Shown here: piece by piece, positions 1-64,000 of the stretch
Numbering within the stretch: position 1 is the first letter of the stretch
Layout of the letters: each line of letters opens with the position of its first letter
Source of the DNA: an uncultured Siphonobacter sp.
Lineage (GTDB): Bacteria; Bacteroidota; Bacteroidia; Cytophagales; Spirosomataceae
Assembly (NCBI GenBank): GCA_913775095.1
Contig: CAJYIW010000005.1
Span: 62,001 to 126,000 of the forward strand
Length of the DNA stretch: 64,000 bases
Direction of reading: 5' to 3'
The notes under the pieces: model-generated
What the model was told of the DNA's origin: nothing
Database searches by the model: none
Seen by the model: only the letters and a program-made list of their open reading frames with translations
Position numbers and translations under genes: made by a program

Positions 1-1604
1 ATTTCCATCTGCAAACGCGTTTCCTCGACGTCCAGCTCCGATTCTATTTTCCTTAATACTTCTTCACTGACGGTGCCTTTACGGTGCAGCTGATGAATGA
101 TCTTCCGCTCCACTTCAATCACATCGAGTTGTGCCTGCGTAAACTGATTAAAGACCCGCAAGGCCCGGTTATCAGAAGTGGCCCATTCCGCCCGGGGAAG
201 TTCAGTATGCTGAAGTCGTTCAAACCGATTCTGATAACTGTTCCGAATCCGGTTCAATACTACGTGATCAATGTCCTTCAGGTTATCCTCAATATAGACC
301 ATCACTTCGCTAATAATTTGCGATCGGACTTCGTATTCTTCCGCCAGGAGCGAATGTTTGGGAATTTTCAGCTTCCGGATCACCCACGGTAAGGTTAAGC
401 CCTGGGCTACCAGCGTTACGATGATTACGCAGAAGGTGAGAAAGATAATGAGGTTACGATTCGGAAAAAGCTCGCCCGAAGGCATCGTTAATGGAATGGA
501 CAGGGCAATGGCCATGGAGACTACTCCCCGCATGCCCGACCAGCCAATAACGACCAGATTCCGTCGGTCCAGTAAGTCCCGTTCGTCTTTCTTTTTAAAC
601 AGAAATTTAGGTCGGAAAGAAGCCGGCAGCACCCAGATGAACCGTACGACAATTACCGTCAAACTGACCAGCAAGCCGTATTTGATCAGAATAAGTGTGC
701 CGTGGGTCGTTACCATGTCCAGATCGGTAATGACTACCCGCAGCTGTAGCCCCAGAAGAATGAAGACCAGTCCATTTAGAATAAAACCTACTACTTCCCA
801 AACGGAATTTGACTGAATCCGGGACTCGGTGGTGAACATTTCAGACGATCGGAAAGACAGGTACAAGCCCGTTGTGACCACGGCCAATACGCCCGAGGCA
901 TGGAAATGCTCGGCCAGCAGATACGAGGCAAAAGGCGTAAGTAAAGTCAGCGTGACTTCCACCAGCGACTGGCACACGAAATGCTTGTGAATCAGGTACA
1001 ATACATAACCCACCACTAATCCGCAGATCACCCCTACCACCACGACGATCAAAAACTGCAACCCGGCATCCCAGATATTGAAAGCTCCGGTCAGGATTGC
1101 TGCCAGAGCGTAGCGATACACAATAAGCCCACTGGCATCGTTGAGTAAACTTTCGCCTTCCAGAATGCTGATAATCCGGGGATTAAGACCTAAGCCTTTG
1201 GTAACTGAAGTCGCCGCAACCGCATCGGGCGGCGATACAATCGCTCCCAGCAGAAAGGCTTCCGCCCAGCTGAGGTTCGGAATCAGGGAGTGCACCACCC
1301 AGCCCACACACAGGGTCGTAAATACGACGAGACCTACGGCTGCCAGGGTGATGGGACGAATATTAGCCTTGAATTCGTGCCAGCTGGCTTTCCAGGCCGC
1401 TTCGTACAACAGAGGCGGCAGGAATATAAAAAAGATGATGTCCGGATTGAGTACCAGTGAAGGCAAACCAGGGATCTGGCTGACAATCAACCCTACCAGG
1501 ACCAGAGCAATCGGAAAAGGAAAGTTATTACGAAAACTAAAAATGGCCAGAAACGTGACACCAAAGAGCAACAGAACAATAAGCTCAACGACTTCGATAC
1601 CCAT
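1..1604 (-). CDS. CPA1-family Na+/H+ antiporter, 3' end outside the window
   Basis: The minus strand is open from an ATG at 1604 to the left edge, giving at least 534 codons without a stop. The translation begins MGIEVVELIVLLLFGV and continues through many hydrophobic helices, including FLPPLLYEAAW and a GAIVSPPDAVAA stretch that matches the ion-binding region of CPA1 Na+/H+ exchangers (NhaP/YjcE type). After about 400 residues it becomes a charged cytoplasmic tail rich in Glu, Arg and Leu. It should exchange cytoplasmic Na+ for protons at the inner membrane for pH and sodium homeostasis. It lies 34 bp downstream of the VOC gene on the same strand and may be cotranscribed. The C-terminus is not seen. 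Confidence 0.9.
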   Translation of the reverse strand, partial: MGIEVVELIVLLLFGVTFLAIFSFRNNFPFPIALVLVGLIVSQIPGLPSLVLNPDIIFFIFLPPLLYEAAWKASWHEFKANIRPITLAAVGLVVFTTLCVGWVVHSLIPNLSWAEAFLLGAIVSPPDAVAATSVTKGLGLNPRIISILEGESLLNDASGLIVYRYALAAILTGAFNIWDAGLQFLIVVVVGVICGLVVGYVLYLIHKHFVCQSLVEVTLTLLTPFASYLLAEHFHASGVLAVVTTGLYLSFRSSEMFTTESRIQSNSVWEVVGFILNGLVFILLGLQLRVVITDLDMVTTHGTLILIKYGLLVSLTVIVVRFIWVLPASFRPKFLFKKKDERDLLDRRNLVVIGWSGMRGVVSMAIALSIPLTMPSGELFPNRNLIIFLTFCVIIVTLVAQGLTLPWVIRKLKIPKHSLLAEEYEVRSQIISEVMVYIEDNLKDIDHVVLNRIRNSYQNRFERLQHTELPRAEWATSDNRALRVFNQFTQAQLDVIEVERKIIHQLHRKGTVSEEVLRKIESELDVEETRLQME

Positions 1605-1638
1605 GAAATAAGTTGATTAGGGGAATGAAAGGTAACTC

Positions 1639-1995
1639 TTACCGGAAATGGGGATTAAAGATAATTCCCACACAATTGCCAAAGGGGTTCCAGACGGTTG
1701 CTACCCAGATCCCCCCGCCTACCTCGTGCGGAGTTTCGTGCGGAGTGGCCCCGAGTGAAAGTAAGCGTTGATAGGAATCTTCCACGTTTTCGACGGCCCA
1801 ATACGTCATGACTGAAGCTTTCTGTGGGTGAACCGTTTCCGCCGGATGCAAACCCATTTCAAAACCACCGACGTTGTAGCCTACATAAAAAGGCTCGTCA
1901 AAGTAAGGAGGCATTTCTAATACCTGAGTGTACCACTCTTTAGCTTTGGTAAGATCGTTAACGAGATAGACGGTGGTGCGAAGTCCCTGGAGCAT
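1639..1995 (-). CDS. VOC-superfamily (glyoxalase/bleomycin-resistance fold) protein
   Basis: 118 residues, the length of a single vicinal-oxygen-chelate domain made of two beta-alpha-beta-beta-beta modules. The N-terminus reads LRTTVYLVNDLTKAKEWYTQVL, typical of the first module, and the end reads WVATVWNPFGNCVGIIFNP, the usual closing strands with DPxGN replaced by NPFGN. Candidate metal ligands cannot be assigned with certainty, so the substrate is unknown; members include glyoxalases, dioxygenases and antibiotic-binding proteins. The gene may form a short operon with the downstream antiporter. Confidence 0.85.
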   Translation of the reverse strand: MLQGLRTTVYLVNDLTKAKEWYTQVLEMPPYFDEPFYVGYNVGGFEMGLHPAETVHPQKASVMTYWAVENVEDSYQRLLSLGATPHETPHEVGGGIWVATVWNPFGNCVGIIFNPHFR

Positions 1996-2082
1996 CTTTA
2001 AATACGTTTGATGCTATCAAAATAATTGCATTTCGCTTAGTAAATGAAATATGGGTCAGGAAATTCCCACTTTCCTACAAAT

Positions 2083-2115
2083 AAAAGCGGCTTACCTGAA
2101 CGGTAAGCCGCTTTT
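2083..2115 (-). terminator. Rho-independent terminator after the zinc-ribbon gene
   Basis: A 14-bp stem with loop TGAAC is flanked by A-runs on the left and T-runs on the right, so it could act in both directions. It lies between the end of the zinc-ribbon gene at 2136 and the start of the VOC gene at 1995. Confidence 0.8.
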
Positions 2116-2135
2116 TAAATATGTTAACTTTCTTG

Positions 2136-2438
2136 TTAGGCAACAGAGGCCTCCCGTGGCGATCTTCTTTTCTTCACCGTCATTTTTACGGGTTCATTGT
2201 CAGGCGTGCTTTCGAACAGGAAGAAGGTATTACTGCAATGCCGACAGCGATAATACTTCAAAGCGACGAATCCAGCCAGTTTTTTAACCATATCAGGGCG
2301 GTTGGTTCGCTCAATGTGAATGGAAGTATGGCAACTTCGGCACTCGCACTTTCTTTGAATTTTGGACGCTGTCCAGACTAAAAAGATCAGGTAGCTTGCT
2401 ACTACTGCAATACTCGCGATAATAAAAATTCCAGTCAT
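2136..2438 (-). CDS. Small membrane protein with a zinc-ribbon-like cysteine cluster
   Basis: A 100-residue product starting MTGIFIIASIAVVAS, one N-terminal membrane helix, followed by a KCECRSCH cluster and a YRCRHC pair about 35 residues later, then a basic tail rich in Lys and Arg. The C-x2-C pairs suggest a zinc ribbon facing the cytoplasm. The frame can be extended upstream to 2621, but that extension crosses the terminator of the preceding gene and reads as unlikely protein, so the start at 2438 is preferred. I do not recognise the family and propose no function. Confidence 0.6.
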   Translation of the reverse strand: MTGIFIIASIAVVASYLIFLVWTASKIQRKCECRSCHTSIHIERTNRPDMVKKLAGFVALKYYRCRHCSNTFFLFESTPDNEPVKMTVKKRRSPREASVA

Positions 2439-2554
2439 AAGTTCATGAATCAAGTGGCTGATTAGCGGATTTCTCAAAAAAATTATTCTACAGAGTAGAA
2501 TAATTACGCCCAGCCACCCGCGACGGTTTGATTGATAGGACGAAAACAAAAAAA

Positions 2555-2588
2555 AACGCGACGAAATCGCAAAGGACGTCGTCGCGTT
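2555..2588 (-). terminator. Terminator of the NagB-LmbE gene
   Basis: A 9-bp GC-rich stem with arms AACGCGACG and CGTCGCGTT is followed, in minus orientation, by a long T-run. It lies just past the stop at 2609. Confidence 0.85.
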
Positions 2589-2608
2589 AACAAATATCAA
2601 CAATTTTA

Positions 2609-4549
2609 CTAATATTTCCAACGTACAAAAGCTTCCACAGCTTCATACTCGGCTAACCCCAGTTTGTTATATAAATTAGCCGTTGCCTGATTTCGGTCTT
2701 CTGCCCGTTGCCAGAATTCCCGTGAATCCGTTCCCTGGTAAACTACACCGTCTTTTTGTGACTGGTGTTTGAATATCCCGTGACGCTTCTTTAAGACCTG
2801 GTCAGGAGACATGGGCACCGCCATTTCAATCAGGTCGATAGCCCACTCATCCCAGGCTCCTTTGTACAGCCACACCCAGCAGTCTTTCATGAATTCTTCA
2901 TCTTTCAGACGGCGAACGGCTTCCATGACGGCATCCAGACACACTTTATGCGTTCCGTGGGGATCAGCCAGGTCACCCGCAGCGTAGATTTGATGAGGTT
3001 TAATCTCACGAATCAGATCCATCACAATCTGAATATCTTCTTCACTCAGTGGCTTTTTCTGTACCTTACCGGTTTCATAAAAAGGCATCTTCATGAAGTG
3101 AGCGTTTGCAACACCGTTACCGACGAAACGACAGGTTGCTTTGGCTTCGCCTTCCCGAATGATTCCTTTGACGTGACGTACTTCCGAGGTATCAACATCA
3201 GAATCTTTTTTCGTACGCAGGTGCTCGGCAGCCGTCTTGAAAATTTCTTCCGCCTTGGGACTGTCAATACCAAAGTGACGGTTGTAATCCACGACGAAAT
3301 CAATGAATCGCAGAGCTTCATCATCCGCAACGGCAATATTGCCTGAGGTTTGATACCCCACGTGGACGTCATGCCCCTGATCCACCAGACGCTGGAACGT
3401 ACCTCCCATGGAGATAATATCGTCATCCGGGTGCGGACTGAAAATCAGACAACGCTTTTGAGCGGGAAGAGCCCGTTCCGGACGGTTGGTATCGTCGGCG
3501 TTGGGTTTTCCACCGGGCCAGCCGGTAATGGTATGTTGTAATTGATTAAAGACTTCAATGTTAAGATCGTACGCCTGACCTACCTGAGCGAGCAATTCGG
3601 ACAGACCGTTGTCATTGTAATCCCGGTTGGTCAGTTTCAGAATGGGTTTGTTCAAAGAAAGAGCCAGGTGCGTAACGGCCTTCTTGGTCATGTTTTTATC
3701 CCAGGTTACTTCTTCTACCAGCCAGGGCATTTTACGGCGGGTTAGGTCCGCTGCGGCAGACTCATCCAGTACAAACTGTACGTTGGGATGTCCCTGCAGA
3801 TAACTGGCGGGAACCTGGTCAGTCACGGGGCCTTCGATCGCCTCGTGAATCATTTTAGCTTTGTGCTCACCCCAGGCCAGCAGAATAACCCGCTTGGCTT
3901 TCATGATCTGGTTGATCCCCAGGGTAATGGCCTTCTTGGGTACATTCGCCAGACCACCGAAATCCATGGCGGCGTCCGCACGGGTCGTCAAGTCAAGCGT
4001 CATTAAACGCGTGCGTGAATTCTCGTGAGAACCAGGCTCGTTGAAACCAATGTGACCGTTTCGGCCAATTCCTAACAATTGGAAATCCAGTCCGCCTAAT
4101 TCGTCAATCTGACGTTCGTAATTCTGACAGAATGCCGGAATCTGGGCGGGCGAGAGCGTTCCGTCGGGGATAAAGTAATTATTCTTGGGAATGTCCACGT
4201 GGTTGAACAGCTGTTCCTGCATGAAGCGAACGTAACTCTGCTGTCCATCGGGTTGCATGGGGTAATATTCATCGAGATTGAACGTAATCACATTGTAAAA
4301 GCTCAAACGCTCTTCGCGGTGAATACGAATCAATTCTGCGTACACTTTCTTGGGTGAAGAACCGGTTGCCAAACCCAACACTGCAGGTTTTCCCTGTAAT
4401 TGTTTGGCACGAATAATTTCGGCGATTTCACGAGCTACGGCCGCTGAAGCATCATTTGAATCGGCGTAAATCTGCGTAGGAATACGTTCAAATGCGATGG
4501 GCTGATTCAGCGTCGGAGCAGCTAATAACGTGTCTGTTTCGGGCAGCAT
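2609..4549 (-). CDS. nagB: Glucosamine-6-phosphate deaminase fused to a PIG-L/LmbE-like deacetylase domain
   Basis: 646 residues, more than twice the length of a plain NagB. Residues ~15-260 are the isomerase-fold deaminase, with GLATGSSP near the N-terminus, FNLDEYY, and GIGRNGHIGFNEPGS carrying the catalytic loop; this half converts glucosamine-6-P to fructose-6-P and ammonia. From ~360 on, FSPHPDDDIISMGG is the zinc-binding motif of LmbE/PIG-L N-acetylglucosaminyl deacetylases. The same fusion is common in Bacteroidota NagB proteins. The cytoplasmic product may pair deacetylation with deamination in amino-sugar use, but activity of the second half is inference. A -7 element at 4580-4587 overlaps an in-frame start at 4582, so the ATG at 4549 is chosen. 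No other nag genes are nearby. Confidence 0.92.
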   Translation of the reverse strand: MLPETDTLLAAPTLNQPIAFERIPTQIYADSNDASAAVAREIAEIIRAKQLQGKPAVLGLATGSSPKKVYAELIRIHREERLSFYNVITFNLDEYYPMQPDGQQSYVRFMQEQLFNHVDIPKNNYFIPDGTLSPAQIPAFCQNYERQIDELGGLDFQLLGIGRNGHIGFNEPGSHENSRTRLMTLDLTTRADAAMDFGGLANVPKKAITLGINQIMKAKRVILLAWGEHKAKMIHEAIEGPVTDQVPASYLQGHPNVQFVLDESAAADLTRRKMPWLVEEVTWDKNMTKKAVTHLALSLNKPILKLTNRDYNDNGLSELLAQVGQAYDLNIEVFNQLQHTITGWPGGKPNADDTNRPERALPAQKRCLIFSPHPDDDIISMGGTFQRLVDQGHDVHVGYQTSGNIAVADDEALRFIDFVVDYNRHFGIDSPKAEEIFKTAAEHLRTKKDSDVDTSEVRHVKGIIREGEAKATCRFVGNGVANAHFMKMPFYETGKVQKKPLSEEDIQIVMDLIREIKPHQIYAAGDLADPHGTHKVCLDAVMEAVRRLKDEEFMKDCWVWLYKGAWDEWAIDLIEMAVPMSPDQVLKKRHGIFKHQSQKDGVVYQGTDSREFWQRAEDRNQATANLYNKLGLAEYEAVEAFVRWKY

Positions 4550-4579
4550 GTGCTTGGGATTAGGCTTAGTTTTACGACA

Positions 4580-4587
4580 CAAAAGTA
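4580..4587 (-). promoter_or_regulatory. Bacteroidota-type -7 element for nagB
   Basis: TACTTTTG on the minus strand matches TAnnTTTG exactly. It lies 31 bp upstream of the chosen ATG and rules out the more upstream start at 4582. A -33 element is not clear. Confidence 0.6.
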
Positions 4588-4664
4588 AAGTATTTCCCCA
4601 ACAACCCCGAAAGGTTCAGCCGACAAATACTGTATTTTTTAAAAAAATTTAATAATTTAATTTA

Positions 4665-5486
4665 CTAGTCTGCTACCAGGGGCTGATCGGTCGGACAAAA
4701 GTATGTCGTCCGCCCCCCTACTCTGGTGATCTGTAGCTTCTGATGGCAAACCGGGCAGAGCAAATGCTGCTTGACATCGGCGTAGGGAGAAGTCGCCCAC
4801 TCGCGGGCATGAATAATGAAATTTTCGGGGAATAAGGCATAATTAGCTTCACAGGTAATGGCCGTTTTCAGTACCAGCTGAATGGCTTCGTGCAGTGTTC
4901 TCACTTCCGCACCGCTCAGCGACGAGGCCAGACGCTCCGGGTGAATGCGAGCCTGAAATAATACTTCATCCACAATCCAGTTACCAATGCCCGCAATCAC
5001 TGACTGGTCCAGCAAAACCGGCTTGATCAACGCTTTTTTCTTTCCCAGCGTAGCCGCAAGTGTAGCCGTCGAAATGGCCAGAGCATCTTCGGCAATCCGT
5101 TTCCGTTTCAGGTATTCCGTTACATTGTCAACGATGCCAATTCGCTCAAATTTGCGGGGACAGATGAAGGCTAACTTATACCCCGACTGAAAATAAAACA
5201 CGATTCGGGCAAACCGGGGTCGTTCTTCTTCAAACTGATAATAGGCCAGATCGCCCGTCATGCCGAAGTGAAAATGGACGTAAAAGCCGCCGTCCGTTTG
5301 AACAAACAGGTTCTTCCCTACTCGCTCCGTAGCGACGAATTGTCTGCCCCGCAACCTCGAAACCAGCAGATCATAATCGGTCGTTAATAACTTGGTGTCC
5401 TCCACAAACACATCCTGAACGGGCTGATGCAGACAGGTTTCTTCAAAATAGCGGCGGTAGGTTTCAACTTCGGGTAATTCAGGCAT
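4665..5486 (-). CDS. Fpg/Nei-family DNA glycosylase (MutM-like)
   Basis: 273 residues. After Met comes PELPEVETYRR, giving the N-terminal Pro nucleophile and the adjacent Glu of Fpg/Nei enzymes that excise oxidised bases and cut at the abasic site. ERVGKNLF supplies the conserved beta-hairpin Lys, HFGMTG and GIGNWIVDEVLF are the family core and H2TH region. The C-terminal zinc finger has C244, C247 and C264, but the fourth ligand position is Asp267 (CPTD instead of CPxC). It is divergently transcribed from the TIGR02757 gene, 78 bp apart. Fpg versus Nei specificity cannot be decided from sequence alone. Confidence 0.9.
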   Translation of the reverse strand: MPELPEVETYRRYFEETCLHQPVQDVFVEDTKLLTTDYDLLVSRLRGRQFVATERVGKNLFVQTDGGFYVHFHFGMTGDLAYYQFEEERPRFARIVFYFQSGYKLAFICPRKFERIGIVDNVTEYLKRKRIAEDALAISTATLAATLGKKKALIKPVLLDQSVIAGIGNWIVDEVLFQARIHPERLASSLSGAEVRTLHEAIQLVLKTAITCEANYALFPENFIIHAREWATSPYADVKQHLLCPVCHQKLQITRVGGRTTYFCPTDQPLVAD

Positions 5487-5564
5487 ACAAGTAAGAAGGA
5501 TAAAATCCGGGCGATATGGAGCTAAACCTGCACCATTCCGCGATTGTTTGCCGAACTTTGTTCA

Positions 5565-6389
5565 ATGGCACTTTTTGAAAAAACCGATACGCCCGACTGG
5601 CTTTATAACTTACTGGAAGAGAAAGTACAGCAGTATAACCAACCTGATTTTATTCCCAACGATCCGATCAGCATTCCGCATCAGTTTACCCGAAAGCAGG
5701 ATATTGAACTGATGGGTTTCTGGGCCGCCGTGCTGGCCTGGGGGCAGCGAAAAACGATCATCAATAAATGCAACGAACTGATTCGGCTCATGGATGGAGC
5801 TCCGTACGATTTCATCCGCAATCATCAACCCCTTGATTTAAAGCCGTTTCTGAATTTTAAACACCGCACGTTTAACGCCACGGATACGCTGTATTTTATT
5901 CACTTTTTCCAGCAGTTTTATGCGGAGCATGAATCGCTGGAAGAAGCTTTTGTGGGTGAAACGCCCCTGAGTGTTCAGGCGAAAGAACCATTTCGGCACG
6001 CTTCGTTTCAGACCGAACAGGCTCTGGTTCGGTTTCATGAAGTGTTCTTCGGCCTGGAAGATGCCCCGGCTCGTACGCGTAAACACGTAGCTACGCCCGC
6101 CCGCAAATCTTCCTGCAAGCGACTGAATATGTTTCTCCGCTGGATGGTTCGAAAAGATACGAACGGCGTAGATTTCGGAATCTGGCATCAGCTTTCTCCC
6201 GCCGCTCTGGTTTGTCCCTGCGATGTACACGTCGATCGCGTGGCCCGGAAACTGGGCTTATTACAACGCACCCATACCGACTGGCAGGCAGCCCTGGAGC
6301 TGACCGAAAACTTACGGAGTTTTGATCCCAACGATCCCGCTAAATACGACTTTGCTTTGTTCGGACTGGGCGTGGAAGGCGAAATGTGA
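5565..6389 (+). CDS. TIGR02757/DUF2400 family protein, possible HhH-GPD-like glycosylase relative
   Basis: 274 residues from the ATG at 5565; an in-frame start 21 bp upstream adds residues that do not look conserved. The body matches the TIGR02757 family (DFIPNDPISIPHQF, ELMGFWAAVLAWGQR). Near the C-terminus, LVCPCDVHVDRVARKLGLL is followed by KYDFALFGLGVEG. This looks like the VDTHVxRVxxRLGL stretch of EndoIII/MutY-type HhH-GPD glycosylases, with Asp220 at the catalytic Asp position. The family's function is unknown; the glycosylase idea is my inference, helped by the divergent Fpg gene next door. It ends at a long bidirectional terminator. Confidence 0.8.
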   Translation: MALFEKTDTPDWLYNLLEEKVQQYNQPDFIPNDPISIPHQFTRKQDIELMGFWAAVLAWGQRKTIINKCNELIRLMDGAPYDFIRNHQPLDLKPFLNFKHRTFNATDTLYFIHFFQQFYAEHESLEEAFVGETPLSVQAKEPFRHASFQTEQALVRFHEVFFGLEDAPARTRKHVATPARKSSCKRLNMFLRWMVRKDTNGVDFGIWHQLSPAALVCPCDVHVDRVARKLGLLQRTHTDWQAALELTENLRSFDPNDPAKYDFALFGLGVEGEM

Positions 6390-6398
6390 TGAATCGTC

Positions 6399-6462
6399 TT
6401 TGGATTGATTAACGAAAAATCCGGGAAGGTGTCCCCCCGGATTTTTCGTTAATCAATCCAAA
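6399..6462. terminator. Very long perfect bidirectional terminator
   Basis: Arms 6399-6425 and 6436-6462 form a perfect 27-bp stem with a 10-base loop, between the convergent DUF2400 and TPR genes. An A-run in one arm gives a T-run in the other, so both strands can terminate. Confidence 0.8.
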
Positions 6463-6476
6463 CCAGATCTAACTGA

Positions 6477-7946
6477 TTAATACCCCATTTCATTCAACGC
6501 GGCCTTCGCCTTGCCATCTACCGAGTTTTTAGATTCGTGTTTCTTAAAACTCATGGCTTTTTCGAAGTAAGCCTTCGCTTTGGCTTTATCATTACGCAGC
6601 TGATAAATATACCCCATCTGAAGACAGGACGACGGGGCGAAATGCCAGGTCTGCTTTTCGCCTAACTCTACCGCCCTCGCGTATAAAGGCAGGGCTGAAA
6701 CAAAGTCGTTCATGCGATGATGAATCCGGGCTTTGCGGTAGTTGAATTCCGTTTGATCGTAAGGATCTGTGAAGCTGGCTTCCGTCAGATTCCTGACCAG
6801 AGCCAGAGCCTGTTCATAGTATCCGCCATCGCTGGCAAAACGGGCTCTCATAACGGCCCGCTGACTGGCAGTAAAGGGCTTATAGGGTTTTTCCGTCGCT
6901 TTCTGAGCGGTTTTGTCGGCTTCATTATGGGTCTCTCCGGTGCTTTTTACTTTGGCATAACAGACCTGAGCCTGGGCCGTGTTCCCATCGAGTTCGTAGC
7001 AGAGGTATTGCTTGTAGAAAGTATCCTTAATAAAATTCCCGGCAGGATGTTGCTTTAGAAATTGCTGATAAGCGGCAATGGCCTGATCATAGTCACCTTT
7101 CTGCAATAAAATTTCGCCCTTGTGATACTCAAAGAAAGGGATGGTCAGGTAGTCTTTCGAAGAAGGATAATGATTGGCAATGGTCAGAGCTTCTTCGCCA
7201 TACCCTTCTTTCATCAGTAAGGCATTGCCGAAAAACTGAATGAGCAGATTATCCTCATGCTGACTCAAAAACCTCTGAAATTCAGTTATTTCGCTACGAC
7301 TCAGTCGCAATACATAACCCTGCATCAGAAACTCAATCAACTGAGCTTCGGGTTTAAATAAAGGTTCCTTAAGCGTCACCGAATGGATTTCCTGTAAACC
7401 CAGTTGAATGTTGCCGCGTAGGCCCAGTAGTTTCGTTACCCACCGGTAACTCTCCGGCGTAGCTCCGATCAGAACATGCAACATCCCCAGAGCCTTCTTA
7501 TTGTAGGTGAACTGGGGAAATTTTCTGGCATTTTCATCCAGTAATTTATAGGCCCGGATGACGTCCCAGGCTCCCGGCACTTCCTTTCCGAATTTGATTT
7601 TCACAAAGGCCCAGTGCATTTTAATCTCTGCCCGCAAACACCGGTTCCAGGGTGAATCCTGATCCATCTGTTCCAGCCGTTCCAGCCGGGCCTCTCCTTT
7701 CTTCACCAGGGCCTCGTACGAACGTCGGTTTTCGGTTAGAAGCAGGTACAGCATATCGGCATAATCGTCCAGATACAGAGCTACGCCATTACTGGTTATT
7801 TCGGACGTGAGTGCCTGCTGTCCTTTCGTAAGTTTCAGCCTGATGATATCCGTGTAGGCCTGCTGCATTTTCGGAGACCACTCAAAATCAGAGGCCTGAC
7901 TTTCGAAGGAAAGGAAAAACAAGAGAATGAAGAACAGACGATTCAT
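6477..7946 (-). CDS. Secreted/periplasmic TPR-repeat protein
   Basis: 489 residues from the ATG at 7946. A signal peptide, MNRLFFILLFFLSFESQA, starts there; the frame is open further upstream, but that part overlaps the preceding terminator. The rest is helical and contains tetratricopeptide-type units, most clearly KGEILLQKGDYDQAIAAYQQ and ALPLYARAVELGEK followed by KAKAYFEKAM near the C-terminus. TPR arrays act as protein-binding scaffolds; the partner is unknown. The periplasmic location is inferred from the signal peptide. Confidence 0.8.
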   Translation of the reverse strand: MNRLFFILLFFLSFESQASDFEWSPKMQQAYTDIIRLKLTKGQQALTSEITSNGVALYLDDYADMLYLLLTENRRSYEALVKKGEARLERLEQMDQDSPWNRCLRAEIKMHWAFVKIKFGKEVPGAWDVIRAYKLLDENARKFPQFTYNKKALGMLHVLIGATPESYRWVTKLLGLRGNIQLGLQEIHSVTLKEPLFKPEAQLIEFLMQGYVLRLSRSEITEFQRFLSQHEDNLLIQFFGNALLMKEGYGEEALTIANHYPSSKDYLTIPFFEYHKGEILLQKGDYDQAIAAYQQFLKQHPAGNFIKDTFYKQYLCYELDGNTAQAQVCYAKVKSTGETHNEADKTAQKATEKPYKPFTASQRAVMRARFASDGGYYEQALALVRNLTEASFTDPYDQTEFNYRKARIHHRMNDFVSALPLYARAVELGEKQTWHFAPSSCLQMGYIYQLRNDKAKAKAYFEKAMSFKKHESKNSVDGKAKAALNEMGY

Positions 7947-7972
7947 GGAAAAAAGAACGATTAGAAACAACA

Positions 7973-7998
7973 AAACCCGTCGATTGCCCGACGGGTTT
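7973..7998 (-). terminator. Terminator of the DinB-Nif3-zinc-ribbon run
   Basis: A 10-bp stem (AAACCCGTCG paired with CGACGGGTTT) with a 6-base loop lies 35 bp past the zinc-ribbon gene stop in the minus direction. Confidence 0.8.
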
Positions 7999-8032
7999 AA
8001 CATTCCAATTGGTGTTGCAGTACTTAAAAGTA

Positions 8033-8788
8033 TTACCGTCGTGAAGTAGTAGCAACCGTTACGGGTGCATCTTCAACGTCCGCTAAAATCCGACCACAGT
8101 GTTCGCAAATGATGAGTTTTTTCTTCTCGCGAATGTCAGCCTGACGCTGGGGAGGCACCACGTTGAAACAACCGCTACAAGCCGCCCGGCGAACCGTAAC
8201 CACGGCCAGACCGTTCGAAGAGTTATCACGAATCCGCTGATAAGCAATGCGTAAACGTTCTTCTACTTTATCGGCCTGTTTGTCACGCTGATCGATCAGC
8301 TTTTTCTCATCTTCCTGACTTTCGTCCAGAATAACGTCCAGTTCTTTACGCTTGGCGTCCAGATCTTTTTTACGCTCTTCCAGAGCAGCCTGAGTACTGC
8401 GAATTTCTTCTTCTTTCAAACGTACTTTTTCGCTGGCTTCTGCCGTACGTTTGTCAGCCAGTTTCATTTCGAGTTCCTGAAATTCGATTTCCTTATTAAT
8501 GGCATCGAACTCCCGGTTGTTACGAACGTTGTTTTGCTGATCTTTATACTTCACGATCAATTTCTCAGCATCACGTTTGGCCTGACGGTATCCGTGAATT
8601 TCAGAATCGAGCGTATCGATGGTATCCTTGTGACGTTTGATACGGGTTTCTAATCCGATGATGTCGTCCTCAAGATCCCGAACTTCTTCAGGCAAATCCC
8701 CGCGAATCTTCTTGATTTCATCTAACTGAGAATCTATGGCCTGTAATTGGAGGAGAAAATCGAGTTTTTGAGCTACCGTTGCTTCCAT
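8033..8788 (-). CDS. Coiled-coil protein with C-terminal C4 zinc ribbon (CT398/DUF164 type)
   Basis: 251 residues. Residues ~5-185 form a long charged coiled coil (EVRDLEDDIIGLETRIKRHK, repeated heptads). The C-terminus holds two Cys pairs, CSGCFNVVPP and CEHCGRIL, about 30 residues apart, forming a C4 zinc ribbon. The architecture and the position beside nif3 match the CT398/HP0958 family; in Helicobacter the homologue HP0958 lies next to the Nif3-like HP0959. Suggested roles for the family include RNA or protein binding. It lies 90 bp downstream of nif3 and is followed by a terminator. Confidence 0.85.
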   Translation of the reverse strand: MEATVAQKLDFLLQLQAIDSQLDEIKKIRGDLPEEVRDLEDDIIGLETRIKRHKDTIDTLDSEIHGYRQAKRDAEKLIVKYKDQQNNVRNNREFDAINKEIEFQELEMKLADKRTAEASEKVRLKEEEIRSTQAALEERKKDLDAKRKELDVILDESQEDEKKLIDQRDKQADKVEERLRIAYQRIRDNSSNGLAVVTVRRAACSGCFNVVPPQRQADIREKKKLIICEHCGRILADVEDAPVTVATTSRR

Positions 8789-8878
8789 GAATGAGAGTTT
8801 CGAATCTATAGTTTCCAGTTTCTTGTTTAAAGCATTAAGCAGGTAATCTCACAACTTCAAACATCAAACTGTACAGCA

Positions 8879-9979
8879 CTACACGAAATAGTGAACCGGA
8901 TTGGTGTCAGTTTTAGACAAAAGTGTCGCAAAATTAGGAAAATTTTCCGTTAGAATCTCACTTAGAAGCTCTTTCGTGAAAACTTCACTTTCATAATGCC
9001 CAATATCGCAAATCACAAGCCGATTTTCGGCATCAAAAAACTCGTGATATTTGAAGTCCGCCGTGACGAAAACATCCGCTTGCTGACGTACCGCATCTTT
9101 TAGTAAAAAACTACCGGATCCACCACAAACAGCAACTTTTTGCACAGTTTGGTTCCGCAGAGGCGTATGTCGAATAACGTTTAGCTGCATCTGGTTTTTG
9201 AGATGATGCAGCCATTCGGTTTCGGAAAGGGCTTCGGGTAATACTCCAATGGCTCCGGAACCTACCTCCTGATTTTCATTTTCGAGCTGGTGCAGGTAAT
9301 ACGCCACTTCTTCGTAAGGATGGGCTTTCCGCAAAGTCCGCATTATACTTCCCTGTAAATAAGAAGGAAAAATGACTTCAATCCGACTTTCCTGCACTTC
9401 TTCCGTTTTTCCGGGCTGCCCGATGAAAGGCCGGGCCTGGGCACTGGGCAGGAAGGTACCCGTTCCCGGCGTTCGGAACGAACAGTTCTTATAATCACCG
9501 ATTTGTCCCGCTCCGGCGGCATACAAAGCCTCCAGCACCGGCATGGTGTAGGCTTCCGGAACGAACGCCGTCAGTTTAAATAAGGATTGTTGTTTGGGAG
9601 TGAGTACCTGAACCCGGGTTAAGCCTAGTTTTTCGGCAATTTTCCAGTTTACCCCGCCTTTCACGCTGTCCAGATTGGTATGAATGGCGTAAATGGCAAT
9701 GTCATTCTTAATGGCCTTGATTACCGTTTTTTCTACGTAATTTTTTCCATTCAGCTTTTTCAATCCCTTGAAAACAATGGGATGATGGGCAACGATCAGG
9801 TTACAATTCCGCTGGATGGCTTCTTCAACGATCTCTTCCGTACAATCCAGACTTACTAATATATTTTTCACTTCCTGCTGTGAATCACCCACGATTAATC
9901 CCGCATTATCGTAACTCTCCTGATAAGCGAGCGGGGCAATTTTTTCGAGTAACGTGGTTATGTCCTGTATAGTGCTCAT
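8879..9979 (-). CDS. Nif3-like dinuclear metal centre protein
   Basis: 366 residues, the long form of the NIF3/YbgI family with an inserted PII-like domain near residues 125-230. Metal-site motifs are VAHHPIVFKGLK and AIHTNLDSVKGGVN in the N-terminal part, and CGGSGSFLLKDA, TADFKYHEFFDAE and CDIGHYESE in the C-terminal part. Members form hexameric toroids with two metals per subunit; the biochemical role is unsettled (GTP cyclohydrolase I type 2 is a common database name). It lies 31 bp downstream of the DinB-family gene and upstream of the zinc-ribbon gene, so the three may be one operon. Confidence 0.92.
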   Translation of the reverse strand: MSTIQDITTLLEKIAPLAYQESYDNAGLIVGDSQQEVKNILVSLDCTEEIVEEAIQRNCNLIVAHHPIVFKGLKKLNGKNYVEKTVIKAIKNDIAIYAIHTNLDSVKGGVNWKIAEKLGLTRVQVLTPKQQSLFKLTAFVPEAYTMPVLEALYAAGAGQIGDYKNCSFRTPGTGTFLPSAQARPFIGQPGKTEEVQESRIEVIFPSYLQGSIMRTLRKAHPYEEVAYYLHQLENENQEVGSGAIGVLPEALSETEWLHHLKNQMQLNVIRHTPLRNQTVQKVAVCGGSGSFLLKDAVRQQADVFVTADFKYHEFFDAENRLVICDIGHYESEVFTKELLSEILTENFPNFATLLSKTDTNPVHYFV

Positions 9980-10010
9980 GTATAAGCGGTAAGGTTGGTT
10001 GATAAGGATC

Positions 10011-10535
10011 TCAAGCTAGTTTATAACGGTCGGCCAGCACGTTCAGATGATGACGTTCATGGCCGGCAATCATGGTAACCAAAGCTCGGGCTGATAACGG
10101 ATAGTGGCTGCAAACCCCCATCCGACGCTCGTCTGCTTCCGTGAATGTTTCGAACAGAGCCAGGTTACTTAATCGGGTCAGCCGATACAGGTTAATCAAA
10201 CGGTCAAGACTCAGGTGAGCAAAGGGATTTTTCTGCATGTACTCATCCTGATCAAAACCGGGCAAGGGTTGTTGCTCTCCCCGGGCTATACACAAAGCCC
10301 GATACGCAAAGATCCGCTCGGTATCAATCATATGCCCCAGCACTTCTTTCAGGCTCCATTTGCCTTCCGCATAGCGATAATCCCCACCGTCGGGAGCTGC
10401 AAGGGTTTCGTACAATCGTATTACTTTTTCGCTCTGCTCACGTAGAATTTCCAGTACATTTCCTTCCGTTATTAACTCAATATAACCGGCAGGAAGACCA
10501 GTAAGCGGGTATTCCGAAGAAGAAGGAACGTTCAT
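10011..10535 (-). CDS. DinB-family (DinB/YfiT four-helix) protein
   Basis: 174 residues of a four-helix bundle. EGKWSLKEVLGHMIDTERIFAYRAL provides the first conserved His and AGHERHHLNVL the closing histidines, the metal triad of DinB/YfiT-like proteins. Family members are metal-dependent thiol transferases or hydrolases; the substrate here is unknown. It is the first gene of a possible operon with nif3 and has a -7 element 22 bp upstream. Confidence 0.88.
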   Translation of the reverse strand: MNVPSSSEYPLTGLPAGYIELITEGNVLEILREQSEKVIRLYETLAAPDGGDYRYAEGKWSLKEVLGHMIDTERIFAYRALCIARGEQQPLPGFDQDEYMQKNPFAHLSLDRLINLYRLTRLSNLALFETFTEADERRMGVCSHYPLSARALVTMIAGHERHHLNVLADRYKLA

Positions 10536-10556
10536 AGGCTTTCAGATGATGAACCC

Positions 10557-10564
10557 CAAAGGTA
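10557..10564 (-). promoter_or_regulatory. -7 element for the DinB-family gene
   Basis: TACCTTTG on the minus strand, an exact TAnnTTTG match 22 bp upstream of the ATG. The rest of the 253-bp divergent gap shows no further clear signal. Confidence 0.55.
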
Positions 10565-10788
10565 CAAAAACCATAGGGCTTGTCCGGTAGTTTATCACGC
10601 TACTGTTCAGTTCTGTGAAAACCATTCCCCTCACTGGAACAGCTTCCAGATCAGATCAGGTATAAATTGCCTTGATTTTGTCGAATGTTGTTCGGAATGA
10701 TCTACAGTTCAGTAGAGGTATATTTTTTTACATGATCCCGGTGGCATAACGTGCCTTTAGATTTATAGATTCATGCACGTGTAGTATT

Positions 10789-11214
10789 ATGAATGAGAGT
10801 TTTGCACTTCATATTTTACTGGCAGACGATGATGTGGACGACCAGTTTCTCGTCCATGAAGCATTTTCGGAGATCAGTAAAAGTATACGATGGGAAAATG
10901 TTAATTCTGAGAATGAATTATTTAATCGTCTGGAATCCCCGGAAGTGTTACCCGATTTAGTCATACTTGATTGGAACCTCCGTCCAGGAGCTGGGGCCAG
11001 TATCGTCCAGTCCATCCGAAAACACCCGGTTTTCTGCTCATTACCCATTATTGTCATGAGTACCTCTTCCGTTAACGAAGATATTAAAAATGCTTACAAG
11101 GCAGGAGCCAATTCTTATATTGTTAAACCTTCCAGTTACGCTGATTTGGTAAAAACTTTCGAAAGCTTTTATGATTTCTGGGCTAGAATTGTCAAACTTC
11201 CCCCGCATCGTTAA
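10789..11214 (+). CDS. Stand-alone response-regulator receiver domain
   Basis: 141 residues forming one CheY-like receiver and no output domain. The acidic pocket is DDDVDD near residues 13-18, the phospho-acceptor is Asp61 in VILDWNL, the switch Ser/Thr is in VMSTSSV, and the Lys is in YIVKPSSYADL. This is the Rcp1-like type that shuttles phosphate from hybrid histidine kinases or phytochromes; no kinase is nearby, so its partner is unknown. Neighbouring genes give no functional link. Confidence 0.9.
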   Translation: MNESFALHILLADDDVDDQFLVHEAFSEISKSIRWENVNSENELFNRLESPEVLPDLVILDWNLRPGAGASIVQSIRKHPVFCSLPIIVMSTSSVNEDIKNAYKAGANSYIVKPSSYADLVKTFESFYDFWARIVKLPPHR

Positions 11215-11385
11215 AGTCATTTTAACGGGATTTTCTGCTGGAAAGTGAATTCATTAAACCTAAGTATTAACTACCATACAATACTCTATTGTTAGGACAC
11301 CTGTCAAAAAGGTTCCAATTCCAGCAAATCATCGAAGTTTTAGTACCACTCACCGAAAAGAAAAACGGACCTTTAATAAATACTA

Positions 11386-11393
11386 TACTTTTG
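11386..11393 (+). promoter_or_regulatory. -7 element of the candidate small-RNA locus
   Basis: TACTTTTG, exact TAnnTTTG. Transcription would start near 11400, at the first base of the 5' hairpin, and run to the terminator ending near 11524. Confidence 0.55.
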
Positions 11394-11431
11394 TACCTCA
11401 ATCAATTACATAACGACGGTTAGGATAATTG

Positions 11432-11476
11432 ATGCAAGAACAGTCAATGTTTGTTCATGGCGGTGGACTTACTTGA
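11432..11476 (+). CDS. Possible 14-codon peptide inside the small transcript
   Basis: The frame reads MQEQSMFVHGGGLT and stops with TGA before the terminator. The first two bases of its ATG are the last bases of the 8-bp 5' hairpin, so folding could limit translation. There is no convincing ribosome-binding site, which is normal in this phylum. A frame this short can occur by chance, so it is offered as a candidate only. Confidence 0.2.
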   Translation: MQEQSMFVHGGGLT

Positions 11477-11484
11477 CTTATAGC

Positions 11485-11524
11485 AAACCCATCCAGCTTT
11501 TTAAGCTCGATGGGTTTTTCTTTT
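11485..11524 (+). terminator. Terminator of the candidate small RNA
   Basis: Arms AAACCCATC (11485-11493) and GATGGGTTT (11509-11517) enclose an inner AGCTT/AAGCT helix and are followed by a T-rich tract. Confidence 0.8.
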
Positions 11525-11592
11525 TCACTTCATCGCTCCGTTAACACTTCTTGCAAAATTCAGGCGTTGACACTTGTCTCCCTAAGGGCTTA

Positions 11593-11613
11593 AACAGGAT
11601 TTCCAGTCCTGTT
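11593..11613. repeat. Isolated short palindrome, core GGATT-TCC-AGTCC
   Basis: A 9-bp stem with a 3-base loop (one G-T pair) shaped like the palindromes clustered at 39748-39899. It lies 61 bp before the GH105 gene and has no T-run on its 3' side, so it is not an obvious terminator. Confidence 0.4.
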
Positions 11614-11674
11614 AATAATACTCCCCCTTTACGTTAACAAACGGAATACTGGTTTCCTATCAAATCTCTAACCT

Positions 11675-13042
11675 ATGAAATTGGCAATACGATTGGCTGG
11701 TCTTACGGCAGTTTATATAGCGTCCGTAGCGAATCCATCTTTCGCTCAGCGGAATGAAACCAAAGCCACCGATGCAGATACCCCTCTGCATTTGCTTCAA
11801 CCCGACTATCCCGTTCCGTATGGCCTGGTTACCGTTGATCAAACGACTAAGGTTTTAAACCGAATCTATGACTATCTCACGGAGGTAACACCGGCTCAGC
11901 TGGTGGATAAACAAAGTGGTAAAGTCATAACTGATTATTCGAAAGTTGATGCTCATTCTACCTTCGCCAAAGCCGATTTTCGGCTCACCAGTTATGAATG
12001 GGGCGTAACCTATGCGGCCTTTCTACAGGCCAGTGAAGCGACGGGCGATGCCCGGTACAAAGCTTATACGGACGAGCGGCTCAAGTTTCTGGCTGAGATT
12101 GCTCCTCATTTTCAATCGCTGCTCGCCGCCGACCCCAAAAATCGACTCGCCATGCGATCCTTCCTGGCCCCCCACGCTCTTGACGACGGCGGAGCGGTAA
12201 CCGCGGCCATGATCAAATCCCTGAGGGGAGGAAACACAGCCCAGCTCCGGCCTCTGATTGATCATTTCGTGAATTACATTATGAAAAAAGAGTTTCGTCT
12301 GAGTGACGGAACCCTGGCCCGTAATCGCCCGCAAGCTAATTCCCTGTGGCTGGATGATTTATTCATGGGTGTTCCGGCCCTTGCTCAAATGGGTAAACTA
12401 ACGGGTAATAAAGCCTACTACGACGAAGCCGTCAAGCAGGTATTACAGTTTTCCAAACGCATGTTCAACTCCGAAAAGAACCTGTACATGCACGGCTGGG
12501 TGGAAGGCATGAGCACGCACCCACAGTTTCACTGGGCACGGGCCAATGGCTGGGCCATCCTCACGAAAGTAGAGTTACTGGAAGTATTACCCGAAAACCA
12601 TCCCCAGCGAGGCCGGATTCTTGAACTACTGCGGGCTCATGTCAAAGGACTCACCTCCTATCAGTCAGGCTCGGGTTTCTGGCACCAGCTCATTGACCGG
12701 AATGATTCCTATCTAGAAACCTCAGCCACGGCCATTTACACGTATTGCATAGCCCGGGCCATTAACAAAGGATGGATTGATAAACTGGCTTACGCACCTG
12801 CCTGCCTGTTAGCCTGGAATGCCGTTACCACCAAAGTAAATAACAAAGGCCAGGTGGAAGGCACCTGCGTAGGAACCGGCATGGGCTTTGAGCCAGCCTT
12901 TTATTACCATCGACCCATCAGTCCGTATGCGGCCCATGGATACGGTCCCGTGATTCTGGCCGCTTCCGAAGTGATTAATCTTCTGAAAAAGAATCAGTTC
13001 GAGATCAATGACAGTTCGGTTCAGTTGTTACTTAAAAAATAA
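11675..13042 (+). CDS. GH88/105 family unsaturated glucuronyl/rhamnogalacturonyl hydrolase, secreted
   Basis: 455 residues with a signal peptide (MKLAIRLAGLTAVYIASV to about residue 25). The (alpha/alpha)6-barrel body has LWLDDLFMGVPALAQMG, with the catalytic Asp of GH88/105, then FHWARANGW, SGFWHQLIDR and YLETSATA, matching YteR-type GH105. Such enzymes remove the terminal unsaturated uronic acid from pectin-lyase products by hydrating the double bond, here probably in the periplasm. No SusC/SusD, lyase or regulator lies nearby, so it stands apart from any polysaccharide utilisation locus in this window. Exact substrate is unknown. Confidence 0.88.
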   Translation: MKLAIRLAGLTAVYIASVANPSFAQRNETKATDADTPLHLLQPDYPVPYGLVTVDQTTKVLNRIYDYLTEVTPAQLVDKQSGKVITDYSKVDAHSTFAKADFRLTSYEWGVTYAAFLQASEATGDARYKAYTDERLKFLAEIAPHFQSLLAADPKNRLAMRSFLAPHALDDGGAVTAAMIKSLRGGNTAQLRPLIDHFVNYIMKKEFRLSDGTLARNRPQANSLWLDDLFMGVPALAQMGKLTGNKAYYDEAVKQVLQFSKRMFNSEKNLYMHGWVEGMSTHPQFHWARANGWAILTKVELLEVLPENHPQRGRILELLRAHVKGLTSYQSGSGFWHQLIDRNDSYLETSATAIYTYCIARAINKGWIDKLAYAPACLLAWNAVTTKVNNKGQVEGTCVGTGMGFEPAFYYHRPISPYAAHGYGPVILAASEVINLLKKNQFEINDSSVQLLLKK

Positions 13043-13065
13043 GATTCCCAATAAATGCCTTTAGA

Positions 13066-13105
13066 AAAGCCGATTAATAAGTATTAATACTTATTAATCG
13101 GCTTT
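13066..13105 (+). terminator. 40-bp perfect palindrome terminating the GH105 gene
   Basis: The two 20-base halves are exact reverse complements with no spacer, followed by a T-rich tract. It lies 23 bp past the GH105 stop and just before the next promoter. Confidence 0.8.
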
Positions 13106-13126
13106 ATTTTTCAGGAAGCAGGAAAT

Positions 13127-13134
13127 TACCTTTG
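13127..13134 (+). promoter_or_regulatory. -7 element for the HhH-protein gene
   Basis: TACCTTTG, exact TAnnTTTG, 23 bp before the ATG at 13158. Confidence 0.55.
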
Positions 13135-13157
13135 GAAGGTCCAAGCCTTACCTTCCA

Positions 13158-14123
13158 ATGAAACCTAACCTGAATCGCTGGATTCGTGATTATTTCGGAT
13201 TTAGTTCTTCCGAATCACGGGGATTTCTTGTATTACTGTCTCTCATTTTCCTGTTACTGCTAACCCCCTTCTTACTCGACTCTCTGCCCGATAAAATTCC
13301 GGAAACCAACGATACCCAAAAGCTTGATTCGATTGTGGCTCATCTGGAGATTTCCGCTCCTGCCTATGATTCTTATAAATCTTACGAAAAGAAAGAATCG
13401 TATGCTCCGGGTTCCGAACGAGAAAAACAGGTTGCGGTTCGCTTCTTTGCCTTTAATCCCAATACCATTTCAGCCGAGCAATGGCAGGAGTTAGGAGTAG
13501 CCCGCTGGATGGCCGAACGAATTCTGAAGTACCGGGCCAAAGGCGGTTCATTTCGCCGAAAAGAAGACTTACTTCGCATTTATGATTTCCCCAAAGACAC
13601 GTATCAAAAACTGGAACCTTACATCCAGTTACCAGAACCGGCGGAATCCAAAGCATTGCCCGCGTCCGCCGAAAGCCGTTTCAATCCTTCGACTCCTCCC
13701 CTAAGCACCCCCAAACGGGAACGTCTGACCGCCTTCGATCTCAACGAAGCTGACACAACTCAACTGAAAAAGATCTACGGAATTGGCTCGAAACTAGCCG
13801 TTAGAATCATAAAATTCCGGGATAATCTGGGCGGTTTCGTTCGCGAGGAACAAATCCGGGAAGTCTGGGGGCTGGACAGTACTGTCGTTCGGGAATTGTT
13901 GAAATATGGTCAGATTAACTCCCTGCACGCCGTTCGCAAACTAAGAATTAATGACATTAAAGCCGAAGATTTCCGACATCCTTACCTAAAGCCTTATGTC
14001 GCCAAAGCCATCATGGCCTATCGAAATCAGCACGGGGCCTTTCGTTCCGCTGCCGACCTGAAAGCGGTGAAATTACTGGATGAAGAAACCCTTAGAAAAT
14101 TAGAACCTTACCTGACTTACTAA
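13158..14123 (+). CDS. Membrane-anchored helix-hairpin-helix protein (ComEA-like)
   Basis: 321 residues. An N-terminal segment, WIRDYFGFSSSESRGF, leads into one membrane helix (residues ~22-42). Three or so HhH modules follow: ISAEQWQELGVARWMAERILKYR near 105-130, LNEADTTQLKKIYGIGSKLAVRIIKFRD near 195-222, and a third, partly degenerate one near the C-terminus (HPYLKPYVAKAIMAYRNQHG). ComEA binds DNA during natural uptake; this architecture, with a TM helix followed by several HhH pairs, is widespread in Bacteroidota, and its role in transformation is unproven. It is a single gene with its own promoter and terminator. Confidence 0.85.
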   Translation: MKPNLNRWIRDYFGFSSSESRGFLVLLSLIFLLLLTPFLLDSLPDKIPETNDTQKLDSIVAHLEISAPAYDSYKSYEKKESYAPGSEREKQVAVRFFAFNPNTISAEQWQELGVARWMAERILKYRAKGGSFRRKEDLLRIYDFPKDTYQKLEPYIQLPEPAESKALPASAESRFNPSTPPLSTPKRERLTAFDLNEADTTQLKKIYGIGSKLAVRIIKFRDNLGGFVREEQIREVWGLDSTVVRELLKYGQINSLHAVRKLRINDIKAEDFRHPYLKPYVAKAIMAYRNQHGAFRSAADLKAVKLLDEETLRKLEPYLTY

Positions 14124-14128
14124 AAACA

Positions 14129-14160
14129 ACGGAGAGACCACTGGGTAGTAGTCTCTCCGT
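14129..14160. terminator. Bidirectional terminator
   Basis: A 10-bp stem with arms ACGGAGAGAC and GTCTCTCCGT lies between the convergent HhH and LOG genes. Confidence 0.7.
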
Positions 14161-14182
14161 CATTAATTATTCTGCTGACCCG

Positions 14183-14995
14183 TTAAAAGTTTGGCTTCAG
14201 CATATACCGGGAATAAAACCGCTGAATAACTTCCACGGCCTCATCCGCCGTATCCACGACGTTAAACAGGTGTAAGTCATTCGGGTTAATGTAGCGATTG
14301 TCTTCACACATGGTGGTTTTCAGCCAGTCAATCAGTCCACTCCAGTAGGATCTACCCACCAGTACGATGGGGAAACGGCCAATTTTCTGGGTTTGAATCA
14401 ATGTTAATGATTCGAATAACTCATCCATGGTTCCAAAACCGCCGGGCAGGGCAATAAATCCCTGAGCGTATTTGACGAACATTACTTTTCGCACGAAGAA
14501 GAAATCGAAGTTAATGCTCTTATCGTGGTCAATGTAAATATTGGGTTGCTGTTCGAATGGTAACTTGATGTTCAGCCCAACGGACTTACCGCCGTTCTCT
14601 TTCGCACCTTTATTACCGGCTTCCATAATACCGGGTCCACCACCCGTAATGACTCCATAGCCCAGATTTACCAGCTTAGCGGCAATTTCTTCGGCCATTT
14701 TATAGTGAGGGTGGTCCGGGCTGGTTCGGGCAGACCCGAAGATCGACACGCAGGGGCCAATTTTAGCCAGACGGTCGAATCCTTCCACAAACTCGGCCAT
14801 TACTTTAAAAATAACCCAGGAGTCCGCACTTTTAATTTCGGCCCAGTCATGGTTTTCGAAAGCTTCGCGGATGCGGGCTTCATCTTCCATAACGGCGGGG
14901 TTCATCAGGGAAACGTCCGTCAGCGGACGCATATTTTCTGTATTTTCAGGCACCGGTGGCAGTCCGGTGGGCTTAATTCCATTAACTTCTGACAT
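14183..14995 (-). CDS. LOG-family (TIGR00730) nucleotide phosphoribohydrolase-like protein
   Basis: 270 residues. The Rossmann-like core has ITGGGPGIMEAGNKGAKE and PGGFGTMDELFE, the GGGxGxM and PGGxGTxxE signatures of LOG proteins, which cleave nucleoside 5'-monophosphates to base and ribose 5-phosphate. About 70 extra N-terminal residues precede the core, making it longer than plant LOG or YvdD and nearer the long bacterial versions. It is cytoplasmic and monocistronic, convergent with the HhH gene. The older lysine decarboxylase label for this family is wrong. Confidence 0.9.
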   Translation of the reverse strand: MSEVNGIKPTGLPPVPENTENMRPLTDVSLMNPAVMEDEARIREAFENHDWAEIKSADSWVIFKVMAEFVEGFDRLAKIGPCVSIFGSARTSPDHPHYKMAEEIAAKLVNLGYGVITGGGPGIMEAGNKGAKENGGKSVGLNIKLPFEQQPNIYIDHDKSINFDFFFVRKVMFVKYAQGFIALPGGFGTMDELFESLTLIQTQKIGRFPIVLVGRSYWSGLIDWLKTTMCEDNRYINPNDLHLFNVVDTADEAVEVIQRFYSRYMLKPNF

Positions 14996-15054
14996 AATCT
15001 ACTCGTTTACTTGAACATTTCTTGAACGATACAAGGGTTTTGATCGAAGGCCCG

Positions 15055-15062
15055 TACTTTTG
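15055..15062 (+). promoter_or_regulatory. -7 element for rpiB
   Basis: TACTTTTG, exact TAnnTTTG, 76 bp before the rpiB ATG. Confidence 0.5.
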
Positions 15063-15137
15063 TAAAAAACGGGAAGGATATAACGATGATCCGACGCGTA
15101 ATGTTGCAGTTTTTACTCAAACTTCCGAATATCTTCT

Positions 15138-15566
15138 ATGAAAATTGCTATTGGCTCCGACCACGCGGGTTTTGACTATAAAAAACGTCTCGCTGATTTC
15201 CTGAGCAAAGAGGGACATGAAGTAACGGATTTCGGGGCTTATTCAACCGACTCCGCTGATTATCCTGACTTTGCTCACCCCGTTGCTTCTTCCGTAGAAA
15301 ACGGTGAAGCTGATTTTGGGGTACTCTGCTGCGGCAGCGGTCAGGGAGTTGCCATTACGGCCAACAAACACCAGGGCGTTCGGGCCGCGTTGGTTTGGGA
15401 TCGTGATCTGGCGGAGTTATCCCGTCAGCATAACAATGCAAACGTCATTTGCATTCCCGCTCGCTTCATTGCCTACGAATTAGCGGAAGGATGTGTTACT
15501 AAATTTCTGGAAACCCAGTTCGAAGCGGGCCGGCATGCCACCCGTGTTGGGAAGATCAGCTGTTAA
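15138..15566 (+). CDS. rpiB: Ribose-5-phosphate isomerase B
   Basis: 142 residues, normal for RpiB. SDHAGFDYKKRL at the N-terminus carries the substrate His/Asp region, YPDFAHPVA follows, and GVLCCGSGQGVAITANKHQGVRAA holds the catalytic Cys and the anion-binding loop. The enzyme interconverts ribose 5-phosphate and ribulose 5-phosphate in the pentose phosphate pathway in the cytoplasm. It is a single gene with its own -7 element and a strong terminator. Confidence 0.95.
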   Translation: MKIAIGSDHAGFDYKKRLADFLSKEGHEVTDFGAYSTDSADYPDFAHPVASSVENGEADFGVLCCGSGQGVAITANKHQGVRAALVWDRDLAELSRQHNNANVICIPARFIAYELAEGCVTKFLETQFEAGRHATRVGKISC

Positions 15567-15579
15567 GGAATTACTTCCT

Positions 15580-15628
15580 AAAAAGACTCGGGCCGTTTCC
15601 TTCACAGGGAAACGGCCCGAGTCTTTTT
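15580..15628. terminator. Long bidirectional terminator, 21-bp stem
   Basis: Arms 15580-15600 and 15608-15628 pair perfectly around a 7-base loop. It separates rpiB from the convergent membrane-protein gene, whose stop codon overlaps its right edge. Confidence 0.85.
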
Positions 15629-17031
15629 TATACTTTCCGGTAAATGCCCTTATCGATTTCCTGGTATTGCCGGGCCAAGGCCGGAATTCTTTTAAATAAG
15701 GTCGGGGCCAGGTTTTTCCGGTCAATGAGGTATTCCGGCGGGTCTTTTTCAAAATTCCGCAGGATATTAATCACGTTGTTGTAATTATTCAGATTCTCCA
15801 GATCGAAACGGGACAGATTCCAGTTCAGATAGGCCGTCGCCGGATAGTTGTTCAGGTACTCTCCTACGCCTTCGCCCAGCACCAGAATCTTCTTATTTCT
15901 GATTTCAGCCGGTAACTGAACGGGTTTCACCGTCAGATTTTCCAGTTTAACAATGCTATTGGAAAAAGCCGGCATCAGGGTCAGGTAAAAAAGTAATCCC
16001 ACACCGCCCGCGAACACCACGAACATGACTTCCGGTATCCATTTCTTACGAGTGTAGGTTTCAAAAAAATAGACGGCGAAGTACGCGAGTCCCGGCGTGA
16101 AGATCACAAACTGCATCGGGGCCAGGTACGCCATTAAACCTACCGATAACAAACATCCTCCCAGATACAAAGCCAATACCTGCTGAACCCGGGACTGAAA
16201 GTTCGTATACCGACCGTAGTTAAGGATTTTCAAGAATCCGAGTATCGAAAAAATGACAGGCAGAGCAATAACCGCCAGCAGCGTCTGAAAATCGTTCAGG
16301 TCATACTGTCTGATCTGGAAAATAATACTCAGGAAATTGCGAGTGAAGGCGTCGTAGTGTCCGTCTAAATAAAAGTACAGATTCACAATAACGATGGGAA
16401 AAAAGAAACCCAGGACGTTAATGATATGCTGACGGAAACTGGCTCCACTGTATAGTAATAAAGACAGCTCTACCCAGATGATGAACACCATGGAGGGCGG
16501 GTAATACAGGGTTGCAATCCCGATATAAAATCCTACTTCCAGCAATTCATCTTTAATTCCTTCCCGGTCCAGCTGTTTCAGTAACGTTCCCAGAGCCAGT
16601 AACAGGAAGGTAGTCGCCATCAGGGCGGGCGAAAGGGTAGTATAGTCAAAGGAAATGTTCATCATCACCAGATAAACAAACCCGGGTACGTAGTTCCGTT
16701 CCGGAAAAATACTCTGACGGCTCATGATCAGGTTGAAATAAATGACCTGAAAGCCTGCCACTCCGTAAGCAAAGAAATGATAAACGATCTCCGAACGCCC
16801 GAAAAGCCAGTGTAAACCCGCATAAGTCATGGCCGATAAAGGAGCCGTGCTGTCCCAGATTTCATCGTACAATACGAAACCCTTACTGAGCTGCTCGCCC
16901 AGTAAAGTCCACTGCATTTCTGGAATCAGCAAAGGGGTTGTCCCCAGCAACACTGGAATCCGTACCAGAAACAGGATAATTAAAAGTATAAAAAGCTGAT
17001 AAGCAGCATTTACCCGAAAAAAACTAAGCAA
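15628..17031 (-). CDS. Polytopic inner-membrane protein, GT-C-like architecture
   Basis: 467 residues with about ten hydrophobic helices up to residue ~370 and a soluble C-terminal tail of ~95 residues. The first extracytoplasmic loop contains LYDEIWDSTAPLSA, an acidic loop in the position found in GT-C glycosyltransferases and related Bacteroidota membrane proteins (DUF6427-like). No catalytic residue can be assigned with confidence, so function stays open: a lipid-linked sugar transferase relative or a gliding-associated protein are possibilities. It is divergent from rbfA across a 245-bp gap. Confidence 0.7.
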   Translation of the reverse strand: MLSFFRVNAAYQLFILLIILFLVRIPVLLGTTPLLIPEMQWTLLGEQLSKGFVLYDEIWDSTAPLSAMTYAGLHWLFGRSEIVYHFFAYGVAGFQVIYFNLIMSRQSIFPERNYVPGFVYLVMMNISFDYTTLSPALMATTFLLLALGTLLKQLDREGIKDELLEVGFYIGIATLYYPPSMVFIIWVELSLLLYSGASFRQHIINVLGFFFPIVIVNLYFYLDGHYDAFTRNFLSIIFQIRQYDLNDFQTLLAVIALPVIFSILGFLKILNYGRYTNFQSRVQQVLALYLGGCLLSVGLMAYLAPMQFVIFTPGLAYFAVYFFETYTRKKWIPEVMFVVFAGGVGLLFYLTLMPAFSNSIVKLENLTVKPVQLPAEIRNKKILVLGEGVGEYLNNYPATAYLNWNLSRFDLENLNNYNNVINILRNFEKDPPEYLIDRKNLAPTLFKRIPALARQYQEIDKGIYRKV

Positions 17032-17276
17032 AATTTTCTGACGTTAGAATCCGTACCCACGTGAGCCAGATGGACTGATTATTTAGTAAGCCCTCTGAAA
17101 AACAGCTTCCCGTATCCGTGAATCCGGAGCTATTTTTTTCAAAATTAACCACTCAATTCCGAAACCTACGCTATCTTACCGTAACTCAGCGGGAAAATTC
17201 GGATATTTGCACCTGCGTGGCGTCTGAGAGAACTCCTGAGATTCGCTTGCCCACGTCTTAAAGTTTACTTTGTAGT

Positions 17277-17657
17277 ATGGAATCGAAACGACAACAGAAG
17301 TTTGCCCGGCAAATACAGAAAGACCTGGGAGATATTTTTCAAAGAGAGATGCGGAATCAATTCGGTGATGCATTCATTACCGTTACTGACGTAAAAGTAA
17401 GCCCTGACTTAGGCATTGCCCGGGCTTATCTGAGTTTTCTGCTCACCAACGATAAGGAACAGTTGCTGAAAAATATTCGGGAAAAGACGAAGCAGATCCG
17501 TCAGATTCTGGCCAACAAGATCCGTAATCAGGTACGTATTATTCCCGAGTTACATTTCTTTGTGGATGATACGGCCGAATACGCCGCTAAAATGGATGCT
17601 CTTTTTTCTGGAATTACAATTCCGCCCGCGTCTGAAGAAGACACTGAGGAAAAGTAA
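17277..17657 (+). CDS. rbfA: 30S ribosome-binding factor RbfA
   Basis: 126 residues with the KH-type II fold of RbfA: SKRQQKFARQIQKDLGDIF opens the protein, followed by VTDVKVSPDLGIARAYLSFL and a C-terminal PELHFFVDDTAEYA stretch. RbfA binds 16S rRNA at helix 1 and is needed for late maturation of the small subunit. The family length is ~115-130. It is followed by its own terminator, then the FtsX-like permease on the same strand. Confidence 0.93.
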   Translation: MESKRQQKFARQIQKDLGDIFQREMRNQFGDAFITVTDVKVSPDLGIARAYLSFLLTNDKEQLLKNIREKTKQIRQILANKIRNQVRIIPELHFFVDDTAEYAAKMDALFSGITIPPASEEDTEEK

Positions 17658-17662
17658 CTCCT

Positions 17663-17703
17663 GATTAATCCGGTCCGTAAGACGACCGGATTAATCGTTT
17701 TTC
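17663..17703 (+). terminator. rbfA terminator
   Basis: A perfect 13-bp stem (arms 17663-17675 and 17684-17696) followed by a T-run. It makes cotranscription of rbfA with the next gene at best partial. Confidence 0.85.
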
Positions 17704-17729
17704 TTGACTATTACTTCTGAAGTTCAGGC

Positions 17730-18941
17730 ATGAATCTGCCCTTACTGATTGCCCGTCGCTATTTTCTTACCAAGAAAAAAACTTCCTACATTAACCTGAT
17801 TGCTATTATTTCCATGCTTGGCGTTTGCATTGGAACAATGGCTCTCGTAGTGGTTCTCTCCGTGTTCAATGGCCTGGAAGACTTCAACCGCCAGTTGTTC
17901 AAAACTTTTGATTCTGATCTGCGTCTCATTCCGGCCACGGGTAAAAGCTTCGTAGTTAGTGATTCGCTGTGGACGGGACTGAAGAAGCTACCGGGTATCG
18001 AGCACATCACTCAAGTCTACGAAGAGAATGCACTGGTTCAGTATCAGGACCGGCGGACAGTGGCAACGATTAAAGCCGTCGATGATAACCTTGCCTCGCA
18101 CCCCGAAATGGATACGGCCCGCATTGCAGGCAGTCTGCAACTCCAAACGCAGCACCAGAACTTTGCCGTTCTGGGCGTGGGCGTGGCCCGAATGCTGGGC
18201 GTTAGTCCGGACGATCCGCTGACGCCGCTGGAAGTATGGTATCCGCGTAAAAATGCGAATCTGGCGGCTCCTGGTCTGGATGCCTTCAACCAGGCATCCA
18301 TTCAGCCCGGAGGAATTTTCAGCATCGAGCAAACCTTTGACGATCACTACATCTTTGTGCCGCTGCGTTTCGCCGAAGATTTATTCGAAACGAACGGAAA
18401 ACGAACGGCTCTGGAATTTAAAGTCAGGGCAGGTGTGAATCTGAAAGCTGTTCAGCAGGAAATGCAGCAAACCGTAGGTACCCGTTTCAAGGTTCAGAAT
18501 CAGGACGAACAGCACGCCAGCCTGTTCAGGGCCATTCAGATTGAGAAGCTATTTGTCTTTATTACCCTGACGCTCATCATCGCCATCGCTTCATTCAATA
18601 TTTATTTCTCTTTATCCATGCTGGCCATTGAGAAAAAAGCTGATGTAGCTACGCTCCTTGCCATGGGTGCCTGGCCGGGGTTAATTCGCCGCGTCTTCCT
18701 GGCTGAAGGAGCCCTGGTAGGTTTTAGTGGTGCCTCCGTGGGACTGGTTTTAGGAATCTTAATCTGCTGGGCTCAGGAGACCTACGGGTTGGTAAAAATG
18801 CAGCTGGTAGGCTCGCTGGTGGATGCCTACCCCGTTCGTATGCAGATTGAAGACTTGATTGGCACCGTTATTGCCCTGATCATCATCACGCTGGCCGCCT
18901 CCTGGATGCCTGCTCAGAAAGCCGCCCGTCAGGAATTATAA
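17730..18941 (+). CDS. FtsX/LolCE-type ABC transporter permease
   Basis: 403 residues. One N-terminal membrane helix (AIISMLGVCIGTMALVVVLSVFNGLE), a periplasmic domain of ~220 residues (MacB-PCD type), then three C-terminal helices (LFVFITLTLIIAIASFNIY and two more). This is the layout of LolC/LolE subunits, which extract lipoproteins from the inner membrane with an ATPase (LolD), and of FtsX/MacB relatives. ISRRYFLTKKK-like openings are typical of Bacteroidota homologues. No ATPase gene is adjacent, so the partner is encoded elsewhere. It ends one base before the convergent birA. Confidence 0.85.
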   Translation: MNLPLLIARRYFLTKKKTSYINLIAIISMLGVCIGTMALVVVLSVFNGLEDFNRQLFKTFDSDLRLIPATGKSFVVSDSLWTGLKKLPGIEHITQVYEENALVQYQDRRTVATIKAVDDNLASHPEMDTARIAGSLQLQTQHQNFAVLGVGVARMLGVSPDDPLTPLEVWYPRKNANLAAPGLDAFNQASIQPGGIFSIEQTFDDHYIFVPLRFAEDLFETNGKRTALEFKVRAGVNLKAVQQEMQQTVGTRFKVQNQDEQHASLFRAIQIEKLFVFITLTLIIAIASFNIYFSLSMLAIEKKADVATLLAMGAWPGLIRRVFLAEGALVGFSGASVGLVLGILICWAQETYGLVKMQLVGSLVDAYPVRMQIEDLIGTVIALIIITLAASWMPAQKAARQEL

Positions 18942-18942
18942 G

Positions 18943-19701
18943 TTAGCGGACGAATGAAATCTCCTTGATGTCGAAGTAACGAAGTCCTGTTTCCGTGGTT
19001 ACTTCCAGCTGACCAAATTCGGCGACGCCCGTAATCTGGCCATTAAATATTTTTCCGGTACTATCCTGAAAGCGATGCCATTCTTCAAATCGGTACAGGC
19101 GTTTCAAATACTGCTCTTTCTGATGAATGTATGCCCCATTCTTCAACTGAAGGTATCGCTCTTCCAGCCGAATGCAGAGTTGCTCCAGTAAAGACTCAAG
19201 TGAATATTCTCTCCCGGTTATTTGCCGAAGAGAAGTAGCCGTCACGATAGGAAAGACGAATTGGTTAATGTTAAGCCCAATTCCCACCACAGAACCCGTC
19301 AGCATGGCTCCTGACAGGGAGTTTTCAATGAGTATACCTCCCAGCTTCTGATCGCTGTAATACAGATCGTTAGGCCATTTAATGTTTACCTGATCATGCA
19401 GTACATCCGTCAGAAAATCATGAATGCCCAGGGAAATGGCGATGCTCAGGCGAAACTGCTCGGTAGCTTTTAAAAAGTCGGGATGAACAATAAAGGAAAA
19501 AGTCAGGTTTTCACCTGTATTGGCCTTCCATTCGTTGCCTCGCTGACCGCGTCCGGCCGTCTGCTCATCCGTCACGTACAGCGTTCCTTCGGGATCGTTA
19601 TGACGTAAGGATTCGGCAGCCAGATCGTTGGTAGAGTGACAACTTGGCAGATATATAATTTTTTGACCGATAAATTGGGTCTTAGGGTAGGATTTGTACA
19701 A
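18943..19701 (-). CDS. birA: Biotin--[acetyl-CoA-carboxylase] ligase
   Basis: 252 residues, the single-domain (group I) form without the N-terminal DNA-binding domain of E. coli BirA, so it is a ligase but not a repressor. DEQTAGRGQRGNEW is the biotinyl-AMP loop, VNIKWPNDLYY and KLGGILIE carry the conserved Lys, and a C-terminal SH3-like part ends the protein. It biotinylates carrier proteins such as AccB. It lies divergent from rsfS-ftsH, an arrangement repeated in many Bacteroidota, and convergent with the FtsX-like gene. Confidence 0.93.
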   Translation of the reverse strand: MYKSYPKTQFIGQKIIYLPSCHSTNDLAAESLRHNDPEGTLYVTDEQTAGRGQRGNEWKANTGENLTFSFIVHPDFLKATEQFRLSIAISLGIHDFLTDVLHDQVNIKWPNDLYYSDQKLGGILIENSLSGAMLTGSVVGIGLNINQFVFPIVTATSLRQITGREYSLESLLEQLCIRLEERYLQLKNGAYIHQKEQYLKRLYRFEEWHRFQDSTGKIFNGQITGVAEFGQLEVTTETGLRYFDIKEISFVR

Positions 19702-19869
19702 TTATTTTTAGTTTTAAGGGAGTAAAATTACGAATCAAACGTTATAGTAAAGGGAAAACACTGGACAAGTGCCGATTTTCACCTTATTTCGTAACCTGAT
19801 ATATAATCTTGATTCGCGATGGCTGAAGCCTCAAAAATAGTTTAGCCATGAACGATAATCTTTTAACGA

Positions 19870-20262
19870 ATGATTGAAACTGCAGAACGCGTAAAGCAAA
19901 ATGACATTCCAGCAGATGAAATCTGCCAATTGGTAGTAAAGGGTATGCAGGAAAAAAAAGGTCTGAACATCATTGTTCTGAACCTAAAGGGAGTGAAAAA
20001 TGCCATTGCTGACTACTTTGTCATTTGCTCAGGAAAATCCGATACTCAAGTTGACGCCCTTGCTGACTCGGTTGACGAGGAAGTACATAAAGCTACGGGT
20101 GTAAACCCCTGGCACCGGGAAGGTAAAAATCAGAAAGAATGGATCCTGCTCGACTATGTCGATGTAGTGGCACACGTCTTTAAACAGGAAAGACGCGATT
20201 TTTATCGTCTAGAAGAACTTTGGGGCGACGCCGAAATGACGGTCATCGAAGACGAAGCCTGA
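19870..20262 (+). CDS. rsfS: Ribosome silencing factor RsfS
   Basis: 130 residues of the Iojap/RsfS family: KKGLNIIVLNLKGVKNAIADYFVICSG, then WHREGKNQKEWILLDYVDVVAHVF and a final RDFYRLEELWGDAE. It binds ribosomal protein L14 and blocks subunit joining under starvation. It is followed, 159 bp later on the same strand, by ftsH, with a structured leader between them. Confidence 0.94.
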   Translation: MIETAERVKQNDIPADEICQLVVKGMQEKKGLNIIVLNLKGVKNAIADYFVICSGKSDTQVDALADSVDEEVHKATGVNPWHREGKNQKEWILLDYVDVVAHVFKQERRDFYRLEELWGDAEMTVIEDEA

Positions 20263-20297
20263 TTTCTGACCGCTTACCCTGAAATTCTGCCATTCGA

Positions 20298-20339
20298 CCC
20301 AAGTTGAATTTATGGGTGAAACCATTCCTTCAACTTGGG
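20298..20339 (+). promoter_or_regulatory. Two-helix hairpin in the ftsH leader
   Basis: CCCAAGTTGAA (20298-20308) pairs perfectly with TTCAACTTGGG (20329-20339); inside, ATGG pairs with CCAT around loop GTGAAA, separated from the outer helix by a symmetric 3/3 internal loop. No T-run follows, so it is not a standard terminator. It lies 83 bp before the ftsH start and could control ftsH expression or rsfS mRNA ends; the role is inference. Confidence 0.4.
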
Positions 20340-20421
20340 AAGTTACTATTAAACCTCTGGTCTTCGAACCAGCTTGATTTACCACCGACACACCATCGGT
20401 ATCTTAGAAAGAAAGACAGAT

Positions 20422-22464
20422 ATGGCTGAAGAAAATTCAAATAAACCTAAATTGCCCAAGCCCCCCCGCCGTCCAGGTTTTCAGGGTTGGCTGGTAGCGG
20501 GTTTGGTTGTCGCGATCATTACCATTATGGTCGTTAGCAAGAATACCGGCGTTCGAAGAATTAAGATGAAACAATTCTTCGAAATGGCGGCTAAAAATGA
20601 AGTAGATCAAACCGTTGTTGTAAATGACAAACTGGTTGAAGTAACGCTGACTCGTGAAGCTCTCCAGAAACCGGAGTACAAAGGTCTGACTACTGAAAAG
20701 TCTTACTTCCCATCGGCACCAGGACCACACTTTGCATTTCCAATACCGTCTACGGAGATTTTTAACGATGACGTAAAGGAGTATAATAAAACCCACGCTT
20801 CCAATCCCATTGACTACACGGTAGACGAACGGGCGGGACTCATGGAATTTTTCTCGACCTGGGGTCTGCTGATCCTGATTGTCGTAACGATGTATTTCAT
20901 GATGAGTCGCGTGGCTGGCGGTGCGGGCCCCGGTGGACAAATCTTTAATATCGGTCGTTCAAGAGCTACATTGTTCGATGCTGAAAATAAGGTCAAGATC
21001 ACATTCGATGACGTAGCGGGTCTGGACGAAGCTAAGGAAGAAATCAAAGAGATTGTAGAATTCCTGAAGCAACCTAAGAAATTCACGGATTTAGGGGGTA
21101 AGATTCCCAAAGGTGCTCTCTTGATTGGCCCTCCGGGTACGGGTAAAACGCTGTTGGCGAAAGCAGTAGCGGGTGAAGCCGGTGTTCCTTTCTTCTCGCT
21201 TTCGGGCTCTGACTTCGTGGAAATGTTCGTAGGGGTTGGTGCCGCACGGGTACGTGACCTCTTCAAACAGGCTAAAGAAAAAGCTCCCTGTATCATCTTC
21301 ATTGATGAGATTGATGCCGTAGGACGTTCTCGTGGACGTGGGGCGATGCCCGGTGCCAACGACGAACGGGAAAATACGCTGAACTCTCTGCTGGTTGAGA
21401 TGGATGGTTTCGCTACGGATTCGGGAATTATCATCCTGGCCGCTACCAACCGTCCCGATGTTCTGGATTCGGCTTTGATGCGTCCAGGTCGTTTTGACCG
21501 TCAGATCTCTATTGATAAGCCTGACATTATTGGTCGTGAGGCGATCTTTAAAGTGCATATGTCCAGCCTGAAACTGGCCGCTGACGTAGTCGCGAATAAG
21601 CTGGCTGCTCAGACCCCTGGTTTTGCTGGTGCCGAGATCATGAACGTTTGTAACGAAGCTGCTCTGATTGCCGCCCGTAAAAACAAACAGGCCATCGACA
21701 TGCAGGATTTCCAGGATGCCATGGACCGGGTGATTGGTGGTATGGAGAAAAAGAACAAGATTATTTCTCCGCACGAAAAGAAAATTGTGGCTTATCACGA
21801 AGCGGGTCATGCCGTTGCAGGATGGTTCCTGGAACACGCGGATCCCCTGGTAAAAGTAACGATCGTTCCTCGGGGCGTTGCCGCTCTGGGTTATGCTCAG
21901 TACCTACCCAAAGAACAGTTCCTGTATCGCACCGAGCAACTGATTGACGAAATGTGTATGACCCTGGGTGGTCGTGCAGCTGAAGAAGTAGTTTTCGGCA
22001 AAATTTCAACGGGTGCCCTCAGTGACCTGGAACGAGTGACCAAAATGGCTTATTCAATCGTAACGGTTTACGGTATGAATGAAAAATTAGGTAATATCTC
22101 GTTCTACGATTCAAAAGGAAATAACGAGTATTCGTTCAATAAACCTTATTCAGAAGAAACTTCACGCATCATTGATGAGGAAGTTCGACTGATCGTAGAT
22201 GCGGCTTACGAACGCACCAAGGCTTTATTAACCGAGAATATCAAAGCTCTGGAAGTTATTGCCCAGCAGTTATTGAATAAAGAAGTTTTATTCCAGGCTG
22301 ATCTGGAAGAACTGATTGGCAAGCGTCCTTTTGAACAGGAAACTTCTTATCAGGCTTACATGAAAGGAAAAGAGTCTGCTCCTACGGAAATTCCTCAGGA
22401 TGCGGCTCCCGATAATTCTGAAGTTGTTCCAACGGAAGAACACCCTTCTTCCTCAGCGGAGTAA
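20422..22464 (+). CDS. ftsH: ATP-dependent zinc metalloprotease FtsH
   Basis: 680 residues from the ATG at 20422; a more upstream in-frame ATG would add a basic stretch without homology. Two membrane helices (residues ~22-40 and ~145-163) flank a periplasmic domain. The AAA+ module has GPPGTGKT starting near residue 236, [12 protein letters not shown], and SRH residues in [13 protein letters not shown] near residue 459 is the zinc site of the M41 peptidase. The C-terminal tail is acidic and Pro/Ser rich. FtsH degrades misfolded membrane proteins and regulatory substrates at the inner membrane. It follows rsfS and ends at a terminator. Confidence 0.97.
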
Positions 22465-22480
22465 TCTTCGGACGATTTTG

Positions 22481-22517
22481 AAAAGGCATTTCTGGCTCCG
22501 CTGGAAATGCCTTTTTT
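22481..22517 (+). terminator. ftsH terminator
   Basis: A 12-bp stem with arms AAAAGGCATTTC and GAAATGCCTTTT plus a T-run, 17 bp past the stop. Confidence 0.85.
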
Positions 22518-22561
22518 CATGGCGGTGTCAGAGCCGTATTCCAATACTTCTGGCAAAGCTC

Positions 22562-22569
22562 TATCTTTG
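22562..22569 (+). promoter_or_regulatory. -7 element for lpxH
   Basis: TATCTTTG, exact TAnnTTTG, 28 bp before the chosen ATG. It excludes start codons upstream in the same frame, which overlap ftsH. Confidence 0.6.
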
Positions 22570-22597
22570 CTTTTGTTTTACCAATTCAACCGTTCTA

Positions 22598-23416
22598 ATG
22601 AACGAAATTCAGCTTCTTTCCCATAAAAAGATATTTTTTGCTTCTGATTTTCATCTGGGTAGTGCTCCGTTAGATCGAAGTGCCGCCCGGGAAAAAGCCA
22701 TCGTTCGCTGGCTGGATCAGATTAAAACGGAAGCTCAGGTGATCTTTCTGGTAGGCGATATCTTTGATTTCTGGCACGAATACAAAGAAGCTGTTCCGAA
22801 AGGTTACGTTCGTTTTCTGGGGAAACTGGCCGAACTGAAAGACGCAGGCATTGATATCCAGATTTTTACGGGCAACCATGATCTGTGGATGAGGGATTAC
22901 TTTCCGGCTGAATTCGACATACCCGTTCATCGGAATCCGATTGAATTTAAAGTCCTTTCGGGGGACACGGAGACTGGCTTTCTGGTGGGCCACGGGGATG
23001 GCTTAGGCCCCGGCGATTATGCCTATAAGCGAGTGTTAAAACCCATCTTCACGAATCCCGTTTTGCAGTTTTTCTTTCGCTGGCTTCATCCGGACGTAGG
23101 TATCATGCTCGCCCATCGCTGGGCCCGTCATACCCGTGCGTCCAAAGCAGGTAAACCTCACGAATCCTTCAGAAGCGATGAAAGCGAATGGATTTTTCTG
23201 TATTGCCGGGAAGTAGAAGCCAAAAGTCACCATGACTACTACATCTTCGGCCATCGGCATTTAATTCTGGATATGCAGGTCTCTCCTACCAGTCGCTACG
23301 TGAATATTGGGGAATGGATTTATGTTCAGTCCTACGCTCATTTTGATGGTAAGCATTTCAAAATGGGTATTTTCGAAAATGACCCTGCCCTTTTGAAAGC
23401 GGCGAACCATCCTTAA
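22598..23416 (+). CDS. lpxH: UDP-2,3-diacylglucosamine diphosphatase-like phosphoesterase
   Basis: 272 residues from the ATG at 22598, the first start after the ftsH terminator and -7 element. Calcineurin-like metallophosphoesterase motifs run in order: FASDFHLG, GDIFDFWHE, GNHDLWM, VGHGDGLGPGDYAYK and FGHRH. This set is that of LpxH/LpxH2, which hydrolyses UDP-2,3-diacylglucosamine to lipid X in lipid A synthesis at the inner membrane. A lipid A pathway fits the Gram-negative envelope. It stands alone here, with a bidirectional terminator after it. Confidence 0.88.
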   Translation: MNEIQLLSHKKIFFASDFHLGSAPLDRSAAREKAIVRWLDQIKTEAQVIFLVGDIFDFWHEYKEAVPKGYVRFLGKLAELKDAGIDIQIFTGNHDLWMRDYFPAEFDIPVHRNPIEFKVLSGDTETGFLVGHGDGLGPGDYAYKRVLKPIFTNPVLQFFFRWLHPDVGIMLAHRWARHTRASKAGKPHESFRSDESEWIFLYCREVEAKSHHDYYIFGHRHLILDMQVSPTSRYVNIGEWIYVQSYAHFDGKHFKMGIFENDPALLKAANHP

Positions 23417-23440
23417 AATTGCTCTTTAAAAGGTATGGAA

Positions 23441-23489
23441 CATAAAAGCCAAAGCCTCACTCTTGATGAGCGAGGCTTTGGCTTTTATG
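23441..23489. terminator. Bidirectional terminator, 18-bp stem
   Basis: Perfect arms 23441-23458 and 23472-23489 between the convergent lpxH and TonB-receptor genes. Confidence 0.85.
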
Positions 23490-23515
23490 AGGTTGAAGGT
23501 TTTTTATATAATCAC

Positions 23516-25963
23516 CTAATTACCACCCTGATTCACGCGTCCGGCTTCGCTTTCCAGACCCGTGCTGCGGCGACGCGAAGCCTGAATTTTGGAGTTACCG
23601 AAACGATACGAGAAGGTCAGGTTAGCTACCCGGTTCTCCCACTTGTTCCGAATCTGCATGTCTACATTTCCGAATACAAAGCTTCCCCGGAATTGCTGCG
23701 ACCAGAAAATATCACGGACATTCAGTTTCAGACTGGCTTTCTTTTCCCAGAACTGCTTCTGGAGGCCCAGTGAAACCTGCCACATGGGCTGGCCCTTGAT
23801 GGTTCCTTCGAGGAAGCCACTCATGTAGAAACCACTGATTTCGGCTGACCAGTTTTTCGATAAGGTAAACTGGTTTTGCGTATTGAACGTCGTGGTTACG
23901 ATGCGACCGTCAAATTCACCCCCGTTCAATAAACCCACAAATCGGTTACGATTGACGTTAATGTAGTTAATACTCATCCATTTTTTAGTAATAGGAATGT
24001 TTGCAGAAACGGCCACGCCATAGTTCTCACGAAAACCGAAGTTTTCCTTATTGATGTACGTTGTACGGGCTTCGTCGTTCTGACGTAACACTTCCGTAAT
24101 GATGCCATTTGAGCGACCGTAATTCAGCGTTGTATTGATGAATCCCATGAACGAATGCGTCACCTCAGCTACGTGTGAGAACTGGGGTCTCAGGTAAGGA
24201 TTTCCCTGCTGATAGGTGTATAGATCCAGAAAGTACAGGAAAGGATTGAGATCTTCGTAATCCGGGCGATCAATGCGGTAACTATACGATACCCCCAGAC
24301 TGTTTTTCTTATTCAGTTCCTGACGAACGAATACACTGGGAAACAGATTCAGATAATTCCGGCGGAAACTGGTGTCTGACGTTACCTGATTCCCCTTCAT
24401 AACGGTTTGCTCCCCTCTCAGACCCAGTTGAATGGATGTTTTCTTGATCTGAGTACTGTAGTTCAGATACGCGGCGTTAATCGTCTCACGATAAATAAAC
24501 TGGTTCGTACGACCGGAATCCAGACGAGCTCCTTCGCCCTGATCAATCGTGAATCGCATGTTATTATTAGTCGTCACCAGAGCTGTTTTCAAGCCGGCTT
24601 CCAGTTTTGAGTTCTTACTTAAAGGGTGCGTATAATCGACTTTAGCCGAATAGATATCCACGATTCCCTTGGTATTACCCAGGTCAAAGCGAGGAATTTC
24701 AAGATTTACTCCGGCAGGATTAACGGTCGTGATCCGGTATTTCTGATCGGAACGGTTATCGTAACGGGCATAATCAACGTCCGCCGTTAACTCTTTTCCG
24801 GTGGAATCAATAGTATGCTTCAGGTTCAGGTTCGTAGTCAGGCTTTTCCAGGAATTATCAAAGTCCTGACCCGTCGTCGTAGTTTTTTCCAATACAGACG
24901 TTCCCTGATAAATTTTGGTAATGTTATCGCCCGTACTACCCCAGCTGCCCGAGTTAATGTTCATCATTGCCCCAATCGTCGTCTTTTTGGAGGCAAAATA
25001 GTCAGCTCCAAGTTTGACGTTGTTGTTGTGGTTACGGGTAATGTTATCCGCATTTTGTTCAAACAGAGCCGTTACCTCATTGCCTTCGCGAAATCTACGG
25101 GTAATGCCCTGATCCCGCCAGTTTTTGCGGGCTCCACCCGAGTAGTTACCGTACAGGTTCCACTTGTCTTTCCGATAATTCAGGTTCAGGCTGGCGTTAG
25201 CTTTAGGGTTCAGACCGTACCCAAATCCGAGGGTAGCGGAGCCGTTCATTCCCATATTCTGGTTTTTCTTCGTGCGAATGTTAATGATACCCGCGTTACC
25301 CGCCGCATCATATTTGGAAGACGGATTGGTCATGATCTCAATCTTTTCCAGTTGGTTAGCCTGCGTGTTTCGTAACAGATTGGCCAGATCCTCGCTCGAC
25401 AGATAAGTAGGTTTGCCGTCGATCATCACCCGAACCTGAGCTTTACCCTTCAGGGAAATATTACCATCGCGATCCACGGTTACTCCGGGAGAACGTTCCA
25501 GTACTTCCAGAGCGTTGTTGCCCGCAGCCACAATACTGTTCTCGACGTTCACCACCGTTTTATCAATCTGTTGTTCAATGAAAGGCTTGGCAGCCGCCAC
25601 TGTCACCTCTTTCAGCTCCTGAGAAGCCGGCTCCATGATTAAAGCAGACAGTTTTACTTTAGGACTTTCTGAATTCAGAATGAAGGGAGGTGTAAATTTC
25701 CTGGCAAAGCCCACCTGCGTGATGGCTACCAGGTAACGACCTTCCGCAAGCCCTTCGAGTTCAAAGGAACCGTCGGCGTCGGCTACTCCCCCTTTCACAA
25801 GCGTGGAGTCCTTGGTTTTCAGAAGCATAACCGTAGCAAATTCTACTGCCTTACCGGCCTTATCAGTAATTTTTCCGGATACACTTCCTTTGAACGTGCT
25901 CTGAGCCTGGCTCAGACTCAGTCCGAATAACATAAGAGTCAGGGTATATAAAAATGTTTTCAT
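23516..25963 (-). CDS. TonB-dependent receptor / outer-membrane beta-barrel family protein
   Basis: 815 residues. A signal peptide (MKTFLYTLTLMLFGLSLSQA) precedes a carboxypeptidase-D regulatory-like domain at ~28-110 (SGKITDKAGKAVEFATVMLL). A plug domain follows (NALEVLERSPGVTVDRDGNI, VMIDGKPTYLSSEDLANLL, IEIMTNPSSKYDAAGNAGIINI), then a long beta-barrel ending YRFGNSK plus a short basic tail. This is the OMP_b-brl_3 branch of TonB-dependent proteins, common in Bacteroidota and usually of unknown ligand. There is no SusD partner, so glycan import is not indicated. A near-consensus -7 element lies around 26013-26020. Confidence 0.93.
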   Translation of the reverse strand: MKTFLYTLTLMLFGLSLSQAQSTFKGSVSGKITDKAGKAVEFATVMLLKTKDSTLVKGGVADADGSFELEGLAEGRYLVAITQVGFARKFTPPFILNSESPKVKLSALIMEPASQELKEVTVAAAKPFIEQQIDKTVVNVENSIVAAGNNALEVLERSPGVTVDRDGNISLKGKAQVRVMIDGKPTYLSSEDLANLLRNTQANQLEKIEIMTNPSSKYDAAGNAGIINIRTKKNQNMGMNGSATLGFGYGLNPKANASLNLNYRKDKWNLYGNYSGGARKNWRDQGITRRFREGNEVTALFEQNADNITRNHNNNVKLGADYFASKKTTIGAMMNINSGSWGSTGDNITKIYQGTSVLEKTTTTGQDFDNSWKSLTTNLNLKHTIDSTGKELTADVDYARYDNRSDQKYRITTVNPAGVNLEIPRFDLGNTKGIVDIYSAKVDYTHPLSKNSKLEAGLKTALVTTNNNMRFTIDQGEGARLDSGRTNQFIYRETINAAYLNYSTQIKKTSIQLGLRGEQTVMKGNQVTSDTSFRRNYLNLFPSVFVRQELNKKNSLGVSYSYRIDRPDYEDLNPFLYFLDLYTYQQGNPYLRPQFSHVAEVTHSFMGFINTTLNYGRSNGIITEVLRQNDEARTTYINKENFGFRENYGVAVSANIPITKKWMSINYINVNRNRFVGLLNGGEFDGRIVTTTFNTQNQFTLSKNWSAEISGFYMSGFLEGTIKGQPMWQVSLGLQKQFWEKKASLKLNVRDIFWSQQFRGSFVFGNVDMQIRNKWENRVANLTFSYRFGNSKIQASRRRSTGLESEAGRVNQGGN

Positions 25964-26239
25964 GACTTCAGGAAAAGACAGGATTAGTAGTGCGTTTTAC
26001 ACTCGTTGATGGAACAAAGATGGCAGTCTTTAACAGTACTATGCAATACAAGCTACCTTGAATTGCCAAATAAAGTGATAAGCGGTAAACGAGACGGGAT
26101 GAGCAGAAAAAGAGAAGAATGCCAGCGGCTTCAGGATCAAGGATGCAATACAGAGAAAATGCGTTGCATCCGTCTTTCATTTTTTGAAAGATGGAGAAAC
26201 GTAATTCAGCTATATCCTGATTTGAAGTGAGGGAAAAGA

Positions 26240-26602
26240 TTATTTCTGCCGCCGATTTCTGCGGTCAGACTCGCTTTCTTCTTCCACGGAAATTTTGAGG
26301 TTAGTCGGGTCGTCCATGACTTTACCTACATCCTTAATGAAGTGAATAAATTTGGAGAACCCATTTTTGGGCTTTTCGCGTGGGGGATGTTGCTCATCAA
26401 TAACCTCGAACTTGAGCTTAGAGGGGTTATCAATGGCCTTTCCGGCATTTTTAATGAAGCCTATTACTTTAGAAAACCCGTTGGATGAAGGTTCTTCCAT
26501 TACGGTGACCGTACGCTGCTCATTCGGTTTGTTCTGAGCCTGAGAAGCAAGGCTACAACCGAGGATAAAGAATAGCAGGCAGGTACGTTTCAGCATGAGC
26601 AA
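26240..26602 (-). CDS. Small secreted protein with a duplicated 27-residue unit
   Basis: 120 residues (118 if the second Met is used). A signal peptide ends near SLASQA at residue ~22. The mature part is two copies of one unit, residues 41-67 and 80-106, each starting NGFSK, with FIK, GK, D, P and LK in register; 16 of 27 positions are identical. Each copy would form an amphipathic helix followed by a strand. The tail is acidic, then basic (RRNRRQK). I do not recognise the family. An exact -7 element lies at 26620-26627, supporting a separate transcript. Confidence 0.7.
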   Translation of the reverse strand: MLMLKRTCLLFFILGCSLASQAQNKPNEQRTVTVMEEPSSNGFSKVIGFIKNAGKAIDNPSKLKFEVIDEQHPPREKPKNGFSKFIHFIKDVGKVMDDPTNLKISVEEESESDRRNRRQK

Positions 26603-26619
26603 TCGGTAATTCTAGTCTA

Positions 26620-26627
26620 CAAACATA
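26620..26627 (-). promoter_or_regulatory. -7 element for the duplicated small secreted protein
   Basis: TATGTTTG on the minus strand, an exact TAnnTTTG match 18 bp upstream of the first ATG. Confidence 0.5.
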
Positions 26628-26694
26628 AAATCGAAGTTTCAGAAAACGATACGTTATTGTTGATTTAAGTTTTTTTAATACAAACTCTATTAAA

Positions 26695-26717
26695 AAAGCC
26701 CGCAATCTGCGGGCTTT
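26695..26717 (-). terminator. Terminator of the transaldolase-family gene
   Basis: AAAGCCCGC pairs with GCGGGCTTT around a 5-base loop, followed in minus orientation by six T residues. Confidence 0.85.
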
Positions 26718-26755
26718 ATCGGTTTCAGTCAAATTATATTTTATGATTACCGTGA

Positions 26756-27409
26756 TCAGGCAAATTTACTGGCATCTTCCAGGAATTTCTTGAGGCCTGA
26801 ATCCGTCAATGGGTGATTCAACAGCGAGGTAATCACTGATAATGGGCAGGTAGCTACATCGGCCCCTATTTCAGCACATTTCAGAATATGAACCGGATGA
26901 CGAATGGAAGCGGCTAATACCTGAGTCAGGAAACCGTAATTTTCAAAAATCGAGACGATGGACTCAATCAGCTCGATGCCATCGTAGGAGATGTCATCCA
27001 GCCGGCCCACGAAAGGCGAAACGTAAGTTGCTCCGGCTTTGGCGGCTAACAATGCCTGTCCGGCCGAGAACACCAGCGTACAGTTCGTTTTGATCTCTTT
27101 TTCCGAAAAGTAACGCAGGGCTTTCAACCCGTCACGAATCATTGGTATTTTCACCACGATCTTTTCGTCAATATCGGCCAGCTCCTCGCCCTCCCGAATC
27201 ATTCCTTTGAAGTCCGTGCTGATGACTTCTGCACTCACATCGCCATCAACGATGGAACAGATCTCCTTATAATGCCTGAGTACGTTGTTCTTTCCTTTAA
27301 TTCCCACTTTCGCCATCAGCGAAGGGTTAGTGGTTACACCATCTAGAACGCCTAATTCATAGGCTTCCCGGATTTCATCGAGGTTAGCAGTATCAATGAA
27401 AAATTTCAT
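26756..27409 (-). CDS. Transaldolase / fructose-6-phosphate aldolase (TalC/MipB family)
   Basis: 217 residues, the short form of the transaldolase family. [16 protein letters not shown] opens it, TTNPSL is the substrate loop, VVKIPM carries the Schiff-base Lys, and [29 protein letters not shown] is the diagnostic C-terminal block. Members act either as transaldolase in the pentose phosphate pathway or as fructose-6-phosphate aldolase; sequence alone does not separate them safely. It is a single gene. The 445 bp between it and the divergent efflux operon shows no promoter I can assign. Confidence 0.9.
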
Positions 27410-27854
27410 AATTTACTGATTAATAGAGTTAAACAAATTAGAGGTACAGTCTTTACATAGGTTACTTTCGGATAGCTGGGAAGGAGCATTCTTTAAAAGA
27501 GAGGAACTTTCGGGGATTTACCCTCAGCCCTGTTGATCGGGTTTTTCTTCTCCACTCGTTCTGTTTTTGGGCAAAAAGCAGACAGATTGCCCCAAAATAT
27601 TCGTTGTCTGGAAGTTTTAGCAGTGCAAAGGATTCATTTTGCAACCTCAAAAATTACGTCGCAAAACTACGGGAGTTTTTCATACTCCTCCCCCGCTTGG
27701 TCTTTGGATTTTCCATTTCCCCTCCCTGACTGCCGGTTTCATAAAAAATAAGCACAAAAAACAGTTAATTTCGTCCAATAGTAAATCCCGCAAACCTCCA
27801 TTTTTAACGTACCCCGGCTTACCTCAAAGGCGGGTCTTTTGCTTCAAATTATCT
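27410..27854. other. 445-bp divergent intergenic region without assigned content
   Basis: The gap separates the transaldolase gene (minus) from the efflux operon (plus). It is AT-rich in places and must hold both promoters, but I see no exact TAnnTTTG element, palindrome of note or credible gene. An open frame running into the efflux adaptor from 27639 reads as low-complexity basic sequence and is not believed. Confidence 0.5.
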
Positions 27855-28940
27855 ATGAAATCTTCAAGTCTTGTTCGCTGGTTACTCGTAGTTGCAATCG
27901 TTGGCGGCATCGGGTATCTGGTATATGGCAAACTGAATCGTACAGAAAAGAAAAAAGCCGGCAATGATAGCAAGTCCGCCGGTGGAGCAGGCCCCCGAGC
28001 CCTGACGGTTGACGGTTACATTGCCAGTACCGAGAAACTCGACAATACCATTGAAACGACGGGAACCTTGCAGAGTAATGAAGAAATCTCTTTGCAGTCA
28101 GAGATCAACGCCCGGGTGGTTAAGATTTATTTCAAGGAGGGCCAGCCCGTTCCGAAGGGAGCCTTACTGATCAAGTTATACGATGCGGATTTATCGGCTC
28201 AGGTGCTGAAAGTAAAAACGCAGCGTCAGCTGGCCCAGAAATCGCTGGAACGTCTGCAATACCTGCTGGAACGCGAAGGCGTCAGTAAGCAGGAAGTAGA
28301 CGTAGCTCAATCCCAGGTGGATGCTTTCGATGCCGATATGGCCGTGGCCAAAGCCCAGTTACAGCGGACGGAAATCCGGGCACCCTTTTCGGGAAAAATT
28401 GGTCTGCGATACGTCAGTGAAGGAGCGATTGTGACGCCCACAACCGTCATCGCCAGTTTTCAGCAGACCAATCCGCTGAAAGTCGATTTTTCCATTCCGG
28501 AGAAATATACCGACAAAGTTCGCGTGGGTGACGGGGTAAGCTTCAACGTCGCCAGCGAATCCCGAGCCTACGATGGCAAAGTCTACGCGATTGAACCCAA
28601 GATCGATTTAACCACGCGGACCGTGAAGTTACGGGCTCTGGTTCCAAATGCTTCCAATCAGCTTCGCCCGGGTCAGTTTGCCAAGGTTAAACTGCGTCTG
28701 GGTGAAACTCCCGAGGCTTTAATGGTTCCTTCGCAGGCCGTTATTCCCGGAACTAAGGAGAAGCAGCTAGTCATTTCCCGCCAGGGAAAAGCCACCTTCC
28801 AGACCGTAGAAACCGGCACACGTACGGATACCAAAATTCAGATCCTTAATGGAATTCAGGCCGGAGATACGGTTATCATCAGCGGCATCCTTCAGATTAA
28901 ACCGGACCAGACTTTAAAGATCAGAAGCGTAAAAAAATAA
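27855..28940 (+). CDS. RND efflux periplasmic adaptor (membrane fusion protein)
   Basis: 361 residues from the ATG at 27855, where an N-terminal membrane anchor begins (RWLLVVAIVGGIGYLVYG). Then come a biotinyl-lipoyl-like half motif (NEEISLQSEINARVVKIYFKEG), a short coiled-coil hairpin (~120-175), the second lipoyl half (IRAPFSGKIGLRYVSEGAIV) and the beta-barrel domain. It bridges the RND pump to an outer-membrane channel. It precedes the RND permease by 121 bp. No outer-membrane factor gene follows, so the channel must be shared or encoded elsewhere. Confidence 0.92.
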   Translation: MKSSSLVRWLLVVAIVGGIGYLVYGKLNRTEKKKAGNDSKSAGGAGPRALTVDGYIASTEKLDNTIETTGTLQSNEEISLQSEINARVVKIYFKEGQPVPKGALLIKLYDADLSAQVLKVKTQRQLAQKSLERLQYLLEREGVSKQEVDVAQSQVDAFDADMAVAKAQLQRTEIRAPFSGKIGLRYVSEGAIVTPTTVIASFQQTNPLKVDFSIPEKYTDKVRVGDGVSFNVASESRAYDGKVYAIEPKIDLTTRTVKLRALVPNASNQLRPGQFAKVKLRLGETPEALMVPSQAVIPGTKEKQLVISRQGKATFQTVETGTRTDTKIQILNGIQAGDTVIISGILQIKPDQTLKIRSVKK

Positions 28941-29061
28941 AGAGCTTACCTTCGCTGAGCCTGGTATAGATGTTTCATAAATAACTGTCTAGTAAACCCT
29001 TACGGCTCATCCTGTCTATTAGAAGAATATCTGAATTAGCTATAGTCTAAACCAGTAAAAC

Positions 29062-32000
29062 ATGAGTTTACCCTCTTTGTCCTTGAGCCGCCCGGTATTA
29101 GCCATCGTGATGAATATCATCATTGTGCTTTTCGGGTATGTAGGGTTTACATTTTTAGGTGTACGGGACTTCCCCGCCATTGACCCTCCGATTATTAACG
29201 TCCGAACCAGCTACGCGGGTGCGAACGCTGATATTATTGAATCCCAGATTACCGAACCACTCGAAAAAGCGATCAATGGCATTGCCGGGGTACGTTCGAT
29301 TTCTTCGACGAGTAGTCAGGGAACCAGTAACATCACGGTAGAATTTAACCTCGAAGCCGATCTGGAAGCGGCCGCTAACGACGTGCGGGATAAGGTTTCC
29401 CAGGCTCAGCGTCAGCTTCCCAATGACCTGGACGCTCCTCCGGTGGTTAGTAAAGCCGATGCCAACTCGGACGCCATCATTACCATGACGGTTCAGAGTT
29501 CTTCCAGAAACATTCTGCAACTGAACGATTACGCCATCAACGTACTGCAGGAACGTCTCCAGACGATTCCCGGCGTTAGTGCCATTCAGATCTGGGGTGA
29601 GAAACGGTATGCCATGCGTTTATGGCTGGATCCGGCTAAATTATCTGCCTATAACATTACGGCGGTCGACGTTCAGAATGCCCTCTCCCGGGAAAACGTA
29701 GAGCTTCCCTCGGGTAAGATTGCCGGGAATGCGACGGAACTGAGTATCCGTACCTTTGGTCGTTTAACGACAGAAGAAGAATTCAATAACATCATTCTTC
29801 GGAATACCAACAGTCAGGTCGTACGCCTCTCGGACGTGGGAGAAGCCGTACTTGGTCCCGAAAACGAAGAAACGGCCATGCGGGGTAACGGCATTCCGAT
29901 GGTAGGGATGGCCATTGTCCCTCAGCCCGGCTCCAACTACGTATCCATTGCGGACGAGTTTTATAAACGTCTGGAAGAAATCAAGAAAGATGTACCCAAA
30001 GACATTAGTCTGAACATCGCTCTGGACAATACCCGCTTCATCAAAAAATCCATTACGGAAGTTGAAGAAACCCTGCTTATCTCACTGGTACTGGTCGTTA
30101 TCATCATCTACCTCTTCTTCCGGGACTGGGCCATTGCTTTCCGTCCGCTGATTGATATTCCGGTGTCGCTGGTGGGAGCTTTCTTCATTATGTACATTTT
30201 CGGCTTTACCATTAATATCCTGACCATGCTGGCGATTGTCCTTGCCACGGGTCTGGTGGTGGATGATGGGATTGTAGTTACCGAGAATATTTTCAAGAAG
30301 CTGGAAGCCGGGATGCCCCGGATGCAGGCCGCCAAAGAAGGCTCTGAAGAGATTTTCTTCGCCGTTATTTCTACCTCGATTACCCTAGCCTTCGTATTCC
30401 TGCCCATCATCTTCCTCGAAGGATTCGTAGGACGATTGTTCCGGGAATTTGGTATTGTCGTGGCCGGAGCCGTATTAATATCGGCTTTCGTATCGCTGAC
30501 TTTAACGCCGGTTCTAAACGTCATTATGTCGAAAAAGAAACACAAAAACTCGTGGTTCTACGACAAGACCGAACCCTTTTTCCAGTCGCTGGATCGGGGC
30601 TATCAGGAAACCCTGACCAGCTTTATGAAAGTAAAATGGCTGGCCTGGGTGATCATTGCCGGATGTTTTGGACTGGCCTATGTCCTGTACAATAATATTC
30701 AGTCGGAATTAGCCCCCATGGAGGATCGCAGTCAGTTCCGGCTTTCGATTACGGCACCGGAAGGAACTTCCTATGATTACATGGATGACTACGTAAGCCG
30801 CTTGAGTCAGTTTCTGATGGATTCCGTTCCAGAAAACCGGATCGTCATGAGTATCACGGCTCCGGGTTTCTCAGGAGCAGGTTCAGTGAATACGGGAACA
30901 GTTCGGATTGGATTACCGGAAATTAATGAACGGGACCGCAGTCAGCAGCAGATCGTGGACATGATCAACCGGAACACGAAGAATTTCCCCGAGGGCAAGG
31001 CCTTCGCCGTACAGGAACAAACCATTGCCGTGAATCGTCGTGGAGGCTTACCCGTTTCCTTCGTTATTCAGCACAACGACTTTGAGAAACTGAAAGCCAT
31101 TCTCCCCAAATTCATGGATGCGGCGAACCAGAATCCGGCCCTGCAGGGGGTAGATATTGACCTGAAGTTCAATAAACCGGAACTGAAAGTTGAAATTGAT
31201 CGGGCTAAAGCCAGTGAACTGGGCGTTTCTGTAGCCGATATTTCCGAGACGCTGCAACTGGCTTATAGTAACCGTCGTTACGGCTACTTTACAATGAACG
31301 GCAAGCAGTATCAGGTTATGGGTGAAGTGTATCGCAAAGACCGTTCGCAACCCGTTGATCTGAAAACGCTCTACGTCAAAAACAGTCGTGGCGAAGCGAT
31401 TCAGCTGGATAACCTGGTACAAATTACGGAATCCACTACGCCTCCTCAGCTCTACCACTACAACCGATACAAATCAGCAACGATTTCGGCGGGTCTGGCT
31501 CCGGGCATGACCATTGCCGATGGCATCAAAGCGATGGAATCGGTGTCTCAACAACTGAAATTAACCGATCAGGGCTTTGCTACGGCCCTTTCCGGTGCCT
31601 CACGGGATTATGCAGAAAGTTCGTCGAATACCTCTTTTGCCTTCCTGCTGGCTCTGGTTCTGATTTATCTGGTATTAGCGGCTCAGTTTGAAAGTTTCCT
31701 GGATCCGATCATTATTATGATTACCGTGCCGCTGGCTTTGGCCGGAGCATTACTTTCTCTCTGGCTATTCGATCAGACGATGAACATTTTCTCTCAGATC
31801 GGTATGATTATGCTCGTAGGTCTGGTAACGAAAAACGGGATCCTGATCGTAGAATTTGCCAATGAGCAACGCAAAGAAGGCCTTAACAAAGTCGATGCGG
31901 CGATTACTTCAGCCACCATGCGTCTTCGACCCATTCTGATGACGAGTCTGGCGATGGCTCTGGGAGCTTTACCCATTGCCTTATCGCTGGGTGCTGCTGC

Positions 32001-32172
32001 TACCAGCCGTATTCCTCTGGGAATTGTGATTGTGGGCGGTATCATGTTCTCCCTGATGCTGACGTTATACGTCATTCCAGCGGTGTACACGATGATGTCC
32101 CGCCGGAAGGATGAACCAAAACCATTAAAGCCCAATGAGAAACCCGTCGAACCCGAAATGTCATTGGTATAA
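29062..32172 (+). CDS. RND-family efflux permease (AcrB/MexB-like, HAE1)
   Basis: 1036 residues, the normal length. Twelve membrane helices with two large periplasmic loops; the N-terminus reads MSLPSLSLSRPVLAIVMNI. The proton-relay acidic pair is in GLVVDDGIVVTEN in TM4, and the matching Lys is in VGLVTKNGILIVEF in TM10. It exports hydrophobic compounds or toxic solutes using the proton gradient, in complex with the upstream adaptor. The substrate range cannot be read from sequence. A strong bidirectional terminator follows. Confidence 0.96.
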   Translation: MSLPSLSLSRPVLAIVMNIIIVLFGYVGFTFLGVRDFPAIDPPIINVRTSYAGANADIIESQITEPLEKAINGIAGVRSISSTSSQGTSNITVEFNLEADLEAAANDVRDKVSQAQRQLPNDLDAPPVVSKADANSDAIITMTVQSSSRNILQLNDYAINVLQERLQTIPGVSAIQIWGEKRYAMRLWLDPAKLSAYNITAVDVQNALSRENVELPSGKIAGNATELSIRTFGRLTTEEEFNNIILRNTNSQVVRLSDVGEAVLGPENEETAMRGNGIPMVGMAIVPQPGSNYVSIADEFYKRLEEIKKDVPKDISLNIALDNTRFIKKSITEVEETLLISLVLVVIIIYLFFRDWAIAFRPLIDIPVSLVGAFFIMYIFGFTINILTMLAIVLATGLVVDDGIVVTENIFKKLEAGMPRMQAAKEGSEEIFFAVISTSITLAFVFLPIIFLEGFVGRLFREFGIVVAGAVLISAFVSLTLTPVLNVIMSKKKHKNSWFYDKTEPFFQSLDRGYQETLTSFMKVKWLAWVIIAGCFGLAYVLYNNIQSELAPMEDRSQFRLSITAPEGTSYDYMDDYVSRLSQFLMDSVPENRIVMSITAPGFSGAGSVNTGTVRIGLPEINERDRSQQQIVDMINRNTKNFPEGKAFAVQEQTIAVNRRGGLPVSFVIQHNDFEKLKAILPKFMDAANQNPALQGVDIDLKFNKPELKVEIDRAKASELGVSVADISETLQLAYSNRRYGYFTMNGKQYQVMGEVYRKDRSQPVDLKTLYVKNSRGEAIQLDNLVQITESTTPPQLYHYNRYKSATISAGLAPGMTIADGIKAMESVSQQLKLTDQGFATALSGASRDYAESSSNTSFAFLLALVLIYLVLAAQFESFLDPIIIMITVPLALAGALLSLWLFDQTMNIFSQIGMIMLVGLVTKNGILIVEFANEQRKEGLNKVDAAITSATMRLRPILMTSLAMALGALPIALSLGAAATSRIPLGIVIVGGIMFSLMLTLYVIPAVYTMMSRRKDEPKPLKPNEKPVEPEMSLV

Positions 32173-32186
32173 GTACAGAACTGATT

Positions 32187-32230
32187 AACTAAAAAGCCCC
32201 TGATCTGAAGCGATCAGGGGCTTTTTAGTT
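32187..32230. terminator. Bidirectional terminator, 19-bp stem
   Basis: Perfect arms AACTAAAAAGCCCCTGATC and its complement around a 6-base loop, between the convergent RND and 489-aa genes. Confidence 0.85.
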
Positions 32231-32256
32231 ATAATTACTGCTATCTGAATTATTGA

Positions 32257-33726
32257 TTACTCGGCAAAAAACTCGTCTGCACTTTCAATCGGGTTTTCGG
32301 ATTTCGGATATACTACGCAGGGAAAACCGAACAGACATTTATCCTTAATCATGGTAGCCACTTCTTCAGGCACATACTGCTCCCAGCCGTCATCGGCCGC
32401 TTTAATCATGGACAATACCTGATCGGACAGAATGTGAAGATTCTTCTTATTGAAACTACGAATATCCTCAATTTTATTATTGGAAATCAGATAACTGAAC
32501 AAGTCCCGCAGATGGAACGGTAACTGAAATTTAAAGCAGTTTGCCAGGGTTCCATCGGGCCTTAAGGCCGGGTACACGTATAGTTTCACCTTCCGGCTGA
32601 AGAGCGTAGCGAAGGCCTCCAGAATTCCACCGGGCAGATTGGCGTAATGCTGCTCGTCGAAGATGAATTCCAGATTGGGAATACCCATGATGAGACCAAT
32701 TTTCAGCTTGGTTAACTTCGCCAGGTAGGAAATCAGCTTGTAGTATTCGGTATAGTTGGACACCATAACCGTCAGTCCCAGTTTTCCCAGAATGTCCACC
32801 CGATCCAGAAAGTCCTTTTCGTCGATATCATCGCCATCCCTTAAATTCTGAAGGGTTAACTCCGTCAGAACGACCACCCGATTAGGATCTACTTCGGGAT
32901 CTTCCAGAAACTGAGCTACCCCGTTCTGCAGCATGTCCTGATGCACCAGAGCAAAGGGACGAAATCGACCGCGAATGACGGCAATGTGCTTTTTGTATAG
33001 GGCATCCGCTGGTTGCAGGTTCTGACCGCTGGGACCGAACAGAGCCGCATTGGTAAACCCGTGTTTCACCAGATAAAGGCTCATCAATCGGTTGTCTACC
33101 TTTTTAAAATCGGGACCATTGAATCGGATCATGTCAATTTCAATGCGATCCGTCGTCAGGTCGTCCATGAGCGAACGCAGCAGAATTTCGGGCATCTGGT
33201 GGTAATAATAACAACCATACATCAGGTTCACCCCGATAATGCCCAGAGCCTGTTGCTGAAGAATGGTATCATTGTCCAGCATCCGCACGTGAATGATGAC
33301 TTCGTTGGGCTCACCTTGGGGTGATAACTGAAAACGGAGCCCGATCCAGCCGTGCGATTCGTTCGTTTTATGGTAATTGAGAGCCACTACGGTATTGGCA
33401 AAAGAGAAAAAGCAGGTCTCCTCGCCCCGCTTTTGATCCAACCGCTCGATCAGCAGGTCATACTCATGACGCAGCATCTTTACCAGCCGGCTTTCCACTA
33501 CATAACGACCGCTCTCTTCGGGGCCATAAATGGCATTCGAAAACGTCATGTCATACGCCGACATCGTCTTGGCGATGGTTCCGGAAGCTCCGCCCGCTTT
33601 AAAGAAGTTAGCGGCTACCTCCTGCCCCGCTCCGATTTCGGCATACGAACCGTAAATTCGTTTATCAAGATTTATTTTAAGGGCTTTCTGTTTCGTCCCT
33701 AAGTATTCGTACGTTGATGATGGCAT
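32257..33726 (-). CDS. Conserved-looking soluble protein of unknown function
   Basis: 489 residues with no signal peptide and no clear membrane segment. The N-terminal part (NLDKRIYGSYAEIGAGQEVAAN) is followed by well-ordered alpha/beta sequence: WIGLRFQLSPQGEPNEVIIHVRMLD, then GIIGVNLMYGCYYYHQMPEILL, and a C-terminal half with VVLTELTLQNLRDGD and LIMGIPNLEFIFDE. Composition and codon use look like a normal housekeeping gene. I cannot place it in a named family from sequence alone. It is monocistronic and ends at a shared terminator with the RND operon. Confidence 0.75.
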   Translation of the reverse strand: MPSSTYEYLGTKQKALKINLDKRIYGSYAEIGAGQEVAANFFKAGGASGTIAKTMSAYDMTFSNAIYGPEESGRYVVESRLVKMLRHEYDLLIERLDQKRGEETCFFSFANTVVALNYHKTNESHGWIGLRFQLSPQGEPNEVIIHVRMLDNDTILQQQALGIIGVNLMYGCYYYHQMPEILLRSLMDDLTTDRIEIDMIRFNGPDFKKVDNRLMSLYLVKHGFTNAALFGPSGQNLQPADALYKKHIAVIRGRFRPFALVHQDMLQNGVAQFLEDPEVDPNRVVVLTELTLQNLRDGDDIDEKDFLDRVDILGKLGLTVMVSNYTEYYKLISYLAKLTKLKIGLIMGIPNLEFIFDEQHYANLPGGILEAFATLFSRKVKLYVYPALRPDGTLANCFKFQLPFHLRDLFSYLISNNKIEDIRSFNKKNLHILSDQVLSMIKAADDGWEQYVPEEVATMIKDKCLFGFPCVVYPKSENPIESADEFFAE

Positions 33727-33959
33727 AATTAAACCGGTGATTTCTGTGATTTCCAGTCCGCTAGGTACTAGCCACGGATTCAGCAGAGCTCGTTGTCCCT
33801 TGTTTCAGCACTCTAAGTTAGACCCTAAGGGTTTACCGTGTCAATAATAAAAACGGTTTCTTGCTAAACCATTATACCTATGTACCCCACTTTTATTTGT
33901 ATTCCCTGAAAATCTAATTGTGTATTAAAAAATTCTAATTACGCTCCCGGTACCGCTGT

Positions 33960-34400
33960 TTACCCAAACGCGGGAATATCTTCCAGCCGCACTAGTTTAC
34001 CCTGCTCGTCGAGCCGAAAGATAAAATGTTCCATTCCATTGCTTAACGCCAGAAAAGGAGACTTGATCACGTGGTTATACCGCAGGGCCTGCTCCAGCAC
34101 GGCTGGGGTTATTTTTACATCGGGAGCCTTGCATTCTACCAGTAAAAAGGGCAGGCCATCACGGTTATACATCAGCAGATCCGAACGTTTGGCGGTACGA
34201 TTCAGGCTTAACCCTCCTTCAATTTTCAGCAGGCTTTTAGGATAGGCATAGTGACTGGTCAGCAAGTGAACGAAATGCTGACGCACCCATTCTTCAGGAG
34301 TCAGCACCAGCCATTTTTTCCGTAAGGTACAGAAAATAAAGTAGCCTTCTTCCGTTTTTCGAGCCTGAAAATCATAGGAAGGCAAATTCAGTTCAATCAT
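33960..34400 (-). CDS. HsdR N-terminal-domain (PD-(D/E)xK nuclease-fold) protein
   Basis: 146 residues, only the type I restriction R-subunit N-terminal nuclease domain. KRSDLLMYN gives Asp74, and LLVECKAPD gives Glu89 and Lys91, a complete D...ExK set. There is no helicase, HsdM or HsdS gene nearby, so this is not part of a restriction system here. Free-standing proteins of this kind are common in Bacteroidota and their role is unknown; DNA or RNA processing is a reasonable guess. Divergent from the AMP nucleosidase gene across 130 bp. Confidence 0.8.
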   Translation of the reverse strand: MIELNLPSYDFQARKTEEGYFIFCTLRKKWLVLTPEEWVRQHFVHLLTSHYAYPKSLLKIEGGLSLNRTAKRSDLLMYNRDGLPFLLVECKAPDVKITPAVLEQALRYNHVIKSPFLALSNGMEHFIFRLDEQGKLVRLEDIPAFG

Positions 34401-34530
34401 AACTTCACATTCATTTTTTTGGCCCTATACTATTTTTATATTAAATTTGCTGAATTTTACTCATTACTAAAGCCCCATGTAAATCAGAACGTGTATACTT
34501 GTCTGATTTATAAAAGTGAGACGAAAAAGT

Positions 34531-35304
34531 ATGAAAACAAAAGAAGAAATAGTAAGTAACTGGCTTCCGCGTTACACCGGAACGCCCCTTGAAGAATTCC
34601 GCCCCTATATCCTTTTAACGAATTTCCATAATTACGTTGAAATGTTCGCCGAACGCTACGGCGTTGAAATTCGCGGCGTAGGTAAGGCCATGCAAACGGC
34701 TTCTGCCGGGCGAATTACCATCATTAATTTTGGAATGGGCAGCCCTGTAGCGGCCACCATCATGGACCTGCTTTCAGCCATCCAGCCGAAGGCCGTTTTG
34801 TTTCTGGGTAAATGCGGAGGTCTGAAAAAACACACCCAGCTGGGCGATCTGGTACTGCCCATTGCCGCCATCCGTGGGGAGGGAACCAGTAATGATTACA
34901 TGCCCCCCGAAATTCCGGCTTTACCCTCCTTCCGTTTACAACGGGCCGTTTCGTCCATGATTGTAAAAAATGGCATGGACTACTGGACGGGAACTGTCTA
35001 CACGACCAACCGTCGGGTGTGGGAACACGATGAGAAATTCAAGGAATACCTTCGCCATACGCGGGCCATGGCGGTAGACATGGAAACTGCCACCATTTTT
35101 GCCGTGGGCTTTGTCAACCAGATTCCGCACGGAGCCTTACTGCTGGTTTCGGATAACCCCATGATTCCGGAAGGGGTGAAAACGGAAGAAAGCGATAAGA
35201 AAGTTACCACCCAGTTTGTCGAAAAACACCTTCAGATTGGTATTGATTCGCTCGAAGAACTAGCCCAGTCCGGGGCCTCCGTCAAACACTTACGTTTCGA
35301 ATAA
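34531..35304 (+). CDS. amn: AMP nucleosidase (short form)
   Basis: 257 residues from the ATG at 34531; a GTG 15 bp upstream is possible. The phosphorylase-like core shows INFGMGSPVAATIMDLL, FLGKCGGLKKHTQLGDLVLP and AVDMETATIFAVGF (the catalytic-site Glu region) and ends LLVSDNPMIPEG. It splits AMP into adenine and ribose 5-phosphate. E. coli Amn has ~484 residues; this protein lacks the extra N-terminal regulatory domain, as in other Bacteroidota. It is a single gene followed by a bidirectional terminator. Confidence 0.9.
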   Translation: MKTKEEIVSNWLPRYTGTPLEEFRPYILLTNFHNYVEMFAERYGVEIRGVGKAMQTASAGRITIINFGMGSPVAATIMDLLSAIQPKAVLFLGKCGGLKKHTQLGDLVLPIAAIRGEGTSNDYMPPEIPALPSFRLQRAVSSMIVKNGMDYWTGTVYTTNRRVWEHDEKFKEYLRHTRAMAVDMETATIFAVGFVNQIPHGALLLVSDNPMIPEGVKTEESDKKVTTQFVEKHLQIGIDSLEELAQSGASVKHLRFE

Positions 35305-35312
35305 TCGACTAT

Positions 35313-35344
35313 AAAAAAGAGGTTGTCTCCACAACCTCTTTTTT
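35313..35344. terminator. Bidirectional terminator
   Basis: A perfect 14-bp stem (A-run plus GAGGTTGT, loop CTCC) between the convergent amn and TPR genes. Confidence 0.85.
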
Positions 35345-35345
35345 A

Positions 35346-36674
35346 CTACTTACAATATTGCTTCTGAGCCGCCACGGCCACTTTATAGCCCAGCTCTACC
35401 GCCTTAGTCAGGTCCTGACACCCACTGGCTTCATCTCCCTGGCTGTAGCGAATCAGGCCTCGCATGTAATAAGCCTCCGCGTAACGGGCATTGAAACGAA
35501 TGGCATTGGAGCAATCCTGAATGGCTCCGACCTGATCGTTGGCTGCCGAACGCACCAGAGCCCGACTAAAATAAGCCTCCGAAAAAAGAGGGTTTAGCTC
35601 AATGGCTTTGGAAAGATCCGCCATGGCCGCTTTCCCATCCCCCGTCCGGGATTTACTTACGCCACGCACGTAATAGGCTTCGGCCCGTTCATTGGTCAGT
35701 TCGAGCAATCGGCTGTTTTCTACAATGGCTGCCCGAAGGTTATCCAGCACATTTTTGGTAATGGGTCCGGCGTAGGTAGCTTTCACTTCCAGCGGACTAT
35801 CGATCTCAATGGCTTTGGTCAGGTCGTCGATGGATTCCCTGGAAGCTCCGGTCCGGGTTTTCACCAGCCCACGGCCGTAAAAGGCAGCCGGGTTCTGAGG
35901 ATCCAGGGACAGAGCTTTCTCGAAGTCCGTCAGGGCACCCGCATAATCAAACACCTGATACCGAGCAAATCCACGCTGACTGTAGGAAGTGACGTCTTCG
36001 GCATCCAGGGTAATGGCCCGGGTGTAGTCGTCTACTGCCGCACGCGGATTATTCAATTTGGCAAACGTAGCGGCCCGTGATTTGAAAACGTGAGCCAGCC
36101 GGTCGTTTTTTTGTACGACCTGAGTAAAATCCTTTAAAGCTGATTCGTAATCCCCCAGTTTGGTTCGGCAGATGCCACGGGCATAAAAGGCCTGAGCATT
36201 TTCGGGTTCCAGCTCAATGACATTATTAAAATCCTGAATGGCCGCCTGGTAATACTGTAGTTTGCTCCGAATCATCCCCCGTTTCAAGTACGCCCGACTG
36301 TCGGTTGCGTCCATTTCCACGGCTTTATTGAGGTCGCTGATGGCTGAAGGGTATTCTTCCCGTTTATCCCGGCTGTCACCCCGGGCGAGTAAGGCGTCGT
36401 AATAATCTGACTTCAGGGAAATGGCTTTGTCATAATCCAGAATGGCTCCCGGATAATCTTCCATGAATGCTTTGCATAAACCGCGATTGTAATACGCCTG
36501 CGGGTTATCAGGAGACATGGAAATTACCTGGCTAAAGTCTCCCAAAGCCCCTTTGAAATCGTTGGTTTTACTCTTCTGAATGCCCCGGTTAAAAAATTCA
36601 GCGGGGGTTTGGCCTTTGGTAAGAGAAGTAAATACTACGGTAAAAAAAATAATCAGGTAAAATCTTTTCATCAA
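35346..36674 (-). CDS. Exported TPR-repeat protein
   Basis: 442 residues. A signal peptide (KRFYLIIFFTVVFTSLTKG) is followed by about eleven TPR units of 34 residues, for example NPQAYYNRGLCKAFMEDYPG and AQAFYARGICRTKLGDYESA, running almost to the C-terminus. One unit near residue 285-305 is irregular (SPLEVKATYAGPITKNVLDN), which breaks the register. The repeats would form a superhelical scaffold in the periplasm; the partner is unknown. A -7 element lies at 36747-36754. Confidence 0.85.
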   Translation of the reverse strand: MMKRFYLIIFFTVVFTSLTKGQTPAEFFNRGIQKSKTNDFKGALGDFSQVISMSPDNPQAYYNRGLCKAFMEDYPGAILDYDKAISLKSDYYDALLARGDSRDKREEYPSAISDLNKAVEMDATDSRAYLKRGMIRSKLQYYQAAIQDFNNVIELEPENAQAFYARGICRTKLGDYESALKDFTQVVQKNDRLAHVFKSRAATFAKLNNPRAAVDDYTRAITLDAEDVTSYSQRGFARYQVFDYAGALTDFEKALSLDPQNPAAFYGRGLVKTRTGASRESIDDLTKAIEIDSPLEVKATYAGPITKNVLDNLRAAIVENSRLLELTNERAEAYYVRGVSKSRTGDGKAAMADLSKAIELNPLFSEAYFSRALVRSAANDQVGAIQDCSNAIRFNARYAEAYYMRGLIRYSQGDEASGCQDLTKAVELGYKVAVAAQKQYCK

Positions 36675-36746
36675 GCACCCATCAATGTTTAACGCTTCAG
36701 GAGAATTGTATAGAGCTATGGACCGGTATAAATTAGGGGGTTAATG

Positions 36747-36754
36747 CAAAGGTA
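36747..36754 (-). promoter_or_regulatory. -7 element for the TPR gene
   Basis: TACCTTTG on the minus strand, exact match, 73 bp before the ATG at 36674. Confidence 0.5.
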
Positions 36755-36760
36755 AAACGT

Positions 36761-36784
36761 AAGCCTCAATGAAGAGGCTTTTTT
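36761..36784 (-). terminator. Probable menA terminator
   Basis: AAGCCTC pairs with GAGGCTT. The T-run is better on the plus strand than on the minus strand, so termination of menA is possible but weaker. Confidence 0.4.
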
Positions 36785-36842
36785 AACATAGTTCTGAAAA
36801 TTAGCTCCGTTATCTTTCAAACGGTTTTTGAAAGGTTACTTT

Positions 36843-37736
36843 TTACAATAACTGACCAACGCCGAAGAGGATGACGAACAGCAGCGTTGAAAGAGCCATG
36901 CGTTTCAGATAGGGATCGATTTCTTCGGGCCGCTGGCCTTTCTGTACACCACTGGCAATTTTCCAGAATAAGGGCAGGGTCAGTAAAAATAGATAACTGC
37001 TCCAGTTGGGATGAAAAAACAGGACGTAAGCCATCGCACACAGTAGTCCGCCAGTTAGTAAAAACCAGTGATAAACCTTAGCTTTTTCGGCTCCCAGACG
37101 CACAGGAATTGAGTTTTTACCATTCCGGCGATCGTTATCAATATCCCGGATGTTGTTAATATTGAGGACACCAACGGCAAAAGCCCCGCAACTGGTGGCG
37201 GGTAACAGAATACTCCAGTCGAGCGAACGGGTGTGCAGGTAATAGGTCCCCAAAACGCCTACCCAGCCGAAAAAGATCAATACGGAAATATCTCCTAAAC
37301 CGGCGTAGCCATACGGTTTTTTACCCACGGTATAGGTAATGGCAGCAATGATAGAAAGCACCCCCAAAGCCAGGAAATACAGAAACTCCTGAGTAGTGCC
37401 TCCTTCAAGGGAAATATAAAGCAGCCATAACCCGGCTCCGAAGGTTAACACGGAGAACAACAGAATGGCATTTCGCATTTGCTCTTTCGTGATGGCTCCG
37501 GTTTGCACGGCACGGGTAGCCACTTTTCGCTCATCATTATCTAACCCGGAAACACTGTCACCGTAATCGTTGGCGAAGTTGGACAATACCTGTAACAAGA
37601 CCGTGGTAAGCACCGCCAGACCAAAAACGGACCAGCGAAAACCACCCTGAGCGGCCGCCAGAAAGCTACCCATCAGGATGCAGGAAAGGGACAGAGGCAG
37701 CGTACGGGGACGAGCTGCCGAAAGCCAGGAACGCAT
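36843..37736 (-). CDS. menA: 1,4-dihydroxy-2-naphthoate polyprenyltransferase
   Basis: 297 residues with eight to nine membrane helices of the UbiA superfamily. The first prenyl-diphosphate site is NFANDYGDSVSGLDND and the second is NIRDIDNDRRNGK. It joins the isoprenoid tail to DHNA, the membrane step of menaquinone synthesis; Bacteroidota use menaquinone as their respiratory quinone. No other men genes are adjacent. An exact -7 element lies at 37784-37791. Confidence 0.93.
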   Translation of the reverse strand: MRSWLSAARPRTLPLSLSCILMGSFLAAAQGGFRWSVFGLAVLTTVLLQVLSNFANDYGDSVSGLDNDERKVATRAVQTGAITKEQMRNAILLFSVLTFGAGLWLLYISLEGGTTQEFLYFLALGVLSIIAAITYTVGKKPYGYAGLGDISVLIFFGWVGVLGTYYLHTRSLDWSILLPATSCGAFAVGVLNINNIRDIDNDRRNGKNSIPVRLGAEKAKVYHWFLLTGGLLCAMAYVLFFHPNWSSYLFLLTLPLFWKIASGVQKGQRPEEIDPYLKRMALSTLLFVILFGVGQLL

Positions 37737-37783
37737 ATGAAATTTGGAGTTAGTAATCAGTGGGCCTATGGTAGCCCTCCGTA

Positions 37784-37791
37784 CAAAAGTA
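37784..37791 (-). promoter_or_regulatory. -7 element for menA
   Basis: TACTTTTG on the minus strand, exact TAnnTTTG, 48 bp before the ATG. Confidence 0.55.
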
Positions 37792-37822
37792 AGGGATTGG
37801 AATGGATTAGCTCCTAACTAAA

Positions 37823-37845
37823 ACTGCCAACCCAGGGCTGGCAGT
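37823..37845 (-). terminator. Terminator of the glutathione peroxidase gene
   Basis: ACTGCCA pairs with TGGCAGT around a 9-base loop; TTTTAGTT follows in minus orientation. Confidence 0.65.
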
Positions 37846-37865
37846 CTGTATGCTAAAAAGGCTGA

Positions 37866-38435
37866 TTACTTGATGGCTTCCAGAAATTCGGGGCTATCAG
37901 GTTTTACTTTGGAAGCAAAGAAATGCGTCAGTTCACCCTTTTCGTTGACGACGTACTTGCAGAAATTCCAGGTTGGCGTTTTGTCATTCCAGCCGTTTAA
38001 TTCTTTCGTAGTTAACCATTTGTAGAGCGGAGCCTGTCCGTCGCCTTTGGTTACTACTTTGGAGAACATCGGGAAGCTTACTCCGTAATTCTTCTGGCAG
38101 AAGGCTCCAATTTCTTCTTCAGAACCAGGCTCCTGTGACCCAAAATCATTGGAGGGAAAGCCCAATACGACGATTTTGTCTTTGTTGCCTTCGTAGAATT
38201 TTTCCCAGTCCGCGTACTGAGGCGTGAAACCACATTTGGAGGCCGTGTTCAGAATGATTACTTTTTTGCCTTTGTACTGAGACAAATCCACTTCCTTACC
38301 TTCCAGCGATTTCACTTTAAAATCGTACAAATTCTGTTTAGCCGGAGCAACGCTCTCGGGACGGCTTGCGACTTCATTTTTATCCGCAAATAAGCCAGTA
38401 AATAGGGTTCCAAGCATAAGCAAAAGCTTTACCAT
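37866..38435 (-). CDS. Thiol-type glutathione peroxidase (GPx family), exported
   Basis: 189 residues. A hydrophobic N-terminus (VKLLLMLGTLFTGLFA) suggests export. The core has NTASKCGFTPQY with peroxidatic Cys68 in place of selenocysteine, GFPSNDFGSQEPG with the catalytic Gln, FCQKNYGVSF with the resolving Cys, and PTWNFCKYVV with the catalytic Trp-Asn pair. Cys-GPx proteins in bacteria usually take electrons from thioredoxin and reduce lipid or alkyl peroxides. Single gene, divergent from the rluA-type gene. Confidence 0.9.
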   Translation of the reverse strand: MVKLLLMLGTLFTGLFADKNEVASRPESVAPAKQNLYDFKVKSLEGKEVDLSQYKGKKVIILNTASKCGFTPQYADWEKFYEGNKDKIVVLGFPSNDFGSQEPGSEEEIGAFCQKNYGVSFPMFSKVVTKGDGQAPLYKWLTTKELNGWNDKTPTWNFCKYVVNEKGELTHFFASKVKPDSPEFLEAIK

Positions 38436-38541
38436 CTGGAGTCAGATTAAAGTGTATAAGGTTTGATGAATAAACGAATGGAACGTCAATTAGTTCAGCG
38501 AATATAGTAGTTTTCCGTTAGCCGTTTTCAGAGGTTAATCC

Positions 38542-38644
38542 GGGAGTATTGCGAAGCGAATGTAACTCCCCTGATTACTGCCCGCTTTTCAGCGAACCGC
38601 CTGTTTCAAGCTTCTAAGGTTATGGCTTCCAGCGAAAAAGCGGG
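38542..38644. other. Two consecutive hairpins in the GPx-pseudouridine synthase gap
   Basis: GGGAGT (38542-38547) can pair with ACTCCC (38565-38570). CCCGCTTTTC (38581-38590) pairs with 38634-38644 with one bulged A, closing a 43-base loop. The pair fills part of the 278-bp divergent gap. It could be a 5' leader of GPx, a small RNA or chance. Confidence 0.25.
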
Positions 38645-38687
38645 TAACAGCCAGTGTTAATTGTGTGGCATAGTGCCCAAGAGCGTC

Positions 38688-38695
38688 TACCTTTG
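38688..38695 (+). promoter_or_regulatory. -7 element for the RluA-family gene
   Basis: TACCTTTG, exact match, 18 bp before the ATG; a TTG lies 24 bp further upstream. Confidence 0.6.
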
Positions 38696-38713
38696 TGAAA
38701 TAATCCCAGTTTC

Positions 38714-39622
38714 ATGCAGAAAAAGAATAGCAACGCCTACGAAAAAAAAGAAGATACCCGCTTTGCCGTCACCGAACCGGCCGAGCTTATGACCTTTTTG
38801 TTAGCGAAATTTCCATCCAAAAATCGTAATAACATTAAATCTCTCCTGCGGGACAAGCAGGTGCTGGTGAACGATAAGATTACCTTTCAGTTCAACCATC
38901 CCCTGCAGGTGAACGATGCCGTCCGCGTTCGCTGGACCAAGGCTCCCGTTGAGAAACAGTACGAAGGAATCAAGATTATTTTTGAAGATGAACACCTGAT
39001 TGTCATCGAAAAAGAAGAAGGTATTTTGTCAATGGCTACTGAGAAGGAAAAGCGAAAAACGGCTTACAGTACGCTGAGTGAGCACGTAAAAAAGCAGAAT
39101 CCCAAAAATAAGATTTTTATTATCCACCGACTGGACCGGGAAACGTCGGGACTGATGATGTTCGCCAAAAGCGAAGTGGTTCAGAAAAAAATGCAGGAAT
39201 CCTGGCAGTCCACAACGAAGGAGCGGGTGTATCTGGCTATTATTTCCGGCAGTCCCAGAAAACCGGAAGATACCATTACCTCCTACCTCGTGGAAAGCGA
39301 GAAGTCGATGATGGTCTATTCGACCCAAAACGCCGAACGCGGGCAAAAAGCCGTTACCCATTACGAAACGGTTCAGCAAAATCGTTATTTCTCCATGCTG
39401 AAGGTAAGTCTGGAGACGGGCCGTAAAAATCAGGTTCGGGTACACCTGCAAAGCATTGGTCATCCCATTGTAGGCGATAAGAAATACGGATCGAATACGA
39501 ATCCCATTAACCGTCTGGCTCTGCACGCCTGGGTATTGGCGTTCCAGCATCCGATCACCAACGAGCAAATGCACTTTGAAACAGCAATCCCGACGAAATT
39601 TGCCAGTCTGATGAATCGGTAA
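38714..39622 (+). CDS. RluA-family pseudouridine synthase
   Basis: 302 residues. An S4-type RNA-binding domain at ~20-80 (SKNRNNIKSLLRDKQVLVND) is followed by the catalytic domain with HRLDRETSGLMMFAKS, whose Asp is the nucleophile of RluA enzymes, then KERVYLAIISG, GRKNQVRVHLQSIGHPIVGDKKYG and LALHAW. It isomerises specific uridines in rRNA or tRNA; the target site cannot be assigned. Single gene, own -7 element, own terminator. Confidence 0.92.
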   Translation: MQKKNSNAYEKKEDTRFAVTEPAELMTFLLAKFPSKNRNNIKSLLRDKQVLVNDKITFQFNHPLQVNDAVRVRWTKAPVEKQYEGIKIIFEDEHLIVIEKEEGILSMATEKEKRKTAYSTLSEHVKKQNPKNKIFIIHRLDRETSGLMMFAKSEVVQKKMQESWQSTTKERVYLAIISGSPRKPEDTITSYLVESEKSMMVYSTQNAERGQKAVTHYETVQQNRYFSMLKVSLETGRKNQVRVHLQSIGHPIVGDKKYGSNTNPINRLALHAWVLAFQHPITNEQMHFETAIPTKFASLMNR

Positions 39623-39656
39623 TAATCAGGAATTTCTTTTGGGTTTTATTAAAACG

Positions 39657-39689
39657 AACTTCCCGAAAGCTTACACCTCTCGGGAAGTT
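39657..39689 (+). terminator. Terminator of the RluA-family gene
   Basis: AACTTCCCGA pairs with TCGGGAAGTT. The same stem sequence recurs in the terminator at 62997-63039. Confidence 0.7.
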
Positions 39690-39747
39690 AATCAACGACT
39701 GGTTTGTAACCCTCGCTATCGCTCTTCTGAATTGGCAATTTCAATAG

Positions 39748-39899
39748 GCGGATCACAGATCCGCGACAGACAGGTTCCGGATTGTAAATCCGGAACAGCA
39801 TAATTGTAAATCCGGAACAGCGTAAACCCTAAGAATTTACTTACGTATGCTCTTTCGGATTTTCAATCCGAAAGCCATCGGTCTGGGATTTATAATCCC
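39748..39899. repeat. Cluster of short palindromes with GGATT-NNN-AATCC core
   Basis: Four hairpins with 3-base loops: 39748-39764 (7-bp stem, loop ACA, core GGATC), 39775-39795 (9 bp, loop GTA), 39852-39874 (10 bp, loop TTC) and 39885-39899 (6 bp, loop TAT). Outer stem bases differ but stay paired. A 19-base piece of the second palindrome is repeated directly at 39803-39821, 22 bases after 39781-39799. The cluster fills the 373-bp gap between two genes and holds no reading frame. Confidence 0.7.
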
Positions 39900-39938
39900 T
39901 CTTTAGCGGATTAAAAGTAAAGAAGTCTGTAAAACAAC

Positions 39939-39970
39939 ACATCCCGAAAGTTTTAGAACTTTCGGGATGT
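39939..39970 (-). terminator. argS terminator
   Basis: A 14-bp perfect stem (ACATCCCGAAAGTT) with a 4-base loop; T-rich sequence follows in minus orientation. Confidence 0.85.
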
Positions 39971-39995
39971 TGAATAAGTAAACGCTAACAACCAA

Positions 39996-41777
39996 TTACA
40001 TTCGTTCCGGAACGGTTACACCTAATAAACCCATCGCTTTACGAATGACTTCCGCAACGGCTTTGGAAAGGGCCACCCGGAATTGCTTCTTGTCCAGATT
40101 TTCTTCCGCAAAGATCGGTACCTCACTGAAGAACTGACTGTAGGTTTTCGCCATATCGTACGCATACTGAGCGATCAGAGCGGGGCTGTACATGGTACAG
40201 GCGTCCTCCACCCGTTGCGGAAACTGGCTGAGGGTAAAGATCAGATCCCGTTCGCTGGCGTGTAAATCAATCGCGGCCGGAGCCGTTGGTGTTAATTCCA
40301 GCTGGTCCGCTTTGCGAAGGATCGAACGAATCCGGGCATGGTTGTATTGGATATAAGGTCCGGTGTTACCCTGAAAATCCACACTTTCCTGGGGATTAAA
40401 CAGCATCCGTTTCTTTGGATCTACTTTCAGCAGGAAGTACTTCAGAGCACCCATCGCCAGGGTATGATAGAGAGCTATGGCTTCTTCTTCCGTAAATCCG
40501 TCGATTTTGCCTAACTCCTTCGTCATCGCTTCGGCGGTATCATTCATTTCCTGCATCAGGTCGTCGGCGTCTACTACCGTTCCTTCGCGGGATTTCATTT
40601 TACCACTGGGTAAATCGACCATTCCGTAGCTCAGGTGAGACAGGCCCGCCGCGTACGGACGACCCAGTTTCTGCATGATCAGAAATAATACTTTGAAGTG
40701 ATAATCCTGCTCATTCCCCACCACATACACGGACTTTTGCATTGGAAAATCTTCGGCCTTCAGATCCGCCAGTCCTAAATCCTGCGTGATGTATACGGAA
40801 GTTCCGTTGGAGCGTAAAACTAGTTTCTCATCCAGTCCATCGGCCGTCAGGTCAATCCAGACCGAGTTATCAGGGCGGCGGTAGAATACGCCTTTTTCCA
40901 GCCCTTCTTCAATAATATCTTTGCCTAATAAATAGGTATCCGATTCGTAATATATCTTATCGAAGTTGACGCCCATTTTTTTATAGGTTTCGTCAAAACC
41001 AGCGTACACCCAGCTGTTCATCGTTTCCCACAGACCAATCGTCGCAGGGTCGCCTTCCTCCCATTTCAGCAGCATGGCTTCGGCCTGTTTCAGAAGCGGA
41101 GCCTCTTTCTCTGCCTTTTCCTTCTCCATGCCCCCTTCCACTAATTCCGCAATCTGAGCTTTGTAAGCTTTATCAAATTCCACGTAATACTTCCCAACCA
41201 GATGATCACCCTTGATGCCACTGGTAACAGGCGTTTCGTTATTGCCAAACAGCTGATAAGCCAGCATGGATTTGCAGATGTGAATACCCCGATTGTTCAC
41301 CACGTTGGTCTTCATCACTTCGTAACCACCCATTTTCAGGATTTCGGCAATCGAATATCCCAGGAAGTTATTACGCAGGTGTCCCAGGTGCAGGGGCTTA
41401 TTCGTATTGGGTGACGAATATTCCACCATTACTTTCTGGCCTTTGTCGGGTAACTGCCCGTATTTTTCATTTCCGTGAATGGTCGCGAAAAGCTCCAGCC
41501 AAACCTGATCAGAAATGCTAAGGTTCAGAAAACCCTGCACCACGTTAAAAGCCGACACCGGGCCGTTCTGAGCCACGAGGTATTCGCCCAGCTTCGTCCC
41601 GACTTCTACCGGGCTTTTCTTTAATTGCTTGGCATAGGGGAAGCATACGAAGGTATAAAAGCCTTCAAACTCCTTCTTGGTAGGCTGCAAAGCCAGATCA
41701 GCAGCGGCTACGTCAATATCAAACTCCTGTTTCAGAGCGGCGGCCAAAGCCCCCTGTATATATTCGGTGAGATTCAT
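39996..41777 (-). CDS. argS: Arginyl-tRNA synthetase
   Basis: 593 residues. The N-terminal additional domain is followed by SSPNTNKPLHLGHLRNN, the class I HIGH motif in HLGH form, and by SGKMKSREGTVVD, the KMSKS-equivalent loop. The C-terminal anticodon-binding helical domain ends GVTVPERM. It charges tRNA-Arg in the cytoplasm. Length and motifs are normal. A -7 element on the minus strand at 41796-41803 supports the start at 41777. Confidence 0.96.
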   Translation of the reverse strand: MNLTEYIQGALAAALKQEFDIDVAAADLALQPTKKEFEGFYTFVCFPYAKQLKKSPVEVGTKLGEYLVAQNGPVSAFNVVQGFLNLSISDQVWLELFATIHGNEKYGQLPDKGQKVMVEYSSPNTNKPLHLGHLRNNFLGYSIAEILKMGGYEVMKTNVVNNRGIHICKSMLAYQLFGNNETPVTSGIKGDHLVGKYYVEFDKAYKAQIAELVEGGMEKEKAEKEAPLLKQAEAMLLKWEEGDPATIGLWETMNSWVYAGFDETYKKMGVNFDKIYYESDTYLLGKDIIEEGLEKGVFYRRPDNSVWIDLTADGLDEKLVLRSNGTSVYITQDLGLADLKAEDFPMQKSVYVVGNEQDYHFKVLFLIMQKLGRPYAAGLSHLSYGMVDLPSGKMKSREGTVVDADDLMQEMNDTAEAMTKELGKIDGFTEEEAIALYHTLAMGALKYFLLKVDPKKRMLFNPQESVDFQGNTGPYIQYNHARIRSILRKADQLELTPTAPAAIDLHASERDLIFTLSQFPQRVEDACTMYSPALIAQYAYDMAKTYSQFFSEVPIFAEENLDKKQFRVALSKAVAEVIRKAMGLLGVTVPERM

Positions 41778-41795
41778 AGTCAGTCAAAAACTCTG

Positions 41796-41803
41796 CAAAA
41801 CTA
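41796..41803 (-). promoter_or_regulatory. -7 element for argS
   Basis: TAGTTTTG on the minus strand, exact TAnnTTTG, 19 bp before the ATG. Confidence 0.5.
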
Positions 41804-41981
41804 CACGAATTGCGGTAAGGACGCTAGGGTTTTTACGTTCTGTCCGCCGTTTAGCCGGTATAGCATTCGCCGTTAATCCGTGAATTATAAAAATCAAATT
41901 GTTAAATACCGTTAAAATGTAGAGGGGTTAGGTAAGGATTATTACTTTTATTTTCAATTCTTCAACCCTTTAATACTGCTT

Positions 41982-43235
41982 ATGAAAAAGTTAATACTTA
42001 CGACTTATGCTTTGCTGGTAAGTGTATCTGCAACTCTGGCACAAATTCCGGCAGGCACCAAATTAAGAATCTATAACCCCGGTTTTAATCATAGTATTAA
42101 CCAGTTAAACCGCCCTGCTGATCTGTATGGACAAACCAAAACCTGGATGGGTCTCGGCTATGGCAGATTTGTTAAAGACAACGTCGCAAGAGGATGGATA
42201 ATCAGACCTGAATTAGGTACTTCTTTCGATCGAAGTGCTGACGAAACATTCTGGTATCCGAAACTGGAAATTGGCTATTTTAACAGGAGATATCTTTCCA
42301 TTACTCCTGATCTTTATCTCTTTGGGGAAGGGAAAATAGGCGTAAGTTCACAACAAAGTATTTTACCCAAAGGCATGCGAACTAGTGATTCAAAGATACA
42401 GAATTATACTGCCCTCGCTCAGGCCAATTTTGGAGTTACTTACTTTCTAAAAAATGGCTGGGCTCTGGAATCCAGTGCCAATCTGGGGAACTTATCCGTT
42501 AATCATTCTCGTCAGAATGACCACACACAAAGCACTACAATTCAGCTAAATTCTTCCTTATACGCTCAGAAATTCCAGGTAGGTTTCAGTAAGTATATTG
42601 ATTACAATCCGGCCAAATCCGTTTTCACTAAAGAGACGCCATACCAGCCCGGTCAAACTTTTATTGGAGGTAACGTAAGTTTCCTGAATACTTCCTATAC
42701 CTATGCTAATTTGAGTAATGAATATACCAGTAACGCTCAGTCCCTGAATCTGGGCTTTTCAAAAGGAAAATTTGTTACTTCAACCCATGCCAGGGGCTTT
42801 GGCTTTTCTGCCTTATTTAATACTTCGAAATACTCCAGTGCTGATACTTCATTTCAGAATTATCAGAATTTTGGCCTGTCAGCCAACGTATTCCATGAAC
42901 ATTACTTAGCTCTGTCCCCGAAGTTTTCGGTGGTAGCTATCACCTCCCTGAATGCCTATTATTCTTCCGTAAAAACTAATACGTCCACCAGCCGATACAA
43001 CGACCATACCTTAGCCCTAAGCCCTGATTTCAGCCCGGCTATTCAGTATCAGTTTAGTCCACGCTGGTCGATTCTGGCCCGTGTGGGGTCATTCACCGTT
43101 GGAAGTCTGGGAGTCACCTTACGTGATTACAAAGTATCTGGCAGCGACAATGATTTATCCGCTGCTTTGAGCTTCAACCCTTCCTACACCATTGGAAATT
43201 CAGGTGTTTCCCTGAGGTATTTTCCGGGCAGATAA
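41982..43235 (+). CDS. Outer-membrane beta-barrel protein, first of a tandem paralogue pair
   Basis: 417 residues. A signal peptide (MKKLILTTYALLVSVSATLA) precedes beta-rich sequence with alternating hydrophobic residues and many Tyr, Ser and Gly. The C-terminus is GVSLRYFPGR. Two internally similar halves are visible: GRFVKDNVARGW near the start of the first and GKFVTSTHARGF near the start of the second. It matches the next gene over its length (TYFLKNGWALESSANL here, TYFFKKDWAWEATANL there). Function is unknown; an outer-membrane barrel is inferred from pattern. Divergent from argS. Confidence 0.7.
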   Translation: MKKLILTTYALLVSVSATLAQIPAGTKLRIYNPGFNHSINQLNRPADLYGQTKTWMGLGYGRFVKDNVARGWIIRPELGTSFDRSADETFWYPKLEIGYFNRRYLSITPDLYLFGEGKIGVSSQQSILPKGMRTSDSKIQNYTALAQANFGVTYFLKNGWALESSANLGNLSVNHSRQNDHTQSTTIQLNSSLYAQKFQVGFSKYIDYNPAKSVFTKETPYQPGQTFIGGNVSFLNTSYTYANLSNEYTSNAQSLNLGFSKGKFVTSTHARGFGFSALFNTSKYSSADTSFQNYQNFGLSANVFHEHYLALSPKFSVVAITSLNAYYSSVKTNTSTSRYNDHTLALSPDFSPAIQYQFSPRWSILARVGSFTVGSLGVTLRDYKVSGSDNDLSAALSFNPSYTIGNSGVSLRYFPGR

Positions 43236-43260
43236 GCTAACGTTCCCTTTCATCCAGCAG

Positions 43261-43291
43261 GACTGGCAGGATACTTCTGCCAGTCTTTTTT
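43261..43291 (+). terminator. Terminator between the two barrel genes
   Basis: GACTGGCAG pairs with CTGCCAGTC, followed by a T-run. The second gene therefore has its own promoter. Confidence 0.85.
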
Positions 43292-43324
43292 ATGCCGTAG
43301 CTAAAGTTGATCTCGTAAAACCCA

Positions 43325-43332
43325 TACTTTTG
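43325..43332 (+). promoter_or_regulatory. -7 element for the second barrel gene
   Basis: TACTTTTG, exact match, 42 bp before the ATG at 43375; a TTG lies 15 bp upstream. Confidence 0.55.
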
Positions 43333-43374
43333 ATACCTGCCATCCCTGTTTCATACCCATTACGACGAAAAGCC

Positions 43375-44589
43375 ATGAAAAAAATACCTTTACTAAGCCT
43401 GCTGCTGGGCCTGTCTGCCCCTCTTTTTGCTCAAACGTCCGAAGGAAACCGTTTCATCAGCTTTACGGGAAATCTGGGCTTTTCAGCCGAGAAAACGGCC
43501 TCCGATCTTACCGTTCCTACCCGGGAGCGTACGTACGACATCAACCTTGAATTCAATCGGGGTAAATTTATTCGGGATAATACCGCTCACGGCTGGAATA
43601 TTGGTTTAGGGTATAATCACTATCAGATTCTGGAAGCTGGTTATGCCGCTTCCAGACCTTCGCTATCAGCCAATTACTTACTCAGAAAATACGTAGTTCC
43701 CTCCGAACGCGTCCGGGCCTTTGCACAGGGAACGATTGGAGCTTCGTATCAGCCTACCATCTTGGAAGGTGAATTTACCCAGAACACTTTCGGTGCGGGA
43801 GCTTCGCTTGGGTTAGGACTTACCTACTTTTTCAAGAAGGACTGGGCCTGGGAAGCGACGGCCAATCTGGCCCATCTGGGAGTAACCCATACCCGACAGG
43901 AAGGCGAAAAAGTAAGTACGAATGTGGCTCTGAATGGCTCCTTTGGCATCAGCTCATTCAAAATCGGACTGGCTCATTACTTTGGGTCAAGTAGTTCGCC
44001 TTTTGAAGAATCTCCTCAGCAATCGCTGTATTCCATTGGAACAGGGTACCTGGCAGCTGATCTTTCAGGACTTCATAATTCCTATGCACTCTCTAACATG
44101 ACCGGCGTCAGCCTGGGCTTTTCAGGCGGAAAGTTTATTACTGCCCGGAAAGTAATAGGTCTTGGCGTAGCCGGTTCTTACGTTACGACTAACTCTTCTT
44201 CGGAAAATCTTTCGACGGGTTGGGCGGTCAGTGCCCGACCTTTCACCGAGTATTACTGGCCCGTTTCCGGCAAATGGACGGCCTTCGTAAACGGTGGGAT
44301 TGCTCTGGCTTATACGTCAACAAAAATCAACAGTACCGGAAACGAAACATCTACGCAATCGTATCTGGTTCAGCCTACCCTGCGTCCGGGCATTCAGTAT
44401 CAGCTCACTACCCGATGGGCTCTGGCAGCCATGATTGGCACCCTCGACCTGAAAGGATTTTCGGCTACTAAAACGCAGCTGCAACAATCCAGTGTTAATA
44501 CCCCAAAAACTACGCTTAATTTCGCCATTGACCCCACCTATCAGCTGGCCAATACGTCTTTATCGCTCCGTTTTTTTCCGGGTCGATAA
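43375..44589 (+). CDS. Outer-membrane beta-barrel protein, second of the pair
   Basis: 404 residues from the ATG at 43375, where a signal peptide begins (MKKIPLLSLLLGLSAPLFAQ); an upstream in-frame start lies on the -7 element. The body is beta-strand rich and ends SLSLRFFPGR, like the preceding gene. Repeated GKFI segments, RGKFIRDNTAHGW and GGKFITARKVIG, mark two similar halves. Whether it folds as two small barrels or one larger barrel cannot be told. Separate promoter and terminator allow expression independent of its paralogue. Confidence 0.7.
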   Translation: MKKIPLLSLLLGLSAPLFAQTSEGNRFISFTGNLGFSAEKTASDLTVPTRERTYDINLEFNRGKFIRDNTAHGWNIGLGYNHYQILEAGYAASRPSLSANYLLRKYVVPSERVRAFAQGTIGASYQPTILEGEFTQNTFGAGASLGLGLTYFFKKDWAWEATANLAHLGVTHTRQEGEKVSTNVALNGSFGISSFKIGLAHYFGSSSSPFEESPQQSLYSIGTGYLAADLSGLHNSYALSNMTGVSLGFSGGKFITARKVIGLGVAGSYVTTNSSSENLSTGWAVSARPFTEYYWPVSGKWTAFVNGGIALAYTSTKINSTGNETSTQSYLVQPTLRPGIQYQLTTRWALAAMIGTLDLKGFSATKTQLQQSSVNTPKTTLNFAIDPTYQLANTSLSLRFFPGR

Positions 44590-44603
44590 GCCCCTATCAG
44601 CAG

Positions 44604-44645
44604 CCATAAAAAGCGGTCTGGAAAATTCCAGACCGCTTTTTATGG
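44604..44645. terminator. Bidirectional terminator, 20-bp stem
   Basis: Perfect arms 44604-44623 and 44626-44645 with a 2-base centre, between the convergent barrel and MarC genes. Confidence 0.85.
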
Positions 44646-45218
44646 TTAAATACCTAAGTTCGTTCGAAACAGCTTAATTGCGATAGCTAACAGAATTACG
44701 CCAAATATCTTTTCCAGAATTCCGGTTCCGGCAGGACCTATTTTCTTTTCAATCCAGGAGGAAGATTTCAGGACCAGATAAATTAATCCCAGGTTTACAA
44801 AAATCCCAACCAGAATGTTAATTTCCTGATACTGGGCTTTTAAAGAAAGGATGGTGGTCATGGTTCCGGCTCCGGCAATGATCGGAAACGCCAGCGGAAC
44901 AATGGAAGCAGCCCTGGGCTGAATATCTGTACTTTTAAAAATGCTACGTCCCAAAGTCATCTCCAGACCAATCAGAAAAATGATTAAAGCACCAGCCACG
45001 GCAAACGACTGAACGTCTACCCCAAAAAGTTTCAGAATGGAAGTTCCAATGTATAAAAAAGCGATCATGATCCCACCCGATACCAGCGTGGTGGTAGCGG
45101 CATGAATGTCTCCAATTTTCTTTCGAATATCCAGTACAATAGGGATCGCTCCCAAAATATCGATTACTGAAAACAATACCAGGGTTACCGATAATACTTC
45201 TTTAAAATTAAACTTCAT
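44646..45218 (-). CDS. MarC-family inner-membrane protein
   Basis: 190 residues with six membrane helices: VTLVLFSVIDILGAIPIVLD at the start, FLIGLEMTLG in the middle and PLAFPIIAGAGTMTTILSL, the PLAxPxxxGPG-like signature of MarC/UPF0056 proteins. The family was once linked to antibiotic resistance, but that link has been withdrawn and transport function is unknown. It lies 30 bp downstream of the class V aminotransferase on the same strand, so the two may share a transcript. Confidence 0.9.
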   Translation of the reverse strand: MKFNFKEVLSVTLVLFSVIDILGAIPIVLDIRKKIGDIHAATTTLVSGGIMIAFLYIGTSILKLFGVDVQSFAVAGALIIFLIGLEMTLGRSIFKSTDIQPRAASIVPLAFPIIAGAGTMTTILSLKAQYQEINILVGIFVNLGLIYLVLKSSSWIEKKIGPAGTGILEKIFGVILLAIAIKLFRTNLGI

Positions 45219-45248
45219 AACTGTTTTTTTTTCTGAGTGCAGGAGACG

Positions 45249-46289
45249 TTAATTCTGAGTAATAAAATGCTTTAATATGGAAAATTCATTATCCGTTATT
45301 GCCGGAAAATTGGCTATTCTAAATGTATTTTCTTTCCAGTTTCCGTAGCCGTTTCCGAGCATGATACCGTGCGATTTTGCGGTAGTTTTAATCTGACTGA
45401 TTTTTTCTTTTTCGCCCGTAATTGCCAGAACCGTATCCGACTGAACCAGGGCCTGATCGGCTAATGTAGTCCATCGGGTTTTCTGGTTTATAAACTGAAT
45501 CATCATCTGAGCCCGGTTTTCGATATGCTTCGCCACGTCAGCTAAAACCGAAACATGCTCCAGCACTCGTTTTAACAGATAGATATTCAGAACATTAGGC
45601 GTATAATGGGTCTGGAATTTCGCCGCGTTTTCGTGAATAAATAACAGGCTGTTGTAATGATTTCGCTCGTTTATCTCTTCGGCACGCTTCAACGCCCGGG
45701 GACTGTATATCATGATACCCAGGCCAGCGGGTAACCCGAAACATTTTTGTACGGAAGCAAACCAGATATCTCCTAAGGTCCAGTCGAACTCCACTCCTGC
45801 TATGGATGAGGTGGCATCCAGAGCAATCAAACCGGAAGTCTGTTCACGTATACGCTGAAGCGTTGAACTTCGGATTTGCGTTCCATTCGACGTTTCATTC
45901 TGAGTCAGGCAAATGATTTCGGCGTCTTCAGTCAGTCTACATTCTTCATTCAGACCAAAAGGGCGATGGGTTACTTCAATCCCCAGCTTCTGAGTGTATT
46001 CTGCCCATTTTTGTCCGAAAGATCCATTATAGGCATGCAGCGACTGTTTTTGGGTGATAGACTGAGCGATAATTTCCCAGCCTTCGGTTGCCGAAGACAT
46101 GAAAGCTACGTGATAATCCTCGGGAATGTGTAATTTTTCGTGCAGTAAACGATACGTTTCTTTTACCATTTCCATCGCTTCCCCACTGCGGTGATTAACA
46201 CTCAACAGGCCTGACTGATACGCATCCTGCATGTACGTAGCTATCTGTGGATAGACTTTCGATGGACCTGGATAAAAAGAAAGCATCAT
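45249..46289 (-). CDS. Class V PLP-dependent aminotransferase, possibly phosphoserine aminotransferase-like
   Basis: 346 residues (345 from the second Met). FYPGPSKVYPQIATYM opens with the GPxxV/P pattern of SerC and alanine-glyoxylate transaminases. SSATEGWEII is the phosphate-binding turn, LIALDATSSIAGVEFDW carries the PLP-ring Asp, and WFASVQKCFGLPAGLG holds the Schiff-base Lys. The short length and AGT-like features fit a non-classical SerC, but an alanine-glyoxylate or related transaminase is equally possible. It neighbours aroQ and marC; no ser genes are adjacent. Confidence 0.8.
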   Translation of the reverse strand: MMLSFYPGPSKVYPQIATYMQDAYQSGLLSVNHRSGEAMEMVKETYRLLHEKLHIPEDYHVAFMSSATEGWEIIAQSITQKQSLHAYNGSFGQKWAEYTQKLGIEVTHRPFGLNEECRLTEDAEIICLTQNETSNGTQIRSSTLQRIREQTSGLIALDATSSIAGVEFDWTLGDIWFASVQKCFGLPAGLGIMIYSPRALKRAEEINERNHYNSLLFIHENAAKFQTHYTPNVLNIYLLKRVLEHVSVLADVAKHIENRAQMMIQFINQKTRWTTLADQALVQSDTVLAITGEKEKISQIKTTAKSHGIMLGNGYGNWKENTFRIANFPAITDNEFSILKHFITQN

Positions 46290-46354
46290 TTTTCTGATTT
46301 GAAGTAAATTTAACTAAGGTGAGTTCAGAGGTAATGGATGAGCTCGCTGCGTGT

Positions 46355-46771
46355 TTATAGTAGCGAACGAATCGCCATCTCGTAGCCTTTCAGTCCAAAG
46401 CCCACTATGATTCCTGCCGCTTTGGGGCTGATGTAACTGTGATGGCGAAAGCTTTCCCGGGCGTGAACGTTCGAAATATGTACCTCAATGACGGGTGTTT
46501 TAACGCCCGAAATGGCATCCGCCAGGGCTACACTGGTATGGGTATAAGCTCCGGCATTCAGAATGATTCCGTCGTAAGAAAAACCAACTTCGTGAATTTT
46601 ATCCAGCAAGGCTCCCTCGTGGTTAGACTGGAAATATTCCAGCGTCACTTCAGGGAATTTCGGCAATAAAGTGTCGAAAAACTCTTCGAAGGTCTGCGAA
46701 CCGTACACTTCGGGTTCCCGGCGACCGAGTAAATTTAAATTGGGACCGTTGATAATCAGGATGCGTTTCAC
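46355..46771 (-). CDS. aroQ: Type II 3-dehydroquinate dehydratase
   Basis: 138 residues, a little shorter than the usual ~145. [18 protein letters not shown] carries the flexible loop Arg and catalytic Tyr, [14 protein letters not shown] the substrate Asn, and [16 protein letters not shown] the catalytic His. It dehydrates 3-dehydroquinate to 3-dehydroshikimate in the shikimate pathway. Divergent from xerD, with 123 bp to the chosen xerD start. Confidence 0.95.
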
Positions 46772-46894
46772 CTTTTCTGCTGGTTTAGGATTAATCCCTT
46801 ATTTCCTGTGTTATATTTAAAAGTGGGAGGTATTCCTCCTGAGGCCTGCTCACGCAGGTTTTATCGTGAAAACAAAGGAAATAACGGTTCATCA

Positions 46895-47800
46895 ATGCTT
46901 TGGCAAAGCTATCTTAAAAACTTTAAATCTTACCTGACACTCGAACGCTCTCTTTCCGAACATTCGATTGAGGCGTATCTGCACGATGCTCAGAAATTTA
47001 TTCAGTACCTGCAGTTGTCGGGTCTGGAGAAGCTTAGGCCCGAAGCCGTAACGGACGTTCATTTGCTGGATTTTCTATATTACATCGGCGAATTAGGCAT
47101 TGCTTCCACTTCTCAGGCCCGCATTTTATCGGGCATCAAGGCTTTTTTCAAGTTTATGTTACTGGAACAGGTCATTCCGACCGATCCAGCGGCTCTCATT
47201 GAATCACCGAAGTTAGGTCGAAAACTGCCCGATACGCTTAGTTTCCCGGAAATTGAGGAACTCCTGGCCGCCATTGATCTTTCCACCCCCGAAGGGACCC
47301 GAAACCGGGCTATTCTCGAAGTTCTGTACGGATGCGGACTCCGAGTATCCGAACTGACCGACCTGCGAGTCAGCGAATTATATTTTGATATTGGCTTTAT
47401 TCGTGTGTTTGGAAAAGGCGGCAAGACCCGACTGATTCCCGTGGGCCGCGACGCCATCAAGTACACGCAGATTTACATGGAAGAAATCCGGCGGCATCTG
47501 GACATTCAGAAAGGTTCGGAAGACATGCTTTTCCTCAACCGTCGTGGAAAAAGCCTGACCCGGATCATGATTTTTCTGATTATTAAAGACCTAGCGGCCA
47601 AGATTGGTTTGGAGAAAAATATTTCTCCGCACACCTTCCGGCATAGCTTCGCTACGCACCTGATTGAAGGAGGAGCAGACTTGCGGGCCGTGCAGGAAAT
47701 GCTCGGCCATGAATCCATCACCACCACGGAAATTTATACGCACCTCGACCGGGATTATCTAAAGACCGTTATTACGGAATACCATCCCCGCGGGCGTTAG
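46895..47800 (+). CDS. xerD: Tyrosine recombinase XerD/XerC
   Basis: 301 residues from the ATG at 46895; an upstream in-frame start gives a poor N-terminal extension. A SAM-like core-binding domain (residues ~1-90, LERSLSEHSIEAYLHD) is followed by the catalytic domain with Arg in GCGLRVSEL, Lys in GKGGKTRLIP, HTFRHSFATHL with His-x-x-Arg, GHESITTTEIYTH and the nucleophile Tyr in the IYTHLD stretch. XerCD resolves chromosome dimers at dif. The end is XerD-like, but assignment to XerD rather than XerC is by resemblance. No integron or phage genes are nearby. Confidence 0.9.
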   Translation: MLWQSYLKNFKSYLTLERSLSEHSIEAYLHDAQKFIQYLQLSGLEKLRPEAVTDVHLLDFLYYIGELGIASTSQARILSGIKAFFKFMLLEQVIPTDPAALIESPKLGRKLPDTLSFPEIEELLAAIDLSTPEGTRNRAILEVLYGCGLRVSELTDLRVSELYFDIGFIRVFGKGGKTRLIPVGRDAIKYTQIYMEEIRRHLDIQKGSEDMLFLNRRGKSLTRIMIFLIIKDLAAKIGLEKNISPHTFRHSFATHLIEGGADLRAVQEMLGHESITTTEIYTHLDRDYLKTVITEYHPRGR

Positions 47801-47952
47801 CTTTTGCGGTCTCAACTGGTGCTCAGGCTTGTTTATACCTGGAAAAGCAGTAAATTACTTAAGATGAATCCGGCAGAAAATAAATTTCTGAACTGAAGCC
47901 CGGAGCGAATCGTTATAGTACTAATTGACACTTAAACCCCGTATTTTACTGA

Positions 47953-48585
47953 ATGCTATTCCCAGCTCTCACTGATTTATTAAGCCAAACCGAAGGCTCC
48001 AACCTTGAATTCAAGCGTACCATTGAAACACCCGGCCGAATTGCCAAAACACTCGCGGCTTTCGCTAATACTTCCGGCGGCTGGCTGGTCATTGGCGTAA
48101 ACGATGACCGCTCGGTTAAGGGAATTGAATCAGAGAAAGATATTGTTCAGCAACTCGAAGCTGCTTCTGATTTATTCGTTCAGCCGGGCGTATTGCTTCG
48201 GTATCAGGCCGTTGAACACTACGAACGCCGCGTTCTGATCGTTCGGGTGGACGAAAGCGAAGACAAACCCCACCAGGCCAAAGATCATCAGGGACAGTGG
48301 CAGGTGTACGTTCGGGCCCGGGACAAGTCGGTTCCTGCGAGCAAACAAATGGGCAAATGGTTGCAGGAACAGGGCGAAGTATCGCCGGAATTGCTTCAGC
48401 AGCACAACGTCAAACGCCTGATTACTTACCTCCAGAAAAACAAGCAGGTCACGGCCAAGCAGTTTGCTCAGCTGGTCAATATGTCAGAGTACCGGGCGGA
48501 TAAATTATTACAGCAATGCAGTCGTGAAGGTCTGTTATTAACGCTGGATAACCAGCAGCCCAAGTCTTTTACTTTACGAAAATAA
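47953..48585 (+). CDS. AlbA_2 (Schlafen-type) DNA-binding domain protein
   Basis: 210 residues. EGSNLEFKRTIETPGRIAKTLAAFANTSGGWLVIGVNDD is the start of an AlbA_2 domain (~14-120), seen in putative regulators and nucleases. KSVPASKQMGKW follows, then a C-terminal winged-helix-like segment (KQVTAKQFAQLVNMSEYRADKLL, ~165-205). The combination fits a DNA-binding regulator; the target is unknown and no toxin or divergent partner is adjacent. Followed by a bidirectional terminator. Confidence 0.82.
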   Translation: MLFPALTDLLSQTEGSNLEFKRTIETPGRIAKTLAAFANTSGGWLVIGVNDDRSVKGIESEKDIVQQLEAASDLFVQPGVLLRYQAVEHYERRVLIVRVDESEDKPHQAKDHQGQWQVYVRARDKSVPASKQMGKWLQEQGEVSPELLQQHNVKRLITYLQKNKQVTAKQFAQLVNMSEYRADKLLQQCSREGLLLTLDNQQPKSFTLRK

Positions 48586-48586
48586 C

Positions 48587-48618
48587 AAAAGCCCCGAAGT
48601 GATGACTTCGGGGCTTTT
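48587..48618. terminator. Bidirectional terminator
   Basis: A perfect 14-bp stem (AAAAGCCCCGAAGT) around loop GATG between the convergent AlbA_2 and DUF4142 genes. Confidence 0.85.
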
Positions 48619-48641
48619 TATCAAAGATCGGATTGAACCGA

Positions 48642-49226
48642 TTACTTCATGCTGTCTTTGATTTGTTTGATGTGGTTCAGGTGCTCCTGAACAACGCCTG
48701 AGGTTTTCGTAGCAAATTCTTTCAGCTGCATATCTTTACAATCAGTAGCTGCTGAATTAAATGCTTTCTGATCCATTTCGTGATCATCCACCATCAGACT
48801 TACGTATTTCTTATCGAAGTCTTTGCCTGACAACTTGCTCAGCTCGTTGTATTTTTCCTGATGATCTTCAGACATTTGCGTAGGTAACGTAATGCCTTTA
48901 GCCGAAGCAATTGACATCAGTTCTTCGTTAGCTTTACCGTGATCTTTCACCATCATGGCCGCAAATTCTTTTACTTTAGGATTAGTAGCTTTCTGCTCTG
49001 CCAGTTTAGCGGCCTCAACTTCGTACATGCCACCGCTGGCTGCTTTCATAGCGAAATCAGCGTCTTTGCTGTCAACAGTTTGCAGGCTATCGTTCATGTC
49101 TTCCGCCTGTTCTGTTGCGGCTTCGGCCTGTTCTTCAGAAGCTTTTTCGGTGTTTGATTTATTTTCACAAGCCTGGAATGCGATCGCACTAGCGGCCAGC
49201 ATGCATAACATGGTTACCTTTTTCAT
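48642..49226 (-). CDS. DUF4142 lipoprotein
   Basis: 194 residues. A lipoprotein signal (MKKVTMLCMLAASAIAFQAC) places Cys20 at the lipobox. An acidic linker rich in Glu and Ala follows, then a four-helix ferritin-like DUF4142 domain with KVKEFAAMMVKDHGKANEEL and KYVSLMVDDHEMDQKAF, whose Asp-His and Asp-Asp-His spacing is the family pattern. The family is periplasmic or outer-membrane bound and of unknown function; some members are induced by stress. Monocistronic. Confidence 0.9.
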   Translation of the reverse strand: MKKVTMLCMLAASAIAFQACENKSNTEKASEEQAEAATEQAEDMNDSLQTVDSKDADFAMKAASGGMYEVEAAKLAEQKATNPKVKEFAAMMVKDHGKANEELMSIASAKGITLPTQMSEDHQEKYNELSKLSGKDFDKKYVSLMVDDHEMDQKAFNSAATDCKDMQLKEFATKTSGVVQEHLNHIKQIKDSMK

Positions 49227-49403
49227 CGTGTGTAGCGATTAATTAAGAGTTAGTCTCTTGGTTGATAAATTGAATCCTTAAAAACTCTTAAAAATTTCGT
49301 ACCTACCTATACATAATCTCGTTAACCATTCGTTTTCACTGATTGCCAGTCTATTAAAAGAGGAAATTTTTCCGCAACTTTTGGAAAGACTGTATATAAA
49401 AGC

Positions 49404-49435
49404 GAACAGGTCCCCAAAATTGAGGGGAGCTGTTC
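49404..49435 (-). terminator. Terminator of the FadN-like gene
   Basis: GAACAG and CTGTTC flank a second CCCC/GGGG helix; a T-rich stretch follows in minus orientation. Confidence 0.65.
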
Positions 49436-49457
49436 ATTCATTCTTAACCCGGGCCTT

Positions 49458-51797
49458 CTAGTTACGCAAGGCTTCTCCTCCGGTCAGCACCTGATTAATG
49501 CGTTCCATGGTTTTCATTTCTCCGCTTAAACTTAGGAAGGCTTCCCGTTCCAGATCCAGCAGGTATTGTTCGGAAACCTGCTGGGGCTGATCTAGTTTTC
49601 CGCCAGAAATGACATAAGCCAGTTTTTGCAAAATCAGCTGATCGTGTTCACTGATTAAGTTAGCGGCCCGCATCTGGGCTATGCCCATTTCGAAGGCATT
49701 TATTCCTCTTTTTCCCAGGACCTGAATATCGGTTCGGGGGGAAGCCTGCGTATATCCCTGATTGGCCAGCTTTACCGCAGCATTACGAGCTTCGGCAATC
49801 AGCCGGGACCGATGGAAGACGATCTGATCTGTAGAACGCAGGAAATTCATTTCGAGAGCCTCCTGAGCCGAACCGGAAACTTTGGCCGTAGCAATATTCG
49901 TAAAAGCCCGCTGAAGAGCTTCCTCATCGCCCTGACGGTACAGGTCCGAACAGCGTAGAGCCATTTCTTTGGTGCCACCCCCCGCCGGAATCAGGCCTAC
50001 GCCTACTTCCACCAGTCCCATGTACGTTTCTGTGGCGGCCACGATCTGATCGGCATGAAGACTGATTTCGCAGCCCCCGCCCAAAGCCAGGGTGTGCGGA
50101 GCCACCACGACCGGGACGGAAGAGTAACGCACCCGCATCATGGTTTGCTGGAAACGGGCAATCATTTGATTCACTTCCTCCCATTTTTGCTGGGAGGCGT
50201 ACACGAACAGTAAGCCAAGGTTCACTCCCGCCGAAAACGCTTCCGTTGAATCATTCCCAATGACCAGCCCGCGATAGTTCTGCTCGGCCAGCGTTAAGGC
50301 GTGTTCCAGAGCATCCATTAGCGGTAAGCCGAAGGTATTCATTTTGGAGTGAGCCTCCAGACCGATGATTCCCTCACCCAGATCCCAGAGATGAGCCTCG
50401 GCATTACTCCAGATTTCCTGAGAACCCCGTAAGTGATTCAGAATAATGATCCCGTCCTGACCGGGAATAAGCTGATATTCTCTGGAAATGATATCGTAAT
50501 AATATCGCTTCGTGCGTTCGAGCGTATAGAAATGCCCCTTACCTGACCCGGCGAGCTCATACACCCAGTCCGCTGGTTTTTTACCCTGGCTTTCGATGAG
50601 TTCAATCCCATTCTGAATTCCCAGCGACTCCCACAATTCGAACCAGCCGTATTGCCAGTCGAAAGCCGCCTTCACGGCCTGATCAATCTGGTACAGACCA
50701 TCCGCTATTTCAGGAATCCGATGACTGACGTATGCCAGATTATCGGCAAGAATTCTCCGGTAAAAATCAGCCGTTTTTCCTTCTGCCTTCCACAACAGCG
50801 AAAGTTTAGCTTCCAGACTGGGAGCCTTTTTGCTGGCTTCCAGCAGGGGTAACTTCAGTTTCTGAGCCGGGCGGTACTCGAGGGAAGATAAATCCAGGGC
50901 CCGCAGTACCGAAGCTCCGTTTTCATCTTTTTCTTTCTTATAAAAGCCTTGCCCCACGCCCTCTCCGAGCCATTGGTTTTGAACAAGCTTCGCCAGAATG
51001 GGTGGAACCTGAAATGCACGGCGGGATTCATCAGTACTCAGGGCCTGAGCTAAGCCCTGAGCCGCAACGGCCAGGTTGTGAAGACCGAAGGTATCGGCCA
51101 TTCGAAAGGTACCTGATTTAGGTCTTCCCAGCGGAGCAGACGTTAAGGCATCCACTTCTTCGATGGATAAACCCAGCTCTTCAGCCGCCCGGATGTTTTG
51201 CAGTAATGAATAGATTCCGAGGCGGTTCGCCAGAAAAGCGGGCGTGTCTTTGGCGACCACTACCGTTTTGCCCAAATGAAAATCGGCGAAACGAGTCAGA
51301 GATTCGATCACATCCGGGGCCGTTTTCGGGGTCGGAATGATTTCCAGTAACTTCACATAACGAACGGGCTGGAAGAAATGAGTTCCGCAGAAATGCGTTT
51401 GAAAATCGTCACTCCGGCCCTGAATTAACCATTGAATTGGTACTTGTCCGGTAGCGGAGCTTACGACACTTCCGGGTTTACGCAAAGTATCGACTTTTTC
51501 CAGAATGCTTCTTTTGACTTCAATATCCTCCGCTGCGGCTTCTATAATCCAGTCACAATCCTGTATTCTTGAAAAATCGTCTTCCAGATTTCCGAGCATT
51601 ACCCGCCTTTCGAAGGCTCTGGAATACAACGGATGTGGTTTGGATTTGATTACCCGCTGGATTCTTTTTGGCAGGTCTGAATGGTCCGTTTCTCCGAATA
51701 GGGTTATTTCGGTTCCGGCATTCGCTATGTGAAGAGCGATCTGTATACTTAATTCACTACTGCCTAAAACGGCTATTTTCTGGATCGTACGATTCAT
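49458..51797 (-). CDS. FadN-like 3-hydroxyacyl-CoA dehydrogenase / enoyl-CoA hydratase fusion
   Basis: 779 residues from the ATG at 51797. Dehydrogenase first, hydratase second, the FadN order. In the N-terminal Rossmann domain the usual GxGxxG loop reads G12-S-S-E-L-S17, so two glycines are missing. The catalytic region is GTHFFQPVRYVKLLEIIP, with His140 and Glu152 in place but Gln143 where Asn is usual. The hydratase half (~480-650) is intact, with GGGCEISLHAD and GLVEVGVGLIPAGGG carrying both catalytic Glu residues. Fatty-acid beta-oxidation is the likely role. It is 4 bp downstream of the DUF2721 gene, in the marR run. Confidence 0.85.
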   Translation of the reverse strand: MNRTIQKIAVLGSSELSIQIALHIANAGTEITLFGETDHSDLPKRIQRVIKSKPHPLYSRAFERRVMLGNLEDDFSRIQDCDWIIEAAAEDIEVKRSILEKVDTLRKPGSVVSSATGQVPIQWLIQGRSDDFQTHFCGTHFFQPVRYVKLLEIIPTPKTAPDVIESLTRFADFHLGKTVVVAKDTPAFLANRLGIYSLLQNIRAAEELGLSIEEVDALTSAPLGRPKSGTFRMADTFGLHNLAVAAQGLAQALSTDESRRAFQVPPILAKLVQNQWLGEGVGQGFYKKEKDENGASVLRALDLSSLEYRPAQKLKLPLLEASKKAPSLEAKLSLLWKAEGKTADFYRRILADNLAYVSHRIPEIADGLYQIDQAVKAAFDWQYGWFELWESLGIQNGIELIESQGKKPADWVYELAGSGKGHFYTLERTKRYYYDIISREYQLIPGQDGIIILNHLRGSQEIWSNAEAHLWDLGEGIIGLEAHSKMNTFGLPLMDALEHALTLAEQNYRGLVIGNDSTEAFSAGVNLGLLFVYASQQKWEEVNQMIARFQQTMMRVRYSSVPVVVAPHTLALGGGCEISLHADQIVAATETYMGLVEVGVGLIPAGGGTKEMALRCSDLYRQGDEEALQRAFTNIATAKVSGSAQEALEMNFLRSTDQIVFHRSRLIAEARNAAVKLANQGYTQASPRTDIQVLGKRGINAFEMGIAQMRAANLISEHDQLILQKLAYVISGGKLDQPQQVSEQYLLDLEREAFLSLSGEMKTMERINQVLTGGEALRN

Positions 51798-51801
51798 ATC
51801 T

Positions 51802-52293
51802 TCAGGATTCGCGGGATTTGCTCTGCTTTTTACGACGGTCAATCCAGCTCAGCACGTCCCGCAGACGTTTTACAGTCGACTGGTGGCCCAGTACGTGCTC
51901 CATGTCCGACAGTTCAATTTTTAAAGCTTCAATCGAAATGGTAATCTCAAAAACGGAAATGGCCAGGGCTCCGGCCTGCATGAAAAGGGCAATTCCAAAG
52001 AGCCAGCCCGCTGCCACCTGATACTCCAGATAAATGGAAATCATACACAGGATACTGACAAACAGGCTACTTACGCCCAGAAACTGCATATTCCGAATCA
52101 GCAATACCCGAAATTGCAGGGAGCGGATCTGTTCAATAAGCACAATGTTATTCAGCGAAGCAGGATTAACCCGATATTCGGCGTGTAAGTCCCGGATTAC
52201 TTTGGCCGTAGCCGTAAAACGATTGGTGAATCCAAGCAGCAGCAACGATGCCGTTGAGAACAAAAGTGCTGGAGTGGATAAGGTTAATTCCAT
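51802..52293 (-). CDS. DUF2721 membrane protein
   Basis: 163 residues from the ATG at 52293; an upstream start at 52353 would overlap marR and is not needed. Three hydrophobic segments (TPALLFSTASLLLLGFTNRF, FLGVSSLFVSILCMISIYLEY, WLFGIALFMQAGALAISVFEI) flank a cytoplasmic loop, and a basic tail follows. The family has no known function. It sits between marR and the FadN-like gene with gaps of 22 and 4 bp, strongly suggesting one transcript. Confidence 0.8.
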   Translation of the reverse strand: MELTLSTPALLFSTASLLLLGFTNRFTATAKVIRDLHAEYRVNPASLNNIVLIEQIRSLQFRVLLIRNMQFLGVSSLFVSILCMISIYLEYQVAAGWLFGIALFMQAGALAISVFEITISIEALKIELSDMEHVLGHQSTVKRLRDVLSWIDRRKKQSKSRES

Positions 52294-52315
52294 GGATATT
52301 GGTTGAAACGACAGA

Positions 52316-52771
52316 TTAATTACTCTTAGCCCGGAGGTTGTTATTTTCGGCATCGACGACCCGCTGAATTTCCTTCATGGTATCAAAAAACACCCGGAGT
52401 TTTTCTTCTCCGATCCGCTGAACCATCAGGGCATTGAAACGCAGGACTTCCTGCCGGGCAATGTCCCGTTTTTGTTTACCCTCTTCCGTTAAAAAAATAT
52501 TGACCACCCGTTTGTCGTGCTCGTCCAGTTGGCGATAAATCCAGCCTTTCTCTTCGAGCGTTTTCAACATACGGGTCAGAGAGTGAGGTTCTAAACCCAG
52601 CAAAGGAGCGATTTTAGTGGCCGGAGTTCCGGTTTTATCAATATTCAGCAGAACGTACCCCGTTGCCATGCTCATATCCGACCGGGCTGCACTGGTGTTA
52701 TACATCCGGCTGATGGCATACCAGACGGTCTTGATATGATAATCAACGGTTTTTTCCGCTTTCATGCCCAT
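52316..52771 (-). CDS. MarR-family transcriptional regulator
   Basis: 151 residues from the ATG at 52771; starts at 52792 and 52765 are alternatives. The winged helix has TPATKIAPLLGLEPHSLTRMLKTLEEKGWIYR, then the wing DEHDKRVVNIFLTEEG. The N-terminal helix (VDYHIKTVWYAISRMYN) is the dimerisation part. As the first gene of marR - DUF2721 - fadN-like it probably controls that operon, perhaps in response to an acyl-CoA or lipid ligand; this is inferred from context. Confidence 0.88.
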   Translation of the reverse strand: MGMKAEKTVDYHIKTVWYAISRMYNTSAARSDMSMATGYVLLNIDKTGTPATKIAPLLGLEPHSLTRMLKTLEEKGWIYRQLDEHDKRVVNIFLTEEGKQKRDIARQEVLRFNALMVQRIGEEKLRVFFDTMKEIQRVVDAENNNLRAKSN

Positions 52772-52876
52772 AAGGTTTGGGGAAGGTGACATTTTATTTT
52801 ACCAAAGGTGGGAAAAAGCGAAAGAAGAGGCAACTTCTCCTCTTCCCCGATTCCTGCCTAAAAGTCCATCCTTCAA

Positions 52877-54163
52877 TCAAAGGCTTCCTTTTTCACTGGC
52901 CTGCATGGCTAGCTCCATTTTTTCCCGGTCAAATTCCTTTTCGTTATTGGCGATCCAGATCGTAGCTACGCCATTGCCGATAATGTTCGTAATGGCCCGG
53001 GCTTCGGACATGAACCGATCCACTCCCAGCAGTAAGGCCAGCCCTTCTACCGGAATTACCTTTACGGCCGTCAACGTGGAAGCCAGCACGACGAAACCGC
53101 TACCGGTAACCCCGGCGGCTCCTTTGGAAGTCACCATCAGAATACCAATGATCGTCAGAATCTGCTCCCAGGTGAGGTGCACCTGAAATACCTGGGCCAG
53201 AAAAATGGTGGCCATGGACAGGTAAATGGTCGTGCCGTCCAGGTTGAATGAATAACCCGCCGGAACGACCAGACCTACGACGGGTTTCGAACAACCCATC
53301 CGCTCCAGTTTTTCCATGATGGAAGGCAGAGCGGCTTCCGAAGAAGACGTTCCTAATACAATCAGTAATTCTTCCTTAATGTATTTCAGGAAACGCCAGA
53401 TGCTTAGTTTATAATACCGGAGAATGAGTCCTAACACCCCGAAAACGAAACAGGCCATGGTCAGATACACGGTTATCATCAGCTTTCCCAGGGGTAATAA
53501 GGTATGAATGCCGTATTTGCCAATGGTATAGGCCATCCCACCGAATGCTCCAATCGGAGCCATCAGCATAACTTTATGCAAACCCCAGAAAATGTATTTG
53601 GATGCTTTCTGGAGGAGGGTAACCACGTTCTCCCGACCGGAGTAACGACTCAGAAAAGCTCCCAGCACGATGGCAACCACCAGTACCTGAAGCGTAACGT
53701 TATCTCCGAAGAAAGTCCACCAGCTAAATTCCTGAGCCGAGCTGGTATATTTGGAAATATCTCCACCCTTCACCTGATTGGTCACTACGCCATCACCGGG
53801 ACGCAAAATCTGAGCCAAAGCTACTCCAATGATCAGAGCGAAGGTTGTCACTACTTCAAAGTACAACAGAGCTTTGGCCCCCACCTTCCCTACTTTCTTT
53901 AAATCACCCATGCTGACAATTCCCAGAGTAATGGTCAGGAAGATGATGGGGTTAATAAATAACTTGACGGTACTGATAAAAATGCCACTCAGGAACTCAC
54001 TGATGGTTACTCCCAGGGTTAATTCCTGGCCCATGAAATGTCCTTTGACGGGTTCTTCCATGACCCGATACAAGGCAATGTCCGGAAAAAAGTGACCTAA
54101 TAAGATACCTGAAGTAATGGCAGTTAAGACCCAGAAAGTAAGGTTAGAGAAGAGGTTTTTCAT
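52877..54163 (-). CDS. Dicarboxylate/amino acid:cation symporter (DAACS family)
   Basis: 428 residues from the ATG at 54163; a longer frame adds an unlikely hydrophobic start. The protein has about eight membrane helices and two re-entrant loops. LGTSSSEAALPSIMEKL is the serine-rich HP1 loop, and LDGTTIYLSMATIFLAQ and GAAGVTGSGFVVLAS are the TM7/HP2 motifs of GltP/DctA transporters, which move glutamate, aspartate or C4-dicarboxylates with Na+ or H+. Substrate is not assignable. It lies upstream of marR with a 105-bp gap and has its own -7 element at 54197-54204. Confidence 0.93.
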   Translation of the reverse strand: MKNLFSNLTFWVLTAITSGILLGHFFPDIALYRVMEEPVKGHFMGQELTLGVTISEFLSGIFISTVKLFINPIIFLTITLGIVSMGDLKKVGKVGAKALLYFEVVTTFALIIGVALAQILRPGDGVVTNQVKGGDISKYTSSAQEFSWWTFFGDNVTLQVLVVAIVLGAFLSRYSGRENVVTLLQKASKYIFWGLHKVMLMAPIGAFGGMAYTIGKYGIHTLLPLGKLMITVYLTMACFVFGVLGLILRYYKLSIWRFLKYIKEELLIVLGTSSSEAALPSIMEKLERMGCSKPVVGLVVPAGYSFNLDGTTIYLSMATIFLAQVFQVHLTWEQILTIIGILMVTSKGAAGVTGSGFVVLASTLTAVKVIPVEGLALLLGVDRFMSEARAITNIIGNGVATIWIANNEKEFDREKMELAMQASEKGSL

Positions 54164-54196
54164 TGTATATGGAACAAAGCCAAAGCCGAAATATAC

Positions 54197-54204
54197 CAAA
54201 TTTA
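54197..54204 (-). promoter_or_regulatory. -7 element for the DAACS symporter gene
   Basis: TAAATTTG on the minus strand, exact TAnnTTTG, 34 bp before the ATG at 54163. Confidence 0.5.
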
Positions 54205-54231
54205 TCAGTAGCACTGGGGTAAAAAACGAAA

Positions 54232-54259
54232 AAAACCACAACCCGAAGGTTGTGGTTTT
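54232..54259 (-). terminator. Terminator of the Ala/Lys-rich lipoprotein gene
   Basis: A perfect 12-bp stem (AAAACCACAACC, loop CGAA) with a T-rich tract in minus orientation. Confidence 0.8.
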
Positions 54260-54283
54260 AGAATATTATTCACCAGCGATGGA

Positions 54284-54928
54284 CTACCACCAGGCTAATT
54301 CAAGGCCTAAACCGTAGATGGTCAGAATCCATCCGGCAACCCAGGCAAGCGTAATCAGAACCCATAAGCCGCTGCTCCAGATGGCTACCGCACTGATGAT
54401 ACTCAGAATCAAAGCCCCGGCCAGGATAATTACCCCGATCCGCAGGTATTTATTCCAGTCAGCAAATGGTTTCATTCCTTTGGCCTGAGCTTTCTCGGCC
54501 TTTACAATTTGCTTGTTTACTTTCTTAACTACCAGTTTTTCAACCGCCGTCAGTTTTTTACCAGCCTGAGTAACTACGTTTACGTGACCCTTTTCGTCTT
54601 TCTTAAACGCAATTTTGTTCATCAGCTCAGCTGCTCTCTTGTGGGCGATGATTCCCTTTTTCGTAGAAGCTACTGCCACAGGAGCTTCTGCTTTGGGGCT
54701 TTCTACAGGTTTTGCCGCTTCTACCAGAGAAGGAGCTTTTACCTCTTCCGCTACGGGAGCTGCATCCACCGGAGCTGCCACTTCCGACTGGGGAGCCTTT
54801 GCTTTCGCAACGTGCTCAATGGCCGGAGTCGTTGATTTCTGGAATGTCGTATACTGGGTACGCTGACAAGAGGTAAGTGAGAGAGCCATCAGACCGACGG
54901 CTGAAGCAAGTACATGAAGTTTTTTCAT
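54284..54928 (-). CDS. Lipoprotein with Ala/Lys-rich linker and two C-terminal membrane segments
   Basis: 214 residues from the ATG at 54928. KKLHVLASAVGLMALSLTSC gives a lipobox with Cys21. Residues ~30-95 are rich in Ala, Val, Pro, Glu and Lys; a basic middle region follows. The last ~55 residues hold two hydrophobic stretches (IGVIILAGALILSIISAVAIW and LWVLITLAWVAGWILTIYGL). A lipid anchor plus terminal membrane helices is unusual. Similar Bacteroidota proteins with low-complexity linkers are of unknown function. A -7 element lies at 55003-55010. Confidence 0.7.
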   Translation of the reverse strand: MKKLHVLASAVGLMALSLTSCQRTQYTTFQKSTTPAIEHVAKAKAPQSEVAAPVDAAPVAEEVKAPSLVEAAKPVESPKAEAPVAVASTKKGIIAHKRAAELMNKIAFKKDEKGHVNVVTQAGKKLTAVEKLVVKKVNKQIVKAEKAQAKGMKPFADWNKYLRIGVIILAGALILSIISAVAIWSSGLWVLITLAWVAGWILTIYGLGLELAWW

Positions 54929-55002
54929 TTTGGAGTTTGTTTTATAGGTTGAACACCACCGCATAATTAGGGATTTTCCCTATTCTATGCAACGGAGTCA
55001 CC

Positions 55003-55010
55003 AAAATTAG
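55003..55010 (-). promoter_or_regulatory. Possible -7 element for the Ala/Lys-rich lipoprotein gene
   Basis: TAATTTTG on the minus strand, exact match, 75 bp before the ATG. Confidence 0.4.
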
Positions 55011-55076
55011 TGCATTAATCTACTTACCTGTTGACAAATAAGCAACGCCTTAAGTACTACAGATCAATAGATTACT

Positions 55077-55115
55077 AAAAAAAGCAGGTACTTGAATCAA
55101 GTGCCTGCTTTTTTT
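55077..55115 (-). terminator. prfC terminator
   Basis: A 19-bp stem with one G-T pair (arms 55077-55095 and 55097-55115), bounded by A- and T-runs, 26 bp past the prfC stop. Confidence 0.8.
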
Positions 55116-55140
55116 ACAACTCCAGGGTGTCTATTAATAC

Positions 55141-56742
55141 TTATGCTTCAACGGCCAGCTTAAACTCGGAGGTCAGGTGGAATTTAATATCAGGATTATT
55201 CTGAATATTCATCCGGAGCATCCATTCCGATTCGGCCAGGAAAACCGGGTGTTCGTCTTTGTCGTAAGCAATCTGCGTTCCTTTCAGACGAATGTATTCA
55301 TTGAGTTTAGCCGGGTTTTCACTGGTAATCCAGCACGCCTTCGAAATGGGCATATTATCAAAGCGACATTTGGCTCCGTATTCGTGTTCCAGACGGTACT
55401 GAATGACTTCAAACTGTAGTTCACCCACGGTTCCCACCACTTTCCGGTTACCGGGCTGAATCATGAATAACTGAGCAACCCCTTCGTCGGTTAACTGCTG
55501 AATTCCCTTCTCCAGCTGTTTGGATTTAAGCGGATCCATATTGATTAACTCCTTGAAAATCTCGGGCGAGAAGCTCGGAATTCCCTGGAAGAACAGCTCT
55601 TCTCCTTCAGTCAGGGTATCCCCGATCTTGAAGTTACCCGTGTCATATAAACCGACCACGTCACCGGGGAACGCTTCGTCAATCACATCTTTTGACTGAG
55701 CCATGAAGTTGTAAGGGTTCGAAAAACGAACGCCTTTATCAAGCCGTACGTGGTGGTAGAACTTATTCCGTTCGAACGTACCTGAGCATACGCGTAAAAA
55801 GGCAATGCGGTCTCGGTGCTTGGGGTCCAGGTTGGCGTGAATCTTGAAAACGAATCCGCTGAATTTCTTTTCGGTAGGTTCAATAATCCGCACATCCGTC
55901 TGGCGTTCCTGCGTAGCCGGAGCAATTTCGCAGAACGTATCCAGCAATTCCTGCACGCCGAAGTTATTGACCGCTGAGCCAAAAAATACCGGAGCTACCT
56001 CTCCCTCCAGATAAGGTTCAGCCGTAAATTCGTCGTAAACGCCCTCAATCAGCTCCACGTCTTCGCGTAACTGATGGGCATCGCGTTCCCCCACCTGTTT
56101 GTCCAGCTCGGGAGAATTCAGGTCTTCAATGGCTACAATATCCCGCTCGATCCGGGTTTTATTTACGCTGAACAGGTTCAGCGATTTATCGTACAGATTA
56201 TAAACGCCTTTGAAGTTCTGACCAATGTTGATGGGCCAGGTCAGCGGGCGTACTTTGATCATCAGTTTTTGCTCGAGTTCGTCCAGCAAATCGAAAGGAT
56301 TCTGTCCTTCGCGGTCCATCTTATTGACGAAAATAATGACCGGCGTTTTTCGCATCCGGCATACTTCCATCAGGCGTTCGGTTTGCTCCTCCACGCCTTT
56401 TACGCAGTCAATCACCAGAATAACCGAATCGACGGCCGTCAGGGTACGATAGGTATCTTCCGCAAAGTCTTTGTGACCCGGCGTATCGAGGATATTGATT
56501 TTAAGGTCATTATACTCGAACGTCATTACCGAAGTCGCCACGGAGATTCCCCGTTGCTTTTCAATCTCCATAAAGTCAGACGTAGCTGACTTTTTAATTT
56601 TATTGGATTTTACCGCACCCGCCGTCTGAATAGCTCCGCCGAAAAGCAGTAATTTCTCGGTAAGCGTCGTTTTCCCGGCATCCGGGTGAGAAATAATTCC
56701 GAAGGTGCGACGTTTCGCAATTTCTTGTTCTATCTTGGTCAT
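55141..56742 (-). CDS. prfC: Peptide chain release factor 3
   Basis: 533 residues from the ATG at 56742; E. coli RF3 has 529. [20 protein letters not shown] is the P-loop, [14 protein letters not shown] the switch I region, [15 protein letters not shown]3 and [13 protein letters not shown]4. The C-terminal half has the RF3-specific domains ([38 protein letters not shown]). It recycles RF1/RF2 from the ribosome after peptide release. The transcript seems to start near 56837, where a perfect ACGGCTC/GAGCCGT hairpin sits. Confidence 0.95.
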
Positions 56743-56818
56743 AATCAATAGGATTACCCTATATCTATCCACAGGCAACGTTCCTGTACGCTTCTTTTCT
56801 TCTGATTCGAAAACGGAA

Positions 56819-56850
56819 AACGGCTCCTTTCGAGCCGTTCAACAAAATTA
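56819..56850 (-). promoter_or_regulatory. prfC -7 element and 5'-terminal hairpin
   Basis: TAATTTTG on the minus strand (56843-56850) is an exact -7 match. Just downstream, 56819-56839 forms an 8-bp hairpin (AACGGCTC with GAGCCGTT) that would be the 5' end of the mRNA, about 80 bases before the start codon. Confidence 0.45.
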
Positions 56851-56963
56851 ACCATTTTCCGGAGGATTATTGGAAAATTGACTTCATTCCGTGAATTTAT
56901 GCCGCTCACTCATCTTTTCCTGAGAAATATCGTAGGTTTGAATACGTAGTATAACCTTATCTA

Positions 56964-57473
56964 ATGACTAAAACGCTTTATCTGGTTCGTCACGCCGAAG
57001 CCGAGCAACCGGCGGGTGGAGCCTACGACTTTCAACGTTCCTTAACTCCCCAGGGGTTAATTGACTCGGCTCGTATGGGGCGGAGCATGGCTGAAAAAAA
57101 CCTCCGTATTGAGGCCCTCATCAGCAGCCCTTCCGAGCGTACCCGCATGACCGCTCAGGTTTTTGCCGAACAACTGGGTTTTGATTTTGAGAAAACGCAG
57201 TTCATACAGGACCTCTACGAAGGGGCTCCACGGTATTACCTCACCACCATCAATGAGATTCCGGATGAGGTGGACGTAGCGATGATCGTTGGACATAATC
57301 CTACGATTACCTATCTATCCGAATACCTCTGTCACGAGATCATTGGAACGGTTCCTCCCGGTAGCATCATTGCGATTGCTTTCGAAAACCTGGCCTGGTC
57401 AGAGGTTTCCAATCGGACGGGAAAGCTCCTGTTTTACGATTCTCCGGAAAAGCTGGCAGGCTTCGATCTTTAA
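56964..57473 (+). CDS. SixA-type histidine phosphatase
   Basis: 169 residues of the histidine phosphatase (branch 1) superfamily. LVRHAEAEQP carries the RHG-type motif as Arg9-His10-Ala; SSPSERTRMTAQVFAE gives the second Arg, and MIVGHNPTITYLSEYL the second catalytic His. Ala after RH is typical of SixA, which dephosphorylates phosphohistidine in ArcB-like relay proteins. The real substrate here is unknown. Single gene, terminator following. Confidence 0.88.
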   Translation: MTKTLYLVRHAEAEQPAGGAYDFQRSLTPQGLIDSARMGRSMAEKNLRIEALISSPSERTRMTAQVFAEQLGFDFEKTQFIQDLYEGAPRYYLTTINEIPDEVDVAMIVGHNPTITYLSEYLCHEIIGTVPPGSIIAIAFENLAWSEVSNRTGKLLFYDSPEKLAGFDL

Positions 57474-57488
57474 TGCTCACTTAAGCAC

Positions 57489-57514
57489 AAGGCCCAACCA
57501 GATGGTCGGGCCTT
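57489..57514 (+). terminator. Probable sixA terminator
   Basis: AAGGCCC pairs with GGGCCTT, with an inner ACCA/TGGT helix; the T-run is short. Confidence 0.55.
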
Positions 57515-57698
57515 GCTGTTTCAGTTAAGGGATTCGGCAGTTTGTCTGGGATAAAACTATGCGTTTCTTCTTGAAAAAATAATACAGCGTTAAAATATTT
57601 TTCGAAAACAAACGTTTAAACAGTCCCGAAAACACCCCGCCCGCCCTGAATTTTCGTGAATTCTTTCCGAAAAAAATCTACATTTTTTGCGACTGACG

Positions 57699-57706
57699 TA
57701 CCTTTG
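57699..57706 (+). promoter_or_regulatory. -7 element for the 53-aa membrane protein gene
   Basis: TACCTTTG, exact match, 38 bp before the ATG at 57745. Confidence 0.55.
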
Positions 57707-57744
57707 CGGAATCCTCCGGACTTATTTCCGGGGTGATCTATGCT

Positions 57745-57906
57745 ATGAATCGTCAGAAAAAAATATTCTTCATTGGATTACTCATTTTTACCCTGGCCGT
57801 GATTGCGATTACGGTGGACATGGCCCGTCGAACGACTGCCCCCTGGAACCGTAAAAAGACGATTGATCGGGTATTACCCATTACGCCGGACAGTACCCGG
57901 AAGTAA
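57745..57906 (+). CDS. 53-residue single-pass membrane protein
   Basis: The frame encodes MNRQKKIFFIGLLIFTLAV at its start: a positive N-terminus, one membrane helix (residues ~7-25), then a basic tail with APWNRKK and ITPDSTRK. An exact -7 element precedes it and a good terminator follows 11 bp after the stop, so it looks like a real short transcript. The layout resembles small subunits or assembly peptides of membrane complexes, but I recognise no family and the neighbours give no clue. Confidence 0.6.
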   Translation: MNRQKKIFFIGLLIFTLAVIAITVDMARRTTAPWNRKKTIDRVLPITPDSTRK

Positions 57907-57917
57907 TCTCAAGTACT

Positions 57918-57950
57918 AAAAAAGGGAACCGATGATCGGCTCCCTTTTTT
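57918..57950. terminator. Bidirectional terminator
   Basis: AAAAAAGGGA pairs with TCCCTTTTTT around an inner CCGA/TCGG helix, between the convergent 53-aa gene and the M13 peptidase. Confidence 0.85.
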
Positions 57951-57963
57951 GGTACATCCACTG

Positions 57964-60000
57964 TTACCAGATTTTTGCCCGAATGTCTTCCGGCCGATAC
58001 ATTTTATCACCGGGTTTCACTCCAAACGCTTCGTAGAAAGGCTCGAAGTTGGATAAGGGACCGTTGGTACGGAACTCGCCGGGCGAATGCGGATCGGTGT
58101 TTACCCGTAGCCGCAGGGCTTCATCCCGCGTTTTAGTCCGCCAGATCTGAGCGAAAGCCAGGAAGAAACGCTGATCGGGCGTAAAGCCATCAATTTTCTC
58201 GCTGGATTTTCCCTGCTTCGTGTACGTCTTGAAAGCCGCGTACGACACGGACAACCCGCCCAAATCAGCCAGGTTTTCACCCAGCGTTAACTGACCTTTT
58301 ACGTGAAGGTTATCCAGAACGGTATAGCCATCAAACTGATCGATCACCAGCTGAGCCCGTTGTTTGAACTGCTCGGCGTCTTTGTCTTTCCACCAGTTTT
58401 TCAGCATACCCATGTAGTTATACTGACGGCCCTGATCGTCAAATCCGTGCGTCATTTCGTGTCCGATGACGGCTCCGATGGCCCCGTAATTAAAAGCGTC
58501 GTCCGCCGTAGGATCAAAGAACGGCCATTGCAGAATGCCAGCGGGGAAAGCGATTTCATTGCGAACCGGGCTATAGTATGCATTTACCGTGGGAGGCGTC
58601 ATGCCCCACTCCGTCTTATCCACGGGCTTACCCAGACGGTTAATCATTTCGTCATACCGCCATTTGCTCAGGGCTTTGATGTTACCGAAGTAATCATTCC
58701 GTTTTACCGTTACGCCTTCATAGTTTTTCCATTTGGTAGGATACCCGATTTTAGGCGTGAAGGAATGTAACTTCTTCAGGGCTTCCTGCTTGGTTTCAGG
58801 GGTCATCCATTCCAGAGCATTGATGCGGGTTTCAAATACTTTCTGGAGATTGGCGACCAGCTCATCCATCCGTTTCTTGGATTCGGGCTTGAAGTATTTG
58901 GCAACGTATAACTGTCCCAGTAAGTCTCCTAACATACCGTCGGTCTGGCTCGAAAGTCGTTTCCAGCGATCCTGCTGGACCTTCTGACCGTTCAGCGTTT
59001 TTCCTACGTATTCGAAGCTGGCATTCACGAACGGACTGCTCAAATTCGAAGCCGCCGAACTAATCACCGAAAACTTCATCTTCGCTTTCAGCGTTTCGAT
59101 GTTTTCAGCGGGCAGCATCGTGTTCAGGTATTCGTAATACTTCGGCTGACCCACGATGATCGTATCCGTTTTCATCCGAAGTTTGGTTAATACCATCGGT
59201 AAATCCAGATTAGGAATTTTAGCGGCAAAGTCCTTCGTGGCAAACTTGTTGTACTGAGCAACGGGATTACGCATTTCGATGCGTCCCAGGTGAGAAGCAG
59301 CAATCTTCGTTTCCAGGGCCAGAATATCGTCCGCCAGTTTCGCGGCTGCCTGAGCTTCGGTTCCCGTTAGGGTAAAGAGCGTAGTGATGTATTTTTTGTA
59401 GGCTTCCCGTACTTTTTTCGTGGCGGCATCGTCCTTGGTGTAGTAATCCTTCTCGGGTAAGCCCGTTCCGGTCTGACGCATACTTACGATATAAGCATCC
59501 GGATTTTTGGCATCGGCCCCGACCCCAATACCCAGAAACGTTCCACCGCCTTCGAGCGGGTTTGCCGCGGAGTACGCCAGTAAATCCTTATAGTTTTTGA
59601 TCTTATCAATGGCGGCTAAGGTCGCCTTGATTGGTTCGTAGCCACGTTTTTCAATGGCAAGGGTATCCATACCCGAAGCGTAAAAATCACCTACGCGTTG
59701 CTCAATGCTGCCCTTGGCGGCCTTGCTTTTCGCTGCCGCTTCCAGAATCCCGTGAATGTGCTTATTGTTTTCATCCCGCAGGATGTTGAACGAACCCCAA
59801 CCCGTTTCGGAAGCCGGAATTTCCGTACTCTTCAGCCAGGCTCCGTTGGCGTATAAAAAGAAGTCTTCACGGGGGCTTACGGCCAGATCCATACCGGAAA
59901 GATCCAGGCCTTTACGTTTGGGATCGTCACTGGGTTTTCCCACGAAAGCCGCCGTACCCAAAGCCATCAGGCCCAGTACCAGAACGTTACGTTTTTTCAT
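57964..60000 (-). CDS. M13-family (neprilysin-like) metallopeptidase
   Basis: 678 residues from the ATG at 60000, where an N-terminal hydrophobic stretch starts (MKKRNVLVLGLMALGTAAFVG), so probably exported. The N-terminal domain has SVSPREDFFLYANGAW-like sequence (PREDFFLYANGAWLK). The catalytic part shows NAYYSPVRNEIAFPAGILQWPFF, VIGHEMTHGFDDQGRQ with the zinc site HExxH, and ENLADLGGLSVSYAAF with the third ligand Glu. M13 peptidases cut oligopeptides in the periplasm or at the surface. Single gene. Confidence 0.94.
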   Translation of the reverse strand: MKKRNVLVLGLMALGTAAFVGKPSDDPKRKGLDLSGMDLAVSPREDFFLYANGAWLKSTEIPASETGWGSFNILRDENNKHIHGILEAAAKSKAAKGSIEQRVGDFYASGMDTLAIEKRGYEPIKATLAAIDKIKNYKDLLAYSAANPLEGGGTFLGIGVGADAKNPDAYIVSMRQTGTGLPEKDYYTKDDAATKKVREAYKKYITTLFTLTGTEAQAAAKLADDILALETKIAASHLGRIEMRNPVAQYNKFATKDFAAKIPNLDLPMVLTKLRMKTDTIIVGQPKYYEYLNTMLPAENIETLKAKMKFSVISSAASNLSSPFVNASFEYVGKTLNGQKVQQDRWKRLSSQTDGMLGDLLGQLYVAKYFKPESKKRMDELVANLQKVFETRINALEWMTPETKQEALKKLHSFTPKIGYPTKWKNYEGVTVKRNDYFGNIKALSKWRYDEMINRLGKPVDKTEWGMTPPTVNAYYSPVRNEIAFPAGILQWPFFDPTADDAFNYGAIGAVIGHEMTHGFDDQGRQYNYMGMLKNWWKDKDAEQFKQRAQLVIDQFDGYTVLDNLHVKGQLTLGENLADLGGLSVSYAAFKTYTKQGKSSEKIDGFTPDQRFFLAFAQIWRTKTRDEALRLRVNTDPHSPGEFRTNGPLSNFEPFYEAFGVKPGDKMYRPEDIRAKIW

Positions 60001-60242
60001 ATCTGTTGATGAATGAATGGAAATCAAACTCACAAAAATCATTAATTTTCAGGCAATTCACTAATCAATTGCGACTAGTATCCTGATTTTATCTACTTAC
60101 CAGTAAAGCAAAATCCGCTTTTGAAAGAAGAATCTGGAAGCTGAAAACCAGGAAAGTACTGCTTTGCGTTAGTTTTAAAAATTTCCTCTGCTTTGGGCAC
60201 TTATAAAAGCTAACCTGGCTTTCCTTCCTTATCACAAAGACT

Positions 60243-60250
60243 TATCTTTG
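60243..60250 (+). promoter_or_regulatory. -7 element for the iorA-iorB pair
   Basis: TATCTTTG, exact match, 39 bp before the iorA-like ATG at 60290. The rest of the 289-bp gap shows nothing definite. Confidence 0.55.
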
Positions 60251-60289
60251 ATTTATACTACGAGCTAATCCCCTATTATTCCATTCCTC

Positions 60290-60799
60290 ATGGCACAAAC
60301 GAAACTTACGGTTAACGGTAAAGCCTATACCGTTGACGTCGACCCTGAAATGCCGCTCCTTTGGGCCATCCGCGATTTCGTGGGGCTGAAAGGCACCAAA
60401 TTCGGCTGTGGTATGGCTCAGTGCGGAGCCTGTACCGTCCATCTCAACGGTACGCCCATTCGCTCCTGCTCCACTCCGGTTTCGGTAGTGAAAGGTCAAA
60501 AAATCACGACGATTGAAGGAATAGGTACGCCTGATCATTTACACGCCGTTCAGCAGGCCTGGATTGACGAGCAGGTAACGCAGTGCGGATACTGCCAGTC
60601 GGGCCAGATCATGAGTGCCGTAGCCTTATTAAAAGAAAAACCAAAGCCTACCGACGAAGACATTGACCTCTATATGCAGGGGAACATTTGCCGTTGCGGA
60701 ACCTACCAGCGGGTTCGGAAAGCCATTCACCGGGCGGCAGAAAGTGTACAGAATACGTCGGCTCCCACCGGCAAAAAAACGGCCAGTCTGGAAAGATAA
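60290..60799 (+). CDS. (2Fe-2S)-binding subunit of a molybdenum hydroxylase (IorA-like)
   Basis: 169 residues. The first cluster is the plant-type ferredoxin motif [16 protein letters not shown] plus a later Cys (SCSTPV). The second, C-terminal helical domain has [10 protein letters not shown] and [11 protein letters not shown]. This is the small subunit of isoquinoline 1-oxidoreductase-type aldehyde/xanthine dehydrogenases; it passes electrons from the molybdenum site to an acceptor. It precedes the large subunit by 29 bp in one operon. A cytochrome partner is not encoded beside it. Confidence 0.93.
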
Positions 60800-60828
60800 C
60801 CGCTTGTTCCACTCATACGTCTCAGGCA

Positions 60829-62988
60829 ATGAAAACATCAGCCATTAATCGCCGGAATTTCTTAAAAACCGGAGGCTCGGCCAGCGTGCTGCTAGCTCTG
60901 GGTTTTTCAGTTCCGGCTCATTCCGAGGAAGTTCTCCTCCATAAAATTCCTCAGAACACCTTAGGTCTGGAGTTCAGTCCGTACATCCTCATTGATGATA
61001 CCGGCAAAATCACGATTCTGAATCCCCGTCCTGACATGGGTCAGGGAACGTACCAGTCCATGCCCGCTCTGGTGGCGGAAGAGCTGGAGGTTTCCATGGA
61101 TCAGATTCACATCAGCCAGACCAACGGTCAGGGGAAATACGGTTCGCAGCTTTCGGGCGGCAGTTCCTCCGTTCGTACGCGTTGGATGCCCATGCGTAAG
61201 GCCGGGGCGGCCGTCAAGGAAATGCTCATTCAGGCCGCGGCTAACAAATGGCAGGTTTCGTCTGAGGAGTGTTACGCGAAGGAAGCCAGGGTTTTTCACA
61301 AGCCTTCCGGCAAATCCTTTACCTATGCGGAGCTAGTAGGGGATGCTTCCAAACTGGACGTTCCCAAAAACCCAAAACTCAAAGACCCTAAAGATTTTAA
61401 ACTCCTGGGTAAAAGCATGCCTAAACCCGATGTGCCCCTGAAGGTAACGGGAACGGCGGAATTCGGAATTGATGTGGATCTACCGGGCATGCTATACGCC
61501 AGTATCGAACGTTGCCCGGCCATCCACGGAAAAGTGGTATCGTTTGACGGAGCGGCGGCTCTGAAAGTACCCAGCGTAAAGAACGTACTGAAAGCCGAGC
61601 GGGCCATGCCCCATAAAACCGTAGAAACCGTAGCCGTCCTGGCTACCAGCTACTGGGCAGCCTTGCAGGGACGTAAGAAACTAAAAATCAAATGGGCGGC
61701 GGTCGATAACAATACCCTGTCAACCGAGAAGTTTTCTGCTCAAATGCACGAACTGGCCAAGCAGGAAGGACATGATTTCGAAGGAAATCAGGGTGACTTT
61801 GCGAAGGCTTACGGGGAAGCAGCCAAGAAAATTCAGGCTACTTACGAAACCCCCTTTGCGGCCCACGCTGCGATGGAACCCGTAAACGCTACGGTTTGGG
61901 TGAAGGATGATTCGGTAGAAATCTGGGCTCCCGTGCAGGGTCCAGATGGGACCATCGGCGAACTCTCCCAATACCTCGGTCTGAAGCCTGAACAGGTGAA
62001 AGTCAACGTCACTTTCCTCGGCGGAGCCTTTGGCCGGAAGGCGTATCTGGACTTCGTGAAAGAAGCGGCGTATCTCTCCAAACAGGCGAAAGCTCCGGTA
62101 AAACTCATCTGGACTCGTGAAGACGACATGACCCAGGGACCTTACCGCCCGGCCATGCTGAGCGTGCTGGAAGGGGGCATTGATGCCAACGGTAAGGTAA
62201 CGGCCCTGCACCATAAAATCATTTCCGAATCGATTCAAAAACAGGTTTTCAAAGCCAACATCACGGGTAAGGCCGATGGCTGGGCGGAAGAAGGCGTGGG
62301 TGCCAAGGACAGCCCAATGGCGATTCCAAACATCCGCCGGAGTTACCTGAATGCCTCGACCGACTTACCCATCCTCTGGTGGCGTTCGGTGTATGCGTCT
62401 ACGAACGTGTTCGGCCATGAATCGTTTGTGGATGAGCTGGCTCACGCCGCTGGTAAAGATCCGCTGGACCTGCGACTAGAGTTGTTTAAAGACTCGCCCC
62501 GTTTTGTTAAAGTGCTGGAAACAGTAGCCGAAAAATCGGGATACCGCGAAAAGCTACCCGCGGGGAAAGCTCGCGGCCTGGCCATTGCCCGTTCGTTCAG
62601 CACGATTTGTGCTCACGTGTTTACAGTAGCCAAAACGGCTGACGGGATTAAGATCGAAAAAGTAGTATCGGTGATTGACTGCGGTATGACGGTTAACCCG
62701 GATAACATTAAGGCTCAAACGGAAAGTAACCTGGTCTACGGATTGACGGCAGCTTTGAAGAGTCCCATCGTTTTTGCCGACGGAGCCGTTCAGCAAAGTA
62801 ACTTCCACAATTATCCGGTGTTGCGAATCAACGAAATACCACAGATGGAGGTACATATCATCGAAAATCAGGAAGCTCCCGGCGGCGTGGGTGAGCCGGG
62901 CTTACCGCCCGTCGCTCCGGCCCTGGCCAATGCCCTGTTTAATCTGACGGGGAAACGGCAGCGGAAGTTTCCGCTGGAGTTAGTTTAG
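60829..62988 (+). CDS. Molybdopterin-binding large subunit (IorB-like aldehyde/isoquinoline oxidoreductase)
   Basis: 719 residues from the ATG at 60829. A twin-arginine signal, NRRNFLKTGGSASVLLALG, sends the folded protein through the Tat system. RPDMGQGTYQSMPALVAEELE is the first Moco-contact block, GGSSSVRTRW and FLGGAFGRKAYLDFV are further pterin contacts, and GGVGEPGLPPVAPALANAL ends with the catalytic Glu region. The single-chain layout with a Tat signal is that of the IorB branch. Substrate (an N-heterocycle or aldehyde) is unknown. The Tat signal on this subunit suggests that the small subunit is exported with it. Confidence 0.93.
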   Translation: MKTSAINRRNFLKTGGSASVLLALGFSVPAHSEEVLLHKIPQNTLGLEFSPYILIDDTGKITILNPRPDMGQGTYQSMPALVAEELEVSMDQIHISQTNGQGKYGSQLSGGSSSVRTRWMPMRKAGAAVKEMLIQAAANKWQVSSEECYAKEARVFHKPSGKSFTYAELVGDASKLDVPKNPKLKDPKDFKLLGKSMPKPDVPLKVTGTAEFGIDVDLPGMLYASIERCPAIHGKVVSFDGAAALKVPSVKNVLKAERAMPHKTVETVAVLATSYWAALQGRKKLKIKWAAVDNNTLSTEKFSAQMHELAKQEGHDFEGNQGDFAKAYGEAAKKIQATYETPFAAHAAMEPVNATVWVKDDSVEIWAPVQGPDGTIGELSQYLGLKPEQVKVNVTFLGGAFGRKAYLDFVKEAAYLSKQAKAPVKLIWTREDDMTQGPYRPAMLSVLEGGIDANGKVTALHHKIISESIQKQVFKANITGKADGWAEEGVGAKDSPMAIPNIRRSYLNASTDLPILWWRSVYASTNVFGHESFVDELAHAAGKDPLDLRLELFKDSPRFVKVLETVAEKSGYREKLPAGKARGLAIARSFSTICAHVFTVAKTADGIKIEKVVSVIDCGMTVNPDNIKAQTESNLVYGLTAALKSPIVFADGAVQQSNFHNYPVLRINEIPQMEVHIIENQEAPGGVGEPGLPPVAPALANALFNLTGKRQRKFPLELV

Positions 62989-62996
62989 GTTTATTT

Positions 62997-63039
62997 ATGA
63001 TAACTTCCCGAAAGGCTAAAGCTTTCGGGAAGTTATCAT
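62997..63039. terminator. Bidirectional terminator, 18-bp stem
   Basis: Perfect arms 62997-63014 and 63022-63039 around a 7-base loop, between the convergent iorB-like and RAYT genes. Its central TTCCCGAAAG sequence resembles the terminator at 39657-39689. Confidence 0.8.
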
Positions 63040-63053
63040 CATTTCTTCCGCCA

Positions 63054-63075
63054 TGGCTGGTGTCCTCACCAGCCA
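63054..63075. repeat. REP-like hairpin at the 3' side of the RAYT gene
   Basis: TGGCTGGTG-TCCT-CACCAGCCA, a 9-bp stem with a 4-base loop, 7 bp past the RAYT stop codon. It is the same hairpin type as in the array on the other side of the gene, and a GTAG tetranucleotide lies three bases after it on the plus strand. Confidence 0.75.
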
Positions 63076-63082
63076 TTCGTAG

Positions 63083-63604
63083 TTAAAAACGGTCCATGTA
63101 GTGAGTTAGGATTCCCCACTGATCTACCCCCTTTTCATAATAATGGGCTGAAGACCAAACATATTCTTCAGGATGCTTCGAGAGGTTCCAGTGTGCCTGT
63201 AATGGGTTTAAATGAATATACTGAAGCTTTTGTTCACACACAGCCCTAGTATACATATGGATAGCTAACGTATCTCTCTGCCAAAATTGATAACATCTAT
63301 CTCCTTTTTCGACCGAAAATTTTTCCAAAACTAATGGATGATTGATCCTTAGATCTGCCTGAAGTTGATGGGCAGTCCATTTAATGAAACTAGTGCTGGG
63401 TAATTCCTTTCCATTCATATCTAACATTTCCCAGATCAGATGCACATGATTAGGCATTATGACAAATCCATAAACTTTGATTTTTCTACGAAGAGTTAAA
63501 TTCATTAAACTGCTAATTATTAATTCTTTATACTTATCTGGCTTTAGAAGATGCTTCCAGTCTACAATACTTGCCGTCCAGAAATATACCTCATTTAAGT
63601 ACAT
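63083..63604 (-). CDS. REP-associated tyrosine transposase (RAYT, Y1/HUH)
   Basis: 173 residues from the ATG at 63604; a frame extension to 63655 adds a Ser/Arg-rich stretch and is less likely. VYGFVIMPNHVHLIWEM has the HUH pair His53 and His55, and EQKLQYIHLNPLQAHW gives the single catalytic Tyr129 in the YIHLNP context characteristic of RAYTs. There are no IS200/IS605 ends and no TnpB. RAYTs act on REP hairpins in single-stranded DNA; such hairpins flank this gene on both sides. All catalytic residues are present and the frame is intact. Confidence 0.88.
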   Translation of the reverse strand: MYLNEVYFWTASIVDWKHLLKPDKYKELIISSLMNLTLRRKIKVYGFVIMPNHVHLIWEMLDMNGKELPSTSFIKWTAHQLQADLRINHPLVLEKFSVEKGDRCYQFWQRDTLAIHMYTRAVCEQKLQYIHLNPLQAHWNLSKHPEEYVWSSAHYYEKGVDQWGILTHYMDRF

Positions 63605-63743
63605 GTTTGATTTTCTTTTCTCTGTGACTGAACGGCTACTATGTATGGTCATCATAAGGTCTGACTGATTAACTTCTCAATATATCGACATGATCCATTA
63701 GTACTTTTTACTTAATAGGATAGTTATCAAACGGTACTTACAT

Positions 63744-64000
63744 AAAAATGGCTGGTGGGGACACCAGCCACGGGAAGGCACGTTGACCTGCTACCATGGT
63801 TGGTGCCCTCACCAACCATCACTACTGTCATGACAAACCTTACCTCACTTCCACTAAAAATGGCTGGTGGAGACACCAGCCATGGGAAAACACATTAACC
63901 TGCTACCATGGTTGGTGTCCTCACCAACCATCACTACTGCTCATGACATAACCTTACCTCACTTCCAATAAAAATGGCTGGTGGAGACACCAGCCACGGG
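63744..64000 (+). repeat. Tandem array of ~112-bp units, each with two opposite REP-like hairpins
   Basis: Units start at 63744, 63856 and 63970 (lengths 112 and 114; the third is cut by the window). Each has hairpin A, TGGCTGGTG-GRGA-CACCAGCCA (63749-63770, 63861-63882, 63975-63996), and hairpin B, TGGTTGGTG-YCCT-CACCAACCA (63797-63818, 63909-63930), in opposite loop orientation. Linkers are also conserved (CCTGCTACCA, CATGACA, CTTACCTCACTTCCA). No reading frame is present. Bases 63656-63743 upstream hold only AT-rich sequence, probably including the RAYT promoter. Confidence 0.85.

Follow-up and report, generated by a model that had tools for sequence, protein, structure and literature searches.

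We found that a RAYT (REP-associated tyrosine transposase) gene near the end of a 64-kb stretch of Siphonobacter DNA (the window, 62001-126000 of contig C5 in genome G000, which comprises 5.65 Mb in 27 contigs) very probably forms a REPtron with the hairpins around it, that is, a Y1/HUH nuclease accompanied by hairpins that it most likely recognises. The hairpins are repeated, paired, tandemly amplified and seldom found in long open reading frames (ORFs), they co-occur with the window RAYT type above chance, and their stems covary. We infer that the RAYT mobilises them.

The features of the locus are listed in Table 1. The sequence-only reading had described an intact Y1/HUH protein with YIHLNP, and the RAYT frame is indeed open over its full length and encodes the HUH motif NHVH together with a single tyrosine in the YIHLNP context. 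The matching hairpin that had been placed 7 bp past the stop codon is present, but its distance from the stop is 6 bp. The protein matches the NCBIfam model NF047646 (REP_Tyr_transpos) with an E-value of 1.6e-16 and 60.5 bits, under the curated cut-off of 80, and no Pfam family at E 0.001; a profile made from the window RAYT and five relatives and searched to E 1 had TnpA-REP (4er8) as its only PDB match, a weak one (E 0.012). The genome holds one copy of this RAYT type, along with four other RAYT-like matches (E up to 0.01) that are 28-33% identical to it, one of them with an internal stop. Judged by its motifs and by the published description, the protein probably belongs to subclass 2.6 (Bertels group 5): according to PMC6006769, that group has in common with it the phylum, NH[LIV]H, WQ, YIH.NP and the C-terminal SS, and the subclass motifs fit except for the L of YIHLNP, where the subclass table gives YIH[QN]NP and thus expects Q or N. 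The HUH-Y spacing, counted by hand, is 74, compared with the usual 58-67 and a subclass 2.6 median of 82 in the same source, although the ways of measuring may differ. A long hairpin beyond the RAYT-proximal one is probably the terminator of the molybdopterin-type dehydrogenase gene.

Table 1. Features of the RAYT locus, in window positions
Feature	Position	Strand	Remarks
RAYT (REP-associated tyrosine transposase), 190 aa	63083..63655	-	NHVH, FWQRD, YIHLNP, C-terminal WSSA
REP hairpin 3' of RAYT stop	63051..63076	-	GGCTGGTG-AGGA-CACCAGCC, tail ATGGCGG
REP hairpin, GGC type, unit 1	63746..63771	+	
REP hairpin, GGT type, unit 1	63794..63819	-	one mismatch to oriented pattern, in loop
REP hairpin, GGC type, unit 2	63858..63883	+	
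REP hairpin, GGT type, unit 2	63906..63931	-	
REP hairpin, GGC type, unit 3	63972..63997	+	unit extends beyond window edge
Tandem array, 112-114-bp units	63743..64000, onward to ~L030 position 1607		3.3 units total
Long non-REP hairpin 3' of molybdopterin-type dehydrogenase gene	62995..63041		similar hairpin at G005 empty site

On the other side of the RAYT, head-to-tail units with two inverted hairpins each form an array, in which the hairpins inside the window alternate between the GGCTGGTG type on the plus strand and the GGTTGGTG type on the minus strand. What the sequence-only reading had said of this array is borne out: at least two and a half units of about 112 bp lie inside the window (hairpins at 63746-63972, spaced 112 and 114 bp), their linkers are conserved, with an 85-nt repeat 92% and a 51-nt repeat 96% identical from one unit to the next (the first 51-nt copy, at the array edge adjoining the RAYT, reaches only 65%), and the array runs on past the window edge (L030), where TRF gives a period of 112, 3.3 copies and 91% matches. 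The hairpins of the array are ordered +/- at 47-48 bp, which is the rarer arrangement, with -/+ steps of 64-66 bp between units. The array is followed by a diverged copy of the 3' end of the aldolase-like neighbour (77% over 223 bp) and by two more hairpins; the extra 3' end (L030 1609-1790) is bounded by hairpins, and G003, a relative, has this end in single copy. Tandem arrays with at least two perfect-core hairpins occur at 7 of the 30 RAYT loci scanned, including the window locus and its G003 counterpart. At another RAYT locus, L120, a tandem 147-bp duplication (1960-2254, 99%) takes in the RAYT gene's start, with N-terminus copies that begin at 2163 and 2016 on the minus strand, and a second duplication of 166 bp (1275-1606, 97%) overlaps the gene's other end. 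The copied gene start at L120 parallels the copied aldolase-like end at the window locus, and both arrays are read as tandem duplication with ends near hairpins, a process for which involvement of the RAYT is not required.

The hairpins flanking the RAYT are repeated elsewhere in the genome, as the earlier claim of a RAYT with hairpins of its own had demanded. Their self-complementary core has 95 exact sites genome-wide, 8 of which adjoin the RAYT, and the pattern read backwards has none, so the hairpins are not due to chance; the core with an NRGA loop is found at 45 forward and 44 reverse sites. We analysed 52 loci of this genome (107,285 bases), chosen for holding hairpin matches. With as many as two mismatches allowed, they contain 130 hairpins, including 76 exact ones, and their reversed sequence contains none. 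Neighbours within 60 bp of each other were ordered -/+ in 20 cases, +/- in six (three from the RAYT array), ++ in five and -- in three, and the -/+ pairs lay 30-47 bp apart, 19 of the 20 at 30-38 bp, which is the inverted arrangement at short recurrent spacing that characterises REPINs. In 129 hairpins, the 8-bp stem is preceded by T in 88% and followed by A at +1 (91%), G at +3 (81%) and G at +4 (89%). The GT[AG]G tag of canonical REPs is absent from this flank composition at the 5' foot of the hairpins and is not common to hairpin flanks at RAYT loci; GTAG occurs near some single copies. Having a consensus of their own and no GTAG tag, the hairpins are "BIME-like", as they had been called, by analogy only.

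TRF detected arrays with hairpins at 13 of the 52 loci, 12 of them having at least two hairpins, and the periods ranged from 52 to 172 bp. Tandem growth is thus characteristic of the hairpin family and is not confined to the RAYT site. Stop-to-stop ORFs (which are not curated genes) of at least 100, 150 and 200 codons contain 27, 7 and 2 of the 130 hairpins; for random positions within these 52 loci, the proportions are 75, 64 and 56%.

Two other hairpin families occur in the genome. One, TTTCGGATT-NNN-AATCCGAAA, has 39 genome sites and is represented in the window at 39853-39873, with a 2-mismatch copy at 39775; it flanks another RAYT (L026). The other, TCCGCGTT-NNN-AACGCGGA, has 22 sites, of which 4 adjoin the L027 RAYT (G000:C13; L027 1133-1359 and 2050-2072). 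Since the RAYTs of L026 and L027 have hairpin families of their own, at least three RAYT/hairpin sets are present in one genome.

Among six genomes of the genus, the oriented pattern has 89 sites in G000, 112 in G003, 3 in G005 and none in G004, G001 or G002. RAYT matches at 1e-30 were obtained in G000, in G003 (two open frames, at 85 and 80% identity), in G004 (50%) and in G005 (49%); the two genomes without such a match, G001 and G002, are among those with no site, and the ~50% identical RAYT of G004 and G005 is accompanied by another kind of hairpin, whose loop is long (13 nt in L032). The sequence-only reading had asked for the flanking hairpins at orthologous RAYTs and for copy-number change among related strains. 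The orthologous RAYT of G003 is flanked by the same hairpins as that of the window (related ones flank RAYTs of other genera), and its array, which adjoins the same deformylase-like and aldolase-like genes, has 2.3 units versus 3.3, a change seen between two species. A frameshift, either genuine or due to a sequencing error, breaks the G003 RAYT (L086 2356-2921), yet this genome keeps its 112 hairpins; the gene lies near a contig end, and past it the similarity to the window is soon lost.

In G005, the aldolase-like and dehydrogenase genes adjoin and the cassette is absent, with ~1.29 kb missing: in the alignment, 2141 to 3431 of G000 (reverse strand of L030) corresponds to 2541 to 2545 of G005. 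Both G000 breakpoints fall within hairpins and hairpin-like DNA remains at the G005 join, a configuration explained equally well by insertion of a REP-bounded cassette and by its loss through hairpin recombination. G005 carries its ~50% identical RAYT elsewhere, and it alone is informative on the empty site, because the neighbouring gene differs in G001, G002 and G004.

A common hairpin plan accompanies these RAYTs beyond the genus. We scanned up to 1.5 kb on each side of 32 RAYT loci, including that of the window, for perfect 7-bp stems and found the plan NNNNGTG-loop-CACNNNN at 26 of them, at 21 on both sides; its first letter is usually G, and in L113 and L115 the loop is closed by GAG/CTC. 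Imperfect or long-loop versions in L032, L033, L096, L100 and L118 (the long-loop hairpins of L032 and L033 were found by eye after the first scan had missed both) bring the plan to 31 of 32 loci, L126 being the only one with no plan hairpin in the RAYT flanks. Of 25 RAYT-flanking hairpins, 21 have GG as bases 4 and 5 beyond the 7-bp stem (for L108 and L117 the tail was taken from the second-nearest hairpin, and GG is present either way).

The loops divide along the RAYT tree, with NRGA or the 3-nt RGA in one part, and NNAA in another, to which Ekhidna (L127) belongs; two rows within the NRGA part have GCA. On a tree with 31 rows, of which 25 carry a label (the broken or short ORFs of L102, L118 and L119 were excluded), the three loop labels require 2 changes, the minimum possible, versus a shuffled mean of 7.5, with 0 of 200 shuffles as low, a type of test that near-copies inflate and that, like the Fisher and binomial tests, ignores kinship. 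The labels were assigned by hand, the hairpins of L096 and L100 are imperfect, and that of L112 lies 939 bp from the gene; L032 and L033, unlabelled in the tree, fall outside the NRGA clade and have a loop ending in AAA. The stem middle also tends to follow the enzyme: half-stem and RAYT distances are correlated in the full set of 25 rows (r 0.51, a value reached in none of 10,000 permutations; Mantel test on the hairpin nearest the gene, leaving aside L031, L096, L100, L102, L118, L119 and L126) and inside the NRGA/GCA clade (r 0.44, 17 rows, 63 of 10,000 as high), but they show no agreement inside the NNAA clade (r -0.25, 8 rows). More distant RAYTs come with other loops, CTCA (also CTTA) in G183 and G198 (L134, L135) and, among L137, L138, L139, L141 and L144, GCA in the L137/L138 kind, and the loop looks specific to the RAYT type there as well.

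We then counted hairpins across 222 family genomes with a first family-wide pattern, GGNNNGTGNRGACACNNNCC, in which the three middle pairs need not match. It has 779 sites in 79 of the genomes, against 16 for the reversed control, and it is too narrow: requiring GG and an NRGA loop, it overlooks hairpins with 3-nt, NNAA or long loops. The 33 genomes with a RAYT at 1e-30 have a mean of 13.7 sites and the 189 without one a mean of 1.7; at least 2 sites occur in 22 of 33 versus 33 of 189 (Fisher 2.9e-8) and at least 5 in 15 of 33 versus 16 of 189, both comparisons being uncorrected for kinship. Stem pairing is kept rather than letters, though many copies are imperfect. Among the matches listed, 60 of 97 distinct genome-hairpin combinations pair perfectly, whereas shuffling the 3' triplets yields 11.7 on average and at most 23, and the perfect stems contain 14 different triplets; this set of 115 rows extends to genome G160, skips within-genome repeats and misses three distinct rows, two of them perfect. 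In G198, among the 100 of 119 sites listed, 72 hairpins are perfect and display 11 triplets, and 20 of 43 distinct sequences pair perfectly versus a shuffle mean of 4.2 and a maximum of 12.

RAYT and hairpin counts part company in both directions. Fewer than 2 pattern sites were found in 11 of the 33 RAYT genomes; in eight of these (G004, G054, G081, G085, G089, G122, G126, G217) the flanking hairpin misfits the pattern, and in G101 the flanking hairpin is imperfect; RAYT flanks were covered for these nine genomes, the other two of the 11 being G074 and G093. Conversely, the 16 family genomes with at least 5 hairpins and no RAYT at 1e-30, two of which fall short of the completeness filter, yielded at 1e-6 only distant RAYTs in eight (13 matches, 27-35% identity, best E 1.3e-16) and no RAYT in the other eight; no GTG-closed hairpin was found at the 13 distant RAYT loci. 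G198 (L145-L150), a one-contig genome, has 119 NRGA hairpins; the 100 sites listed include 15 -/+ pairs spaced 41-59 bp apart, and no matching-clade RAYT was found in the genome: these hairpins are an apparent orphan population. Hairpins without a close RAYT may be left-over populations, as PMC3733652 records E. coli strains that have lost REPtrons; alternatively, another RAYT may serve them.

Could the hairpins be ordinary terminators or RNA-stabilising elements that gather near genes, with the RAYT as an incidental neighbour? Their stems fold well alone, few of them lie in long ORFs, and of the 103 that fall outside ORFs of at least 100 codons, 45 sit between convergent ORFs, all as terminators would, but we consider this very unlikely: near-identical sequence at 95 sites, conserved unpaired flanks and inverted pairing would be unexpected, as would the presence of the hairpins beside RAYTs of several genera, the flank consensus contains no T-run, and a separate hairpin of another kind belongs to the nearby dehydrogenase gene. 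An IS200/IS605-type insertion sequence, autonomous and ending in hairpins, would bring an enzyme of the same superfamily as the RAYT and could be missing as a unit, as the cassette is in G005 with both breakpoints in hairpins. However, it is very unlikely in view of a gene that has not multiplied, with one copy of the RAYT type in the genome and, among the 33 family genomes matched at 1e-30, 27 that have a single match, and of about a hundred hairpins nearly all of which lack a gene; the only solved structure matched, weakly, is moreover TnpA-REP.

A further alternative concerns the array, which slippage during replication or unequal recombination may have expanded like any other tandem repeat, without any part played by the RAYT. 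The unit number that varies between species, the gene ends caught in duplications at the window locus and at L120, and the arrays away from the RAYT all fit it. As a full explanation it is unlikely, though it deserves weight, as it explains the array but not the dispersal, the inverted pairing or the RAYT-hairpin agreement, and for all else it is compatible with the REPtron reading.

The REPs of Pseudomonas fluorescens SBW25 are GTAG-tagged. The array had been thought to set the locus apart from proteobacterial systems, a view we abandon: SBW25 has tandem REPIN clusters with copied flanks, and a distinct cluster beside each of three RAYTs (PMC3116915), and the window array is therefore not new in kind. 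SBW25 REPINs resemble the window hairpins in their inverted REP pairs, tandem clusters and copied flanks, and differ from them in RAYT group and REP sequence (PMC3116915). Tandem repetition of REP clusters along with adjacent DNA is reported to be more widespread in PMC3733652, which also describes TIRtrons, whose RAYT-flanking repeats lack GTAG like the window hairpins; GGGGACAC in some of our hairpins fits the TIRtron motif GGGGWSAS, a comparison by motif only.

PMC6006769 describes Bacteroidetes RAYTs of subclass 2.6 as having, on their flanks, structures that lack GT[AG]G and recur elsewhere in the genome; these are called atypical and weaker, whereas the window hairpins have 8-10-bp stems and a clear consensus. 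E. coli TnpA-REP with its REP (4er8) is likewise a Y1/HUH nuclease with its own REP, but that REP needs GTAG and a bulged stem, whereas the window hairpins have perfect stems, a conserved loop and no GTAG; group 3 enzymes, for which loop reading and strand-specific recognition are published, are closer in strategy to the window system than E. coli TnpA-REP is (PMC8266576). The REPtron kind being already known, what we add is the hairpin consensus, the covariation and the agreement with the RAYT clade. None of the titles and abstracts listed in our literature searches gave a consensus for such Bacteroidota REPs.

For the REPtron, we envisage that the hairpin would fold when the DNA is single-stranded, probably on the lagging-strand template, and that the RAYT would read the loop, the loop-closing GTG/CAC pairs and the GG at fixed distance, which would be CC on the opposite strand, at the place of GTAG in proteobacterial REPs. 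The enzyme would then cut and pass the strand, and inverted pairs (REPINs) would spread between genes. Head-to-tail arrays may grow by tandem duplication of the DNA between hairpins, including pieces of neighbouring genes, in a step of slippage or recombination that would not necessarily involve the RAYT. We tentatively propose, at somewhat less than an even chance, that Bacteroidota RAYTs of the group of the window RAYT read a two-part hairpin code in place of GTAG, in which loop and closing pairs would be fixed by clade and the paired stem middle would drift with the RAYT, with CC at fixed distance on the processed strand as a guide. This proposal is made less likely by the absence of stem-RAYT agreement within the NNAA clade. 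If it is true, the two further RAYT types of the genome with their own hairpins would be orthogonal systems side by side.

The work on REP recognition described in PMC8266576 uses GTAG-tagged proteobacterial REPs. A GTAG-less Bacteroidota consensus gives ready enzyme-hairpin pairs for testing how REP recognition evolves. The hairpin genomes without a close RAYT, together with a genus in which the cassette is intact, broken or absent, bear on the fate of a REP population after loss of its enzyme.
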